This document shows, piece by piece, positions 1-47,622 of a DNA stretch of 47,622 nt (the first letter of the stretch is position 1; every line of letters begins with the position of its first letter). A program made the position numbers and the translations under genes. The DNA comes from a virus, in the IMG/VR virus record IMGVR_UViG_3300047359_000583, positions 1 through 47,622 of that record; one strand, written 5' to 3'. Below the pieces are notes generated by a model. It did no database searches. It saw nothing but the letters and a program-made list of their open reading frames with translations, and had not been told where the DNA came from.

Positions 1-50
1 GCTCCATAGTTCTCTTTGTATTGACAATTGATAATAACTTTACTTTTCAT
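1..50 (-). CDS. Partial small phage protein, N-terminus only
   Basis: The reading frame starts with ATG at 50 and runs off the left edge; only the first 16 or so residues (MKSKVIINCQYKENYG) are visible. It lies 25 nt downstream of a 63-bp promoter-like cassette (76-138) on the same strand, which supports it as a real gene. The N-C-x-Y-x-E-N-Y-G start reminds me of small uncharacterised proteins of T4-like phages, but I cannot name a function from so little sequence. Confidence 0.55.
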   Translation of the reverse strand, partial: MKSKVIINCQYKENYG

Positions 51-75
51 AATTTGTGTTGTTTAAGTGTTGATG

Positions 76-138
76 TTTAATTACAGTACTAATATAATAA
101 AAAAGATTGACATAAAAAAACTTTTTGGCAATTATTTT
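76..138 (-). promoter_or_regulatory. 63-bp promoter-like cassette, copy 2
   Basis: On the minus strand this is AAAATAATTG, a 24-nt variable core, then TTTTTTATTATATTAGTACTGTAATTAAA. The same arrangement with identical spacing occurs at 300-362 and, inverted, at 44194-44256. Each copy precedes the start codon of a small gene (here 25 nt before the ATG at 50). The TATATTAG box differs by one base from the Bacteroidota -7 element TAnnTTTG, and a T6-T7 tract lies 18 nt upstream where a -33 element would sit. Promoter function is inferred. Confidence 0.6.
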
Positions 139-150
139 GCAAAAACTTTG

Positions 151-288
151 TTAAAAGTCTTTATTTTTGCCTTTATGTTTATCCTTTCTTGTGTATTGCT
201 TCTTACTTTTATGGACATTACCACGCATTGCTTGCCATATCTCTTGTATGGTAAACTGTGTTTTTTCTAGTTTTTTATTCTTGTCCAT
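151..288 (-). CDS. 45-residue very basic small protein
   Basis: An ATG at 288 opens a 45-codon frame ending in TAA at 151-153. The ATG is 11 nt downstream of a 63-bp promoter-like cassette, the same spacing as for the plus-strand gene at 44268. The product is rich in lysine (its second half is KSKKQYTRKDKHKGKNKDF) with a short hydrophobic stretch TIQEIWQAM before it. No family is recognised. Size, charge and the dedicated promoter are typical of small T4-like early proteins that bind nucleic acid or host enzymes, but no function can be assigned. The gene is short enough to be missed by length-filtered gene finding. Confidence 0.6.
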   Translation of the reverse strand: MDKNKKLEKTQFTIQEIWQAMRGNVHKSKKQYTRKDKHKGKNKDF

Positions 289-299
289 TGTATTTGTGC

Positions 300-362
300 T
301 TTAATTACAGTACTAATATAATAAAAAAGCCTGAGACTAAAAAATCTCAGGCCAATTATTTT
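300..362 (-). promoter_or_regulatory. 63-bp promoter-like cassette, copy 1
   Basis: Minus strand: AAAATAATTG, 24-nt core, then the 29-nt block ending GTACTGTAATTAAA, identical to copy 2 in both conserved arms. In this copy the variable core is itself a perfect 8-bp terminator stem (329-352), so the stop signal of the gene at 380-859 is embedded in the promoter of the next gene. The ATG of the 45-residue gene follows 11 nt downstream. Confidence 0.6.
323..352 (-). terminator. Rho-independent terminator after the 380-859 gene
   Basis: The minus strand reads GCCTGAGA, an 8-nt loop, TCTCAGGC (352 down to 329), followed at once by TTTTTT (328-323). This is a perfect 8-bp GC-containing stem with a U-tract. 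It lies 27 nt after the stop codon at 380 and closes the long leftward series of cargo genes. Confidence 0.85.
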
Positions 363-379
363 GTTAAAGTTATTAACAA

Positions 380-859
380 TTATCCAAACTTTTTAATTGT
401 CTTTGTTAATTCATCTAAAGATTTACCAACATGTTCACCAAAATCTGCATGAAGATCTTCATCAGCATCTAAAGGCTGCATATCTCTCCACTCTGTATAT
501 TTAGAAACAAACAATTCTGATGCATCCACTATTTTCTTAATATCGGATTTTGCATAGTCCTTTCCATAGTAACTATTAGGATCTACATCCTGTCTTGCTG
601 TTTCGTCAGTAAATGGATTTTTAATATCGATGCCATCGTAATCAAAATTAAAAGCCTCAAATGATTTTAAATGCTTCATTCTTTTCTTTTTCTTTTTTTT
701 GTACTCTTCTTCTGCGTCACCCCTGCCGGCAGGAACATCACCAGAACCTACACCACCATCCATTGGCAATACAACAGGTCCCATTCCGCCCATTCCAGCT
801 GGAGTTATATTTTCATTGATATCATCAATGAATGACTCAAATGTTGGTACGTATTTCAT
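380..859 (-). CDS. Probable internal capsid protein with two targeting-like motifs
   Basis: 159 residues, function unknown. The N-terminus MKYVPTFESF fits the pattern M-K-x-x-x-F-x-x-F shared by many proteins here and resembles the capsid-targeting sequence of T4 internal proteins (MKTYQEFIAEA). Residues 20-47 are rich in Gly, Pro and Met. A run of six lysines and an arginine (54-60) is then followed by a second copy of the motif, MKHLKSFEAF (61-70), and an acidic, helical C-terminal part. The lysine run is encoded by an A-rich tract with eight consecutive A just before the internal ATG. That tract could act as an internal start region, or mark a fusion of two genes. Last gene before the terminator at 323-352. 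Confidence 0.75.
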   Translation of the reverse strand: MKYVPTFESFIDDINENITPAGMGGMGPVVLPMDGGVGSGDVPAGRGDAEEEYKKKKKKRMKHLKSFEAFNFDYDGIDIKNPFTDETARQDVDPNSYYGKDYAKSDIKKIVDASELFVSKYTEWRDMQPLDADEDLHADFGEHVGKSLDELTKTIKKFG

Positions 860-878
860 AGTTGTTTTTGTTTTTCAT

Positions 879-3794
879 TTACCAAGCGTAATCAAAAGTT
901 TCAATTTTAGATATTTGATCCTTAATTGTTTTAGCGTAATTTTTAGCTTCTCTTTCGTAGTAAGATTCAGATTGTCCATATCTTTCTTCAGATTCTTCAC
1001 CCTGTCTAATGTAATCACAATATCTAGAATAGTTATCTAAAATATTTGACATGTGATTAGAAGCATCTCTTAATTTAGCTTCTCTACCTTTAGAGTTTTC
1101 TCCTATTTTAATTTCATCATATCTAGTTTTATTACCACTCGACAATCCGGCTTTAATTTGTTCTGCTAATTCATCAATAGCCTTTTCAACCATTTTATCA
1201 ATTGGTAAAGAAGCTGCCTTGGTAGCTAAAATTTGGTGATATCTGTCTGCGTTAGCTTTCTTAAAAGCTGCATCATCTGTAAATGCAGTTGCACCTTCTT
1301 TTGCTCTTGCTCTGTCACCTCTTAAGTTTTCAGTAGAATACTTCTGTCTAATTAGATCTAAGCTTACAATAATAACTCTATCAGAAACTTCTGCAATTCT
1401 TTTACCATTACTTAAACCAGAAGCACCCCAGCCTCTATATTTCTTGTTTACACCAACTTGATCTGCAGAACCTTTTCTACCATCTTTTTTCCATGAAGTT
1501 GTCTTAGCCCATCTAGACCAGTCGTTAGTATAAAATTCTCTATCACCACCCATAGCTGCTAATAAACACCCGCCACCTGGAATTGTGCTCATTGCATTGT
1601 ATGACCTAGAATCCTGTGGTAAATATGGATTCTCTTTTTCATTATCTGAAATAAAGAAAATAATATTTTTAGAACCACCATGGTTTTTAAATGCTTTTTG
1701 TGGGTTATTGTCTAAAATAAAATCTTCATCTTGTATTTTATCAAGGGCAACTTTAGTCAGTTGGTAAAAACCACCTGCTAATCTAGCTACGTTTTTTCTA
1801 GCGTGTTTTCCTTCTTGGTTACTTTGTAAAATACCTGATAATATAGCACTAGATATTTTTTCGTTTAATACGTTATATTCTGACTCAGTAGTAGCTGATT
1901 CTTCGATAAAACTAGCTAAATGTCCATCATCATCCCATCCGTATTTAGAATCGGCTAAAACAGCTTCAATATCTTTTCTTTTTCCAGTTAATTCAACTTC
2001 TGGATGTCCTCCTGCTGGGCCAATCTCTCTTAATACTTTTAATTCAACTTTGTGTTTCTTTAAAAGTTTTTTAAGTCCTTTTGATTCAGGGTCTGTAGCA
2101 TCCATTATTACAGTAGCTTCACATAATTTTTCGTCTAGCCTATCAAAGAAGTCAAAGTGTTCACTTTGTAAATCTTCACCATACTTTTCGTCCCATATTT
2201 CAGCTAATTCATATTTAGTAACTTTACCTTTATACTTATCCATGATTTCAACATAGATACTACCATATTCATATTCAAAATCTTCACCATAAGAAAGATC
2301 CCATGCCTTTTCAATATCTTTAAATGTAAGCTTTTTGGCTTTGGCTTCAGTAACTACTGATTCTTTTACGAAATTCTTAAGATCATCTGGATCTATAGAG
2401 TATTCTACGTCATCCTCGTCACTTCTAAGAACAACTTCATATTTACTTATGTCCCAAATCTTAAATTCGGCATCTTTATTAAGAGTAGATCCATCTACGT
2501 CGTTAGTTATATCGTAAACATCTCCATCAAAATCATCGCTATGGACTGTAGTTTTAATCTTTTGGCCTTTTTTAAATTTAGCCTCGTTAATAGATTTGCT
2601 TGAGCTATTAATAAAGCTTGCAAATGATTCATGTAAAAATTTATTATTCATTTTTTTTGTATTTTTATTTGTTACTTTATAAGTTTTACCATCGAATTCA
2701 AATTCTTCGCTGCCCTCTTCAATTGCTTTAGCTCTTGCTCCTAAAAATGCGTTACCTTCTCTAACATTATCAGCAGATTCAGTATATAGGTTTACATAAT
2801 TTCTACCTTTTTCAGAGTAAATTGAAGTGATTTTAAATTCACCATCAATTTTCTTACCAGTATCTTTTTTATAGTATTTAGCATAGTAAGCTTTAAAGAA
2901 TAAGTTTGGTTCTAGTTCTCCAAAGAAGTGTGTCATTTTACCCATAAAGAATTTAGCAGATGGATAATAAGTTGTTATATCTGCTTTGGTTTCAGCATCT
3001 AAAACACCTTTATCGAAATCTTTTACAAATTTAGCTTCAGTAACTACTGATTCTTTAACAAGAGAATCTGCGTCTATTGCTATTTCACTTGAAAAAGTCT
3101 TTAAACCATTAACCACAATCATACCATCTTTTTGTATACGAGTAACTTCACCTGAATCGAATGGTTTTTTAGAACTTCTGCTTAGAATAGAAACTTTATC
3201 TCCTACTCTAAATTTAGCTTCAGTAACTACAGATTCTTTAATTCTATACTTTTTCATTAAAGATTCAGCATCATCAATTGCATCTTGTAATTCTTGATCG
3301 CCCAAATCTGCCCAGTATTCAGATCCTCTTTCTCCGTCTAAATAATTCTGAGATATTTGTTCCCATTCATTTTCTGCTTTTCTATCATACATTAAAATAC
3401 TATCAAGGTCTCCGATTCTGTCTACAAGAGCGTTAACGCTATAATTTCTATTATCAGAGCCAGCCATTGGACCATATTCATTAAGTTCTTTAGACTTAGA
3501 AGTTTTATTTAGCTCACCAAGAATTTTAATACCCCATCTCGAAAGTGATACACCATCTTCAGATACATTAAAGTATTTTTTATTTCTAGATTTCCATTGT
3601 TTATGATCTCCGGAAAGTTCAGAAATAATTTTAGTAAATTCTTCTTTAGTAATTACACCATCTTTAATAGCCTCAATAACTGAATTTCTTACACTAGCCG
3701 TTTTACCAACAGTCCTTGCTGGATGGCGTTCTGTATATTTTCGTTTAAGTGTTAGTTTTTTACCTTCACTCAAGAATTCATTAAATTTTTTCAT
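879..3794 (-). CDS. Giant cargo polyprotein with repeated prohead-protease-like sites
   Basis: 971 residues. It begins MKKFNEFLSEG, a T4-type capsid-targeting motif. The peptide ESVVTEA recurs at residues 187-193, 248-254 and 478-484, with variants SINEA (401-405), LCEA (557-560) and ESATTES (632-638). All fit the T4 gp21 prohead protease rule (hydrophobic, any residue, Glu, then cut before a small residue). Cutting would give pieces of about 192, 61, 151, 79, 76, 78 and 334 residues. The pieces starting KFRVGDKV (194) and KFKKGQKI (406) look like small SH3-type barrels. Met382 begins an internal targeting-like segment, MNNKFLHESFASFI. The segment around 566-625 (GHPEVELTGKRKDIEAVLAD) is also found in the 690-residue protein. 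The C-terminal 334 residues match no family I know. Cleavage and packaging are inferred. Confidence 0.8.
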   Translation of the reverse strand: MKKFNEFLSEGKKLTLKRKYTERHPARTVGKTASVRNSVIEAIKDGVITKEEFTKIISELSGDHKQWKSRNKKYFNVSEDGVSLSRWGIKILGELNKTSKSKELNEYGPMAGSDNRNYSVNALVDRIGDLDSILMYDRKAENEWEQISQNYLDGERGSEYWADLGDQELQDAIDDAESLMKKYRIKESVVTEAKFRVGDKVSILSRSSKKPFDSGEVTRIQKDGMIVVNGLKTFSSEIAIDADSLVKESVVTEAKFVKDFDKGVLDAETKADITTYYPSAKFFMGKMTHFFGELEPNLFFKAYYAKYYKKDTGKKIDGEFKITSIYSEKGRNYVNLYTESADNVREGNAFLGARAKAIEEGSEEFEFDGKTYKVTNKNTKKMNNKFLHESFASFINSSSKSINEAKFKKGQKIKTTVHSDDFDGDVYDITNDVDGSTLNKDAEFKIWDISKYEVVLRSDEDDVEYSIDPDDLKNFVKESVVTEAKAKKLTFKDIEKAWDLSYGEDFEYEYGSIYVEIMDKYKGKVTKYELAEIWDEKYGEDLQSEHFDFFDRLDEKLCEATVIMDATDPESKGLKKLLKKHKVELKVLREIGPAGGHPEVELTGKRKDIEAVLADSKYGWDDDGHLASFIEESATTESEYNVLNEKISSAILSGILQSNQEGKHARKNVARLAGGFYQLTKVALDKIQDEDFILDNNPQKAFKNHGGSKNIIFFISDNEKENPYLPQDSRSYNAMSTIPGGGCLLAAMGGDREFYTNDWSRWAKTTSWKKDGRKGSADQVGVNKKYRGWGASGLSNGKRIAEVSDRVIIVSLDLIRQKYSTENLRGDRARAKEGATAFTDDAAFKKANADRYHQILATKAASLPIDKMVEKAIDELAEQIKAGLSSGNKTRYDEIKIGENSKGREAKLRDASNHMSNILDNYSRYCDYIRQGEESEERYGQSESYYEREAKNYAKTIKDQISKIETFDYAW
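2337..3240 (-). repeat. Three DNA copies of the ESVVTEA-coding repeat
   Basis: About 25 bp recur near-perfectly at roughly 2341-2366, 3031-3056 and 3212-3239. On the plus strand the shared core is GCTTCAGTAACTACTGATTC, with a single A-for-T change in the third copy. Each encodes KESVVTEAK or FVKESVVTEA in the 971-residue protein. The near-identity of the DNA, not just the peptide, suggests recent duplication or gene conversion of module ends. Confidence 0.85.
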
Positions 3795-3796
3795 GT

Positions 3797-4192
3797 TTAT
3801 TTAAGTTTTTTTAATATACCGTCTATTTCTGTATATGAGCAATTTGCACCCTTAACTATAAATGATCCATAAGAGATTGAAAGGTTTGCACCTTCACCTC
3901 CAGTTTTTACTTGAGTTTTATATGCTTCTTCTATAGATGCTTGATCTTCAGCAACAGCAACAACTTTAGGTCTAAATCCAGCGCCTACATTATGATCGTC
4001 TAAAGATCTTAAATGCATTTGTTCTCCATTAACTTCTACTGTATTATGTAGTATTAATGCAAAGTGGGTTTCACCCTTACCAGGTAAATCAAAACCATCA
4101 AATGCATATTTGCTAAAATAATATGATCCGAATTTTATTTTTTCATTTACTAAACTATTAGTAAATTCTCCAAATGTTTTTGTATTTTTCAT
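3797..4192 (-). CDS. Small probable internal capsid protein
   Basis: 131 residues. The N-terminus MKNTKTFGEFTNSLVNEK combines the M-K-x-x-x-F-x-x-F targeting pattern with a gp21-like site (L-V-N-E at 14-17), so a mature product of about 114 residues starting KIKFGSYYF is predicted. The rest looks like a compact mixed alpha/beta domain with a conserved-looking RSLDDHNVG segment; the family is unknown. It lies 2 nt upstream of the 971-residue gene and 17 nt downstream of the 617-residue gene, in the same transcription unit. Confidence 0.75.
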   Translation of the reverse strand: MKNTKTFGEFTNSLVNEKIKFGSYYFSKYAFDGFDLPGKGETHFALILHNTVEVNGEQMHLRSLDDHNVGAGFRPKVVAVAEDQASIEEAYKTQVKTGGEGANLSISYGSFIVKGANCSYTEIDGILKKLK

Positions 4193-4209
4193 ATTAGTAT
4201 ATTATTTTT

Positions 4210-6063
4210 TTATATATTCTTAATAAAATCATTAAATGTTTGGAAATCCGTTTTAGTAGATTCTTGCACAACTCCCATAGAGTCTTCCAGTTTAGACTTT
4301 AACTCAGCATACATATTATGTAATGCCTTTGGTGTTAGCTTCTTAAAGAGCTTCTCATCACCGTCTAACATTGCATTTCTTACCTGTGTTGCTGATATAT
4401 TCTTACCAGTTCTAGGGATTTCAAATAAACCAAAGTCATCTCTAACTCCTAGGTCATCTCTATATTCTTGTTTATCTACTTGGAATCCATAAGTTCTCAT
4501 TCTATCACTTCCTGTTCCCCATAATACTGGTTCGTATTTTGGTCTCATTGCATTAAACATAGTGTCAATACCGCCGGTTGGAATTACAAAAACTTCTTCG
4601 ATTGGATATTTAGATTTTAAAGAGTTAATCATTGCTACTTGAGTCTCCTCATCATAAGGTCTCTTAAATGCATCCTCTTTTTTCTTGTTCTTAGCTTTTA
4701 CTAATAATATTACTACTGGGTAGCCATTTTGTTTATGAATAGTTTCAACTACTTTAGCATGGCCTAGTGTAAATGGTTGGAATCTACCAACAAACATATT
4801 AACTAATTTCTTGCCTTGTTCTGGGTGGTCCACCTTTAATGCTTCTAAAATAGGACTTGTTTGTGATTTTAAATCTTGATTATTTAAGTATGTTTGAAAA
4901 TTCATAACCTCATCTTCTTTTACATCTCCAACAATTAGGCTTTCAATATTAGTGACTATTGTGTTTACTTTTGACATTAAGTCTTTATTAATAATATCTG
5001 TTTCTTTAGTTCTCTTTTTTCTAAAGCTACCTAATGCTATTTTAAAAAGCTCAGATAAAACTTTATTGTTTACTAATGATATTGTTTTCTCATTCTTAAT
5101 AAACGCTTTATTAAGTTCAAAACCTGGAAGTGATGCAAAGTCAGCAGAATTAAAACTAGTTCCGATATACTTAGTAGCATGCTTATCAATATAAGCATTA
5201 AAAATAATTGAAATTAGTTCAATATATCTTTCATCAGTTTTTTCTGCGTCTAATTGAATTGTATTAAAATCATAACCGCTCATAAATTCAACTAAGTCTA
5301 GAATAGACAGTTGATACATGTCGGATGGTGTTCTATCATTATTATAATCTCTATCAAATCTTTCTAATTTAAAACTTTTTACATTTTTACCTTCATAGAA
5401 ATTAATAATAAACGAATCTATATCTTTATCTAGAGTATTGTTTAATGCAGCACTAGAAGTAGCAGAATTAAATATATTGTAAACTGCTCTAGTAAAAGAT
5501 TGTTCTTTAAATTTATTTTTAAAAGCCTCTTCGGAAAGTTCTAATATATCTAATAAGTCATTAACTTGATCTTCTGATAATCTACCTTGAAATATAATTT
5601 GAGGTCTTTGTACATCTAATAAATCAGACCAATGATAAAGAATATTTGGGTCTCTAATTACCTTTTTAATTTGACTAGGATTAGTTGAACTTATCGTTTG
5701 TATGTGTGTTAATATTAAATTATTTTTAGGTAAGGCATCGTACTCAATGTCGATTGCTTTTTTAGTTGGTAAATAATCAAAACCAAATTTCCAATCTGTT
5801 GGAAGCTTTTCTAAAAGTTTAGGATCTAAAGATTTAAAATAATTAATTGCATTTTCATAATATTTAACAATAGTCCTATCAACTTTATTCATAGCTATTT
5901 TTGAACCACTTTTATAAAATTCAAATTCTCCATTAGAAGATCTTTTAACATGAAATGAAGAGGCTTGTATCTTTTCAGATATAAGACTTGTTGATTTTAT
6001 TAACTTAATAAAATCTTGTCTATTACTTGATTCAAAATATGTTTTTAGGTTTTGTAATGCCAT
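4210..6063 (-). CDS. HxGH-type nucleotidyltransferase with large N-terminal domain
   Basis: 617 residues. The C-terminal part is a nucleotidyltransferase of the cytidylyltransferase-like (NMN/FMN adenylyltransferase) superfamily. GRFQPFTLGH (426-435) is the nucleotide-binding HxGH-type motif, here T-L-G-H, and ISATQVR (556-562) is the C-terminal ISxTxxR signature. The likely reaction is adenylyl transfer to a mononucleotide such as NMN, but the substrate cannot be read from sequence. The N-terminal ~400 residues are not recognised. A gp21-like site ILEA (405-408) separates the two parts, so the enzyme could be released by cleavage; LISEK (28-31) is a possible N-terminal site. The last residues (FQTFNDFIKN) resemble a targeting motif placed at the C-terminus. 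Cotranscribed with the neighbouring cargo genes. Confidence 0.8.
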   Translation of the reverse strand: MALQNLKTYFESSNRQDFIKLIKSTSLISEKIQASSFHVKRSSNGEFEFYKSGSKIAMNKVDRTIVKYYENAINYFKSLDPKLLEKLPTDWKFGFDYLPTKKAIDIEYDALPKNNLILTHIQTISSTNPSQIKKVIRDPNILYHWSDLLDVQRPQIIFQGRLSEDQVNDLLDILELSEEAFKNKFKEQSFTRAVYNIFNSATSSAALNNTLDKDIDSFIINFYEGKNVKSFKLERFDRDYNNDRTPSDMYQLSILDLVEFMSGYDFNTIQLDAEKTDERYIELISIIFNAYIDKHATKYIGTSFNSADFASLPGFELNKAFIKNEKTISLVNNKVLSELFKIALGSFRKKRTKETDIINKDLMSKVNTIVTNIESLIVGDVKEDEVMNFQTYLNNQDLKSQTSPILEALKVDHPEQGKKLVNMFVGRFQPFTLGHAKVVETIHKQNGYPVVILLVKAKNKKKEDAFKRPYDEETQVAMINSLKSKYPIEEVFVIPTGGIDTMFNAMRPKYEPVLWGTGSDRMRTYGFQVDKQEYRDDLGVRDDFGLFEIPRTGKNISATQVRNAMLDGDEKLFKKLTPKALHNMYAELKSKLEDSMGVVQESTKTDFQTFNDFIKNI

Positions 6064-6065
6064 TG

Positions 6066-7367
6066 TTATCTACCGTATTTAATAATTCCCATTAATTGAT
6101 TAATTGCAGCAAAAGTTCCAGTTAGTTTATAAGTATGTCCTTTATATCTAAATACAAGGCCTTCGGTTGGTATGATAGATTCAATACCTCCAATTCTATC
6201 TAAACGTTCTAGTTCTTTAGCTACTTTATTTATCTGAGTTATATCTCCGCCCTTTTTAATCTTATCAGCTTCTGTTCTAATTTGATTATGCAGTCTCTGC
6301 ATTTCTTTATCTGGATTTGCAGCCACAAAGTTAGAAGCGTTCTTTAAGATAACAGAACCTAATTCTAAGAAAAGATCTTCAAAAGGTCTAATATTTTCTT
6401 TATATTTCTTTTTAACATCTTCTTTGTCAAATCTTTTAACAGCAGCTGCTTCATCTTTTCCTATTTCCTTTGCAAGACTTCTTAGATTAAGTGTTTTCTT
6501 ATCTCCATAAGCCCATCTTAATAATAAGCCTTCTTTATAGTCTTGTTGTAAATCGGGGAAGTTTTTATCAATAGTTTCTCTCCACCACATTTCATGATAT
6601 CTAGAAACCTCATCTGCATCTGTTAATCCATAACGATCTCTTAGCGCTTCAACCTTTTTTATAAACTTAAGTTGGTTCTTTTCAAAATCAATATCCTTAC
6701 CTATCTTAATAATTTGTGGTGGAATAACTGTAAAGACTTTACCAATATTAGCGTTAACTTTTTCTAAAGCAGCAGCAATTGATTTACCGTACTTAGGCTC
6801 TTCGCCAATTATATTACCATTACCATCTGTTATTTTAATTCCATGAAATTGAATAACGTCTCTATCATAATAGATAACATTTGGGTTTTTAGAGTAGATA
6901 AGCTCCATGTTCATAAAGTTCTTACCATTATCAAATGCTTCTAAATCTTTATCAGATAACTTGACTAGAGAAGTTGCTAAATCTTTAGCAGCAAAAATAT
7001 AAGTTTCTTCAACTAATTTTGATGCATGTCCAGTAAACATATCGATAATACCATTAAGGTCTAATGGGTTTGCCATTTGTCCTTTATTTCTAGCAAACAT
7101 TGCTTGGCCATCCTTTACAGTGACAAAAAGATTTTGCCCATCAGTTTTTTCAGTAGGCTCTTCTTCAAAATTAAGTTCACCGCTAAGTCCAGATTGGATT
7201 AATTTTTTAAAGTCTCCAAATGTTAATTGTTTATTATCAAATGGATGTGACATGTGTCCTGCGGCACCACCTTCAAGTATTAAAGCCTCATTAACCGAAA
7301 ATGAAGGAGCCTCTTTCAAAGTCCTTCTTTCCAGTACAAATTCTCTATAAGATTGTAGTTTTTTCAT
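6066..7367 (-). CDS. RNA-ligase-like nucleotidyltransferase with capsid-targeting start
   Basis: 433 residues. The covalent nucleotidyltransferase (ligase / capping) motif I is visible as EKTDGQN, with Lys74 as the expected adenylated residue and KxDG intact. FMNMELIYSKNP looks like motif III, KEGLLLRW (278-285) is motif IV, and the Lys-rich DKKTLNLRSL that follows fits motif V. The expected activity is ATP-dependent ligation or end-joining of nucleic acid, most like phage RNA ligases. The N-terminus MKKLQSYREFVLERRTLKEAPSF is a targeting-type sequence, with gp21-like sites at LKE/A (19-20), VNE/A (27-28) and ILE/G (32-33). The mature enzyme would then begin near residue 33, just before the catalytic domain. 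It starts 1 nt after the stop of the 690-residue gene and ends 2 nt before the 617-residue gene. Confidence 0.75.
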   Translation of the reverse strand: MKKLQSYREFVLERRTLKEAPSFSVNEALILEGGAAGHMSHPFDNKQLTFGDFKKLIQSGLSGELNFEEEPTEKTDGQNLFVTVKDGQAMFARNKGQMANPLDLNGIIDMFTGHASKLVEETYIFAAKDLATSLVKLSDKDLEAFDNGKNFMNMELIYSKNPNVIYYDRDVIQFHGIKITDGNGNIIGEEPKYGKSIAAALEKVNANIGKVFTVIPPQIIKIGKDIDFEKNQLKFIKKVEALRDRYGLTDADEVSRYHEMWWRETIDKNFPDLQQDYKEGLLLRWAYGDKKTLNLRSLAKEIGKDEAAAVKRFDKEDVKKKYKENIRPFEDLFLELGSVILKNASNFVAANPDKEMQRLHNQIRTEADKIKKGGDITQINKVAKELERLDRIGGIESIIPTEGLVFRYKGHTYKLTGTFAAINQLMGIIKYGR

Positions 7368-7368
7368 A

Positions 7369-9441
7369 TTATGCTAGTGATGATTGTAAAATTCCTGCAC
7401 ATTTTCCGTAGTCACCATCGCATTTTTTTAATATGCCGGCAACAACCTCGTCTGCTTTAGCCTCATCAAATTCTTCTCCAAAAGCTTTTTGTAATACTTC
7501 GTATGCGTATTCTTTAAAATCTTCTTCAGATTTAATTTCAGCCTCGTTTACAGATTCAAAAAGAGAATTAAAATCATCTAATAAAGATTGTCCCATTCTT
7601 TCTTCTTTAAGCTCTTGTAAAAATAGAGCAGTTCCTTCAACAATCCCTTGGCCAGACCATCCTGCCGCATTAGCGATATCTGAATAGTATTTGTCTAGAA
7701 TCCTTTTTAAAGTAGTAGTTCCTAGTTTTACAAAGTGTCCACCTAGACCTGGTAACTTAATCTCTAAAGCCGCCATTTTACCTTTAATGTTTCTAGAAAC
7801 AATTTTTTCTCTATGGAAGTTAGCGTCTGTCATTGCTTCTTCAAAAAGATATTTAACACAACCTCTAATAGACTCATGAGACATTGCACCAAAATCTGGT
7901 AAAGTCTTATAGAATATTTTCTTATATTGTGTAACTACCTTTTTAGCATCTCTTTTGCCGTCAACTTTAATAGCTTCATTAACTACTGATTCATTGCACA
8001 TTGAAACTAATTCTTGTGCAATCTTTTTTGCTTTAGAACCTTTATGTCCATAAGATTCAACTGTATCTAAAGCATCTTCCATTTCCATGCCATGTAATTC
8101 TCCCATGTCTCCTCCTCTTTCATCTAAAAGATCCTGTAAGATATTTTCAGCTTCTGATTCATTAACTACTGATTCAAAATAATCTTCATAGTCAGAGATT
8201 GAGTCTGGTCCCCATACATCAGCTAAAACTTTTTCGATATCTTCTCTTTTACCGGTTAATTTAACTTCTGGGTAACCGTGGTCACCTTCTTCTTTTTGAA
8301 CTTTCATTTTAACTTTATTCTTCTTTAAAGATGTAGTTAAGGGTTTAAATTTAGTTGGGTGTATATCGTCATCGTTTCCAAATTCTATACCCGAAAGAGA
8401 TGTTTCATTAACAACTGATTCAAAGGTTGATGATGGCATTAGTTCTTTATCGCCATATATGTCTGCTACCAACCAATTTTTATTCTCTTCATCCCATAAA
8501 TAAACCCACTCAGCGCCGGCTCCATTTGAAACATCATTTAAATATTGGTCTACTTTTTTATATTGTCCTGTTGTTTGCATGTCACCGCTTTCACCACGAT
8601 CTCTTCCGTAAAAAATAGTATAACCTCTAGTCGGATTAGAAAAACTATGTTTCTTACCTATTGATTTATCTAAAAATGAAATACCAGCCTTTCCTAATTT
8701 CATTAATTGCTTAATGTCACTTTCGCTATATCCTTTTAACATTGGTAGCATGTGCTCTGGGTAACCATCAGAATGTACGTATGTTGATGTGATTTTACCA
8801 CTCTTACTAAGAATACCAATTTGAGATCTAGTTGATTCGTTAACCGCAAGCGACTCAAATGCTGGAACTAACTCTGCGTTTCCGTCTACATGTAGCATAT
8901 ACCATTTACCATCTCGCTCGTCAAAAAGATAAACATATTCTGCCCAACCAATATCTTCTAGATATTTAGACATGTTTTTAATCTTTCCTTTTTGATTTTC
9001 CATGTCGCCATAGTAATTCATATACCTTGGGTCTTCTTCTAATCCAGAGCTACCTCCATTTTTAAGAACCATGTTTAGTGGCGAACCACCCTTTAAATAT
9101 GTCATCTTAATAAGTGGTAACATTGCTTCTGGATAAGAATCAGCATGTGTGTATACACTTTCTATATTACCTCTTTTGTCTATTTTACCAAAATGGCCTC
9201 TAGTGGCTTCTGTTAGTAATAAAATAGACTCATTAAGGCCTAAATTTTTTAACTTGTCAAAAAATTCAAATCTTTTTTCTTCTTCTAATTCTTTTATTCG
9301 AGTTACTCCATATTCAGATAAAAGTTCTTTAAATAGATCTGCTTCGTTAGATCTTTTAGCGTTCTGTTTTTTCTCTAATGCAACAGTATCTTTTTCATGT
9401 TTTGCTGCAGAAAATTCAGCAAATGAATTTAATTTCTTCAT
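7369..9441 (-). CDS. Second cargo polyprotein with ESVVNEA sites and duplicated module
   Basis: 690 residues. It begins MKKLNSFAEFSAAK, a targeting-type start. Protease-like sites recur: ESILLLTE/A (71-79), ESLAVNE/S (196-203), ESVVNE/T (341-347), ESVVNE/S (423-429), ESVVNE/A (484-490) and ESVNE/A (629-634). They would give about seven pieces of 57-144 residues. Pieces 79-202 and 203-346 are diverged copies of one module: each starts with G-x-I-x-x-x-G-x-I-x-S, has Y-x-H-(A/S)-D-x-Y-P-E-x-M-L-P, and ends with a W-(A/V)-Y-(L)-x-D-E region. Piece 347-428 shares the PEVxLTGKRxDIExVLAD segment with the 971-residue protein. Biochemical function of the pieces is unknown. First gene of the cargo block, 32 nt after a GATATATA box. 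Confidence 0.8.
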   Translation of the reverse strand: MKKLNSFAEFSAAKHEKDTVALEKKQNAKRSNEADLFKELLSEYGVTRIKELEEEKRFEFFDKLKNLGLNESILLLTEATRGHFGKIDKRGNIESVYTHADSYPEAMLPLIKMTYLKGGSPLNMVLKNGGSSGLEEDPRYMNYYGDMENQKGKIKNMSKYLEDIGWAEYVYLFDERDGKWYMLHVDGNAELVPAFESLAVNESTRSQIGILSKSGKITSTYVHSDGYPEHMLPMLKGYSESDIKQLMKLGKAGISFLDKSIGKKHSFSNPTRGYTIFYGRDRGESGDMQTTGQYKKVDQYLNDVSNGAGAEWVYLWDEENKNWLVADIYGDKELMPSSTFESVVNETSLSGIEFGNDDDIHPTKFKPLTTSLKKNKVKMKVQKEEGDHGYPEVKLTGKREDIEKVLADVWGPDSISDYEDYFESVVNESEAENILQDLLDERGGDMGELHGMEMEDALDTVESYGHKGSKAKKIAQELVSMCNESVVNEAIKVDGKRDAKKVVTQYKKIFYKTLPDFGAMSHESIRGCVKYLFEEAMTDANFHREKIVSRNIKGKMAALEIKLPGLGGHFVKLGTTTLKRILDKYYSDIANAAGWSGQGIVEGTALFLQELKEERMGQSLLDDFNSLFESVNEAEIKSEEDFKEYAYEVLQKAFGEEFDEAKADEVVAGILKKCDGDYGKCAGILQSSLA

Positions 9442-9473
9442 CTTTTATATTTTTTTATTTTTTATAGTATTAG

Positions 9474-9482
9474 ATTATATAT
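9474..9482 (-). promoter_or_regulatory. GATATATAA box upstream of the cargo operon
   Basis: GATATATAA on the minus strand, 32 nt before the ATG at 9441 and overlapping the stop codon of uvsW. Same 8-mer as five other pre-gene sites in the window; candidate late promoter for the cargo block. In T4 the late -10 box is TATAAATA, so the equivalence is inferred. Confidence 0.4.
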
Positions 9483-10983
9483 CCCCCTCAAAAGTTACGT
9501 TTTTAATATCATACTTAAACTTCTGTTCTTTATAGATTTTCTGCCTAGCTTTTGAGTGTCTTATTAAGTAGTTATCCCAATCCGGTGAGCTTAAGTCATC
9601 TACAAAGTCAATAATGTTTACACTATCCTTTGATTTATGTTGCCTTAAACCTCTACCAATAGATTGCCTAATGATTACTTCTGATTTAAATGATTCTGTA
9701 AAGAATATGTTGTGGATTTTCTTGATGGATATACCAGTTGAGAATGTACCGTATGAAGCGACGATAACGACTTCTTCTCCGGCTTCCATTTTCTTTTTAT
9801 ATTCTTCTCTAATATCTTTATCAATTCCGCCATCAACATAATAAACTATTTTATTACTTTCTTGCCTAAGTTTGTCATATATCTTTCGGCCATGTTCAAT
9901 TCTGTGAAAAAGAACGAGGCTATTTCTCTTAACTCTTGAAATTACACTTGTTATAAAGTTAAGTCTTCCAGGGGAATTAATTATATAGTTCTGTTCAAAT
10001 TTAAAAACATCCTTGCTTTCATATCTATTCTGTGACATCTCTCTAAAAGCATCCTTTGTAGATTGTGCAGCATAATCCATTTTAATTACCTTAACGTGAC
10101 ATTGTGCAATATGTCCTTCATTTTGTAAAAAGTTTGCAGACACCTCCGTGATTACCGGTCCAGTATAAGCCATAAGAGTAAGTCTATCCAATGTGTTTGC
10201 TTTTGGTATTGTACCAGAGAGTCCGCTTCTATATTCAGCGTTAACACATTTTTGTAGAATAGTTTTAATTGATGTAGACTTGGCCTTATGTGTTTCATCA
10301 ATAATAACAGCATCAAACTGTTCAAAATATTCTTTATCTTTTTTAACAAGGGATTGATAAGTACCAACTACTACATTTCTACCCGGCCTAATCTTTTGGC
10401 CAGAATAGATTTGTTGTACTTTAATATTTGCCCTGCCTTTCCAATTATAGTCTAAAAAATCTTCAGTGGCCTGTACTACAAGAGAAACATTAGGTACAAT
10501 AAAGAGTATTCTTTTTGCCTTTTGTTTTTCTAACATATATGCTACTGTAAGAAATGAAATTAAAGTTTTCCCGGCAGAAGTTGCTAATTCAGATAAGCAC
10601 TTTCTAAATTTAAGGATGTTAAATGCAGCCTCAATCTGATAATCTCTTGGAGTTATTTGAGAGCCCTCAAAAAATTCTAAGGCCCATTCGGTAAAAGTTT
10701 CTTGATTAATATTTCTATCAAACAATTCAGTAATACCATTTATTTTTAATTCATATTTATATTCTTTACAAACATTCATCACTTCTCGCCAAAGACCAGA
10801 AGGAATCCATTTGTCATCTTTTATATAAGATATGTAGCCATCCCATAGTCCCTTTTTAACCAATGGGTGAAATCTCCAATTTTCTACCCTACGGTTTAAA
10901 GAAATATTGAGCTGTTCGATTTCCATTTCTGTAGCCGAATCAACTCTTAGCAATTGCTTATTATCTGTTAAACTTATTTCCAC
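9475..10983 (-). CDS. uvsW: UvsW-like ATP-dependent DNA/RNA helicase
   Basis: 502 residues, the same size as T4 UvsW. Superfamily 2 helicase motifs are clear: Walker A ATSAGKT (134-140), DETH box (229-232), GLSGT after it, VASYGTFSTGIS and QSIGRGLRQ in the second RecA domain. The N-terminal ~100 residues (NWRFHPLVKKGLWDGYISY) match the UvsW accessory domain. In T4 it unwinds branched DNA and R-loops, drives branch migration, and helps switch replication from origin to recombination mode. The start is GTG at 10983; an in-frame ATG at codon 20 exists, but family similarity begins before it, so GTG is preferred. It follows the uvsY-like gene by 21 nt, as these genes cluster in T4. Confidence 0.95.
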   Translation of the reverse strand: MEISLTDNKQLLRVDSATEMEIEQLNISLNRRVENWRFHPLVKKGLWDGYISYIKDDKWIPSGLWREVMNVCKEYKYELKINGITELFDRNINQETFTEWALEFFEGSQITPRDYQIEAAFNILKFRKCLSELATSAGKTLISFLTVAYMLEKQKAKRILFIVPNVSLVVQATEDFLDYNWKGRANIKVQQIYSGQKIRPGRNVVVGTYQSLVKKDKEYFEQFDAVIIDETHKAKSTSIKTILQKCVNAEYRSGLSGTIPKANTLDRLTLMAYTGPVITEVSANFLQNEGHIAQCHVKVIKMDYAAQSTKDAFREMSQNRYESKDVFKFEQNYIINSPGRLNFITSVISRVKRNSLVLFHRIEHGRKIYDKLRQESNKIVYYVDGGIDKDIREEYKKKMEAGEEVVIVASYGTFSTGISIKKIHNIFFTESFKSEVIIRQSIGRGLRQHKSKDSVNIIDFVDDLSSPDWDNYLIRHSKARQKIYKEQKFKYDIKNVTFEGDI

Positions 10984-11004
10984 TTAATGTGTTTTTGTTT
11001 CTTT

Positions 11005-11427
11005 TTATAGATCCTTTAATGCCAATCTATTTCGGATTGCAAAGCCCATATTATCTAGGGTTTTGACCGATTCTCTAAAAAAATCTAATTGATTTTCTAG
11101 ATGTGATAGTATCATGTTCTCATTTGAAAGATCAGTTTCAATAAACTTTTCTTTTTGCTTCTCACCAAGCTTATAGTCATATTCATAATAACGAATATAA
11201 GCCTCTCGATACCTAACACTTATTTTTGATTTTTGCTCTTTAATCTTAACATTCATATATGCCATTTGATCTATAAGAGTCTGTCTAGAAGATAGCACAT
11301 CTGCTATAGTGCCTTCCATTGTATTAATATTACGAAGGCTTTGTGCGAGTGCTTTAATTTTATTAGACCACTCTGTTCTTTGGGTACTTAACTTAGCATC
11401 CAAATTTAATATTTGTTCTTTACTCAT
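11005..11427 (-). CDS. uvsY: UvsY-like recombination mediator
   Basis: 140 residues against 137 for T4 UvsY. The protein is mostly helical and charged. Its C-terminal part (HLENQLDFF..TLDNMGFAIRN) matches the T4 UvsY end, which has LDF, then I-K-S-R-GFAI-K, in the same spacing. UvsY loads the UvsX recombinase onto gp32-coated single-stranded DNA. The position beside uvsW and close to gene 32 supports the call. Identity elsewhere is low, so the assignment rests on size, C-terminal match and context. It is separated from the 74-residue gene by 10 nt. Confidence 0.75.
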   Translation of the reverse strand: MSKEQILNLDAKLSTQRTEWSNKIKALAQSLRNINTMEGTIADVLSSRQTLIDQMAYMNVKIKEQKSKISVRYREAYIRYYEYDYKLGEKQKEKFIETDLSNENMILSHLENQLDFFRESVKTLDNMGFAIRNRLALKDL

Positions 11428-11437
11428 TTATGTTTAT

Positions 11438-11662
11438 TTAAAATAAAGATTTATCATCACCTCGCTTGGGCTTTATGTAAACGCTGGTTTTTTGTTTCTT
11501 TTTAAACTTGGGTTTACCAGGATCAAAAGCAACACTTTCCGGTTTATGCTCAATTGGTGTAAAGTCAATAAGTAATTTAAGGTTTTTAAATCTACTCTTG
11601 TCTCTATAAAAATCTTCTAAGTTATCTTCCACTATATCGTTAATATCTTCTATAAGTACCAT
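11438..11662 (-). CDS. Small unknown protein between uvsY and primase
   Basis: 74 residues, acidic N-terminal third (IEDINDIVEDNLEDFYRD) and a basic C-terminal third (KFKKKQKTSVYIKPKRGDD). No family recognised. It overlaps the end of the primase gene by 13 nt and sits in a tight recombination-replication operon, so it is very probably expressed and could be an accessory to that machinery. That role is a guess from position only. Confidence 0.7.
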   Translation of the reverse strand: MVLIEDINDIVEDNLEDFYRDKSRFKNLKLLIDFTPIEHKPESVAFDPGKPKFKKKQKTSVYIKPKRGDDKSLF

Positions 11663-12726
11663 AAGTCTAATTGGTTTGATGTGAAATAATTATTAATTTG
11701 CTTATGTGCATTTGACTTAAGCTCAAAACATTTTAACATCAAATCATTTAAATCTTTGATATTATATTTATCTAGATTATTATCTTTAAGAAATTTAGAC
11801 CACATAAATACTGATTTACCTTTTTTAAGTTTTTCAATCATTTTAGAGCGTCCTGTTTTATCATTATCAAACATATATCTAACCGTAGCCATTTCGTCAA
11901 ACTCATCTGTAGTTCTACCAGCAGTTGCTAAAGCAATAGAGTTATGCATAAACTTAGCATCAAGTGGCCCTTCAAAAAGAGTTACTGGTCTTTGAAAGTT
12001 AATTTGCATAATACCAAATAAGGTTGATGCCTTATTCATATTGCCTAATAATATTGGTTCTACTTCAAGTTGATTTCCCATTTCAGAATAGAGTTTTGAT
12101 AGATCGTAAGTTAGATACCTAGAACCATAGCCCTTCATTTTTCTAGTTTGAGCTCCCATCACCTTTCCAGTATTGGTCATATTAAGAATCCAAAGTCGAT
12201 GGCCCTTTTCTGTATAAAGGAATTCATCGGTTCTATTATGAAGAAGTCTATCTTTTAATTGAAACCAAATCCAATCACCAGGTTCAACTGGCTTAGCTTT
12301 AAAAGACTTTTTAAAATCATCAAGTGTTATTGCATATTCTTCAACTGAACTCATTACAGCATGCTTAAGTGTGTCCTCTGAGTTTATTTTGACCTTATTC
12401 TGTTGAATATAGTCAATTACTGTAAAAGCATCATCAGAATTACTAAGCTTAATGCCATGGTCTTTTAATAAAGAATGGATATTTGTATGTTCGCTGCAGT
12501 TATAACAATGATATTGAAGCGTATCCCAATACATGTTACCACGCTTTTTAGTATGGTCTGTATGTGAATCGCCACAATAAGGACATGCCAGGGTTATTCG
12601 CCCTGGCATGCTCTTAAGAAGTTGTTTACTAGGAGAAGAGTGTTCTTGTACGCAAAGTTCCTTTAACGCTTTTTTAATTCTTTCTCTTAGTTCTTCCGTT
12701 AATTGTATATTAGATGTCGAGGTCAT
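11650..12726 (-). CDS. 61: DNA primase (T4 gp61 type)
   Basis: 358 residues; T4 gp61 is 342. An N-terminal zinc-binding domain has CPYC (48-51) and CYNC (74-77). A TOPRIM catalytic core follows: the acidic motif FEGPLDAKF with Glu252, and FDNDKTG with Asp287 and Asp289. It would synthesise the RNA primers for lagging-strand DNA replication with the phage helicase (gp41 in T4, not in this window). The start overlaps the end of gene 32 by 17 nt, so the two are translationally linked. The downstream end overlaps the 74-residue gene. Confidence 0.93.
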   Translation of the reverse strand: MTSTSNIQLTEELRERIKKALKELCVQEHSSPSKQLLKSMPGRITLACPYCGDSHTDHTKKRGNMYWDTLQYHCYNCSEHTNIHSLLKDHGIKLSNSDDAFTVIDYIQQNKVKINSEDTLKHAVMSSVEEYAITLDDFKKSFKAKPVEPGDWIWFQLKDRLLHNRTDEFLYTEKGHRLWILNMTNTGKVMGAQTRKMKGYGSRYLTYDLSKLYSEMGNQLEVEPILLGNMNKASTLFGIMQINFQRPVTLFEGPLDAKFMHNSIALATAGRTTDEFDEMATVRYMFDNDKTGRSKMIEKLKKGKSVFMWSKFLKDNNLDKYNIKDLNDLMLKCFELKSNAHKQINNYFTSNQLDLWYL

Positions 12727-13621
12727 TCAAAAAAGAATCTAAATCATCATCCGTACTAACTTTAGAATCTGTACTTGCAGTTGTAGTTGCAGAACCTGCA
12801 GTTTCTGCTACTTTAGCTGGTGCTGGTTTTTCTTCTTTCTTTGCAGATCCGGTTATGGCTGCAATAGACTCTCCTGGGTTAAGGTACATACGAAGTACAT
12901 CGTTAACAAAGCTACGCATATCTTCATCCCATGCTCTGTAGTCATAGTTAGCTAATGATGGTGCATTGTCTAATTCTGTTTTGATCGTCGCCATTGTCTC
13001 TTTATTTCTTTCAGCTGGTGCATCTTCTAAGATAATTGCTGATTTACTTGCAGAGAATTTAGACTTGTCATAGTTGTTGTATTCACCTTGTCTTGTGATA
13101 ATCAACTCAAAGTTCTTTCCTTCAAAAAGGTCAAATACTTGTGTTGGCTCCCCAAAGTCTGGTTTTAATTCAGCATCGATCTTCTCTTTGATCTTATACC
13201 CGAATTTAAATACTTTGTACTGTCCTTCTAAATCTGGATTTTGTGGATCCTTTACGATTTTAATAAGTGCATAATACTGCTGACGTCTTTTCAGTTTCTC
13301 AGATGCCTTACGGTCAACTGCTGAGTCAGACTTTCTTAATTTCCAAAATACGTCTGCAATAGGACATTTCTCTCCGATTGTTGATGGACTGTCTACTAAT
13401 TTACCATCTCCTGAAGAGTTAGTTAACCAGTGGACATATTTTTGGATTAGTGAGTTACGAGGGTTTTCTGGATTAGGTACAAAACGTATTAATGCTTTGT
13501 AAGTTCCGTCTTTACCATCGTCTGCTGTTGGTTTGTAAATCTCATTTGTTGAGTTACTTGTTTGTACTTGGTGAGTTTCTACGTCTTCTACGCCCAAGTT
13601 AAAAATGTCAAAATCTGCCAT
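12710..13621 (-). CDS. 32: Single-stranded DNA-binding protein (T4 gp32 type)
   Basis: 303 residues; T4 gp32 is 301. The OB-fold core is recognisable (YKALIRFVPNPENPRN, IKIVKDPQNPDLEGQYKVFKFG, GKNFELIITRQGEYNNYDKSKF). A low-complexity linker rich in Ala, Thr and Ser leads to the acidic tail DDLDSFLNDLDI, like the T4 tail that contacts replication and recombination partners. The T4 zinc site (His64, Cys77, Cys87, Cys90) is mostly gone: His64 and Cys86 remain, but the expected CxxC is C-P-I-A and no Cys is near 77. The protein is therefore probably zinc-free. The leader is very AT-rich, with repeated AATTAAAC blocks. In T4 a similar unstructured leader is where gp32 represses its own translation. 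Confidence 0.95.
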   Translation of the reverse strand: MADFDIFNLGVEDVETHQVQTSNSTNEIYKPTADDGKDGTYKALIRFVPNPENPRNSLIQKYVHWLTNSSGDGKLVDSPSTIGEKCPIADVFWKLRKSDSAVDRKASEKLKRRQQYYALIKIVKDPQNPDLEGQYKVFKFGYKIKEKIDAELKPDFGEPTQVFDLFEGKNFELIITRQGEYNNYDKSKFSASKSAIILEDAPAERNKETMATIKTELDNAPSLANYDYRAWDEDMRSFVNDVLRMYLNPGESIAAITGSAKKEEKPAPAKVAETAGSATTTASTDSKVSTDDDLDSFLNDLDI

Positions 13622-13706
13622 AATTCCTTTAAATTGTTTAATTGTTTAATACTTGAAATAACTTTAATGTCCTTTCATTCCTTATAGTATGCTACTTTAT
13701 TTAGTT

Positions 13707-13883
13707 TCAAATAGTTTGCAATGTTAATATCGTACTTTCATTTTCTCTCCATCTACCGTCCTTAAGCTTAAGCAGCCCTGCCTTGTGTAGTAATGTATCA
13801 CGCTCAATTGCAGTGATTTTATTATCTTTCACCATTTTTATTAGGACTCTGTCTAGACTGAGAAAGTCAGTAGTAACTAACAT
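13707..13883 (-). CDS. Small unknown protein upstream of gene 32
   Basis: 58 residues from the ATG at 13883 (a TTG two codons upstream is possible but less likely). The sequence suggests a small helix-turn-helix-like or winged fold: LSLDRVLIKMVKDN, then ITAIERDTLLHKAGLL, then a short KLKDGRWRE turn. No family is recognised. A GATATATAA box lies 36 nt upstream. The 85-nt gap to gene 32 holds no other gene. It could be a small DNA-binding protein, but that is only an impression of its pattern. Confidence 0.55.
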   Translation of the reverse strand: MLVTTDFLSLDRVLIKMVKDNKITAIERDTLLHKAGLLKLKDGRWRENESTILTLQTI

Positions 13884-13919
13884 ATACAAGTTATTTTAAT
13901 TGTTTAAGTAACATATAGG

Positions 13920-13928
13920 TTATATATC
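13920..13928 (-). promoter_or_regulatory. GATATATAA box before the 58-residue gene
   Basis: GATATATAA on the minus strand, 36 nt before the ATG at 13883, inside the long intergenic region, where a promoter for the primase/gene 32 operon would be expected. Candidate phage promoter; activity inferred from recurrence. Confidence 0.4.
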
Positions 13929-13998
13929 TAAGTTTAAAATTGTTTCTAAATTAGCTTAAAAAAATTAATTTGAAAAAAAGTTGAAATAGTTTGGAACA

Positions 13999-14012
13999 AA
14001 GCCAGTAGGCTT
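13999..14012 (-). terminator. Weak terminator-like hairpin after the RuvC-like gene
   Basis: AAGCC, 4-nt loop, GGCTT; 5-bp stem. On the minus strand the nearest T-rich run is about 20 nt further on, so this is a poor intrinsic terminator and may have another role. Confidence 0.25.
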
Positions 14013-14046
14013 GCATATAAGTAATGTATTTAAAGGAAAGATAAGG

Positions 14047-14697
14047 TTAGTTCAGAGCGTTAGCAGTATAAGCTACAAGATAGCAAGCATCAATAAGGTC
14101 ATCAAAAGGTTTAGGCACCTTTTTCCCAGTTTCAATTTCCCTAACATATTTATAGAAAGAGCTTTTAAGCAGAGACTTGTCATTAGCGGTATTTGCTTTA
14201 AAGGCATCAAATAATTGTAGCTTACTCATATTACCTTTACCTGCAAACTTCTTAAGAGAGGTTGGAGCTACAGTCAAGATATCTTCCGGCTTTAAAGTCT
14301 TTATCATCTTTAATTTTAAAATAGCAGCACCTGCTGCCATGTCAATCATATTATTAGTTCCCATTTTAGAACCATAAGAAGAGCCTTCAAATGCAATAGT
14401 AAATCCATCAGATTCAAATGTATTCTGTGCAATTAAATTAAGAATATCATCAGCCATCCTGTCATATCTTTTAACTTTAGCTAATTCTGATTTTGAATAA
14501 TCTTTATTACTTGTGAAATCTGGCTGAGCCACTAATGTGACATCTGGTAAAATGCTAATTTCTTCCTGCATTTTTTGTTCAGCCTTAGTACCTGATTTAG
14601 GCTTAAGATAACTTATAAAGTGATACACTTTACTTTTATCATTCCAGATACAAATACCTGGTGAGTTTAATGAGAAGTCTACTCCTATAAAATTCAT
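14047..14697 (-). CDS. RuvC-like Holliday junction resolvase
   Basis: 216 residues with an RNase H-like fold of the RuvC type. Expected metal-binding acidic residues are visible: Asp7 in GVDFSLNSPG, Glu104 in IAFEGSSYGS, and Asp199/Asp200 with Asp203 in PFDDLIDACYLV. APTSLKKFAGKGNMSK (144-159) matches the RuvC P-x-x-(V/L)-K-x-x-x-x-G-x-G-x-x-x-K segment. It would cut branched DNA before packaging, the job done by the unrelated endonuclease VII (gp49) in T4. Its start directly abuts the stop of the 124-residue targeted protein. Confidence 0.85.
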   Translation of the reverse strand: MNFIGVDFSLNSPGICIWNDKSKVYHFISYLKPKSGTKAEQKMQEEISILPDVTLVAQPDFTSNKDYSKSELAKVKRYDRMADDILNLIAQNTFESDGFTIAFEGSSYGSKMGTNNMIDMAAGAAILKLKMIKTLKPEDILTVAPTSLKKFAGKGNMSKLQLFDAFKANTANDKSLLKSSFYKYVREIETGKKVPKPFDDLIDACYLVAYTANALN

Positions 14698-15072
14698 TTA
14701 AATTCTTTTACCCATTGCAGCACCAAGAGCGGCACCAACTAATCTGGAAGTTAATAAATCGTAAAAAATACCTTTTTGAATTCCTAAAACTTTAGCAATA
14801 ACCTTTCCAATTGATTTACCTAATGCAAATCCAGCTAAACCACCTATAATAGAACCTAGAATACCTTCATTAGTCATCTCTTCATTTAAACGATCTAAAT
14901 CATAAGTACCATCCTTTCTTTTATATTCAGCTTCAAATGCTTCAATAGCCGCATCTACTTCAGCTTCTAATTCTGGAGTCCACTCTTCTTGTAAGCCCTC
15001 TTTGACTAAAGAATAGTCCTGCTCACTAATTTCGTTTTCTACTAAATAATCGTTAAATGTTTTCATATTCAT
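14698..15072 (-). CDS. Targeted internal protein with glycine-zipper tail
   Basis: 124 residues. The N-terminus MNMKTFNDYLVENE fits the capsid-targeting pattern, and SLVKEG (21-26) is a possible prohead-protease site. The middle is acidic. The C-terminal part (about 69-124) is a glycine-zipper-like hydrophobic segment: GILGSIIGGLAGFALGKSIG, then a second stretch VGAALGAAMGKRI. Such segments often insert in or pack against membranes. A packaged, membrane-active protein could take part in DNA entry, but this is inference. A GATATATAC box lies 15 nt upstream. Confidence 0.7.
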   Translation of the reverse strand: MNMKTFNDYLVENEISEQDYSLVKEGLQEEWTPELEAEVDAAIEAFEAEYKRKDGTYDLDRLNEEMTNEGILGSIIGGLAGFALGKSIGKVIAKVLGIQKGIFYDLLTSRLVGAALGAAMGKRI

Positions 15073-15087
15073 AATATTTTTTATAAA

Positions 15088-15096
15088 GTATATATC
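15088..15096 (-). promoter_or_regulatory. GATATATAC box before the 124-residue gene
   Basis: GATATATAC on the minus strand, 15 nt before the ATG at 15072 (21 nt before a second in-frame ATG at 15066). One of six such boxes in pre-gene gaps. The spacing is shorter than at the other sites, so confidence is lower here. Confidence 0.35.
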
Positions 15097-15099
15097 TTT

Positions 15100-15651
15100 T
15101 TATTCTATTTCTAGTCTAAGATCTAGTTTATTGTAAAAAAATGAAACCTCAAATGTATTAAACTCTGCTACGTTCTGTGCCATATTAAGACTTAATTCAT
15201 TTATTGAGTTCATAATCGGTTTTTGAAATTCCATATATGCAACAGAAGCTCCCTCGGCATCTAAAATTCTTAATGTTAAAGGCTGAGTATAAGGTTCTTT
15301 TGTACTTCTTGCATAATAATAAAGCAATGTGTCCATCATAATCCAATAATTAATAAAACCATCTAATAATTGCATGGTCACTGTAAATTCTCTTTGAATT
15401 GTATTTTGAATTGGAACTGCTCCCCTGTGATACCTTGTGGTTCCATCATTATCAGCTTGAGTAATTGGATCAAAAGAAATTCCTGGCACATTAATACCCT
15501 GTATAGAATAATTAATATAATCAATAGGCTCTGCTAATAAAGATCCCGGAATTCTATTTAAATACGATTTGTATTTATTTGCAACTTCTTCTGGTACAAA
15601 TTTTCTAGGAAATCTAAAATCATAAAGGTTATTTCTGCTATTTAAAATCAT
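15100..15651 (-). CDS. gp19/gp54-fold tail tube-like protein
   Basis: 183 residues; T4 gp19 (tail tube) is 163. Features of the tube fold include NVPGISFDP near residue 53, a central region IQREFTVTMQLLDGFINYWIMMDTL, and the end EFNTFEVSFFYNKLDLRLE, which lines up with the T4 gp19 end QTFEVTLALDYWE. It may be the tube protein, or a tube-initiator of the gp48/gp54 kind, because it sits among baseplate and fibre genes rather than beside a sheath gene. Ends 27 nt before the 124-residue gene. Confidence 0.6.
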   Translation of the reverse strand: MILNSRNNLYDFRFPRKFVPEEVANKYKSYLNRIPGSLLAEPIDYINYSIQGINVPGISFDPITQADNDGTTRYHRGAVPIQNTIQREFTVTMQLLDGFINYWIMMDTLLYYYARSTKEPYTQPLTLRILDAEGASVAYMEFQKPIMNSINELSLNMAQNVAEFNTFEVSFFYNKLDLRLEIE

Positions 15652-15664
15652 AATATCTTATATC

Positions 15665-18130
15665 TTAAAGAAGATTGTCGTTTTTAAAATCATCAGAGCT
15701 AAAACCAGTATTTTGGCCTCTAGCACCACTTCCTCCGCCGCCGCTTCTACCGCTTCTAGGTGATTTTTTAGGATTTCCATAACTACTTCTATCCGGTTCG
15801 TATTGTAGAGGAGGTCCTTTTACAAAGTTAACTCCAGAAGGCCCGACTTTAACAGGCTTTACATTATCTTTAGGATTTACAAATTTTGGACCCGAGTTCC
15901 CTTTAATTGAAGCAGTTGCTCCAGTTTCACTTATAGACGCCACCGACGGTGTTGGTGGTAAATCTTCTTCAGCTACAGTTCCAGGATCTTCTGGCGCTGG
16001 CGTCGGTGCCGGTGTCGGCGTTGGCGTTGGCGCCACATCTGGCGTTGGTATTGGTTTTGGTGTTGGTGCTACCGGAAGGTTTGCAACCCATCTACCACTT
16101 GTAATCATAGTCTCATCAGTACCATTATCCATACTTATATAAAAAGTTCTAGAACGAAGGCCTCTAATAGCAACTGCATTAGCTTCACTTAATTTAAAAA
16201 GAACTTCACCGTCTCCCATATTAACAGACTTATCTATTATATGATTAAATTTTAATTTATTTTTACCATCGACAAACGATAATACAATATTTTCTACATT
16301 ATTTAAAGGTATATTAATAATATCACCAGTTTTATTTTTAGCTAATTTAAACTTTAAATAAGTACTGAATGGCGGTATTACAATCAATAAGTTAGCACTT
16401 GAAGTATAAGGCTTACTATCAACTTCTTCTAATCCACCTTCTACTTGTTGCATTCCACTTGAGCCCACAACAACGTTATATCTTTCTATAAATGCCGGAA
16501 CTTTTTTAATACTTCTAGCTGGCATCATATTAGAAATTAAACTACCTACTTTTCTATTAGTTGAAATGTTAGGAAGAATATTATAAACCTCAGTTAATGT
16601 ATTGTTACCATTAATGTTTACCTTCTGCAATCTTTTACCGTATCTACCAGCTTGTGCAGTTGTTATGCTAGCTCGTTTTACTATTTGTGTATTATCAGTT
16701 TGATTCCAAATTCTCATAGTTACATCTATTGAAAAATTAACTGCAACGTTTGAATTAATTATAACAGGTCTAAAAACAATAGGAGTATCAAAATCTTCAT
16801 ATTGTGAATATGTTGTACTAAATGTTTTAATATTAGAAACACCTACTTGTTCAAAAACATCAACATCAAACATTACCATAATATCATCACCGCTAAGTTG
16901 AATTTTATCTAATAAGTATCTTTCAAAACCAGCAGTACTTCCATCTCTTTCACCATATAATCTAAAATAATCTCCGTCAGTAGCATCTTCAACCACTACA
17001 GTAAAATCTTGAAATTCATCTTCTCTAGAAATAGTAAATTTATTTTCTTCAGCAGTGTGTATAAAATCAAATTCAGTACTTGACTCTATTCTAGAAATCA
17101 ATTTAAAATTAATACCATAATTACTATCTGCTTTTAAATCAGAAGAACCTATAGATCCATCTCCAAAAAACCTATTTAAAAACTCTGTATTTTGGTTAAC
17201 TAAAGTAGGAACTTTAACTTCGATAAATTTAGCAAATAAAGTTTCTCCTAAAACAAAAGGCCTAGGATTAGCTAATTCGTAATTAGATGAGTTTAAATAA
17301 ACTAATTGTGTAAGATTATTTTCTACACCGGATTCTCTTTCTGCTAAAACTTGAAATAAAAACCCTTCATAACCCCTAGATGCAAAACTATATCCACTTC
17401 TTAAGTGTAATCTAATAGTATCATATTTAATATAATTAATATTAGCAGTGTTGTCTACTTGAGAATTTAAAACATCAGTTTCATTAGAACCATTCCAGTT
17501 TGGATTATTATTTAAATAATTATAAGCATCGTATGCTCCAGTAGAATCATAACCAATAAGTGCATATCTATTCGCGTCATTTAAATGTTTAACTGCGTGA
17601 AATCTACCTAGTATTTGATTTATATCATTACCTGCATTTTCATCTGGATTTGCAAAAAGAGGGTTAGCCCTACTTGCTACTGTAATTTTACCACCAATTA
17701 AATTATCTGCTTTATATTCAACTTGTCCATTCTGAGTTGGTGTATAAGTTGCAATATATGTCACTGGTGAATAACTATAAACACCCAATGCTCCTGTAAT
17801 TTCAAAACTAGATTGCTCTGCTAATGATAATCCAGATAAATCAAATTTATAAGTTTTACCATTCTGTAAAAGAAGAGTTCTTCCAGCAAAATTTTCTATA
17901 GACAAATAACCTGATGCTGAAGTAACATCAAAGTTAACCACGTTACCACCCAATTCACTTATTAGGTGTCTTTTTTGTGTAGAGTCACCTTGTACTGTAT
18001 CTATAAATTTAACTTCACTACCATTGTCATCTACTTCTATCTGATATGCAGAAGGATTACTTTGATCGTGATAGATAAATTCAATTAGTACGTCGTTATC
18101 TATTCTATAATATGCTGAAGATTGTGCCAT
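15665..18130 (-). CDS. Large tail or baseplate protein with Pro-Thr linker
   Basis: 821 residues. Most of the protein appears to be beta-rich domains of virion type with no recognised family. Around residues 686-715 there is a low-complexity linker of alternating Pro and Thr/Ala. The last ~60 residues are basic and Gly/Ser-rich (SGRSGGGGSGARGQN). A similar Pro-Thr linker occurs in the S74 fibre gene 0.8 kb away, which suggests both project from the virion on flexible arms. The gene is adjacent to the tube-like gene (13-nt gap). Confidence 0.6.
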   Translation of the reverse strand: MAQSSAYYRIDNDVLIEFIYHDQSNPSAYQIEVDDNGSEVKFIDTVQGDSTQKRHLISELGGNVVNFDVTSASGYLSIENFAGRTLLLQNGKTYKFDLSGLSLAEQSSFEITGALGVYSYSPVTYIATYTPTQNGQVEYKADNLIGGKITVASRANPLFANPDENAGNDINQILGRFHAVKHLNDANRYALIGYDSTGAYDAYNYLNNNPNWNGSNETDVLNSQVDNTANINYIKYDTIRLHLRSGYSFASRGYEGFLFQVLAERESGVENNLTQLVYLNSSNYELANPRPFVLGETLFAKFIEVKVPTLVNQNTEFLNRFFGDGSIGSSDLKADSNYGINFKLISRIESSTEFDFIHTAEENKFTISREDEFQDFTVVVEDATDGDYFRLYGERDGSTAGFERYLLDKIQLSGDDIMVMFDVDVFEQVGVSNIKTFSTTYSQYEDFDTPIVFRPVIINSNVAVNFSIDVTMRIWNQTDNTQIVKRASITTAQAGRYGKRLQKVNINGNNTLTEVYNILPNISTNRKVGSLISNMMPARSIKKVPAFIERYNVVVGSSGMQQVEGGLEEVDSKPYTSSANLLIVIPPFSTYLKFKLAKNKTGDIINIPLNNVENIVLSFVDGKNKLKFNHIIDKSVNMGDGEVLFKLSEANAVAIRGLRSRTFYISMDNGTDETMITSGRWVANLPVAPTPKPIPTPDVAPTPTPTPAPTPAPEDPGTVAEEDLPPTPSVASISETGATASIKGNSGPKFVNPKDNVKPVKVGPSGVNFVKGPPLQYEPDRSSYGNPKKSPRSGRSGGGGSGARGQNTGFSSDDFKNDNLL
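15991..16072 (-). repeat. Pro-Thr coding hexamer repeat in the 821-residue gene
   Basis: The plus strand is a run of GGNGTN / GGYGCY hexamers, encoding alternating Pro and Thr/Ala on the minus strand. It is far more GC-rich than the surroundings and shares its repeat unit with 19288-19371. It could expand or contract in six-base steps without breaking the frame. Confidence 0.7.
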
Positions 18131-18142
18131 AATTTTTTATAT

Positions 18143-18949
18143 TTAAAACCTCAACCACTTAGGTGACCAATATACTCCTAAACCAATAGAAGGGCCAGTA
18201 CTAATTACTTGATTATTATTTAAGTTTATTCCATACCCAACTCCTATTCCGATAGACCAACCAGATTTTTTTTCATATCTTTGGTTTAGTTTAGTATTTA
18301 TCAGGTTTATATTTTCAATATCAGAGATAATTAATCCAGGATATGTTGTTGATAATTTAAGTCTATTTGAACCTTCTACGTTTTCAATTGCTGCACTTAA
18401 AGATAATGTTTGATCTATATTAAATTGACTCTCACCTATTATATAGAATTTACCACCACTAAATCTAACAGTAGAAGAACCTGTTAATGTTCTAGTATTC
18501 CCTTTGCTAAATATATCAAACTTATTGTACTTTATTTCACTTGTAGTAGAATCAATCTCCACGACGCTAGTTGATGCTAATAAACTATCTTTAATTGCAA
18601 GTTCAGCAGAAATCAAAGTATTTACTTCATTTAAATCTTTATTTAAATTAAGAGCATTTGTATACTTTTTAATCATGTCTTTCTGATCGTCTTTTAGGTT
18701 TATTATATCAAATTCATAACTTCTAATCGTGCTAATTAACTCACCAGTTCCGGTTTTATAAATTTCTATAGAGTCTTTAGAAGCTAAATAATTATTAAAG
18801 TTTCTATCTGAAGTTTCTTGTGTAGTTTTTAAATCTCTTTTAAGTTTTTCAGTCTGTTCACATTGTCTTAAAAATAATAAAACGAAAAGAACACCTAGTA
18901 CAAAACCAAGTGTGCTTTTATTAGATAATATTTTTTTTAATTTATTCAT
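18143..18949 (-). CDS. Membrane-anchored coiled-coil protein with beta-barrel-like end
   Basis: 268 residues. Basic N-terminus, then one membrane segment (about 13-28, TLGFVLGVLFVLLFLR) followed by Cys30, a coiled coil to about residue 125, and a beta-rich C-terminal half. The end (GIGVGYGINL..GPSIGLGVYWSPKWLRF) alternates Gly and aromatic residues and finishes in Phe, as many outer-membrane barrel strands do. Similar architectures are common in Bacteroidota phages with unknown role. It could span the periplasm, as spanins do at lysis, or be a fibre-associated protein, as it lies between two tail genes. I cannot choose between these. Confidence 0.6.
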   Translation of the reverse strand: MNKLKKILSNKSTLGFVLGVLFVLLFLRQCEQTEKLKRDLKTTQETSDRNFNNYLASKDSIEIYKTGTGELISTIRSYEFDIINLKDDQKDMIKKYTNALNLNKDLNEVNTLISAELAIKDSLLASTSVVEIDSTTSEIKYNKFDIFSKGNTRTLTGSSTVRFSGGKFYIIGESQFNIDQTLSLSAAIENVEGSNRLKLSTTYPGLIISDIENINLINTKLNQRYEKKSGWSIGIGVGYGINLNNNQVISTGPSIGLGVYWSPKWLRF

Positions 18950-18966
18950 TATTTACTTTTTAATTA

Positions 18967-21471
18967 CTAAACCATTGTTGTATTTAATTGTATTTGTTTA
19001 AATTCTACATCTAATTGAGAATAATCTACACGATCAAATCCATCTGCATGTTTAATTACAGCATTCTCAGGAATTTCATCAGACATTACACCTTGGAATA
19101 ATCCAACTCCGTGTACTAAGTCCTTATATTCAAAACTATATATGTTTAACCCACTTGGCGATTCACCAATTTTAGTTATATTCTTCTTTAATCTTCTATC
19201 AGACGTGGTTTTTGTTGGGCTGGTACTGCCTGGTGAGACTAGAGGAATTGGCGACGGTGATGGTGTTCCTGGTGGAGATACTACGATCGGCGTTGGTGTT
19301 GGTGTTGGCGTCGGCGTTGGTGTCGGCGTTGGTGTTGGCGTCGGCGTCGGTGACGGAGACGGATTAAGTACAACAGGGTTTTTCGGCCCCGGCGTCACTG
19401 GCGCTGGCGTCGGTACCGGTGACGGCGAAATAGGCGATGGTGATCCTGGAGTCGGCGTTATTATCTGAGTATTACTTAATGTTTCATTATAGGTTGCTAA
19501 TCTTTCATTTTGATTAAAAACTTCATAAGATTTATCATTCGTTGGATATGTAAAGTTATAATACAACATGACGGCATAAAGGCCATCAGGTGTTGTAGTT
19601 TTCCAATCAAAATCCTCAACATTTAAAAAGTCAGCCTCTATCTCATCTGCTAACAGCACCCCTGGAGTTGATCCGAAAACAGTAGATTGATTTTCTTCAC
19701 CAAAACCATCGTTAATTACAATTGTTGTAGGCTTTTTCTTAGCTATGTTAAAATAATTACCACCTGGCGGTATTGCACCCCAATATTCTTCGGTGTAATT
19801 ATCTTCGAAACCATCTGTATTTTTAAAACCATCTATTTGAATCATTATTGGAAATAATATCCAATGTGCCGCGGCATTTCTATATGGCCAATAGATTGGT
19901 GATGGGAAAACAGCTACCCTACCTTTTATGTTTTGAGCCATTTGTGAGCCACTTGCAGGCGTATTGTCAGCACCATATTCTCCATTTAAATTCATACCAT
20001 TACTATAATGGATAGTATTTAAAGGTGCTGGCATGTAATTTATTTGACCCGATGCTGTAACTTGGTGGCCAATTTTAGTATATGTAATTTTACTTTTTGA
20101 AGGTCTTATTGCCATCCTAAGTGCTTGTGCATTAACTAATGTCTGGTTTTGGTTACTAACTTTTTTATGTACTCTAAATTGATTAGTAGATGTTAACCAG
20201 GTAGCATCAAGAAATCTAACCCATGAGTTAGATGCAAATGCAGAATCAGTATTACCATCTAAAGCAAGGTCACCAAAATCTGAAGTTGTACTAGGTTGAT
20301 AAAAATAATCATCAATTCTTCTTTGGCTTTTAGGAGTACCTTCATTTGGCGCGTCTAATTCGCCAGCGCCTAATGAGCCACCTTCATCTGCTTTATACAA
20401 AATACCACGACCGGATTCATTAATTTGCAAATCTCCTAGCAGCTCTGTAGTATTTTTAATAGATATTGCATTATCAGTAGTTGAAAAACCATCACCTATT
20501 GAAACATTTACTGAAACTAGTTCAGTTCCACCAGCATACATTCTTAATACATCTTCATCAGGTGCTTCTTCTGCAGTAATATAAGTATCTTGATCGGCAT
20601 CAATTAATCCACCTAAACCTCTCCAATCAGAACCATGTCGACCCTCAAATTGATCAGTATCAGTATTAAACCTAATTTGACCCTGGTTGGTATCTAAAGT
20701 TCTTTCGGCAGTAGTACCAGCCGGCAGGCGAATTGACGAAGTATTCGTCCAAACAGATTTAGCATAAAACAAAGTTTCAAGATCAAATTCCACGTTATGT
20801 ACATTAAGACTGTTAACCGTATCATGAAATTTAATAACGCCATTCCCTGGGTCTATATCTATAGTTAACCCTTGTGAACTTAATTGTATATCATTTTCAG
20901 CTGAAAGATTAATGCTATTTACAGCGATTTGAAAAGCTAATTCACTTGTAGCAGATCCAAAATCTTTTTTAAATCCAAAAGTATCAACGCTATTTATTAT
21001 ATCGTGAGTAAAATTTAAAACTTTATCTGGTGCAATTCTAAAAGATTTAAAATGATCATACTCTCCTGGATCTAATTCTAACGTAATTCTAGCATTTGCT
21101 GTAGTTTCACCAGTAAGATCTTGTCCAGAACCACCCTCATTAAAAGTTGAATCTCCAAGCCATAAGGCTGACGCACTAGCGTCTCCATCTAATTTTGGTT
21201 TAAGTATATGTGAATTATTTGAAACATTAGTTACGCGCTCCCATGGAGTATCTGAGACTCCAGGATCACCTTGGTCACCTTTAGTTCCAATTTCACCCTT
21301 TTCACCTTTAACACCAGTTGCACCTTCGGCACCTTGTTGTCCCTTAATTCCTTGTATACCCTGTGGACCTCCTCCATTAATTAAAATTTGATCAAAGTTA
21401 TAATTGATCTTTTCAAACTTTATAGAGTCTGAATCGCTTGGGTGTAAAATCTCTTTTATATTGATTGCCAT
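18967..21471 (-). CDS. Tail fibre with collagen-like repeat and S74 chaperone domain
   Basis: 834 residues. Residues ~33-72 are a collagen-like Gly-X-Y run (GPQGIQGIKGQQGAEG and on). The middle is a long beta-rich shaft. Residues ~703-729 are a Pro-Thr linker. The last 78 residues (757-834) are a peptidase S74 intramolecular chaperone starting SDRRLKKNI: Ser757 and Lys762 have the spacing of the catalytic Ser-Lys pair of the endosialidase family. The chaperone would trimerise the fibre and then cut itself off just before Ser757, leaving a mature fibre that ends after the Pro-Thr arm. It is the best candidate for a receptor-facing protein in this window. Confidence 0.85.
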   Translation of the reverse strand: MAINIKEILHPSDSDSIKFEKINYNFDQILINGGGPQGIQGIKGQQGAEGATGVKGEKGEIGTKGDQGDPGVSDTPWERVTNVSNNSHILKPKLDGDASASALWLGDSTFNEGGSGQDLTGETTANARITLELDPGEYDHFKSFRIAPDKVLNFTHDIINSVDTFGFKKDFGSATSELAFQIAVNSINLSAENDIQLSSQGLTIDIDPGNGVIKFHDTVNSLNVHNVEFDLETLFYAKSVWTNTSSIRLPAGTTAERTLDTNQGQIRFNTDTDQFEGRHGSDWRGLGGLIDADQDTYITAEEAPDEDVLRMYAGGTELVSVNVSIGDGFSTTDNAISIKNTTELLGDLQINESGRGILYKADEGGSLGAGELDAPNEGTPKSQRRIDDYFYQPSTTSDFGDLALDGNTDSAFASNSWVRFLDATWLTSTNQFRVHKKVSNQNQTLVNAQALRMAIRPSKSKITYTKIGHQVTASGQINYMPAPLNTIHYSNGMNLNGEYGADNTPASGSQMAQNIKGRVAVFPSPIYWPYRNAAAHWILFPIMIQIDGFKNTDGFEDNYTEEYWGAIPPGGNYFNIAKKKPTTIVINDGFGEENQSTVFGSTPGVLLADEIEADFLNVEDFDWKTTTPDGLYAVMLYYNFTYPTNDKSYEVFNQNERLATYNETLSNTQIITPTPGSPSPISPSPVPTPAPVTPGPKNPVVLNPSPSPTPTPTPTPTPTPTPTPTPTPIVVSPPGTPSPSPIPLVSPGSTSPTKTTSDRRLKKNITKIGESPSGLNIYSFEYKDLVHGVGLFQGVMSDEIPENAVIKHADGFDRVDYSQLDVEFKQIQLNTTMV
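19288..19371 (-). repeat. Pro-Thr coding GGYGTY hexamer array in the fibre gene
   Basis: On the plus strand this is about 13 hexamers of the type GGCGTT / GGTGTT / GGCGTC, giving a Pro-Thr run on the minus strand. The synonymous third-base variation shows it is not a perfect microsatellite. The plus strand has many GG steps and could form two-tetrad G-quadruplexes. Confidence 0.8.
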
Positions 21472-21472
21472 A

Positions 21473-24400
21473 TTATGACTTTATTTTTATCATAGGCCTT
21501 ATATCATAAGAGTAGCCTAACCTTTTATTATATATCAGTCTGAAGTTTAGTGGTGTTTGTGTATGCGGTTTATAAGTAAAATTATTGTCGCTTTCAAATC
21601 CATTAGAACTTAGATCGCCTGTATTTAAAGTATTAATAAACTCAGATCCCTTGCCTTTAAAAGACTTAGTATATAGTACTAAATTATCTATAGTTAAAAC
21701 ATCTATTAAGTTTTTAATAATATAATTCTGAGAATCATCAATAAGTGTAGTTTTATCACCAAATGATTTTTCCGGATTAACAAACTCTATTAACGTATTT
21801 AAAACTCCAGAATCTCTAAGTTTTTTATAGATAACTGAATCCATATAAAAATCTGCAATAATATTATTTTTATCTTCAAATATCATAATATCTGCAGTAT
21901 TGTTAGAATTTCTTAAAATATCATCTAATTCTTCTTTATTGTTAACATTAGCTGTAGTATAATCTAATAGTAAATATGAATCTTCTAGTGTCATCATTGT
22001 AGAGGCTAAATAAGATCTTTCTTCAATAACCCCAAACGTTCCTACGACATTAGTACTTTTACCACCAGATAAAGACCTAGAATAGTATTCACTATCCCAT
22101 GAAGACTTAAATACATTTATGTCTTTTTTATCTATTGCGATCTCGCTAATTAGTGGGTAAAGTGGCAACAAATCACTACTGGCAGAAAGTTTAATAACAC
22201 CCTTAGTGTTTATATCATTAACTTTGTGGTAAAAATGATTTTTTATTACACCCCAATTAGAATCATGTTCTCCATTATCTTGTATAAAACCAAGATTAAA
22301 TGTAGTTCCAGTTCTATTATACCTATTATAGTATTTTCTAGCTATCGCAACCTCAGATACATCATTTAAAGAGTGTCTATATAAACTTTCTTCAAAAGAT
22401 CTTTCAACAGCATTACCGGAAACATGATCTCTATTTACTTTAAAATGAGTATATAAATCTGTAAACGTAACCACCGGTCTCATATCCACTGTATAATTTC
22501 CAGAATGTCTAATCAAGAATGGGTAGTATGTTTCCCCGGGTACAATATTATATCCAATAGTTCCAGAGCTTAACTTAAAAGTCTGTGGTTTATTAGTATC
22601 TTCTTCTATTTTTAAATTTGATTCTTTAATAATTTCTTTACCATCTTCAAAGTTTATAATAAATCTATTATCAAGAACAGTACCGTCTGTAGTTATTGTT
22701 TTGTAATTTATATCTGCTCCATTTGAGTTTAACATTTTAGAAACATATTGTATAGAAAGTTTTTCTAAAAGTTTAGAATGTGCATTTACACCACCACCTT
22801 CATATACATAATCTGCATTAACTAATAATGTTGAACTTAAATAAGCAACAGGCATTATTATACTAGGATCATCTACTCTATAAGGTATTTCCTGTAATAC
22901 TAACTCTTCATTTGAATTTACAGTGGCTACTCTTGCTGCCCAAGTACCAACCGAGCCTGCAAATTCTATTATAATTCTTCCATATAAACCATCACTCCCC
23001 GGTGATATTTGAGTATCAAACTCAGGGTCAGTTCCATTGTTATGTTCCATACCTCTAACAACGTAGGGCCCAGATCCACTAAAATCAACACTTAATAAAT
23101 TTAAAGCTCCTGAAAGGTTTGCATCACTATAAACATATTCACCAATACCATCTCCATAATTATCTGAATTATCAAAAACCATTTTATGATTTAATTCATA
23201 CATCATTTTTCTAGAAAGAGTATTATCAATCCAAAAATCTGAAATATTTAGTGTAATAAAGAATATTACAAATTTATGTGCTTCGTTTTTTATAACATCA
23301 TATTCAATAGAATTTTTGCCGTCTGCTGTATTGTCTTGATTAACCTTAACTAAAGTACTAAAACGGTAACCATTAAATTCATTATTTTTTACATACTCAG
23401 ATGCTATTTGATTTGTAAACTCTTTTCTTGATCTAAATAAAACTTTAATACCTTTAAAGAAAGTGCTTGCAAATGAAATATCATTACCATTTTTAATAAT
23501 ACTATATTTCTTTTTTAAAGGTTTTTTTGCAAACGTGTTCATGTCAAAATTTACTGAGCGATCATCTGTTAAATCACTAGAATTAGAGCTTATTTCAAGA
23601 CCATCACATATCATAAACTTGTCAAAGTAGTCAAGATTATTATCCATAAACATCTCTTTAGTTATTTCAAAATCTTGTATAAAATTAATATAACTAAAAG
23701 TTTCATTAACATGGTTGTATCTATAAAAATTAGGTATTTTATCTATATAAAACCATTCATGAGTAAATGCCTTTTTATCTCTACCAGCAACTGATAAATC
23801 TGGTGCGAAATTGGTTCTACCAAAAGCTTCATTAGCATTTAAATAATATGGCTGTTCTCTAACAGTATCACAATCTTTAAGTACCCATTTATTAATATTA
23901 GGAACCACTCGTGAGTTTAAAGATAATTCCTTTACATTATTTTCTTCTAGCCTATCAAATTCAGAATTAATAAATTTAGAATTAGCACCTACAATAGATT
24001 CGTTATCTAATATAGGAAGCAGGTTTGAAAAATATTCAGATGGACTAAGTTCAAAATCTTCACTTAAAATATCACTGGTTTCAAGGCCTTCATAATTTGC
24101 TCTATAACTAAAGAGATCTTCATCTGTCCATTCTTTAGTAGTCGAATAAGGTTTATACTCAATATTAGAAAACTCTTCTTTATATAGTTCTTTAAGATCA
24201 GAATTAGAAGTATCATAAAAATCAAAGTTTAAATCATAAATATCATACGCTGAAAATAAACCAATTCTAAGGTTATTTTCTCTATATAATCTAAGCTCTC
24301 CAGAGCCAATAGAATTAGGCTCACTTAAAATTAACCTATGATATCCAGCATTTAAGTCTTCAACATATTCAACAACATCTTTAATTTTATTAAATCTGCC

Positions 24401-27400
24401 CGCGTAATTAGTAGCAATGTAATCATTAATATTAATTTCACTAATAGTATCACTTTTAACAAGCATAGAAGTACCATTACTAGCACCACCGTTAAAATAA
24501 TAAGGCCTCCAGCTATTAAGTATAGTAGAGTCTAAGTTTAATAAAAAGCCATTTGGATCATAATTTTCTGCGCTAACAAAATCAATATTATTATTTTGAT
24601 TAATTAATAACGCATGCTGAAGTAATTTATATCCAGGTATTTTTATACTAACATAAACATCAGCACCTATATTTTTAGCATTAAATTCTGAAAACTGATT
24701 AATACAACCACTCATTGCAATTGCAATATCTTTAGGTTGGCCATCTTGTGAAAATTTATTACCGTTAAACGTACCTTTAGTAAGTTCACCAGAATCTGCT
24801 GCAAAAATAGTACTATTATATAAATCAACGTTTGTATATACATTACTAACTTTAATAATATTGCCATTAGGTATTGAAACAAATAGTCCTATATTTCCAA
24901 GTCCTGATTTTTTTTCAGAAACAATTATTGTTTTATTTAATTCATCAATTGTAATTGTAGACTTTTGAGATAAAGCACTAGCTAAAAAGCTAGTTTTAAA
25001 ATTATTAATAGCATCTAAAACATCACTACCAGAATTAAATTGAAAACTAATTCCTGTAGAATCCTCTATAGTAATTTGACTTAAAGGTGTATGTTTAATA
25101 AACTTAAAGCTAAAAACCTCTTCTTTTGTATGTACAATAGCTATATTATCATTAACAATCGGATTATCAGTTACTGTAAATTTAATATAATCAAAAGCAG
25201 CTCCTTCTACATCTTCTGCTTCAATAGATTTGTCTTTATATTTAATACCTAATTTACCAGATATCTCATTTAAACTATCTACAACTTCTAAGTTTAGATT
25301 AGATTCATCATAATACTTATTAGTAGCTATTTTATAATAAGAGTCTTCAATAGAAACATAACCCAACGTCGGCGTGTTATTCATCATACTATGAGCAGGA
25401 ATACCAGTAGCCGGGTTTGTAGAATCTACGTATGACTCAATAGATTTAAATTTAATTCTTCCGGATGTAGATGTAGAAACTTCTCCAAGTCCAGAATCTA
25501 TATCGTTAACATACAATCCAAAATATCTATTAACAGAATATTCGTTAGCAGATGCATCATCAAATAAAAATTCAAGATTTAAAATATTAGCAGACGCTAT
25601 TGAATTTCTTCTAAACCCATCAGTTATAAAGTCATTAGCCTCTATCAACGGTTTATCTTTTTTAACAAAATCTTCATATAAGTATTCTGCTTTACTAACA
25701 AAACCACCCTTAACTAAATCTATTCCATTATAAGTAGATTTTTCATCTTTTTCAAAAGAAAAAGTTAATGGTGCTTCTGGGAAGTTATCATCTTGTAAAT
25801 GATTTCTAACATAAGCCCCTATTGCAGACTCGCTTGTTAAATCAAATGTTTTAACAATTTCAGCATTAGCTAAAATAGATTTAATCCTTGTTAAGTTATC
25901 GTCGTTAGTATTCTTTAATTCTTCAGATTCTCCAGGATTATTTATTTTAAAAATAACAAACATTTTAGGCATATTAAGATCCGCCCATATTGGTGCAAAT
26001 ATCCTAAACTTTTCATCATAAAGCTTGGAGTAATTAAGAGTTGCACCATATTGATAATCTTCCTCAATCTGAGATTGATAATCTTCTAATACTGATGTGT
26101 CAGAAGATGTTCTTTTTGTTTTATAAATAATCTCACTAGGTGTTCTTTTAGAATTAAAGAAATTAGCAATGTCGTAAGAATACGATCCTGTCCTACTAAC
26201 TTCATTTTTCTTATATTCAATATTAGCTAAATCTTTAGTCGCATCAATAGATTCTAAATAGATTTTATCGTCAGTGTCTGCAACTAATTTAATATTTGTT
26301 GTTAACTTAGGGTTTGTTCTTAATAAAGGTCTAGAAATATTATCTATATTATAATTTTTATCAGTATTAAAATTAACACCCAATGTCGGATCAAAATCAT
26401 CGTCATCTATTTCACCAAATTGGTACAAATATAAATTAGCCACAGGATCTCCACATTTAAGACAGCCCTCAAACGCCTTTATTTCATTATTACTAAAAAT
26501 ACCAATTGAACTTGCTAGTTTTTGCTGTACTATTGTTTTTTTACCTGCAACATCATACCCACCGATGCTTTTTAATAATAGCTCAGCTTCGTCTATGTCC
26601 GTAGCTCTAACTTTATGTACAAATGTAACACATTCGTTACCGCCAGGTAATTCAAATGTTGTATAGTTTACGCTCTTTAATGCAGATATAAAATCAGAAA
26701 TATAATTCTCATCTCCTTCAAAATGATCCCCATCAATAACGTACATATTAAATGTAATCTCTCCTGTTATTTCTTCCGGACTACATGACCAAAAAGCATA
26801 AAATATATTAGAAGCAAATGCGTTTGCACTATTAATTTGACTTATACCATAGGCATCTGGCCTCTCATATTCCTCACAAGACCCTCCGGTTTCAATTAAA
26901 CCACCAGTGCTTAAATCTCCAGTGCCTGTAAATCCAAACCATTGTCTAGGTGCTGGATTTCCATCTCCAAAATAAAACCAGCCGTCGATCGGGTTAGCAT
27001 CACTCTTATAAATTTGTCTAGGCGCTAAAAAAGTAGATTCTTGATCTAATGCCGCCTGTTGAGTTGTAAAAATAGGAATATCCTGCTGCGCAAGATCTAA
27101 GAGCTCTAATGTAGAACCCTCTTCTGCTAAATAATAAAATGTGCTTGTTGTTAAATTTGTAGTACAAAATTCTGCTGCGGATGTTGCATTATTATCAGGA
27201 TCATGTTTTAACGAGATTGAAAAAACATCATAAACTATAAATATACATTCTACAGCTGCGCCACCATTAGGCCACTCTACTGATGCTCCATCCCATTCTA
27301 GATGTGATGGCTCTGCTGCATCTGAAGATTCAAAAAATATGTTCGCGTTCCAAACTGTATTTAGTGTAGGCGATGTACCACTATTTAATTCATTAGAGTG

Positions 27401-29002
27401 TACTTCTGCATCGTTAAAACTTGTAAAAATAGGTAAATTCTCAGAAGCTATTTGATCTATATTTTTAAGGCCGTCATTAGTAACATAAAAAACATTTAAC
27501 AGAGTTCCAAATTCATTACAAATATTATTAAATTGAGTAGAAGATAGAACACTAATACTCTCAACACTGTATATTGGCCCCGTTGGACATGATACAATAT
27601 CTACTACTTCACCAACCTGGTCAATTTTGTAAGATTTATCAGTTGTAGCTTCATAAAACCAAGAACCCTCACCATCATACTCTACTTGTAAATTTTGATC
27701 GCTATAAAAAATAGTTCCAGTAACAATACTTGCGGCTACTGTATCGTTTGTATATAATTCGTTAGGAGTTGATTGATTACATGCTGTAAATTGATTACCA
27801 AATGGATTACTAAGCTGAATAGCTTCAAACGGAATCACACATGAGCCTATTGCTGCTACCTCTCCGCTTACCACCTGTGCCCAAGTATCAGTATTATATA
27901 AATAGTAATAACCATCTAACACTGGAGTGGTTTTGTCTACATCTTGCCAAATCACATCACCAACTACTAAAGAGCTTGTAGTATTTCCACTAGTGGTATA
28001 ATATAAATTAACATAACCAGAATTTGAACATGCATCAAAGCTACTTGTTTGCCTAGACCCTACTGAAACCCCAGTTGTACTAGTACACTGGACTATATTA
28101 ATAACTTGGCCAGATTCATTTACTAAATAGGTCTTATCAATTTCACTTTCATACCAATATTGAGTACCTGCCGCCTTTGGCGTAGACCCATCTCCTTCAT
28201 ACTCATCTATATTTCCTGCAGTATCTAAGAATATAGTATCGTTAATTGCCGGCTCAGTTTTAGTACCAAAATTATCATCAAAATACCTTACTGCAACCGT
28301 TCCACCAGTACCTGAACATGCACCAGCTGGAGTTGTACTATAAATATTGGTAGTATTAAATGCAGTGTATGTTGTACATTGAGTCCCAAATGCAACTATC
28401 TCTCCAATATCTGATACTTCTATTGGTATAGAATTTCCATTACCAAGATCAAGAGTATACCAATATGTAGTTCCTGATGTTTTAGCAGTTGAACCGTCGG
28501 CTAAATAAGTATCGGGGATTGTAGCGTTTGCATCTGTATATACAGTCATCCCAATTTCTAGTGAACTTCCAGCAGTTTCAACAAATCTTTGTGTTTTATT
28601 TGCATCTAATATAACTGCACATGCATCAGCCTCATTGGCTTCAAATGGCTGAGTAGTTGAATTAGTTTCAAAATCAAGAATTTGTGTACAAGTATATTTT
28701 TGTGTAACTTTACCAGCTTCATCTACTAATAGCGAAATACCAATCCCTGATCCTAAATCTGTAGTATACCAATAATCAGTACCGGCCTGTTTTATACCAC
28801 TTGCTGCGTCGGCAAGAAACTCATCAGCTTGAGTGCCGGCAATAGTCATAAAGATAGTATCACCAACCTCAGGCTCGGTGCCATTAGTATCATCAAAGAA
28901 TCTTTGTTGAGGTAAAGTTGTAATATCTACGGCACATGCCGCATCTGCGCCAGATGAATACGGTTGTGTAGTAGGATTAGTATTAAAACTGATTATTGCC
29001 AT
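21473..29002 (-). CDS. 2509-residue tail protein with N-terminal Cys-flanked repeats
   Basis: The largest gene in the window. Residues 1 to about 720 contain at least five clear and two diverged repeats of 80-105 residues. Each has an Ala-Cys near the start, a (R/L)(Y/F)(F/Y) strand, a (V/I)GDxI(F/W) segment, a short D-G-(S/Y) turn, a W-Y strand, and ends G-x-V followed by a Cys. This resembles repeated modules of Bacteroidota surface and gliding-associated proteins. From about residue 850 the protein is a long series of beta-rich virion domains with no recognised family. It probably forms a baseplate-attached fibre or spoke. It ends 1 nt before the S74 fibre gene and is preceded by a GATATATAA box. 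Confidence 0.65.
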   Translation of the reverse strand: MAIISFNTNPTTQPYSSGADAACAVDITTLPQQRFFDDTNGTEPEVGDTIFMTIAGTQADEFLADAASGIKQAGTDYWYTTDLGSGIGISLLVDEAGKVTQKYTCTQILDFETNSTTQPFEANEADACAVILDANKTQRFVETAGSSLEIGMTVYTDANATIPDTYLADGSTAKTSGTTYWYTLDLGNGNSIPIEVSDIGEIVAFGTQCTTYTAFNTTNIYSTTPAGACSGTGGTVAVRYFDDNFGTKTEPAINDTIFLDTAGNIDEYEGDGSTPKAAGTQYWYESEIDKTYLVNESGQVINIVQCTSTTGVSVGSRQTSSFDACSNSGYVNLYYTTSGNTTSSLVVGDVIWQDVDKTTPVLDGYYYLYNTDTWAQVVSGEVAAIGSCVIPFEAIQLSNPFGNQFTACNQSTPNELYTNDTVAASIVTGTIFYSDQNLQVEYDGEGSWFYEATTDKSYKIDQVGEVVDIVSCPTGPIYSVESISVLSSTQFNNICNEFGTLLNVFYVTNDGLKNIDQIASENLPIFTSFNDAEVHSNELNSGTSPTLNTVWNANIFFESSDAAEPSHLEWDGASVEWPNGGAAVECIFIVYDVFSISLKHDPDNNATSAAEFCTTNLTTSTFYYLAEEGSTLELLDLAQQDIPIFTTQQAALDQESTFLAPRQIYKSDANPIDGWFYFGDGNPAPRQWFGFTGTGDLSTGGLIETGGSCEEYERPDAYGISQINSANAFASNIFYAFWSCSPEEITGEITFNMYVIDGDHFEGDENYISDFISALKSVNYTTFELPGGNECVTFVHKVRATDIDEAELLLKSIGGYDVAGKKTIVQQKLASSIGIFSNNEIKAFEGCLKCGDPVANLYLYQFGEIDDDDFDPTLGVNFNTDKNYNIDNISRPLLRTNPKLTTNIKLVADTDDKIYLESIDATKDLANIEYKKNEVSRTGSYSYDIANFFNSKRTPSEIIYKTKRTSSDTSVLEDYQSQIEEDYQYGATLNYSKLYDEKFRIFAPIWADLNMPKMFVIFKINNPGESEELKNTNDDNLTRIKSILANAEIVKTFDLTSESAIGAYVRNHLQDDNFPEAPLTFSFEKDEKSTYNGIDLVKGGFVSKAEYLYEDFVKKDKPLIEANDFITDGFRRNSIASANILNLEFLFDDASANEYSVNRYFGLYVNDIDSGLGEVSTSTSGRIKFKSIESYVDSTNPATGIPAHSMMNNTPTLGYVSIEDSYYKIATNKYYDESNLNLEVVDSLNEISGKLGIKYKDKSIEAEDVEGAAFDYIKFTVTDNPIVNDNIAIVHTKEEVFSFKFIKHTPLSQITIEDSTGISFQFNSGSDVLDAINNFKTSFLASALSQKSTITIDELNKTIIVSEKKSGLGNIGLFVSIPNGNIIKVSNVYTNVDLYNSTIFAADSGELTKGTFNGNKFSQDGQPKDIAIAMSGCINQFSEFNAKNIGADVYVSIKIPGYKLLQHALLINQNNNIDFVSAENYDPNGFLLNLDSTILNSWRPYYFNGGASNGTSMLVKSDTISEININDYIATNYAGRFNKIKDVVEYVEDLNAGYHRLILSEPNSIGSGELRLYRENNLRIGLFSAYDIYDLNFDFYDTSNSDLKELYKEEFSNIEYKPYSTTKEWTDEDLFSYRANYEGLETSDILSEDFELSPSEYFSNLLPILDNESIVGANSKFINSEFDRLEENNVKELSLNSRVVPNINKWVLKDCDTVREQPYYLNANEAFGRTNFAPDLSVAGRDKKAFTHEWFYIDKIPNFYRYNHVNETFSYINFIQDFEITKEMFMDNNLDYFDKFMICDGLEISSNSSDLTDDRSVNFDMNTFAKKPLKKKYSIIKNGNDISFASTFFKGIKVLFRSRKEFTNQIASEYVKNNEFNGYRFSTLVKVNQDNTADGKNSIEYDVIKNEAHKFVIFFITLNISDFWIDNTLSRKMMYELNHKMVFDNSDNYGDGIGEYVYSDANLSGALNLLSVDFSGSGPYVVRGMEHNNGTDPEFDTQISPGSDGLYGRIIIEFAGSVGTWAARVATVNSNEELVLQEIPYRVDDPSIIMPVAYLSSTLLVNADYVYEGGGVNAHSKLLEKLSIQYVSKMLNSNGADINYKTITTDGTVLDNRFIINFEDGKEIIKESNLKIEEDTNKPQTFKLSSGTIGYNIVPGETYYPFLIRHSGNYTVDMRPVVTFTDLYTHFKVNRDHVSGNAVERSFEESLYRHSLNDVSEVAIARKYYNRYNRTGTTFNLGFIQDNGEHDSNWGVIKNHFYHKVNDINTKGVIKLSASSDLLPLYPLISEIAIDKKDINVFKSSWDSEYYSRSLSGGKSTNVVGTFGVIEERSYLASTMMTLEDSYLLLDYTTANVNNKEELDDILRNSNNTADIMIFEDKNNIIADFYMDSVIYKKLRDSGVLNTLIEFVNPEKSFGDKTTLIDDSQNYIIKNLIDVLTIDNLVLYTKSFKGKGSEFINTLNTGDLSSNGFESDNNFTYKPHTQTPLNFRLIYNKRLGYSYDIRPMIKIKS

Positions 29003-29057
29003 TAGTTATTAAAATCTTTTAATATAGAGGTTGTTCTCTATTATATATCCTAGATTA
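29003..29057 (-). promoter_or_regulatory. Leader region with GATATATAA box and small hairpin
   Basis: GATATATAA (29049-29041, minus strand) lies 38 nt before the ATG at 29002. Just downstream the leader can fold into ATAGAG / CTCTAT with a 6-nt loop (29024-29029 with 29036-29041). This is the largest gap inside the tail cluster, so a promoter for the 2509-residue gene is plausible. Confidence 0.4.
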
Positions 29058-32000
29058 TTATCTAACTAATTGAGCTGCTCTAATAGAATTTAAATTCTTG
29101 CCTTTAGGAGAATATTTAGCGAATACTTCTAGGTCAAATGAAAATTGATTATCATATTTATCAAATATATCCAATCCTATTTTCTTAGTATATGTTAGAT
29201 TACCAAATCCAAATTTAGTAAACCCTCCGATTCTACCGATATCAGATTCTGCATCATTTCCATAATAATCAGTCATCCTATATTGGAATACTACATCTAA
29301 AGATAGTCCATTATTTTCCCCATTTTCAACAGATTTAGTACTCTGTTTTGTTTCTCCGGATACAGATAAAGTATCCGGGTTAATTGGAGATAAAAATAAG
29401 AAAGAACCTACTGATTTTCCACCTAATAAATATTGGTCATTTGCATCAAATGACATTTTAAAAGATCTATCACCAGCTGCAATCTTACCGTCCATTTCCA
29501 TGAAACCTAACTGCTTCTTACTTAGTACTGAGTTAACATTAAGTACACCACTTACTAACGCTTGATACGGAGTTATTCTTCCTGAAGTTTCTAACGTAGC
29601 AGTTATTGGCATTGTGTATATTGCATTATTAACAAGAGCCTGTAATGATACACCCTGTTCAGATATAGTTACTGCCGAAGATGAAGATGCGGTTTGTCCG
29701 TAATCTAAATATAGGTTTTCTAAATCTGGGTGGTCTTTATGTAAATAAAGTCCTGTGTTATATTCTAATGCACTAACGTTAGCAAATGTTGTTACATCAA
29801 TAACATTAGCGTTAAACTGTCCACTTAAATCTGCGTCTGCACCGGCAGTACCTGCAGTGCTAATACCAAATGTACCCGACCAAATAAAGTTTGATGACGT
29901 TGCATCACCAGTTGTAGTTAATAAAGTAGGTAGTGTAGAACTTTCAAAGTCAGCATAACCCAATACATATTCATAATTATCTAAAGACCCAATCGAAGAT
30001 CCAGTATTAGTAGAAATAGGAGCAGTAGCATATAATGTGTTTGTACCAGATATATCCATATATCTAGAGTAAACAAATTGACCCCTCCTTTGTGCAGATT
30101 GATAAGGTGCTTCATGTAATAAGTCTATTGAACTTAATTGATTAGCGGATATGTTTTGGTACTGTATTGGTACTAAATCATAATTACCTTCTGTTGTATA
30201 ATAAGTATCACTAATAATTTTACTATCTATTGCCTGGGCGCCATCGTCATTAACAGGATTTCCAAATCCGTTTATGGATGCTCCGCCAGCATTTGATTTA
30301 TGTGCCGGGAATGTTCTATCACCAGTAAGTCTAGAAATTAATTCTAATGTTGTAGCTTTTGTATTTTCAATTACTAATTTAAAAGTCTTAGTAACAATAT
30401 GCCCCTTCTTTACTGTTAAATCTGCAACCTCGTCAACATAATATCCAGCAAATATTTGATTAGTAGTATCTTTATTAATGTTAATAACAGTTCCGTCCTC
30501 ATTGATGAGTTTAACAAATAGCTCACCCTTAACAGTTTCAATATTTTCTGTTAACGCGCTGATTTGTAATTGTAATTCTGCTAATTTATCATATATTGAA
30601 ATAGGCTTTTGCTCTGGAGATAAAAATCCAGAAGCTAAATCTTGTGCACTATGTGCATAAAACTTTTCGTTAGCAGTAAATGATCCAGCAACGTGTGTAT
30701 AAACACCTTGAGCATTTAATTCTTCAGTTAGTTTTACTTTAGTTACTTCAGATATATTTTGTTGAAGTAGTGCGTTTAAATCTGTTGTATCAACCTCTCC
30801 TGCTGGGAAACCTATAACAATAGGCTCGGACCAATCAGATAAAATTGGATTGGCAGGATAACCAGCTTCTGAAACTGATTTAATTCTAATCTCAACAGAT
30901 TCACCTTGTGATATTGGTAAGTCTAATTGATTAAAGTTAACCTTTTGTGCATCTTCAACCCTAGAGTCTTGCCATCTAAATTTACCTCTTACGTCCTTTG
31001 CTCTATCTCTTACTAAAGTTTTCTTTTCATTCCAATTTGAAAACACTGCAGTTTTTTCTCTAGTGTTCTCAAAGAATTTAAGTTGGTTTACTTCTGGAGC
31101 TTTACCAGATGTAGAAATATATCTATATTGAACTATAAATCTAACTACATTCTGATCTATTGTTCCGGCAACTGTTTTTGCAGTTGGCACCGTCCAAAAA
31201 CCTCTTACTCTGTATTTAGGAGTAGCCTTACCGACATTTGTATCAACAGATAACGATTGTATTTGATTAACAATTGAGCTATATAGAGATGCCTCAGATG
31301 CTCTCTGGTCTATTAATGTTTGTAATTCACTTCTATCTTTATCTCTCTCGATTTTAGACTTATACTTTTTAGTAGCAATCTCAGATCTTTTCTTAGCAAT
31401 AGTTTCATCTAATTTTTCTATTGTCTTTTCAGCAGCTGTTTTAGTAGAGTTCATCTTTTTAATTTTTGAAGCAGAGTCACTCTCTGTCAAATGCTTATTA
31501 ATTTGAACTACTTTAAAGTTTTCTACAACTAATGTAGGAGCATCCGGCTGAATACCTTGAGTTGCTGGTGGTATTGCATCATCTTTAAGTGCTTTAATAT
31601 ATCTACCAAAGTCAGCAACTTCATCTTTATAAAATTCTGAAAGTCTTAATACAGCACCATCATCTCTTGTGATTGTTAAATTATTAGAATAAAAACCAAC
31701 ACCTGGCGACCAACGTTCTGATAACATTTTAGATACTGGATCTATAGCTTTAATAAAAACTAAAAGTCTTTCATTAAATCCAACGTTAAGTTCTGCTTCT
31801 AACACATTACCAACATTCTTATAAATACCAATAACGTTAACTCCAATTCTAATAGGTTCAAATCCCTCAACTAATTCTAATTCAACTTGCCTAGTAGATC
31901 CATCAACTTTGACAACTTTATACCTAGTATTTTTATATGATGAATTAACCATTATCTCATCACCAGGCTTAATAACCTCGGTGTTAATCACATCTTTACT

Positions 32001-32747
32001 AGAATCACTATAAGTTAATTGATCTAATGTATATAGTTTAATAGCCTGCTTCTTAGTAACTCCATCAACAATAACCTCTCTTTTAGAATTACTAATTTTA
32101 GTAACATCAAATTTACCATAAAATCTACTATTTCTATAAGGCATATCTCTAACCTCTTCGTCAACAGTATACTTAATGCTATTATTTTCTAAACCTGCAA
32201 TTGCTGCAGTATATGAAATATTATTTTGATTTACAAAATTAAGATTAAAGTAATCTACAGCAATCTGATCACCAGAATCAAAAATAAATCTTTTAACTAA
32301 GATTCTTTCAGTATCATTAGGAATCTGACCCGTAACATCAAATTTAGTTACTAATAATGGGTTTAAGAAATCCTCAAAGAAGTAATTAGTTTTAACACCA
32401 AATGTTATTGGTCGATCTAATGCCTCAATATTATTTGCTGGAGTTTTAAGCGCTGCTGTAATTACCTTTTGGTAACTTCCGTCTGAAAGTCTAATATTTG
32501 TATCTCCATTTCCAAGTCCGCTAATAGACTTAAGATTCTTATCTAGTCTATCAAGTTCGCTTTTCATAAAACCGAACGAGGGTACGTAAACAGTAGTGGT
32601 TGAACCATCTTTGTTTAATATTTCTAGTGGAACATTTTTTTCACTAGTTGTAACCGCTTCATTTATTCTCTCAAATGTTTTTAATGAATTAACATTAATC
32701 TCAAGAAGCTGTTTAATCGTGCTGGAAATAGAATTATTTGTATTCAT
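29058..32747 (-). CDS. Large baseplate-type structural protein with coiled coil and Fn3-like domain
   Basis: 1229 residues. An N-terminal segment LKTFERINEAVTT (22-34) resembles the capsid-targeting/cleavage motifs of the cargo proteins, with INE/A at 28-31. Domains after it are beta-rich. A coiled coil covers about residues 425-500 (KKMNSTKTAAEKTIEKLDET and on). A fibronectin-III-like domain follows (VRFIVQYRYIS..SEAGYPANPILSDWSEP). The C-terminal half is beta-rich, with a final ~100 residues of strands that resemble an outer-strand bundle. Position between the 646-residue virion protein and the giant tail protein indicates a baseplate or fibre-attachment role; no T4 equivalent is recognised. 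Confidence 0.6.
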   Translation of the reverse strand: MNTNNSISSTIKQLLEINVNSLKTFERINEAVTTSEKNVPLEILNKDGSTTTVYVPSFGFMKSELDRLDKNLKSISGLGNGDTNIRLSDGSYQKVITAALKTPANNIEALDRPITFGVKTNYFFEDFLNPLLVTKFDVTGQIPNDTERILVKRFIFDSGDQIAVDYFNLNFVNQNNISYTAAIAGLENNSIKYTVDEEVRDMPYRNSRFYGKFDVTKISNSKREVIVDGVTKKQAIKLYTLDQLTYSDSSKDVINTEVIKPGDEIMVNSSYKNTRYKVVKVDGSTRQVELELVEGFEPIRIGVNVIGIYKNVGNVLEAELNVGFNERLLVFIKAIDPVSKMLSERWSPGVGFYSNNLTITRDDGAVLRLSEFYKDEVADFGRYIKALKDDAIPPATQGIQPDAPTLVVENFKVVQINKHLTESDSASKIKKMNSTKTAAEKTIEKLDETIAKKRSEIATKKYKSKIERDKDRSELQTLIDQRASEASLYSSIVNQIQSLSVDTNVGKATPKYRVRGFWTVPTAKTVAGTIDQNVVRFIVQYRYISTSGKAPEVNQLKFFENTREKTAVFSNWNEKKTLVRDRAKDVRGKFRWQDSRVEDAQKVNFNQLDLPISQGESVEIRIKSVSEAGYPANPILSDWSEPIVIGFPAGEVDTTDLNALLQQNISEVTKVKLTEELNAQGVYTHVAGSFTANEKFYAHSAQDLASGFLSPEQKPISIYDKLAELQLQISALTENIETVKGELFVKLINEDGTVININKDTTNQIFAGYYVDEVADLTVKKGHIVTKTFKLVIENTKATTLELISRLTGDRTFPAHKSNAGGASINGFGNPVNDDGAQAIDSKIISDTYYTTEGNYDLVPIQYQNISANQLSSIDLLHEAPYQSAQRRGQFVYSRYMDISGTNTLYATAPISTNTGSSIGSLDNYEYVLGYADFESSTLPTLLTTTGDATSSNFIWSGTFGISTAGTAGADADLSGQFNANVIDVTTFANVSALEYNTGLYLHKDHPDLENLYLDYGQTASSSSAVTISEQGVSLQALVNNAIYTMPITATLETSGRITPYQALVSGVLNVNSVLSKKQLGFMEMDGKIAAGDRSFKMSFDANDQYLLGGKSVGSFLFLSPINPDTLSVSGETKQSTKSVENGENNGLSLDVVFQYRMTDYYGNDAESDIGRIGGFTKFGFGNLTYTKKIGLDIFDKYDNQFSFDLEVFAKYSPKGKNLNSIRAAQLVR

Positions 32748-32748
32748 A

Positions 32749-34689
32749 TTATCTTAAAATATCTGCTTCAAATTTATAGTTTATTGGATCTAAACATGTA
32801 ATCTCAATATACGGCTTAGCTGTAATTAGCTGGTCTGGTTCAATATGTGCAATAGTTTTAGTAAAACCGCTTGTCTTACCGGTCTTAATAATAATGCTAT
32901 TACCATTAATATTTATTGTATCAAATACTATTTTAAATACATGACCAACTTGCCATGCAGTAGTACTGTCATCAATGTATATATACAAATCATCATTAGG
33001 GTCAGTTGAAAAAGTTTCATAAAGACTTAGCCTATTAGTAAAGTCTTGAAGTCTAGACCATATTGCATATCGATCCGCACCGTTTCCACTATTACCTGCA
33101 TCAAATAGATTAGTATTAGTAATTTCAACAGCTACTTCCTTTGCAGCTATATCCCATAAAAACTTTTGACTTGGTGCATAACCAACAACATTATTATTAA
33201 TTTTAATATGCCCCGTTGCGTTTTTTGAAATAGAAGTTCCCTTACCACCAAAAACAACATCAGTATTATATTGTAATTCTGTGGGTATTGTACCATCAAT
33301 CAAAGAATTTATCTTTTCATGTGCTTTCTGTATTAATTTTAACAAAGCATCAGAATCTTCTAACTGTATTGAGCTATTTTGAAAACTATCTTCTAACTCT
33401 CTTAATCTTTTTAAAATATCATCAGAGTCGTCACTCGACACTAATAAGTTTTCTAAAGTATCAAGTCTAGATGCAATTCTAGAATATCTAGCATTAGCAT
33501 CTAATAAAACTTCTACGGCATTTTCTAATGCAGTAGTCGTATCCATAAAAAGATCCATCGAGAATGTAGTAAAGTCATTAATACTTGTTTCTACACCAAC
33601 ATTATCTAGAGATGAATTAAATTTAAGATTAAGCTTTAATGAAAAAGCATTACCATTAAGTCCGGTAACTTCATTTGGCTTATTCTTAATTTGTTCGTTA
33701 ATTTTAGAACCGACACCACCAACCGACTGAATATCATCTAGTATAAGTATACCATATAAATTTGTCGCTCTATTTGAAGGCACTGATTCACTGTATAGGT
33801 CATAGTAAACTAAAATAGCATTAAAAGTAAACCTTTGACCGGTTTTTGAGTAATCTAATAAGTTTTTAACAGAAGATGTATTTACAACCTCATGGTATGC
33901 TGTTGCATCCCACTCAATTTGGACACTATCTGTAGTATTAACTGAAATATCATAATAAGGTCCATCTGATAAAGTATAATTATCAACAACAGCATCTATA
34001 TTTAAACTTGGGTCTGGATGTGTTTGTCCAGCTCTACCCTCAATATCACTAGATGCATAAAGTTTACTTGCTGTTGTATTATAATTTTCAGGACTAAAAA
34101 TAACTTGTGGCGTATAACCAACTGATGTTGGCACATTAATAAATACCTCGTGGTAAGTATTACCGGCATAGGCGACATCATTCTCTGCGTCAATTGTACC
34201 TAAATACTTTACAACTCTATCATAAGCTGCTGTACCAATTCCATCACTATTCACAGGTTCAGTATAACCGCCCAGTGTACTAGTATTAGAATCTGCAGAT
34301 TTATATCTAATAGCCCCAAGAGTGCTCAACCATTTAAAAAATATCTTTTCAGAATCTGATTGCATTATAATAGGATCGTAATCATCATCTTGAAGAAGTA
34401 ATTCTTCCATGTTTAATGCATAGTTTTGAAAAGTTTGCGCAAAATCTATATTTGGAGCGTTTCCAACGTAATTTGCACCAGATGCTTGTTTAAGCCCTAA
34501 TTCAAAATCGATAGTGTTTGAGCCAGATACTGCTGTTGTAAAATCTGGAAGATCTATTAACGCAAATCTGCTAAACTCAAATTTAATATCTGGGTTGTTA
34601 AACGCCCTAGTCATGTCCTTTGCAGAAGACGCAAACGCATACATAGTGCCGCCCTGCGACTGTGGTATTCTAACTAGTGGAGTTGCCAT
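32749..34689 (-). CDS. Virion structural protein, tail region
   Basis: 646 residues with no recognised family. The N-terminus PLVRIPQSQGGTMYAFASSA and FSRFALIDLPDF look like a folded virion domain. A helical stretch with heptad character lies around residues 400-475 (YSRIASRLDTLENLLV, LKRLRELEDSFQN). The C-terminal part is beta-rich. It ends 1 nt before the 1229-residue gene, and is cotranscribed with the wedge genes, so a baseplate-wedge or fibre-connector role is likely from position only. Confidence 0.6.
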   Translation of the reverse strand: MATPLVRIPQSQGGTMYAFASSAKDMTRAFNNPDIKFEFSRFALIDLPDFTTAVSGSNTIDFELGLKQASGANYVGNAPNIDFAQTFQNYALNMEELLLQDDDYDPIIMQSDSEKIFFKWLSTLGAIRYKSADSNTSTLGGYTEPVNSDGIGTAAYDRVVKYLGTIDAENDVAYAGNTYHEVFINVPTSVGYTPQVIFSPENYNTTASKLYASSDIEGRAGQTHPDPSLNIDAVVDNYTLSDGPYYDISVNTTDSVQIEWDATAYHEVVNTSSVKNLLDYSKTGQRFTFNAILVYYDLYSESVPSNRATNLYGILILDDIQSVGGVGSKINEQIKNKPNEVTGLNGNAFSLKLNLKFNSSLDNVGVETSINDFTTFSMDLFMDTTTALENAVEVLLDANARYSRIASRLDTLENLLVSSDDSDDILKRLRELEDSFQNSSIQLEDSDALLKLIQKAHEKINSLIDGTIPTELQYNTDVVFGGKGTSISKNATGHIKINNNVVGYAPSQKFLWDIAAKEVAVEITNTNLFDAGNSGNGADRYAIWSRLQDFTNRLSLYETFSTDPNDDLYIYIDDSTTAWQVGHVFKIVFDTININGNSIIIKTGKTSGFTKTIAHIEPDQLITAKPYIEITCLDPINYKFEADILR

Positions 34690-34712
34690 TTATTAACTTG
34701 TTTATTTGTTTA

Positions 34713-35294
34713 TTATACTATTGTTGCACCATAAGAAGCAATAACAAACCATTTGTTATTAAAACATCTTAAAGTTGCAGAAGCGTTTACTATATTTGCA
34801 GAAGCTCCGGTTAAAGTTATAGTGCTTACACCTAAATCAACTCCGGCTGCACTATTAATTTCTATATCCGATGCAGATCTACTAATAATAGTAACTTCTT
34901 GGCCTTCCTCTCCTTCTGGAAGAGTAAATGTATTTGCAACAAAATAAGTACTTGCCTCTATAGATACAGGTGCATTGTCAATAGAAGGTGTTGCAAATGA
35001 ACCAACTACTCCGTTTTTAATTAATTTACCACCAACTTTAAAAGCTCCGTTAAATGTAGTATCTACTTCAAAAGTTGCTTCAGTTGTGTTAATAGAAGCA
35101 ATAGAGCTACCACCAGATGTTAGTGAAAGTTCCCCAGCAGATACACTAGCTACATTACTTAATGTTTGCGTAGTTGGATCTAATAGGGCTGTGATTGAAG
35201 AAAGTTCATCATTTAATAACTCAAAGTTACTATTGATAACTGGTCTCGATGAAGAAACTGAATCAGTTCCTAAAATTTCAGTAATGTTTGCCAT
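34713..35294 (-). CDS. Small fibre-like structural protein
   Basis: 193 residues. The N-terminal part (NITEILGTDSVSSSRPVINSNFELLNDELSSI) matches a pattern often found at the virion-binding end of phage fibre proteins: start of a helix, then an N-x-N-F-E-x-L-N-(D/E) segment. The S74 fibre here has a similar start (KINYNFDQIL). The remainder is low-complexity beta, rich in Ser, Ala, Thr and Val, ending in a compact tip (LRCFNNKWFVIASYGATIV). It could be a short trimeric fibre or tip protein. Confidence 0.6.
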   Translation of the reverse strand: MANITEILGTDSVSSSRPVINSNFELLNDELSSITALLDPTTQTLSNVASVSAGELSLTSGGSSIASINTTEATFEVDTTFNGAFKVGGKLIKNGVVGSFATPSIDNAPVSIEASTYFVANTFTLPEGEEGQEVTIISRSASDIEINSAAGVDLGVSTITLTGASANIVNASATLRCFNNKWFVIASYGATIV

Positions 35295-35305
35295 TTTTAG
35301 TTTTT

Positions 35306-38104
35306 TTATTTTACTTTTATCATATTACGTTTTACAACGTTTTTATTTCCATACGTGTCTTCGGCATTTAGCTCAATTGAGTAGAAACCAGACTCTTTAA
35401 AAATATAAGTCAGCCACATATTATTATAGTATATATCATCATTTGCTGGGTTAGTTGCATGTTTAATACTCCATGTTGGATTTTTTAGACCCGGCATTTT
35501 AGAACTATCCACTGCAATTGTTACATGAGTCGATCTTTCTACTTCTGCAAAATCTTTAAAAACCCTAGTATCATCGAACGTTGGATTATAATGTATGACA
35601 TGTTGTAAGCCCTCAGTTATATATATTGGTTCCAGGTCTGTAGGCCCTTGTACTGATACAGAATCAAAATCATAATTCTTAGAATACTCTTTACCAACTG
35701 CTAAAATATAGTAAAAAGTTTCGCCACTTCCATTGTTATCTATATCAGCAAATACTGGATTGTAATTAAACTTACTAATGATAGGATCCATAGACGCATT
35801 AAGTTCATCTGTAATTGTTTGCCAAGCACTAATATCTAAACTACCAGATGGTGTTGGAGATGTAACAGTTATAGAACCAGTCTCAATTTCATTAGTACTA
35901 ACATTTGTATGTGTAATAGATAGAACTGTTCCTGTTTCAAGATCATCTATTTTAAAAGACGAAGTTTGATCTGGCCCCACTCTAGTAGAATCCCAAGAAA
36001 GATTTTTTGTATCAAACCATCTATAAGAAGACTCTTCCCATCTATAAGGTCCAGTAGTTTCACTAAAACCAGTCTCGCTATAAATATCCTGATATCTTCG
36101 CACTGTAGAAAATCTAATACCTTGGCTAATATCATGCTGATAATTAGCTCGATCTAGCGTTAAATAAAGTGCAGCAATATGTTCATCTACCGATGTCTTG
36201 TTATTTTGAGGATTGTCCCAATAACCACCAGCTTTACTCCAGTCTAATTTTGTATCGTCCCATGTAAAAGACTCTAGCCATTTATAAATACCATACAATT
36301 CAATATCTTTTAAATTAACTTCAAACAAATCATCTATTTTATAATAAGACCTATGTCCAAATAAATCATAAGTTCTCATCTCTACACTATATACATCATT
36401 GTGCGGAATGAAAATCGGTAATCTTAAATAATCATCAATTGCTCCTCTAAAACTTTGATTATACCCATTTCTACCCGTAACTATCCATTCTATTTCATAT
36501 ACCCATTTTTTCCACCAGTTTTCCCAAGTTACACCAGAGTGTAGTTGTTCAATTCCGTTTGGTACTGGATCATTTCCATCTGGATCTGCATCTTCCCATG
36601 TAAAAAGGGCCTCATCCCATATATCATCAAACGATGGAATTCCATTAAGTATAATAGGACATCCAACTGGAGTGCCCTCATTCCAAGTTTCTAAAGTTCT
36701 ATCATGATAGTTTTCATAGAATGCATCTACAATATCTCTTAACTCAGTGATTTCACTAGAAGTAAGTGTAGAATAATCTATATCACGGTAATTTAAAAAC
36801 TTTACGTAATTATTTGTAGCATCATTTTGATCTAAAACATTACCAATTACCAGTGCCATATCTTCAATAAAAATAGATCTTTCTTCTTGGTCTATTTTAA
36901 AATCAATATTATGACCCTCACTAAAATAAGATATTGCATTTTGAGTATTCCACACATTTATATTTTTTTGTGTAAAATAATCACCTTCTGCTGTAATATC
37001 AATAATCTTAGCGTTAAGGGGTAAAAAATCTAATTGTAACTTTTTAGATAATCCATATAATTTAAGTAGAATTTCTTCTGGTGTAAAATCAAAAATCTCA
37101 GTTACATTTGGGATATCCCACTCATCATAAGTTCCGTTTGGTTCATTAAGCCTATAAACAAGACTAAATTTACTAGTCTTTTTCATTGTTTTAGAAGGAG
37201 TCTGAATAACCTGCTTCTTTCTAGTCATTTCACCCCTAACTGAAGAGTTAGGTACTGGAACTGCATGTAATTTACCAAAATTACTTTTAGAAGAATCTAC
37301 ATTTAACCAATATTCTTTTAATGTAATATTATTATACCCAAAGAAATCAATTGCGTTTAAGATTGCTTTATATGTACCAACAAACGGCTTAATATTGTGT
37401 AACTCTAATAAGAGTTCTTTTCTTTTTTGATTTAATAAAATGTTATCTGGCGACATTTCAGAAAGATCATGACTTTTAAATAAAAGAAAATCACCTTCAC
37501 TTAAAGTAGCTCCAAAATTCTGTAAAAGATTTTTTAATCTTTCATCTTCAGCAACAACTTCACCATAAAATGAAATTGAAGCTATCATATTTTTTGAACT
37601 TCCTTCTTTTATATAGACATTTAATATTCTAACATGAGCACCTTCAAATTCAGATTTAATAGCAATATTAACCTGAAGTGCTGATGTATTATTTTTAGAA
37701 TCATTAATAATGTAATAACCTTCTGGGTTTGTGCTATCAACATCACTAAAATCTCCAAGATTAATTTCAACTGTTTTTTTCTCTGTAACTATCGGTAATC
37801 CATTTTGCATTTCTGCATCATACATAAAAATATCATCACTATGGTTTGAATTATTTTCTGTTGCCCATTCAAAACAAAGAATTGCTGGAGTGCTAGATTC
37901 TGACCTAGGATAATTAAATGTAAAATTATTTCTATGGATAACTTCCTCTAATACAAATATATTAGAAGTTTCATAAAGCCCTGTCGATACCTCATCTAAA
38001 AAAACACTACCCTGTAAGAAACTATCACTATAACTTGAAGATTTAGTCTTCAAATTTAAGTCATTTTCAGTGTCTTTAAAAAATCTTAAATTATTATAAG
38101 CCAT
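35306..38104 (-). CDS. 7: Baseplate wedge protein, gp7-like
   Basis: 932 residues; T4 gp7 is 1032. Residues ~226-266 (LNQKRKELLLELHNIKPFVGTYKAILNAIDFFG) resemble the phage tail protein I segment (R-x-x-(L)-x-x-(L)-x-x-(F/R)-x-GT-x-x-(A)-(I)-x-x-(A)-(L/I)-x-x-(F)-G) shared by P2 gpI and the T4 gp7 core. Other parts contain Trp-rich repeats (TWEDADPDGN, FTWDDTKLDWSKAGGYW). The C-terminus has a PKD/Ig-like look (FKESGFYSIELNAEDTYGNKN). Gene order gp25, gp6, small gene, this gene supports the call. It starts by a TAATG overlap with the 93-residue gene. Confidence 0.65.
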   Translation of the reverse strand: MAYNNLRFFKDTENDLNLKTKSSSYSDSFLQGSVFLDEVSTGLYETSNIFVLEEVIHRNNFTFNYPRSESSTPAILCFEWATENNSNHSDDIFMYDAEMQNGLPIVTEKKTVEINLGDFSDVDSTNPEGYYIINDSKNNTSALQVNIAIKSEFEGAHVRILNVYIKEGSSKNMIASISFYGEVVAEDERLKNLLQNFGATLSEGDFLLFKSHDLSEMSPDNILLNQKRKELLLELHNIKPFVGTYKAILNAIDFFGYNNITLKEYWLNVDSSKSNFGKLHAVPVPNSSVRGEMTRKKQVIQTPSKTMKKTSKFSLVYRLNEPNGTYDEWDIPNVTEIFDFTPEEILLKLYGLSKKLQLDFLPLNAKIIDITAEGDYFTQKNINVWNTQNAISYFSEGHNIDFKIDQEERSIFIEDMALVIGNVLDQNDATNNYVKFLNYRDIDYSTLTSSEITELRDIVDAFYENYHDRTLETWNEGTPVGCPIILNGIPSFDDIWDEALFTWEDADPDGNDPVPNGIEQLHSGVTWENWWKKWVYEIEWIVTGRNGYNQSFRGAIDDYLRLPIFIPHNDVYSVEMRTYDLFGHRSYYKIDDLFEVNLKDIELYGIYKWLESFTWDDTKLDWSKAGGYWDNPQNNKTSVDEHIAALYLTLDRANYQHDISQGIRFSTVRRYQDIYSETGFSETTGPYRWEESSYRWFDTKNLSWDSTRVGPDQTSSFKIDDLETGTVLSITHTNVSTNEIETGSITVTSPTPSGSLDISAWQTITDELNASMDPIISKFNYNPVFADIDNNGSGETFYYILAVGKEYSKNYDFDSVSVQGPTDLEPIYITEGLQHVIHYNPTFDDTRVFKDFAEVERSTHVTIAVDSSKMPGLKNPTWSIKHATNPANDDIYYNNMWLTYIFKESGFYSIELNAEDTYGNKNVVKRNMIKVK

Positions 38105-38385
38105 TATCTAACGTTTATGTCGTCTTTTTTAGTAGTGTAATTTTTAAAGTTCTTTAAGTATGCCGGTGCTTTTAAAATATTACCAAGCGATCTATCTATA
38201 TAAAAAACAAAATTTGCAAGTATCTTACTCCTTAAAATAAATGGAGATACTGAATTACTTAAAATACCCGCAAGCCTAGTAGGAACTCCATTGTTTAATC
38301 TAGAATCCTTTCTAGTATTAGAAGCTTCATAAAGCTTAGTATTAAGCGCAGCATTTGATTTTGTTTTATTAAGATCCTTCCTCAT
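38104..38385 (-). CDS. Small basic protein coupled to wedge genes
   Basis: 93 residues, very basic, no recognised domain. It is linked to both neighbours by TAATG stop-start overlaps: its ATG overlaps the gp6 stop at 38385, and its stop overlaps the next ATG at 38104. That implies translational coupling and stoichiometric expression with the gp6 and gp7 homologues. The T4 wedge contains gp53 alongside gp6 and gp7, but this protein is half that size and shows no clear similarity, so I do not name it. Confidence 0.7.
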   Translation of the reverse strand: MRKDLNKTKSNAALNTKLYEASNTRKDSRLNNGVPTRLAGILSNSVSPFILRSKILANFVFYIDRSLGNILKAPAYLKNFKNYTTKKDDINVR

Positions 38386-40217
38386 TACTTAAGTGCTTTT
38401 CTATTTCCTGCCTGTACCCTAGTGTAAATTGTTCTAGGTACTGGAGTTGAGTCAAAGTTAATACTTAATGCTGCCTCTTCATTCATAAGAGCATCATCTA
38501 CAATTACATCACCATCTCTATCTTGCCAACCTCCTCTAAATACTGCAACTTCTTCTTTATCCATAATAATATCACCCCATTGATCTAATCCAGCCACATC
38601 TTCTGGGATTGTAGTAGTATCATCAACTCTTACGACATTTACAGTTTCTAATTTTTTAAAGAACACATATTTCTGTTTACCATTTCCAATATCTTCTAAT
38701 AATACTGGCTCTTGTGGCTGTACTTGTGTTGTAATTGATTCATAATAACCAAGTCTTCTAGCTGTTTCTTCAGTTTCAGAAATAAATCTAACATTTACTG
38801 AATCAATACCTTCTATTTCTTCTAAGATGTAAATAATATCAGACTTAGGTAGTTTATCTCTTCTTGTTATATTTAATAAGTAATCAGAAACAACAGCCCT
38901 AACATCATTAAAAATATCTTGTTTACTAAATCCTTCAAAATATCTAATATCAATATCCATTGAATATTTTCTAATTTGTGGCTTTACAAAATTAACTTCT
39001 GTCGTTACCATCATTTGACCAGAGTCTTCTAACACTTTTAACATTGCGTCATATTCCTCTTGTGCAAAAAACATTTCTTTTTCTGGCATTGAAAAATAAT
39101 CACCGCCTTTAGAAACTTTTTTCTTAATATCCGGAGTTGCAAAAATATAAATAACATTATCGTCGTCTAAGTATTGGTCGTCAGTTCTATTATAAGCGTC
39201 AATATAAGAGAAGATACCATACTTAGAAAGAAAGTATTCATAATTATCTGGAGTAGCCAACACAAAGCTCTTAGAGGCCATAGGAGTTAATATCTTTGTA
39301 AAGTCAATAGATTCTCTATTAGCTCCCATCTTTGGCGAAGAAGTTACTTCAACATTTAATAGTTCATTAAGGTCATGTAATGTTCCAGTTGAATCTTCAC
39401 CTTCAACTTTCCATTTAACTTTTAATTCACCGGAATCATTAAGATTACCTTGAGCACCTTTATGTTTTAAATATTCTACTTCTACAATAGCGCCTTTATT
39501 TGGTATAGCACCAAAATTAGAGTTACCAAAATAAATATCTAACCCACCAGAAATTCCAGTCTTAATTAGATAGCCTTTTTCATTTGGTAGTAAATCATAT
39601 AAAGATTCATGCTTAGTCCACTGTTCTCCATTAACACTAATAGTAACTCTATTATGATCTGTTAAACCGCTGCCAGTTTTACAGTTAAAAGATTGCATCG
39701 ATTCACCAGTACTAGTAAACGTTTGTTTTTCAAAAACACCCTGTACGATTCCACATGTAGTCCAGTTAAAATCTGATTTAGAAATTCTAAAGGCATCCCT
39801 AGAAGTTAATAATGTGTAGAACAATCCATTTGATTCAAACTCAAGTTCGGCTCTACCATCTATAACTAATCCATTTCCGGCAATATCTCCTAAACTTGCA
39901 GATGGACTCCATCTAAATCTAATTTCACCAAATGCAGAATAACCTCTTGTCGCATCATGTCCAGTTAATCTAGACATTCCATATACAGATTCCGGATGTT
40001 GTGCTGTATAAATATTTTGTTCAACTAACGCATCTTCAATATAAAACATGATAAGCTCAGTTATTTCAGATAGAACTAAAACAATTTGAGCAAACGGAGA
40101 AGCCGTAGTAAATAATGTACCAGCTCTTTTATATGCTGATATAATATAATTACGTGCGTCCTCTCTAATTTTATTAGAAGTAATTCTTAGTGTATTTAAA
40201 AAATTTTGTTCAGCCAT
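38385..40217 (-). CDS. 6: Baseplate wedge protein, gp6 / baseplate J-like
   Basis: 610 residues; T4 gp6 is 660. It follows the gp25 gene, as gpJ follows gpW in P2-type phages. Features of the J-like family are a helical N-terminus (IRITSNKIREDARNYIISAYKRAG type region), SRLTGHDATRGYSAFGEIRF, and a C-terminal segment RKYSMDIDIRYFEGFSKQDI..LPKSDIIYILEEIEGIDSVNVRF that fits the J-domain pattern. In the baseplate gp6 forms the inner ring connecting the wedges. Confidence 0.8.
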   Translation of the reverse strand: MAEQNFLNTLRITSNKIREDARNYIISAYKRAGTLFTTASPFAQIVLVLSEITELIMFYIEDALVEQNIYTAQHPESVYGMSRLTGHDATRGYSAFGEIRFRWSPSASLGDIAGNGLVIDGRAELEFESNGLFYTLLTSRDAFRISKSDFNWTTCGIVQGVFEKQTFTSTGESMQSFNCKTGSGLTDHNRVTISVNGEQWTKHESLYDLLPNEKGYLIKTGISGGLDIYFGNSNFGAIPNKGAIVEVEYLKHKGAQGNLNDSGELKVKWKVEGEDSTGTLHDLNELLNVEVTSSPKMGANRESIDFTKILTPMASKSFVLATPDNYEYFLSKYGIFSYIDAYNRTDDQYLDDDNVIYIFATPDIKKKVSKGGDYFSMPEKEMFFAQEEYDAMLKVLEDSGQMMVTTEVNFVKPQIRKYSMDIDIRYFEGFSKQDIFNDVRAVVSDYLLNITRRDKLPKSDIIYILEEIEGIDSVNVRFISETEETARRLGYYESITTQVQPQEPVLLEDIGNGKQKYVFFKKLETVNVVRVDDTTTIPEDVAGLDQWGDIIMDKEEVAVFRGGWQDRDGDVIVDDALMNEEAALSINFDSTPVPRTIYTRVQAGNRKALK

Positions 40218-40233
40218 TTTTTGTTATTATAAT

Positions 40234-40587
40234 TTACGTACGAACTGAGACTTCATACTTATTATCTATCTCAATATTAATGTACCCTATATCTCTTGCA
40301 TTTCCTCTTTCAAAAGAAACATTAATTTTAACTTTATGTTTATTCGCTAATGGACAATATGTATTTAATTGACTTCTTATTTGCTTTTTAATTTTATATT
40401 CAGCAAAACCAAATGTATATATCATATCTCCTAAGTTACAACCAAAGTCCGGAAATCCTAAAACATCACCCTTTCTAGTAAATAGAATAGTTTCAATTTG
40501 AGTAATTAATTGTTGAACTTCGTCTTCAATATGTACTTTAGTTGCGTCAAAATTTGGGTCGCCATTGACTTTAATATAGATCTCCAT
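40234..40587 (-). CDS. 25: Baseplate wedge protein gp25 (gpW / lysozyme-like fold)
   Basis: 117 residues; T4 gp25 is 132. The family signature is clear: an N-terminal helix (IEDEVQQLITQIETILFTRKGDVLGFPDFG) in which T-R-K-G-(D/E)-x-x-x-x-P-x-F-G is the gp25/gpW hallmark. It continues CNLGDMIYTF and ends with a helix and strand. It connects the wedge to the first sheath ring. It starts 18 nt after the 288-residue gene and lies 16 nt before the gp6 gene. Confidence 0.92.
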   Translation of the reverse strand: MEIYIKVNGDPNFDATKVHIEDEVQQLITQIETILFTRKGDVLGFPDFGCNLGDMIYTFGFAEYKIKKQIRSQLNTYCPLANKHKVKINVSFERGNARDIGYINIEIDNKYEVSVRT

Positions 40588-40605
40588 TTTATATGTATTC
40601 GTTTT

Positions 40606-41472
40606 TTATGAGTGCATCATCCAATCAACACCTTCATCACCTTTAATTTCTTCTTCAATTATAGATAATTCTTCATCACCCATATCTTTTATAGCTCCAT
40701 AATCAAATTCAACATTACCAGGCATTGCAAATTTAAAGATACCTAATTTTGCACCAAGTGATTGTTTAATCTTAGCACTTACGTATCTAAAAAATAACTC
40801 ATCATCAAATAAAGCACAATCGTGAATAGTCTCATATACCTCTAATATCACATCGCCCTTTGGAGTATCTCCCATAATTTTTAAATCACCTGTTAGTTGT
40901 GAGTAATGAAATGAAATAGGATTTTCTAGAATCTGTCTAGACAGATCAGCCATAGAAGCATTCAATACATAATATTGTAATTCTTCAGCAGCATCTGCAG
41001 CTCCAGCACCATCGTACATTCTTCTAAATAACATTCTTTCCATAGAGAAGTCAGATCCACCTTGGAATCTTTTATCCATACCACTACCAACGCCATTCCA
41101 GCCTGATGCTAAATCATAAAGCCCATATACTGAATAAACAGATCCACCTAAGTCTTTCTTATTTCCTTCAGCATCACTAGAAGCTGCACCTGGCAAAGTT
41201 AGAGTCCTATGTTTCTTAAAGTATTCAGTCTCAAATATTTCATTAGGTATATGATAATAATTCTCCTTAAGAGAATATTCATATTTTTTATACATCCACT
41301 TTTTAGCTCTTTTAATAATATTAAGAACTTCCTTTGGTGGTAATTGTATTGGAATCATACAAGCTCCAGAAATATCATCCTGAATTTCTGTGAGAAATTC
41401 ATTTAAACAGTTTGAACCAAAGTCTCTTGGTGTATTTAAATTACTTTCATTTCCACTTCTAATTTCACTCAT
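40606..41472 (-). CDS. Virion structural protein, neck or baseplate candidate
   Basis: 288 residues. Helical N-terminal region (PPKEVLNIIKRAKKWMYKKYEYSLKENYYHIP) and a conserved-looking C-terminal half (RFVSAKIKQ-type segment FRYVSAKIKQSLGAKLGIFKF, then PGNVEFDYGAIKDMGDEELS). Length is close to T4 tail-completion and neck proteins such as gp14 and gp15, but I see no decisive similarity. It lies directly upstream of gp25 in the same unit. Its start codon is preceded by AAAAAATAAAATAACAAA, the A-rich context typical of this genome. Confidence 0.6.
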   Translation of the reverse strand: MSEIRSGNESNLNTPRDFGSNCLNEFLTEIQDDISGACMIPIQLPPKEVLNIIKRAKKWMYKKYEYSLKENYYHIPNEIFETEYFKKHRTLTLPGAASSDAEGNKKDLGGSVYSVYGLYDLASGWNGVGSGMDKRFQGGSDFSMERMLFRRMYDGAGAADAAEELQYYVLNASMADLSRQILENPISFHYSQLTGDLKIMGDTPKGDVILEVYETIHDCALFDDELFFRYVSAKIKQSLGAKLGIFKFAMPGNVEFDYGAIKDMGDEELSIIEEEIKGDEGVDWMMHS

Positions 41473-41476
41473 TTTG

Positions 41477-42784
41477 TTATTTTATTTTTTTACTTACTAC
41501 TATTTCGGTATCTTCAAATCTAGCAGCATCGCTTTTAAAACCTTCTCTAAAAATACCCCCAATCATTTTACCTTTAAAGATTCCATCTCTACCAAAGACA
41601 TAACAATTAGTTAACTCGCAACTTCCATGTACATAAGAAGATTCTATTTTAGATTCAAATACTTCAGTAGATCTATATAAATCACATCTTAATAAATTAG
41701 CGCCCTTAACGGTACATCCATATAAATTAGACGTTTCAATATTACCAGCCAATTCACAGTCTACAAAATCATATCCTTCTAATAAATAACAGATTCCAAA
41801 TTTACCATCTTTAACCTGTATTTTTCCTAAGTCGCTATCATAATTAATTTTACCAGAAACCATGCCACCATTTACAATAAGATCCATTACTTTTTTCTTT
41901 ATCTTAGCCCACTGTAATTGTATAATTTGTTCATGTTCTTGTAGGTCTACCATAATTGTAATTTCAGGCCAATATTTATTAATATTTTTCCAATCTTTAC
42001 TACTTTCTATTATTGGTAAATTTTTATTAAGAATCTTTCTAAGCTCAATCTTATTTTCTTCGTTAAAAAGAGGGCTATTGCAAGAGTTCCACATTTGCAT
42101 TAAAAACATTTCAGAAAGATAAAAAATGTTTTCAGATTTTTTTTCATAATCTGCGCCACCTAAATATCTAAATTCTAGATAATTACTTTCTTTCTTTGAA
42201 AAGTTAATTCCATAGTATTTTGTATCTGCAAATTTATAACTCATAGATGAAATATTACTACCATCAAAAAAGTAGGCTTCATCTTTAGGCATAATCCATT
42301 TAATACTTTTTGCATAAACAGACTTTTCTCTTTTAGGGAAGAATTTATATACTTGTTGCTCATTAAAATCAAGAATGAATTTTAAAACATTCATTTTTGA
42401 AATCATCGCAGGATCCTCTAAATATTTTTTATCAAATGAAAGATTAATATGTATAGATGCTCTGTCATTAGTATAGCCATTCTCATTAATCCAGTTTAAA
42501 ACATTAGAAATCATAATCCTAGCGTTTCTATATGGAACAGGCCCTGTTACTAATTCTACCAAGCCTTTACCACCAGACATATCTGGTTCTAATTTAAACT
42601 CATCAGCAGATGGTTGAAAATCAGAATGGGCTTTATCTTCAAGCCTAATAGGTCGGCCTAGGAGTTTACTCAATGATTTTTGAGTCTCTTCTAGGCCGAT
42701 ATTAGAATAGAATTCGAACTCGACACCTACTAGCGCTGCGTTCAGTATAGAGTTGCGATCTGAATTCTTATTTAATTTTTTCAT
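41477..42784 (-). CDS. Amidoligase-like enzyme fused to a pentapeptide-like helix
   Basis: 435 residues. The N-terminal ~300 residues match the putative amidoligase family (glutamate-cysteine ligase / glutamine synthetase-like fold): GVEFEFY (20-26) is the signature start, KLEPDMSGGKGLVELVTGP (64-82) the D-x-S...E-(L)-(V)-(S/T)-x-P segment, RASIHINLS (108-116) the basic-x-S-x-H-(I/V)-(H/N) motif, and YLEFRYLGG (202-210) the final E-x-R motif. Such enzymes form amide bonds using ATP. From about residue 325 a pentapeptide-like right-handed helix follows (CELAGNIETSNLYGCTVKGANLLRCDLYRS type ladder). The neighbourhood is baseplate genes and S1. A substrate is unknown; peptide tagging or cell-wall modification are possibilities. 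A GATATATAT box lies 24 nt upstream. Confidence 0.75.
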   Translation of the reverse strand: MKKLNKNSDRNSILNAALVGVEFEFYSNIGLEETQKSLSKLLGRPIRLEDKAHSDFQPSADEFKLEPDMSGGKGLVELVTGPVPYRNARIMISNVLNWINENGYTNDRASIHINLSFDKKYLEDPAMISKMNVLKFILDFNEQQVYKFFPKREKSVYAKSIKWIMPKDEAYFFDGSNISSMSYKFADTKYYGINFSKKESNYLEFRYLGGADYEKKSENIFYLSEMFLMQMWNSCNSPLFNEENKIELRKILNKNLPIIESSKDWKNINKYWPEITIMVDLQEHEQIIQLQWAKIKKKVMDLIVNGGMVSGKINYDSDLGKIQVKDGKFGICYLLEGYDFVDCELAGNIETSNLYGCTVKGANLLRCDLYRSTEVFESKIESSYVHGSCELTNCYVFGRDGIFKGKMIGGIFREGFKSDAARFEDTEIVVSKKIK

Positions 42785-42808
42785 CTTAGAGTATGATATT
42801 ACGTTTCA

Positions 42809-42817
42809 ATATATATC
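42809..42817 (-). promoter_or_regulatory. GATATATAT box before the amidoligase gene
   Basis: GATATATAT on the minus strand, 24 nt before the ATG at 42784, inside the 51-bp gap between the S1 homologue and the amidoligase. Very like the box at 44147-44155, including the preceding TG. Confidence 0.45.
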
Positions 42818-42835
42818 ACACTTAAAATGCTTTAG

Positions 42836-44119
42836 TTATTGTGGCATCTTTAAAAATACCTTTTTACTCTCCGTATCGATTCTTGTGATTTGTACTGTAA
42901 TTTTATCACCAGAATTAAAGACGTCTATTAAGCCATCTTCAAGTTCACTAATATGTAATAAACCAGTAACACCATCTTCAATATTTATAAATAAACCATA
43001 CTCTTTTTTAGTCTTAATCGTTGCCTCGACAGTCGATGGAATTTGATATCTTTCAATAATATCATTCCATGGATTAGAGACTACGTTATCTTTTTGAGTT
43101 AGTGTAATTTTAGTGTTAGAAATAATATCTTTTACTTTAAATTTAATTTCATCACCTGGTTTAATATCTCTAGACTTAAACGCCGGGAGCGTTAATTCAT
43201 CTAGGTCATTAATGTGTATCATACCAGTAAGACATTTATTAAATTCAACAAATACGCCATATCTAGCAGAGCCAGTAACTGTACCAGTATATTCTTCTCC
43301 CATATTATCTTTAATGGCCTGAATTTCTGTTGGTATTAGTGCTTGTAAATATTTTCTATGTGAAACCACAATAGTTCCTCTATCTGCTGAGAAGCTTACA
43401 GGTACTACATAAATTTCAGTACCAATAATAGATTCAAAGTCGTGAAGTTTATTAATTCCAGCAAGTGAACCTGGCATAAAGCATTCTACTCCTTGAACTT
43501 CTATAATATAACCACCATTCTCGATCATGTTTTTAACAGTACCAACCCAAGCAGTATTACCTTCTTCAACTCCAGCTCTTAAGTCTAAGAATACCTTATG
43601 TTTTACACCACCTGAAATCGAACCAAGTACATGTGTGTTATTTTTATTAGAAGTAATTAAAACTGCAGTTTCTTCTCCTGGTTGTAGTGCTTTAACAAGA
43701 GCAGTCTCTTTATCATACTTAACATAAATCAATTCTCTATAGCCAATATCGACTGAAATAAATTCTTGATTTACAGCAAAGATCTTACCTTCATATATAG
43801 AACCTTCTGTAATTAATGGTAAGAGAGGATTTTGCTGATTAGCATGTTCCATAAGATCATAAAGTTCTTGAGCATAAGATTCTCTCGAATATACTCTATC
43901 TCCTTTTTTAGTCTTAATATGTGGGTTTGGTTTTCTGGTTTTAGAAGGGCATGTGGCCTCGTAAGCATCCCACATGAATTCACCATTTTCATCGTAAAAG
44001 CTCTGTTCAGTTTCTGGAGCTTGTTCTTTAACTTCGATTTGCGGTTCTGGAAGTTTATCAACCGTTTTGTCTAGTGTTACTGTAGTAATTCTAGGTCTTT
44101 TGTTTTTTTCGTTGTTCAT
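42836..44119 (-). CDS. Phage-encoded ribosomal protein S1 homologue
   Basis: 427 residues. A charged N-terminal region (1-100) is followed by four S1 RNA-binding domains: about 106-170 (GSIYEGKIFAVNQEFISVDIG), 188-258 (GNTAWVGTVKNMIENGGYIIEV), 274-345 (GEEYTGTVTGSARYGVFVEF) and 358-427 (STVEATIKTKKEYGLFINIE). The last two have the classic GVFVE / GLFIN and G-(M/L)-(I/L)-H-I-(N/S)-(D/E)-L core. Bacterial S1 (about 550 residues, 4-6 domains) brings mRNA to the ribosome. Phage copies of ribosomal proteins are known. Here it could help translate phage mRNAs, which lack AGGAGG sites. It could also be an RNA-binding protein with another job. Transcribed leftward from the divergent region 44120-44267. 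Confidence 0.85.
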   Translation of the reverse strand: MNNEKNKRPRITTVTLDKTVDKLPEPQIEVKEQAPETEQSFYDENGEFMWDAYEATCPSKTRKPNPHIKTKKGDRVYSRESYAQELYDLMEHANQQNPLLPLITEGSIYEGKIFAVNQEFISVDIGYRELIYVKYDKETALVKALQPGEETAVLITSNKNNTHVLGSISGGVKHKVFLDLRAGVEEGNTAWVGTVKNMIENGGYIIEVQGVECFMPGSLAGINKLHDFESIIGTEIYVVPVSFSADRGTIVVSHRKYLQALIPTEIQAIKDNMGEEYTGTVTGSARYGVFVEFNKCLTGMIHINDLDELTLPAFKSRDIKPGDEIKFKVKDIISNTKITLTQKDNVVSNPWNDIIERYQIPSTVEATIKTKKEYGLFINIEDGVTGLLHISELEDGLIDVFNSGDKITVQITRIDTESKKVFLKMPQ

Positions 44120-44146
44120 TTATTTTTATATTAAAGGTGTAACATA

Positions 44147-44155
44147 ATATATATC
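44147..44155 (-). promoter_or_regulatory. GATATATAT box before the S1 homologue
   Basis: GATATATAT on the minus strand, 27 nt before the ATG at 44119. It faces away from the 63-bp cassette that drives the plus-strand genes, so the 148-bp region 44120-44267 appears to be a divergent promoter region with two different promoter types. Confidence 0.45.
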
Positions 44156-44193
44156 AGCTTTCTTTTCTATTATAGGAGCATTGGCTTCTACAA

Positions 44194-44256
44194 AAAATAA
44201 TTACCAAATAATTTTTTTATGTCAATTATTTTTATTATATTAGTACTGTAATTAAA
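44194..44256 (+). promoter_or_regulatory. 63-bp promoter-like cassette, copy 3 (plus strand)
   Basis: AAAATAATTA, a 24-nt core, then ATTTTTATTATATTAGTACTGTAATTAAA. Compared with copy 2 it differs at only a handful of positions over 63 bp, and even the core (TTTTTTTATGTCAAT) is shared. The ATG of the 72-residue gene follows 11 nt downstream, the same distance as for copy 1. It is the only such cassette on the plus strand, and it precedes the only plus-strand genes. Confidence 0.65.
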
Positions 44257-44267
44257 AACTAATAGAC

Positions 44268-44486
44268 ATGCAAAACGTAAAAAACTTACTTCAGAATTGG
44301 AAACATGATTTAGCACAAGCTGGCGAGTTAATGGGAACCGATCTCGAAACACTTGATACTCGAGGGTTTAAAAACTTAGAGTTTCAAATTGAACAACTAG
44401 AATCTGCTATTAAAAAAGACGATCAGTCTAAAAGATGGGCAGAACAAGAAATGGCAGACTTTAATAATCATTTAGGAAGGTTTTAA
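44268..44486 (+). CDS. 72-residue helical small protein
   Basis: First of two plus-strand genes, 11 nt after the promoter-like cassette. The product is predicted to be almost wholly helical and acidic overall: LLQNWKHDLAQAGELM, then FKNLEFQIEQLESAIKKDDQ, a likely coiled coil. No family recognised. It is separated from the CCA-adding enzyme gene by 20 nt and probably cotranscribed with it, so a link to RNA metabolism or early takeover is possible but not shown. Confidence 0.7.
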   Translation: MQNVKNLLQNWKHDLAQAGELMGTDLETLDTRGFKNLEFQIEQLESAIKKDDQSKRWAEQEMADFNNHLGRF

Positions 44487-44506
44487 TTAAACAAGATACA
44501 TAACAC

Positions 44507-45664
44507 ATGAACTTACATAACTTCGCAGATTTTAAACTTTTAACAGAGGCTAAGAATTCACTTAAGATGAATGTGCCTTCTGATATATTAGATCTACATA
44601 AACTATTTAAAAAGAATGGTAAAGAACTTTTTATAGTTGGTGGTGCAGTTCGAGATGCGCTGCTTGGTAAGAAGCCAAAAGATTTTGATTTAGCAACAGA
44701 TGCCTTCCCGGCAGAAGTTATTGAAATAGTTACTAATGCAGGTTACACAACCACTGGAGAAGTTGGACATCAATTTGGTGTGGTTATTGTAAATGTACCG
44801 TCAGATCCAGCTGGAGTTGAGGTTGCAACATTTAGAGAAGATATTGGTAAAGGCCGAAGACCTGATGCCGTGGAGTACTCTACAATAGATAAGGACGTTC
44901 TAAGGCGAGATCTAACTATCAATGCATTATTCTATGACATGGGAACTGAAGAGGTTGTCGATCTTGTAGGTGGCTTAGAAGATATAAAGAATTCAAAGAT
45001 TAGAACTGTCGGTGTTGCTGCAGATAGATTTGCAGAAGATCCACTTAGAAAATTAAGAGCCTTAAGATTTGCTGGTAGAACTGGAAGTAAATTAGAAAAA
45101 GAAACTGCTGAAGCTATACTAACAGATAATAGTTTAGAAGGTATTAGTCCAGAAAGAATTAGAGATGAATTTAAGAAATCAGTAACGACTGCAAAGTCTG
45201 CTAAGAAATACTTGGAAATGGTTTCTGAATTTAAGTTATGGAATATTATGTTTCCGACATTACCTATTAGTCAAAAATTCGTTAACACAAATACTTGGTT
45301 AATTCAACTAACTCAATTATTTATGGCAAACGATACAGATCTTCTTAAGAAAGAAATGAATAAGGCTACATTTTCAAACGATGAAATTAGTGGAGTTATA
45401 TTCTTAAAGAACTTAATGGCATTTAATCCAGCCAATGTGTTTGATACACATAAGCAATTTAAAAATAGCGGACTTGATAAAAAGGTTATTTTAGAATTTG
45501 TAAAGATTAATAGACTAGATGCTAAAATGATTAAAGCCTTTTTTAAATACAAGCCATCTACAAATGGTAGAGATGTTATGAAAGAGTTTGGTTTAAAAGG
45601 ACCTGCAATATCTGATAAAATCAATCAAATAGAGGCTGATAAATTTAAAAAACTTTTAAAGTAA
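44507..45664 (+). CDS. cca: CCA-adding enzyme (tRNA nucleotidyltransferase) with targeting-like start
   Basis: 385 residues, class II polymerase-beta type tRNA nucleotidyltransferase. The catalytic head is intact: FIVGGAVRDALLG (42-54) and DFDLATD (59-65) give the GG and DxD metal site. GRRPDAVEYS, RRDLTINALFYD (133-144) and FAEDPLRKLRALRFA (175-189) are the template and nucleotide-binding motifs. It would repair or add the 3' CCA end of tRNAs, or add nucleotides to other RNA 3' ends. Unusually, it begins MNLHNFADFKLLTEAK, a targeting-like motif with a gp21-like LTE/A site (12-15). This hints that the enzyme is packaged, though it is on the opposite strand and under an early-type promoter. 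The C-terminal body is shorter than in many bacterial enzymes. Confidence 0.93.
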   Translation: MNLHNFADFKLLTEAKNSLKMNVPSDILDLHKLFKKNGKELFIVGGAVRDALLGKKPKDFDLATDAFPAEVIEIVTNAGYTTTGEVGHQFGVVIVNVPSDPAGVEVATFREDIGKGRRPDAVEYSTIDKDVLRRDLTINALFYDMGTEEVVDLVGGLEDIKNSKIRTVGVAADRFAEDPLRKLRALRFAGRTGSKLEKETAEAILTDNSLEGISPERIRDEFKKSVTTAKSAKKYLEMVSEFKLWNIMFPTLPISQKFVNTNTWLIQLTQLFMANDTDLLKKEMNKATFSNDEISGVIFLKNLMAFNPANVFDTHKQFKNSGLDKKVILEFVKINRLDAKMIKAFFKYKPSTNGRDVMKEFGLKGPAISDKINQIEADKFKKLLK

Positions 45665-45673
45665 GCTTTAAAA
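45654..45673. terminator. Bidirectional hairpin at convergent gene ends
   Basis: TTTTAAAG, loop TAAG, CTTTAAAA: a perfect 8-bp, AT-rich stem that contains the stop codons of both converging genes (plus-strand stop at 45662-45664, minus-strand stop at 45668-45670). It has A/T tracts on both sides, so it could end transcription from either direction, although the stem has only one G-C pair. Confidence 0.5.
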
Positions 45674-47461
45674 CGCAATTGGCACAAAACCAATCATTGG
45701 CACAAAAGGAACTGTCGGAACTGGAATACCTCCAAAATACAATAGTTTAAACTCTAACAAATGAAGTGCATAAACTGCTGCCAATGCAGTTGCTACTGTT
45801 AATGCCGGAGGTTGAGTTGCCGGTACCTTATCAAAACTTTTCCCACTATTTAACGCACGCCTAAGACCTTTAGCTAACCTGGTTTTACTTCCATAATATA
45901 TTGGAACATAAAATCCATTTAACGGCGGAACACTTAATGCTGGTGGCATAGGTGGGGAAGTTTTAAAAGGTTGTATTATATGTAAATACCAAAATGTAAT
46001 CGTGGCCTCTGCTAATTCTTCATAAGGGTCACCAGAAGGATATTGATACGGAATATCTGGAAGCTCTTCATTAGCATCACATTCTTCTGCTGCTTCTTTA
46101 GCATCAATGCCACTTTGTACTACAAATTTATATTGAGTCCCAGCATCCGGATGTGTTACTTTAGGTTCTAAAGTTTCAATTGTATCACTAGAACTTACTG
46201 GTGGCAGACCGTTCCATTTTTTCTTATATTCAAATTCTAAGTAAACATTTTTTGAATACTGTTTTGCTGCATTTGAGTTATAACTTGCATTGCTACTATT
46301 ATTTTTATATGAATACCAAATATTGTAGTTTGCGTAAATCCCAGAGAGCTCGTATGTAGTAGTTCTTTTAATAGCAGGATTATAAGAGAAGAAACAAATT
46401 ACATTTCTGTGTAGCAACACAGGCACCCCTGTCTTTTCTTCAGCTCCAACTTGTATTCTATATTTAGAAAGAGGACACTCTTCTTTTACATCAGGATCGT
46501 ATGGCCATGGAACTATTATCTCACCACGCAGGCCTGCTTCTAACCTTCCGCTAATATCTGAATTTAAATTTAAAATACCATTATTATTAGTCTCATATTC
46601 TGGATATGCAACATGAATAGCATCAATAAATAATTGAGATATATTGTCTATCATTTCAAATGCATTATATCCAGCATCTTCTATTCTACGCTTAACATCT
46701 GCATTTACATTCCAATATGGATAGTCACCTTCCGACTTAGACTGAAAATCAGGTGCGAAAAAATTTCTATGCGTTTTCTTATATAAAATACTACCTAATT
46801 TTTCTACCCACTTATAATATTCAATTTTATCTTCTATATCAGAGTAACTTTCAAACTCTCTAATCATTTTAGTTGCAAAAAGCTTCTCAACTTCTTCTTG
46901 TGGTTGACCATCTTCAATACAATGAAATTCGCTAAATAAAAAACTATGTAGATCCATATCATCATCGTCTTTATACTTTTCTATAAATGCATTAAATTTC
47001 TTTCTTTGCTTTTCAGCCTCTTCCATTTCATTAGGAACTTTTATCGGCTCCGGGCAAAGATCAGAAAAAGCTTCACTACTCTGTTTACCCTCTTTAATAA
47101 TATTACCATCTTCGTCCTTGGTGTCCATTAAGTCAACATCACCATCTCGATAAAGTCTTTCAAATGCCTCTCCGTATGCAAGTATTAATGCTTGGTCTGC
47201 TGCACCATTCGGCTGCCTCATGGCACCGACTGGAGTTTGTGCAGTTTTTACAGCTGCAATATATTCTGCTGCCAAAGCTTCACCCCAATCTCTTCTACCA
47301 CCTGGAGTTACAAATGGTATATAATCAGGTGTTGCGAAGTTTGGATTAGTGTCACTACCAATTCTAGGCGGGTCATTAGCAATAGAACCTGGATTTTTAA
47401 AAGATTGGCCAGATAATATTTCTGTAACATTAGGTATAAAAGTTCCCCAATTTGCTGGCAT
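45668..47461 (-). CDS. Virion protein, probable baseplate hub region
   Basis: 597 residues. The start PANWGTFIPNVTEILSGQSF and an early region (RRDWGEALAAEYIAAVKTAQTP) look like a conserved phage structural family, but I cannot name it. The middle is mixed alpha/beta. The last ~60 residues are Pro-rich and hydrophobic (TVATALAAVYALHLLEFKLL, then alternating Pro, Val and Phe), perhaps a membrane-interacting or hub-packing segment. It lies 2 nt after a gene whose end looks like a baseplate spike. That position suggests a hub or tape-associated role. Confidence 0.55.
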   Translation of the reverse strand: MPANWGTFIPNVTEILSGQSFKNPGSIANDPPRIGSDTNPNFATPDYIPFVTPGGRRDWGEALAAEYIAAVKTAQTPVGAMRQPNGAADQALILAYGEAFERLYRDGDVDLMDTKDEDGNIIKEGKQSSEAFSDLCPEPIKVPNEMEEAEKQRKKFNAFIEKYKDDDDMDLHSFLFSEFHCIEDGQPQEEVEKLFATKMIREFESYSDIEDKIEYYKWVEKLGSILYKKTHRNFFAPDFQSKSEGDYPYWNVNADVKRRIEDAGYNAFEMIDNISQLFIDAIHVAYPEYETNNNGILNLNSDISGRLEAGLRGEIIVPWPYDPDVKEECPLSKYRIQVGAEEKTGVPVLLHRNVICFFSYNPAIKRTTTYELSGIYANYNIWYSYKNNSSNASYNSNAAKQYSKNVYLEFEYKKKWNGLPPVSSSDTIETLEPKVTHPDAGTQYKFVVQSGIDAKEAAEECDANEELPDIPYQYPSGDPYEELAEATITFWYLHIIQPFKTSPPMPPALSVPPLNGFYVPIYYGSKTRLAKGLRRALNSGKSFDKVPATQPPALTVATALAAVYALHLLEFKLLYFGGIPVPTVPFVPMIGFVPIAF

Positions 47462-47463
47462 AA

Positions 47464-47622
47464 TTACTTATTTCTTTGTTGATAATCTGGGTGAGTACTT
47501 GTAAGTTGTCCAACTATAGTTGGGGTTGGTGGCATCGGAGCACCTGATGGCCCCACGCCAGTCGGATGAATATGTGTATTATAATCATCTAACCATTTTT
47601 GTAACCAATCCTGTAAAGACTG
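47464..47622 (-). CDS. C-terminal end of a baseplate spike/hub-like protein (partial)
   Basis: The frame is open from the right edge to TAA at 47464-47466, giving 52 residues. The visible end contains WLDDYNTHIHPTGVGPSGAPMPP. The N-T-H-x-H-x-(T)-G-x-x-G-P-(S/T)-x-x-P pattern is characteristic of C-termini of baseplate spike and hub proteins (gpV / gp45 / gp5-type), where it binds a metal and forms the tip. The rest of the gene is outside the window. Confidence 0.65.
   Translation of the reverse strand, partial: QSLQDWLQKWLDDYNTHIHPTGVGPSGAPMPPTPTIVGQLTSTHPDYQQRNK

Follow-up and report, generated by a model that had tools for sequence, protein, structure and literature searches.

With a probability of roughly one half, two adjacent genes of a marine, T4-like virus encode head-packaged, protease-matured enzymes whose substrates are RNA ends, most likely those of broken tRNA, and which are active from injection onward. 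One gene is of the ligase type and the other of the nucleotidyltransferase type; they lie on the same strand, 2 nt apart. The features of the window (the whole stretch of 47,622 nucleotides that was analyzed) are as follows, with a slash marking a putative cleavage.

380..859, minus strand: putative cargo protein, 159 aa, leader MKYVPTFESFIDDINE/N.
879..3794, minus strand: putative cargo protein, 971 aa, leader MKKFNEFLSE/G, internal ESVVTE/A repeats.
3797..4192, minus strand: putative cargo protein, 131 aa, leader KTFGEFTNSLVNE/K, resembling T4 IPI.
4210..6063, minus strand: two-domain HxGH protein, 617 aa.
4213..4260, minus strand: C-terminal CTS-like tag STKTDFQTFNDFIKNI of the HxGH protein, of presumed function, after a putative VQE601/S602 site.
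4276..4812, minus strand: HxGH nucleotidyltransferase domain, residues 418-596, NMNAT/PPAT fold (Pfam; NCBIfam cyt_tran_rel, 1.4e-9; Foldseek).
4936..6063, minus strand: RNA-ligase-fold domain of the HxGH protein, residues 1-376 (Foldseek), active site partly decayed.
6066..7367, minus strand: KxDG protein, 433 aa, a probable divergent RNA-ligase-type covalent nucleotidyltransferase.
7140..7148, minus strand: K74-T75-D76 codons of motif I, with the putative adenylylated lysine (sequence and invariance in relatives).
7270..7284, minus strand: second putative protease site of the KxDG protein, L-I-L-E32/G, just ahead of the ligase domain.
7329..7367, minus strand: KxDG leader MKKLQSYREFVLE, residues 1-13, T4 CTS-like, putative cut after E13.
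7369..9441, minus strand: putative cargo protein, 690 aa, leader MKKLNSFAEF, internal ESVVNE repeats, phrog_1987 domain.
44507..45664, plus strand: CCA-adding/poly(A)-polymerase-type enzyme, leader MNLHNFADFKLLTE/A, PolyA_pol 9.7e-33.

The reading frames of the KxDG and GRFQPFTLGH proteins have the positions and lengths given in the original prediction, and that of the CCA-type protein starts where it was placed. Six neighboring genes, which span 380 to 9441, each encode a protein with a T4-like FxxF tag at its N- or C-terminus. A UvsW-type helicase gene (9475-10983) lies near the KxDG gene.

In the mechanism that we favor, short FxxF tags would bind the prohead core during assembly; the KxDG and CCA-type proteins have theirs at the N-terminus, the HxGH protein at the C-terminus. 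A gp21-type protease would then cut after [LIV]xE to free the mature enzymes, which would enter the cell along with the DNA. There, the KxDG enzyme would adenylylate its own Lys74 and seal RNA ends; the largely catalytically decayed ligase-fold domain of its 617-aa partner may hold RNA or the ligase; the HxGH domain may contribute a nucleotidyl transfer to the ligase's pathway; and the CCA-type enzyme may restore or complete 3' ends. We infer packaging, cleavage and RNA joining in the source virus, as well as the tRNA target and a role against host defense. It is possible, although we put this forward tentatively, that these proteins form a ready-made, head-packaged RNA-repair kit. It would be synthesized as tagged single proteins or as a polyprotein, which the prohead protease would cut, and on injection it would reverse the tRNA breaks inflicted by host immunity ahead of any phage gene expression. 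The members of such a kit would be a new-family RNA ligase, its ligase-fold/HxGH partner and, depending on lineage, a PNK/PSTK-like kinase or a CCA enzyme.

The kinship of the KxDG protein to RNA ligases is well supported, by sequence and, more weakly, by the predicted structure. Motif I reads E73-K74-T-D76-G77, and E73, K74, D76 and G77 are kept in all 28 aligned relatives (36-81% identity to the window protein), as are R93-N-K95 (motif Ia), E155 (III), E402-G403 (IV) and K414 (V). Because relatives are encoded on 276 viral-contig stretches and the key residues are invariant, the motif match is not due to chance. In an AF2 model of modest quality (pLDDT 70, pTM 0.57), strand order agrees with the motif order Ia, III, IV, V. 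A fold search of the PDB with this model ranks eight RNA ligases at the top, including archaeal Rnl, Trl1, T4 Rnl1 and Rnl2, at weak E-values of 0.017-0.66, and outside its own family a viral library yields many annotated RNA ligases and a few DNA ligases. A helical insert of ~215 aa separates motifs III and IV, and K414 of motif V lies about 18-19 residues from the C-terminus, without a C-terminal domain such as those of Rnl1 and Rnl2. The window protein has no hit to Pfam RNA_ligase, which overlaps only motif I, below cut-off, in 6 of the 28 members (best relative, 17.1 versus 27 bits). PDB sequence searches with the protein or its profile returned no match, a search of prokaryote genome contigs returned a single weak fragment and nothing else, and no Synechococcus phage relatives were found. 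The invariant motifs, with the weak fold matches and the sub-cut-off Pfam overlap, bear out the predicted ligase-like character of the protein and narrow it to an RNA-ligase-like one.

The 617-aa protein carries GRFQPFTLGH at residues 426-435, and the HxGH motif is kept in 33 aligned relatives; Pfam CTP_transf_like matches at residues 423-563 (2.6e-9), and phrog_3041 also matches (2.3e-15). The original prediction overlooked what modeling indicates to be a second RNA-ligase fold in the first ~376 residues of this protein (AF2 model, pLDDT 78), for which Foldseek returns Trl1 (1.3e-7) and T4 Rnl2 (~4e-6). By residue tally, EKIQA replaces KxDG in this domain, and the motif IV glutamate is changed to aspartate. 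Comparison of the KxDG and HxGH-protein profiles by hhalign gave no link (probability 0.3%), so the kinship of the two ligase-like domains is one of fold only.

Packaging of these enzymes in the head, as originally predicted, is strongly indicated by the leaders, by a gp21-type protease in relatives and by mass spectrometry reports for HxGH homologs. Each of the 27 non-redundant unfused KxDG homologs begins with [FY]xx[FY][ILVM]xE, the pattern that targets T4 proteins to the capsid, and the spacing of the window leader equals that of T4 ipII/ipIII, MKTYQEFIAE (read from NC_000866). An [LIVM]xE/GG site is present in 27 of 27 unfused homologs, and most of the fused polyproteins likewise have it ahead of the ligase domain. 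The strict N-terminal motif is enriched in the window (3 observed versus 0.04 expected) and in two relatives (8 versus 1.3 and 9 versus 0.6). A scan of the whole S-SCSM1 genome gave a modest excess, 5 versus 2.1, with some instances implausible as leaders, so that the leader rule holds less well in that genome than among the kin of the window.

The HxGH protein is tagged at its C-terminus, not its N-terminus. FxxF[ILVM] occurs within the last 20 residues of 34 of 35 homologs, versus 6% of control windows, and an LxE[SA]-type site is present in 26 of the 35. Genome-wide, C-terminal FxxF[ILVM] is not enriched (1 versus 1.3, 9 versus 8.5 and 2 versus 6.0), and thus the case for this tag comes solely from its conservation among HxGH orthologs and from one short virion protein, reported by mass spectrometry, with a similar end. 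As for the protease, 8 of the 10 longer relatives have a Peptidase_S77 match that exceeds the cut-off, and [LIV]xE/[AGS] sites are 2.9 times as dense in linkers as in domains. Mass spectrometry studies report HxGH homologs among the virion proteins of cyanophages (S-SCSM1 ORF91 and S-CREM2 ORF154), and their authors allow for contamination as the source (PMC9602691, PMC10665884). The S-SCSM1 protein begins MKSFLQFLKE/A and is homologous to the window HxGH protein (pairwise E 2e-8).

The two genes are also tied to one another across relatives. They are adjacent in 74 of the 80 loci of close relatives, the remaining six loci ending within 2.5 kb, and the HxGH and KxDG domains are fused in Microcystis phage Mel-JY01, where they form protein WWT39297.1, in the huge phage LR756508 and in many marine viruses; a query with LR756508 found no viral-contig relatives. 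Among 86 ligase ORFs on homologous contigs, which are mostly truncated, a kinase domain is added in 28 (kinase+HxGH+KxDG), and CCA enzyme, HxGH and KxDG share one polypeptide in two (L168 and L156). The nearest solved structure to the polyprotein kinase is L-seryl-tRNA(Sec) kinase. Of the coherent repair set originally proposed, the grouping of ligase, HxGH and CCA enzymes holds, fused as they are in L168 and L156, but an end-healing member is not supported: no AAA_33 kinase was found within the window, and only 2 of the 10 longer relatives have one.

Several other accounts of this cargo can be considered. First, the enzymes could be packaged for NAD or nucleotide metabolism: the HxGH domain would restore NAD+ as an NMNAT-like adenylyltransferase, the kinase of the polyproteins would be NadR-like, and the proteins with a ligase fold would play an accessory part. 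NMNATs are indeed the nearest relatives of the HxGH domain in sequence and fold: Foldseek finds NadM (2.9e-5) and CoaD (3.9e-5), the NMNAT motifs GxFxPxHxGH and ISxTxxR are present as GRFQPFTLGH and ISATQVR, and G426, H435, S557 and R562 are invariant among aligned relatives. Moreover, the kinase+HxGH arrangement resembles NadR, and the cyanophage virion proteins have been read as NMNAT (PMC9602691, PMC10665884). However, the domain scores far under the NMNAT equivalog cut-offs (TIGR01527, 35.3 versus 181.2 bits; NadM, 27 versus 397), which weakens the suggestion, made originally, that it acts in NAD resynthesis. NAPRTase was found in only one of the ten longer relatives, the huge phage; the polyprotein kinase matches AAA_33/PSTK and not the NadR kinase family; and the constant fusion with an RNA-ligase-type enzyme is left unexplained. 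On balance, a NAD role seems unlikely, although it deserves real weight.

Second, the set could serve ordinary tRNA maturation or RNA metabolism late in infection, with the FxxF leaders mediating scaffold association and virion presence being incidental. The enzyme at 44507-45664 is of the CCA-adding type, as had been proposed, and its leader is similar to those of the cargo genes; it passes PolyA_pol (113.6 versus 23 bits) and PolyA_pol_RNAbd (31.7 versus 22 bits, E 1.3e-7) and falls under the equivalog cut-offs of PRK13299 (178.5 versus 290) and PcnB (187.1 versus 305.65). A gene for an S1-domain RNA-binding protein adjoins it in the window. This enzyme may ordinarily mature phage tRNAs: in the relative G003 a set of ten tRNA genes leads directly into the CCA gene, and in two relatives 21 of 26 tRNA genes lack an encoded CCA; the S1-domain neighbor fits the same role. 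But the leaders preserve T4 CTS spacing exactly within an otherwise divergent N-terminus, the giant polyprotein ORFs lie just upstream of terminase, and cleavage-type sites are concentrated in linkers, all of which make a purely late, incidental role improbable. Finally, the KxDG protein could be a packaged polynucleotide ligase that joins DNA ends, repairing or circularizing injected DNA. Its motifs are common to ATP-dependent DNA ligases, its structural resemblance to RNA ligases is weak, and the helicase gene is nearby. This reading is nevertheless quite improbable: none of the eight best PDB matches and only a few of those in the viral library are DNA ligases, motif V ends so near the C-terminus (~18 residues) that the OB domain usual in DNA ligases would not fit, and fusions join the protein to a CCA enzyme or to a PSTK/PNK-like kinase.

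If the reading of packaged RNA-end enzymes is true, the set would constitute a pre-emptive counter-defense against tRNA-cutting immunity, and the timing of such defenses would become testable. The leader motif and cleavage-site pattern would provide a sequence rule that predicts which cargo is injected by T4-like marine viruses not yet in culture, and Mel-JY01, with both domains in one protein, is a cultured relative. Phage RNA repair, as by T4 Pnkp and Rnl1, is known as an activity made by the phage after infection, and we found no report of a head-packaged RNA ligase in the literature surveyed.

Parts of this system nevertheless have clear counterparts. Like the T4 internal proteins IPI, IPII and IPIII (PMC9026906), it has the N-terminal [FY]xx[FY][ILVM]xE leader spacing, a gp21-type protease (here in relatives) and a cargo gene block. 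Unlike them, its putatively packaged cargo includes apparent RNA/nucleotide-chemistry enzymes, the HxGH tag is C-terminal, and ESVV[TN]E sites inside the proteins hint at polyproteins. Published phage RNA-repair sets (Rnl1, Rnl2, RtcB, Pnkp and CCA enzyme) are similar in that ligase-type, kinase and CCA enzymes co-occur across our relatives, but those sets are described as encoded functions and not as head-packaged ones (PMC7824862), and the ligase here falls outside Rnl1/Rnl2 and is linked with an HxGH enzyme. Injected polyvalent proteins (PMC5512222) likewise combine several enzymatic activities in one chain and come from large multidomain ORFs close to virion genes; they have another domain set and a built-in metallopeptidase, whereas the window has separate genes, and separation here apparently occurs at prohead-protease sites. 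The cyanophage virion NMNAT/cytidyltransferase (PMC9602691, PMC10665884) has a homologous HxGH domain, and in S-SCSM1 a shared T4-like leader, but stands alone and lacks the ligase-fold domain with which the 617-aa protein begins. That domain has the fold of the fungal tRNA ligase Trl1 (ligase-kinase) and of T4 Rnl2; it differs from both in the loss of the active-site lysine in the huge-phage homolog and in the change of the motif IV glutamate, and from Trl1 in being joined to an HxGH domain and not to a kinase/phosphodiesterase.

The two open reading frames of the original prediction lie where it placed them in this 47.6-kb piece of the virus record, on the minus strand and 2 nt apart, within a gene block that has a UvsW-type helicase gene directly upstream and baseplate-like genes and a head-tail-adaptor-like gene farther upstream.

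380-9441: gene block holding both open reading frames
879-3794, minus strand: large putative cargo protein, three ESVV[TN]E copies
4210-6063, minus strand: HxGH protein
6066-7367, minus strand: KxDG protein
7369-9441, minus strand: large putative cargo protein, four ESVV[TN]E copies
14698-15072, minus strand: glycine-zipper protein of 124 aa
42836-44119, minus strand: protein of 427 aa with S1 RNA-binding domains (Pfam S1, 1.2e-24), adjoining the CCA-type gene
44507-45664, plus strand: CCA enzyme

The ESVV[TN]E repeats look like internal prohead-protease sites, and the two proteins carrying them have a phrog_5922 domain in common. The glycine-zipper protein begins MKTFNDYLVE/N (slash, putative cut site), and similar genes in the relatives G003 and G005 encode the leaders MKTFNKYLVEE and MKTFNKYIVEE.

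Our reading of the KxDG protein is that it belongs to the RNA-ligase type but is divergent and falls outside Rnl1 and Rnl2. No family in Pfam, PHROG or NCBIfam covers it; relatives are encoded on 276 viral-contig stretches and, among annotated phages, only in Microcystis phage Mel-JY01 and two huge phages. The covalent-nucleotidyltransferase motifs are unbroken across 28 relatives with 36-81% identity to the window protein (invariant E73-K74-x-D76-G77, R93-N-K95, E155, E402-G403 and K414), motifs IV and V lying near the C-terminus past a helical insert of ~215 residues. A mid-protein KEGLLLRW was rejected as motif IV, as it is not conserved in distant members. The eight best PDB fold matches of a middling AlphaFold2 model (pLDDT 70) are all RNA ligases, albeit with weak scores (E 0.017-0.66). 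In the viral library, beyond clear own-family members, named matches are often RNA ligases and in a few cases DNA ligases, and Pfam RNA_ligase reaches motif I, sub-threshold, in 6 of the 28 members. The ligase-like assignment made originally is supported by the motifs and, more weakly, by the fold, and RNA joining is a moderately supported prediction.

The HxGH protein has two domains. Its N-terminal 376 residues have an RNA-ligase-like fold (Trl1, 1.3e-7; T4 Rnl2, ~4e-6), with an active site that looks partly decayed because EKIQA replaces KxDG and aspartate replaces the motif IV glutamate; the EKIQA lysine persists in 32 of the 33 homologues aligned, the exception being that of the huge phage. 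The C-terminal HxGH nucleotidyltransferase domain is nearest NMNAT and PPAT, the likeness behind the main rival to RNA-end repair, namely the suggestion that this enzyme acts in NAD resynthesis. That idea is weakened, however: the domain scores far under the NMNAT equivalog cut-offs, and among ten longer relatives NAPRTase was found only in the huge phage.

The association of the two proteins, like their sequence anatomy, is directly observed. In 74 of 80 close loci the KxDG gene is followed downstream by the HxGH gene, usually <50 nt and never more than 2.3 kb away, and in the other six the contig stops within 2.5 kb. Mel-JY01, LR756508 and a large set of marine viruses encode both domains in a single polypeptide, of up to 2052 residues in the marine set. 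Among 86 ligase-containing reading frames, at least 28 include a kinase domain of the P-loop class (AAA_33/zeta-toxin type), whose closest solved structure is L-seryl-tRNA(Sec) kinase, and at least two include a CCA-adding enzyme (loci L168 and L156, in the former with an HD domain after the enzyme), minimum counts since many polyprotein contigs are incomplete. Among 39 contigs listed, the ligase end of the polyprotein lies ~0.5-2.4 kb upstream of terminase. Other arrangements include a tandem double ligase/HxGH pair in one contig (L044, 8001-15242), the second pair divergent from the first; two polyproteins (L159, L161) in which a putative ATP-dependent zinc protease domain (PF05618) separates the HxGH domain from the KxDG domain; and a ParB-like domain fused ahead of both domains in the huge phage LR756508 (L084, 4483-7230).

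Packaging of the tagged enzymes in the head, also originally proposed, is strongly indicated. The KxDG leader, MKKLQSYREFVLE, has spacing identical to that of the T4 internal-protein leader MKTYQEFIAE (NC_000866), in which residues 4 and 7 serve targeting and residues 8 and 10 processing, gp21 cleaving after L/I-x-E (PMC9026906). All 27 non-redundant unfused KxDG homologues have [FY]xx[FY][ILVM]xE, the rest of the N-terminus being variable, and all 27 have a second site, [LIVM]xE/GG, ahead of the ligase domain, as do most fused forms in similar guise. The window and two longer relatives have more N-termini with the strict leader motif than expected, and a gp21-type protease is encoded in 8 of 10 longer relatives. 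Across eleven polyproteins, [LIV]xE/[AGS] is 2.9 times as dense in linkers as in domains (Fisher p 3e-5, over homologous sequences), and three control patterns are not denser in linkers. In the HxGH protein a similar FxxF tag sits at the other end, the C-terminus, and 34 of 35 homologues have it; C-terminal processing is known for T4 gp21 and Alt (PMC9026906). HxGH proteins have been reported by mass spectrometry in cyanophage virions, including S-SCSM1 and S-CREM2 (PMC9602691, PMC10665884); that of S-SCSM1, for which its authors allow contamination, is homologous to the window protein and begins MKSFLQFLKE/A. Separately, a short S-SCSM1 protein annotated as a virion protein (ORF93; L203, 36627-36836; N-terminus MPAVSKAQQRF) and a similar one (L167, 8563-8946; MPSTSVKQRAF) end in tags resembling the T4 capsid targeting sequence (CTS), FKEFLEYIE and FNEFKTEYK.

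The CCA enzyme, as predicted, shares a targeting-like leader, MNLHNFADFKLLTE/A, similar to those of T4 IPI and IPIII, and two contigs encode its homologue in fusion with HxGH and KxDG domains. The enzyme may also, or instead, have the ordinary role of maturing phage tRNAs: in G003 its gene lies downstream of ten tRNA genes, and in two relatives 21 of the 26 tRNA genes do not encode CCA.

In the most probable reading, RNA-end repair, the tagged enzymes would enter the prohead, where the protease would remove the tags or split the polyprotein, and the mature enzymes would be injected along with the DNA. In the injected cell, the KxDG enzyme would seal RNA breaks, and its ligase-fold/HxGH partner, joined in some lineages by the kinase or CCA enzyme, would prepare or restore RNA ends. 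The fusion partners prompt the guess that tRNA-cutting immunity is what is opposed.

The literature searched, with partial coverage, reports no head-packaged RNA ligase and describes no family for the KxDG ligase or the ligase-fold/HxGH fusion. Each component theme is known, however, namely CTS-packaged internal proteins (PMC9026906), phage RNA repair (PMC7824862) and injected multidomain phage proteins (PMC5512222).

Follow-up and report, generated by a model that had tools for sequence, protein, structure and literature searches.

The window analysed here, i.e. the whole stretch of 47,622 bp of DNA from a large marine virus of bacteria in IMG/VR, carries on its minus strand baseplate and neck-type genes together with uvsW-, primase-, SSB- and RuvC-like genes. 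On the plus strand, an ATG-initiated open reading frame (ORF) at 44507-45664 encodes a CCA-adding-type nucleotidyltransferase of 385 amino acids (aa). Upstream of this CCA operon lies a repeated promoter-like 21-nt element (44232-44252, +), present in three exact copies against 0.02 expected in the window; the further copies are found at 80-100 and 304-324, both on the minus strand, and all three are intergenic. It is this element that the initial annotation took for an early-type promoter, a putative assignment as regards timing. The small ORF of 72 aa (44268-44486, +) between the element and the enzyme is missing ahead of the CCA gene in L008-L012, where a near copy of the element stands directly upstream of that gene. 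Elsewhere in the window, GC-rich repeats with a 12-bp period are seen at 15992-16068 and 19264-19439, within two large minus-strand ORFs.

Concerning the enzyme itself, Pfam assigned PF01743 (PolyA_pol; 9.7e-33) to residues 41-166, i.e. the nucleotidyltransferase head domain (44627-45004, +), and PF12627 (PolyA_pol_RNAbd; 1.3e-07) to residues 195-252, and the same search found no further, unrelated domains beyond these nucleotidyltransferase parts; phrog_2244 was matched at 1.5e-57. The AlphaFold2 model, based on a 25-sequence alignment, has a mean pLDDT of 89.1, the sole segment with pLDDT below 50 being residues 1-16. The Pfam bounds and this segment thus place the first ~16 residues outside the folded enzyme, as the initial annotation had proposed. 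The top solved structures retrieved by Foldseek were CCA-adding enzymes, such as 6qy6 from Planococcus (E 5.4e-21), and the poly(A) polymerase 3aql was also matched (E 2.4e-17). The NCBIfam models for PcnB (187 bits, cut-off 306) and for CCA addition (PRK13299, 178 bits, cut-off 290) both scored under their cut-offs; from this split and the structural matches, CCA addition seems a likelier activity than poly(A) addition. The predicted mature CCA-adding-type enzyme would cover residues 15-385 (44549-45661, +).

The segment preceding it, residues 1-14 (44507-44548, +; MNLHNFADFKLLTE, followed by Ala), resembles a capsid-targeting propeptide. It reads F6-A-D-F9-K-L-L12-T-E14/A15—a slash marking, here and below, an established or candidate cut—with F6 and F9 three positions apart, so that the x-x-F-x-x-F pattern and the L-T-E/A site reported in the initial annotation are both present in the sequence. 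The site L12-T-E14/A15 (44540-44551, +) is predicted to be cut by the prohead protease between 44548 and 44549, based on the motif recognised by gp21 of T4, which cleaves after L/I-X-E (PMC9026906), and on the position of [LIVM]xE in homologues. In the T4 internal protein IPIII, the first 10 residues alone are needed for head loading, targeting being governed by residues 4 and 7 and processing by residues 8 and 10 (PMC9026906). As read from NC_000866, the N-terminus of both ipII and ipIII is MKTYQEFIAE/A, and gp23 contains FGSFLTE/A. Proteins with a T4-type capsid-targeting sequence (CTS) have propeptides of 10-19 residues outside the mature fold, an aromatic pair with the spacing of T4 residues 4 and 7, and L/I-x-E; the window enzyme has 14 residues, F6/F9 (the first position being at times Ile across its clade) and LTE/A. 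The distance between the pair and the cut site, a feature not known to be essential, differs from that of IPII and IPIII, since F-x-x-F-x-x-LxE contains two residues more than Y-x-x-F-IxE; a pure T4-register tag is ruled out for the window clade by this offset. The two residues are extra also in relation to most tags within the clade, and in many other tags the Glu is followed by K, R or E.

To follow the tag among homologues, 151 loci were gathered from IMG/VR scans and three named records, of which 139 have a recognisable core; the other 12, of which many are partial matches or lie at contig ends, were left out. Collapsing same-sequence loci reduced the 139 to 88 distinct N-terminal regions, 73 extended and 15 unextended. 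The tag, seen in a first scan in 15/15 IMG/VR relatives, is kept, at identities as low as about 45%, in all 22 distinct enzymes of the window clade, its form being [F/Y/I]xx[F/Y/W]-x-x-[LIV]xE-A; variants such as MQLKTFTEFQMVNEA, MIESYSNYTLLLEA, MALRKFNTYKLMTEA and MKLKNISEFKLVNEA retain the aromatic residue or Ile, the second aromatic residue, LxE and Ala. In the evolutionary tree of 87 rows, these 22 "aromatic-tag" enzymes form one clade (support 81/68) and six W01-type tagged enzymes a separate one (100/100); between polyprotein and stand-alone forms there are repeated switches, at least seven of them forced by the starred branches.

The position of the candidate cut is constant. In 65 of the 73 distinct extended homologues, [LIVM]xE ends 28-30 residues ahead of the GG motif, against 5.3 expected when the segment is shuffled; the residue after the Glu is Ala at 29 and Ser at 16 of 66 sites. 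Fourteen of the 15 unextended homologues have their initial Met 26-33 residues ahead of GG, the fifteenth being truncated at a contig end. The extensions that meet at this common point are unrelated to each other: 14-residue tags, T4-register forms (MIHLTTLLAE/A, MIYLSTLLAE/S) and polyproteins in which as many as 1,372 residues precede the CCA core. Six of the eight exceptions are W01-type enzymes having KKYxxFLES or similar, with the FLES site at another distance from the core; L003 (from W03) has its own F-x-x-F-x-x-L-K-E-A tag plus a further stretch of ~75 residues, and the last one is L274. A constant LxE position in such unlike extensions is more easily reconciled with a maturation cut than with a simple label.

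Tags are present also on CCA enzymes of other lineages, namely those from W01 (MILKKYKMFLES), W02 (MIITKYAKFLES) and W03 (MRTTFLEFMGLKEA), and the CCA frame of W04 has the aromatic pair with no LxE after it. The initial annotation had suggested comparing the N-termini of homologues; the comparison upholds the extension within the tagged clade and goes against it in other lineages, where 15 of the 88 distinct regions start at the core and the CCA enzymes of 9/9 sampled named phages—the T4-like V09 and AS-zj among them—are untagged. The tag is thus ruled out as a feature common to all phage CCA enzymes and, because core-start homologues occur only outside the tagged clade, represents a lineage trait. 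All matches in the phage collection were <60% identical, and no cultured close relative with proteomics was found there; for RaK2, the CCA enzyme is predicted and is not listed as a virion protein in the accessible part of the proteomics paper.

In order to see how widespread such N-termini are, the expression ^M.{0,9}[FYW]..[FYW].{0,3}[LIVM].E was applied to ORFs of at least 70 aa. It matched 6/31 ORFs in the window, where 0.14 (internal Met positions) or 0.17 (shuffled N-termini) were expected; among these six, the match in ORF 45668-47461 may be fortuitous. In the huge phages the tagged ORFs numbered 75/883 in W04 (LR756503, 735 kb; 8.9-10.4 expected; e.g. MIKxYxxFINE; loci L147-L183), 46/866 in W02 (LR756502; 7.1-8.0), 41/848 in W01 (LR745206; 6.5-8.0) and 19/884 in W03 (LR756511; 5.4-6.7). 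Counts in the records G001-G006 are low—9/237 (1.5-2.9 expected), 6/65 (about 0.5), 6/115 (0.9-1.1), 2/74 (0.4-0.7), 3/49 (about 0.4) and 5/40 (0.4-0.5), respectively—so that the support per record is weak for the small ones. Segments of the nine named CCA-bearing phages gave 2/304 matches. Among T4-homologous genes of the huge phages, 2/152 are tagged, both being the RNA ligase rnlA (W01 and W02), which is untagged in W03 and W04.

A Pfam scan of 35 W01 proteins (the CCA enzyme and 34 other tagged ones, 6 of the 41 matches having been excluded) revealed RNA ligase, CCA enzyme, a 2H/Acb1-like and exonuclease fusion, SMODS-associated NUDIX, DHH, guanylate cyclase and methyltransferase, many of the 35 having no Pfam match at all; a GH108 endolysin is also found among the tag bearers. 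In the fusion protein (LR745206, 448257-449573, -), a tagged 2H/Acb1-like domain is joined to a DEDD-type exonuclease; an injected anti-signalling or RNA-repair enzyme is a possible interpretation of it.

Several further window proteins, all encoded on the minus strand, bear the tag. The 971-aa product of 879-3794 (MKKFNEFLSE/G) contains 14 [LIVM]xE[ASG] sites, against a shuffle mean of 3.79 and a number reached in 0/500 shuffles; it is probably a protease-cut multidomain cargo protein. The segments of this protein were also seen to be separated by repeated cut-site-like motifs of the KESVVTE/AK type. Untagged window proteins, with 32 such sites versus 34.9 by shuffling, are not enriched, and neither are the tagged ORFs 6066-7367 and 380-859. 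The 690-aa protein at 7369-9441 has the aromatic pair only (MKKLNSFAEF) and eight sites, a number reached in 12/500 shuffles; FESVVNE and NESVVNE repeats were noticed between its seemingly duplicated domains. The remaining ones are a 159-aa protein at 380-859 (MKYVPTFESFIDDINE), in which a second tag-like stretch, MKHLKSFEAFNFD, occurs near residue 61 and perhaps reflects a fusion or a second start, a 131-aa protein at 3797-4192 with a looser tag (MKNTKTFGEFTNSLVNE) and a 124-aa protein at 14698-15072 with a glycine-zipper-like segment (MNMKTFNDYLVENE).

The tagged product of 6066-7367 (-; MKKLQSYREFVLE..., with NEALILE/GGAAGH), whose residues 1-39 are mostly disordered, links the window to the polyproteins. 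In blastp it is 38-40% identical to the C-terminal domains of two marine polyproteins, L260 (2318-7255, 1,646 aa) and L338 (5963-12274, 2,104 aa), each combining, in this order, a cytidylyltransferase-like part, HD, the CCA enzyme and this C-terminal ligase-like domain, with LxE sites at several of the domain borders. The ligase-domain border reads IITE/GGA, LLQE/GGA or LITE/GGA in the polyproteins and ILE/GGA in the window protein, and some homologues have no Glu there (ELLLMGGA). Invariant in the family are EK.DG, Glu155, EG and Lys414, which resemble ligase-superfamily motifs. The leading Foldseek matches are nearly all RNA ligases, the best at E 2.8e-3 and all above E 0.001, and Pfam, NCBIfam and PDB-sequence searches gave no convincing match; the designation "ligase-like" rests therefore on the motifs. 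A HELVH metallopeptidase-like motif was spotted by eye in L338.

The machinery needed for a T4-like head occurs in the same phages. Genes for Gp23 (PF07068) and the S77 protease (PF03420) are both present in all seven long records with window-type tags (G007-G013) as well as in G001, G003 and G005, i.e. in ten of ten long tagged records. Of the fusion-type records, G014 has S77 and G015 has both; both are found in G016 as well. The totals over records, many of which are fragments, are 6/10 and 12/24 for Gp23 and 6/10 and 10/24 for S77; the window, a genome fragment, was found to contain neither gene in its 47,622 bp. The S77 protease of the window clade carries a long fused C-terminal part with FANYLAE/S, YAEYIAE/S and YSEHLAE/S. 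A small tagged protein is encoded between the portal and protease genes (in G005, MKIITTFEQFVSEN), where T4 has gp67/68.

Could the tag instead direct proteins to the membrane, to a replication or translation compartment or to a chaperone that they share, with LxE belonging to the label instead of being a cut site? The number of bearers, up to 75/883 ORFs and of greater variety than the known cargo of T4 heads, some of them, like the endolysin, not obvious head cargo, speaks for it, and so do the varying P1' residues. It is nevertheless unlikely, given that LxE is fixed relative to the core across unrelated extensions, even with hundreds of polyprotein residues upstream, and given that LxE[ASG] is enriched in the tagged 879-3794 product and not in the untagged proteins; the tagged 6066-7367 and 380-859 show no such enrichment.

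An ordinary intracellular CCA enzyme, the extension of which would be neutral or regulatory and which would mature only phage tRNAs from a neighbouring cluster, is the other explanation to be weighed. In the sister phages G001 and G003, the CCA gene begins 94 bp and 40 bp, respectively, past tRNA clusters, and the encoded CCA is missing in 18/28 tRNA genes of G001, G003 and G004; a search of the 47,622-bp window found no tRNA gene. Many homologues do without any extension, and the promoter-like element before the enzyme is common to other short-gene units. As an exclusive role this is improbable, because it explains neither why a disordered stretch of 14 residues keeps F, F/Y, LxE and A constant while the positions between them vary, nor why unrelated proteins bear matching tags. 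The same cluster positions and tRNAs with no encoded CCA make an intracellular role likely with or without head loading, and they lend support to the dual use envisaged in the initial annotation. That a short, degenerate motif, matched by ~0.5% of shuffled window N-termini, arose by chance can be dismissed as scarcely credible in view of its conservation in 22/22 clade members.

Based on the above results, it appears, with a probability of roughly 0.7, that the window protein combines a CCA-adding nucleotidyltransferase with a T4-type capsid-targeting sequence and is loaded into the head as a protease-trimmed cargo and also made intracellularly. The head-targeting proposal of the initial annotation is well backed, as to tag and cut site, by the comparison of sequences, i.e. 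by the clade conservation, the constant cut point, the Gp23 and S77 genes and the other tagged proteins; searches of the open-licence PMC literature and the phage collection turned up neither virion proteomics nor data on cleavage or targeting for the window group. Residues 1-14 would bind the prohead core via the F6/F9 pair, and the S77 prohead protease would cleave after L12-T-E14 at head maturation, so that the mature enzyme would begin at Ala15. Retained in the head, this enzyme would enter the next cell along with the DNA and could there, ahead of phage gene expression, restore the 3' CCA ends of tRNAs that host defences or nucleases have damaged. It may be one item in a larger tagged cargo for RNA repair and counter-defence, and the same protein is probably also produced in the infected cell for the maturation of phage tRNAs.

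A broader proposal, for which we consider the odds to be even, is that huge T4-like phages use a general head-import code, in which a short lineage-specific tag would bring tens of accessory proteins into the prohead and S77 would free the mature enzymes. The cargo would include an RNA-repair kit—the CCA enzyme and the ligase-like enzyme, elsewhere HD, 2H and RNA ligase—delivered either in the form of separately tagged enzymes, the arrangement seen in the window, or within a single polyprotein cut by the protease; tRNA repair would then precede phage gene expression. CTS cargo of T4-like phages is already known as a kind; searches of open-licence PMC papers yielded no account of a CCA enzyme packaged in heads and no census of such tags in huge phages, and new relative to that literature are the CCA cargo, the scale on which huge phages tag their proteins and the cut point common to tags and polyproteins. 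If true, phages would carry tRNA-repair enzymes in the particle and could answer tRNA-cutting defences at DNA entry, before new protein synthesis; the head cargo of uncultured, mostly unannotated huge phages would become readable from the genome sequence; and the contents of giant heads, an old question, would become testable.

With regard to known systems, the window enzyme shares the fold and head-domain motifs of class II CCA-adding enzymes, e.g. Planococcus 6qy6, and differs from them by its removable-looking 14-residue N-terminal extension. With IPI, IPII, IPIII and Alt of T4 it shares the short N-terminal propeptide, the aromatic pair and the L/I-x-E/A cut (cleavage being predicted for the window enzyme), and T4 and the tagged relatives have in common the Gp23 and S77 genes and, probably, an injected cargo. 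In contrast to the T4 internal proteins, the window cargo would be an RNA-end-adding enzyme, there are two extra residues before LxE, and many proteins per genome are tagged. Polyvalent proteins (Iyer et al. 2017, PMC5512222) and P1 DarB are multidomain or N-terminally addressed proteins with head loading predicted or shown, the first 30 residues of DarB directing a reporter to the capsid (PMC9024508). The window enzyme is, unlike polyvalent proteins, a single enzyme; L260 and L338 do combine several domains and have prohead-protease-type LxE sites at the domain borders, while for polyvalent proteins zincin-like peptidases are stressed in connection with processing (PMC5512222), the accessible text of that paper not containing the term "CCA". 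Finally, head proteins of the giant phages phiKZ and SPN3US are cleaved after x-x-E by a relative of gp21 (PMC5694885, PMC9026906), but several of their propeptides exceed 100 residues and the phiKZ cut follows S/A-x-E, whereas the window enzyme has 14 residues and L-x-E.
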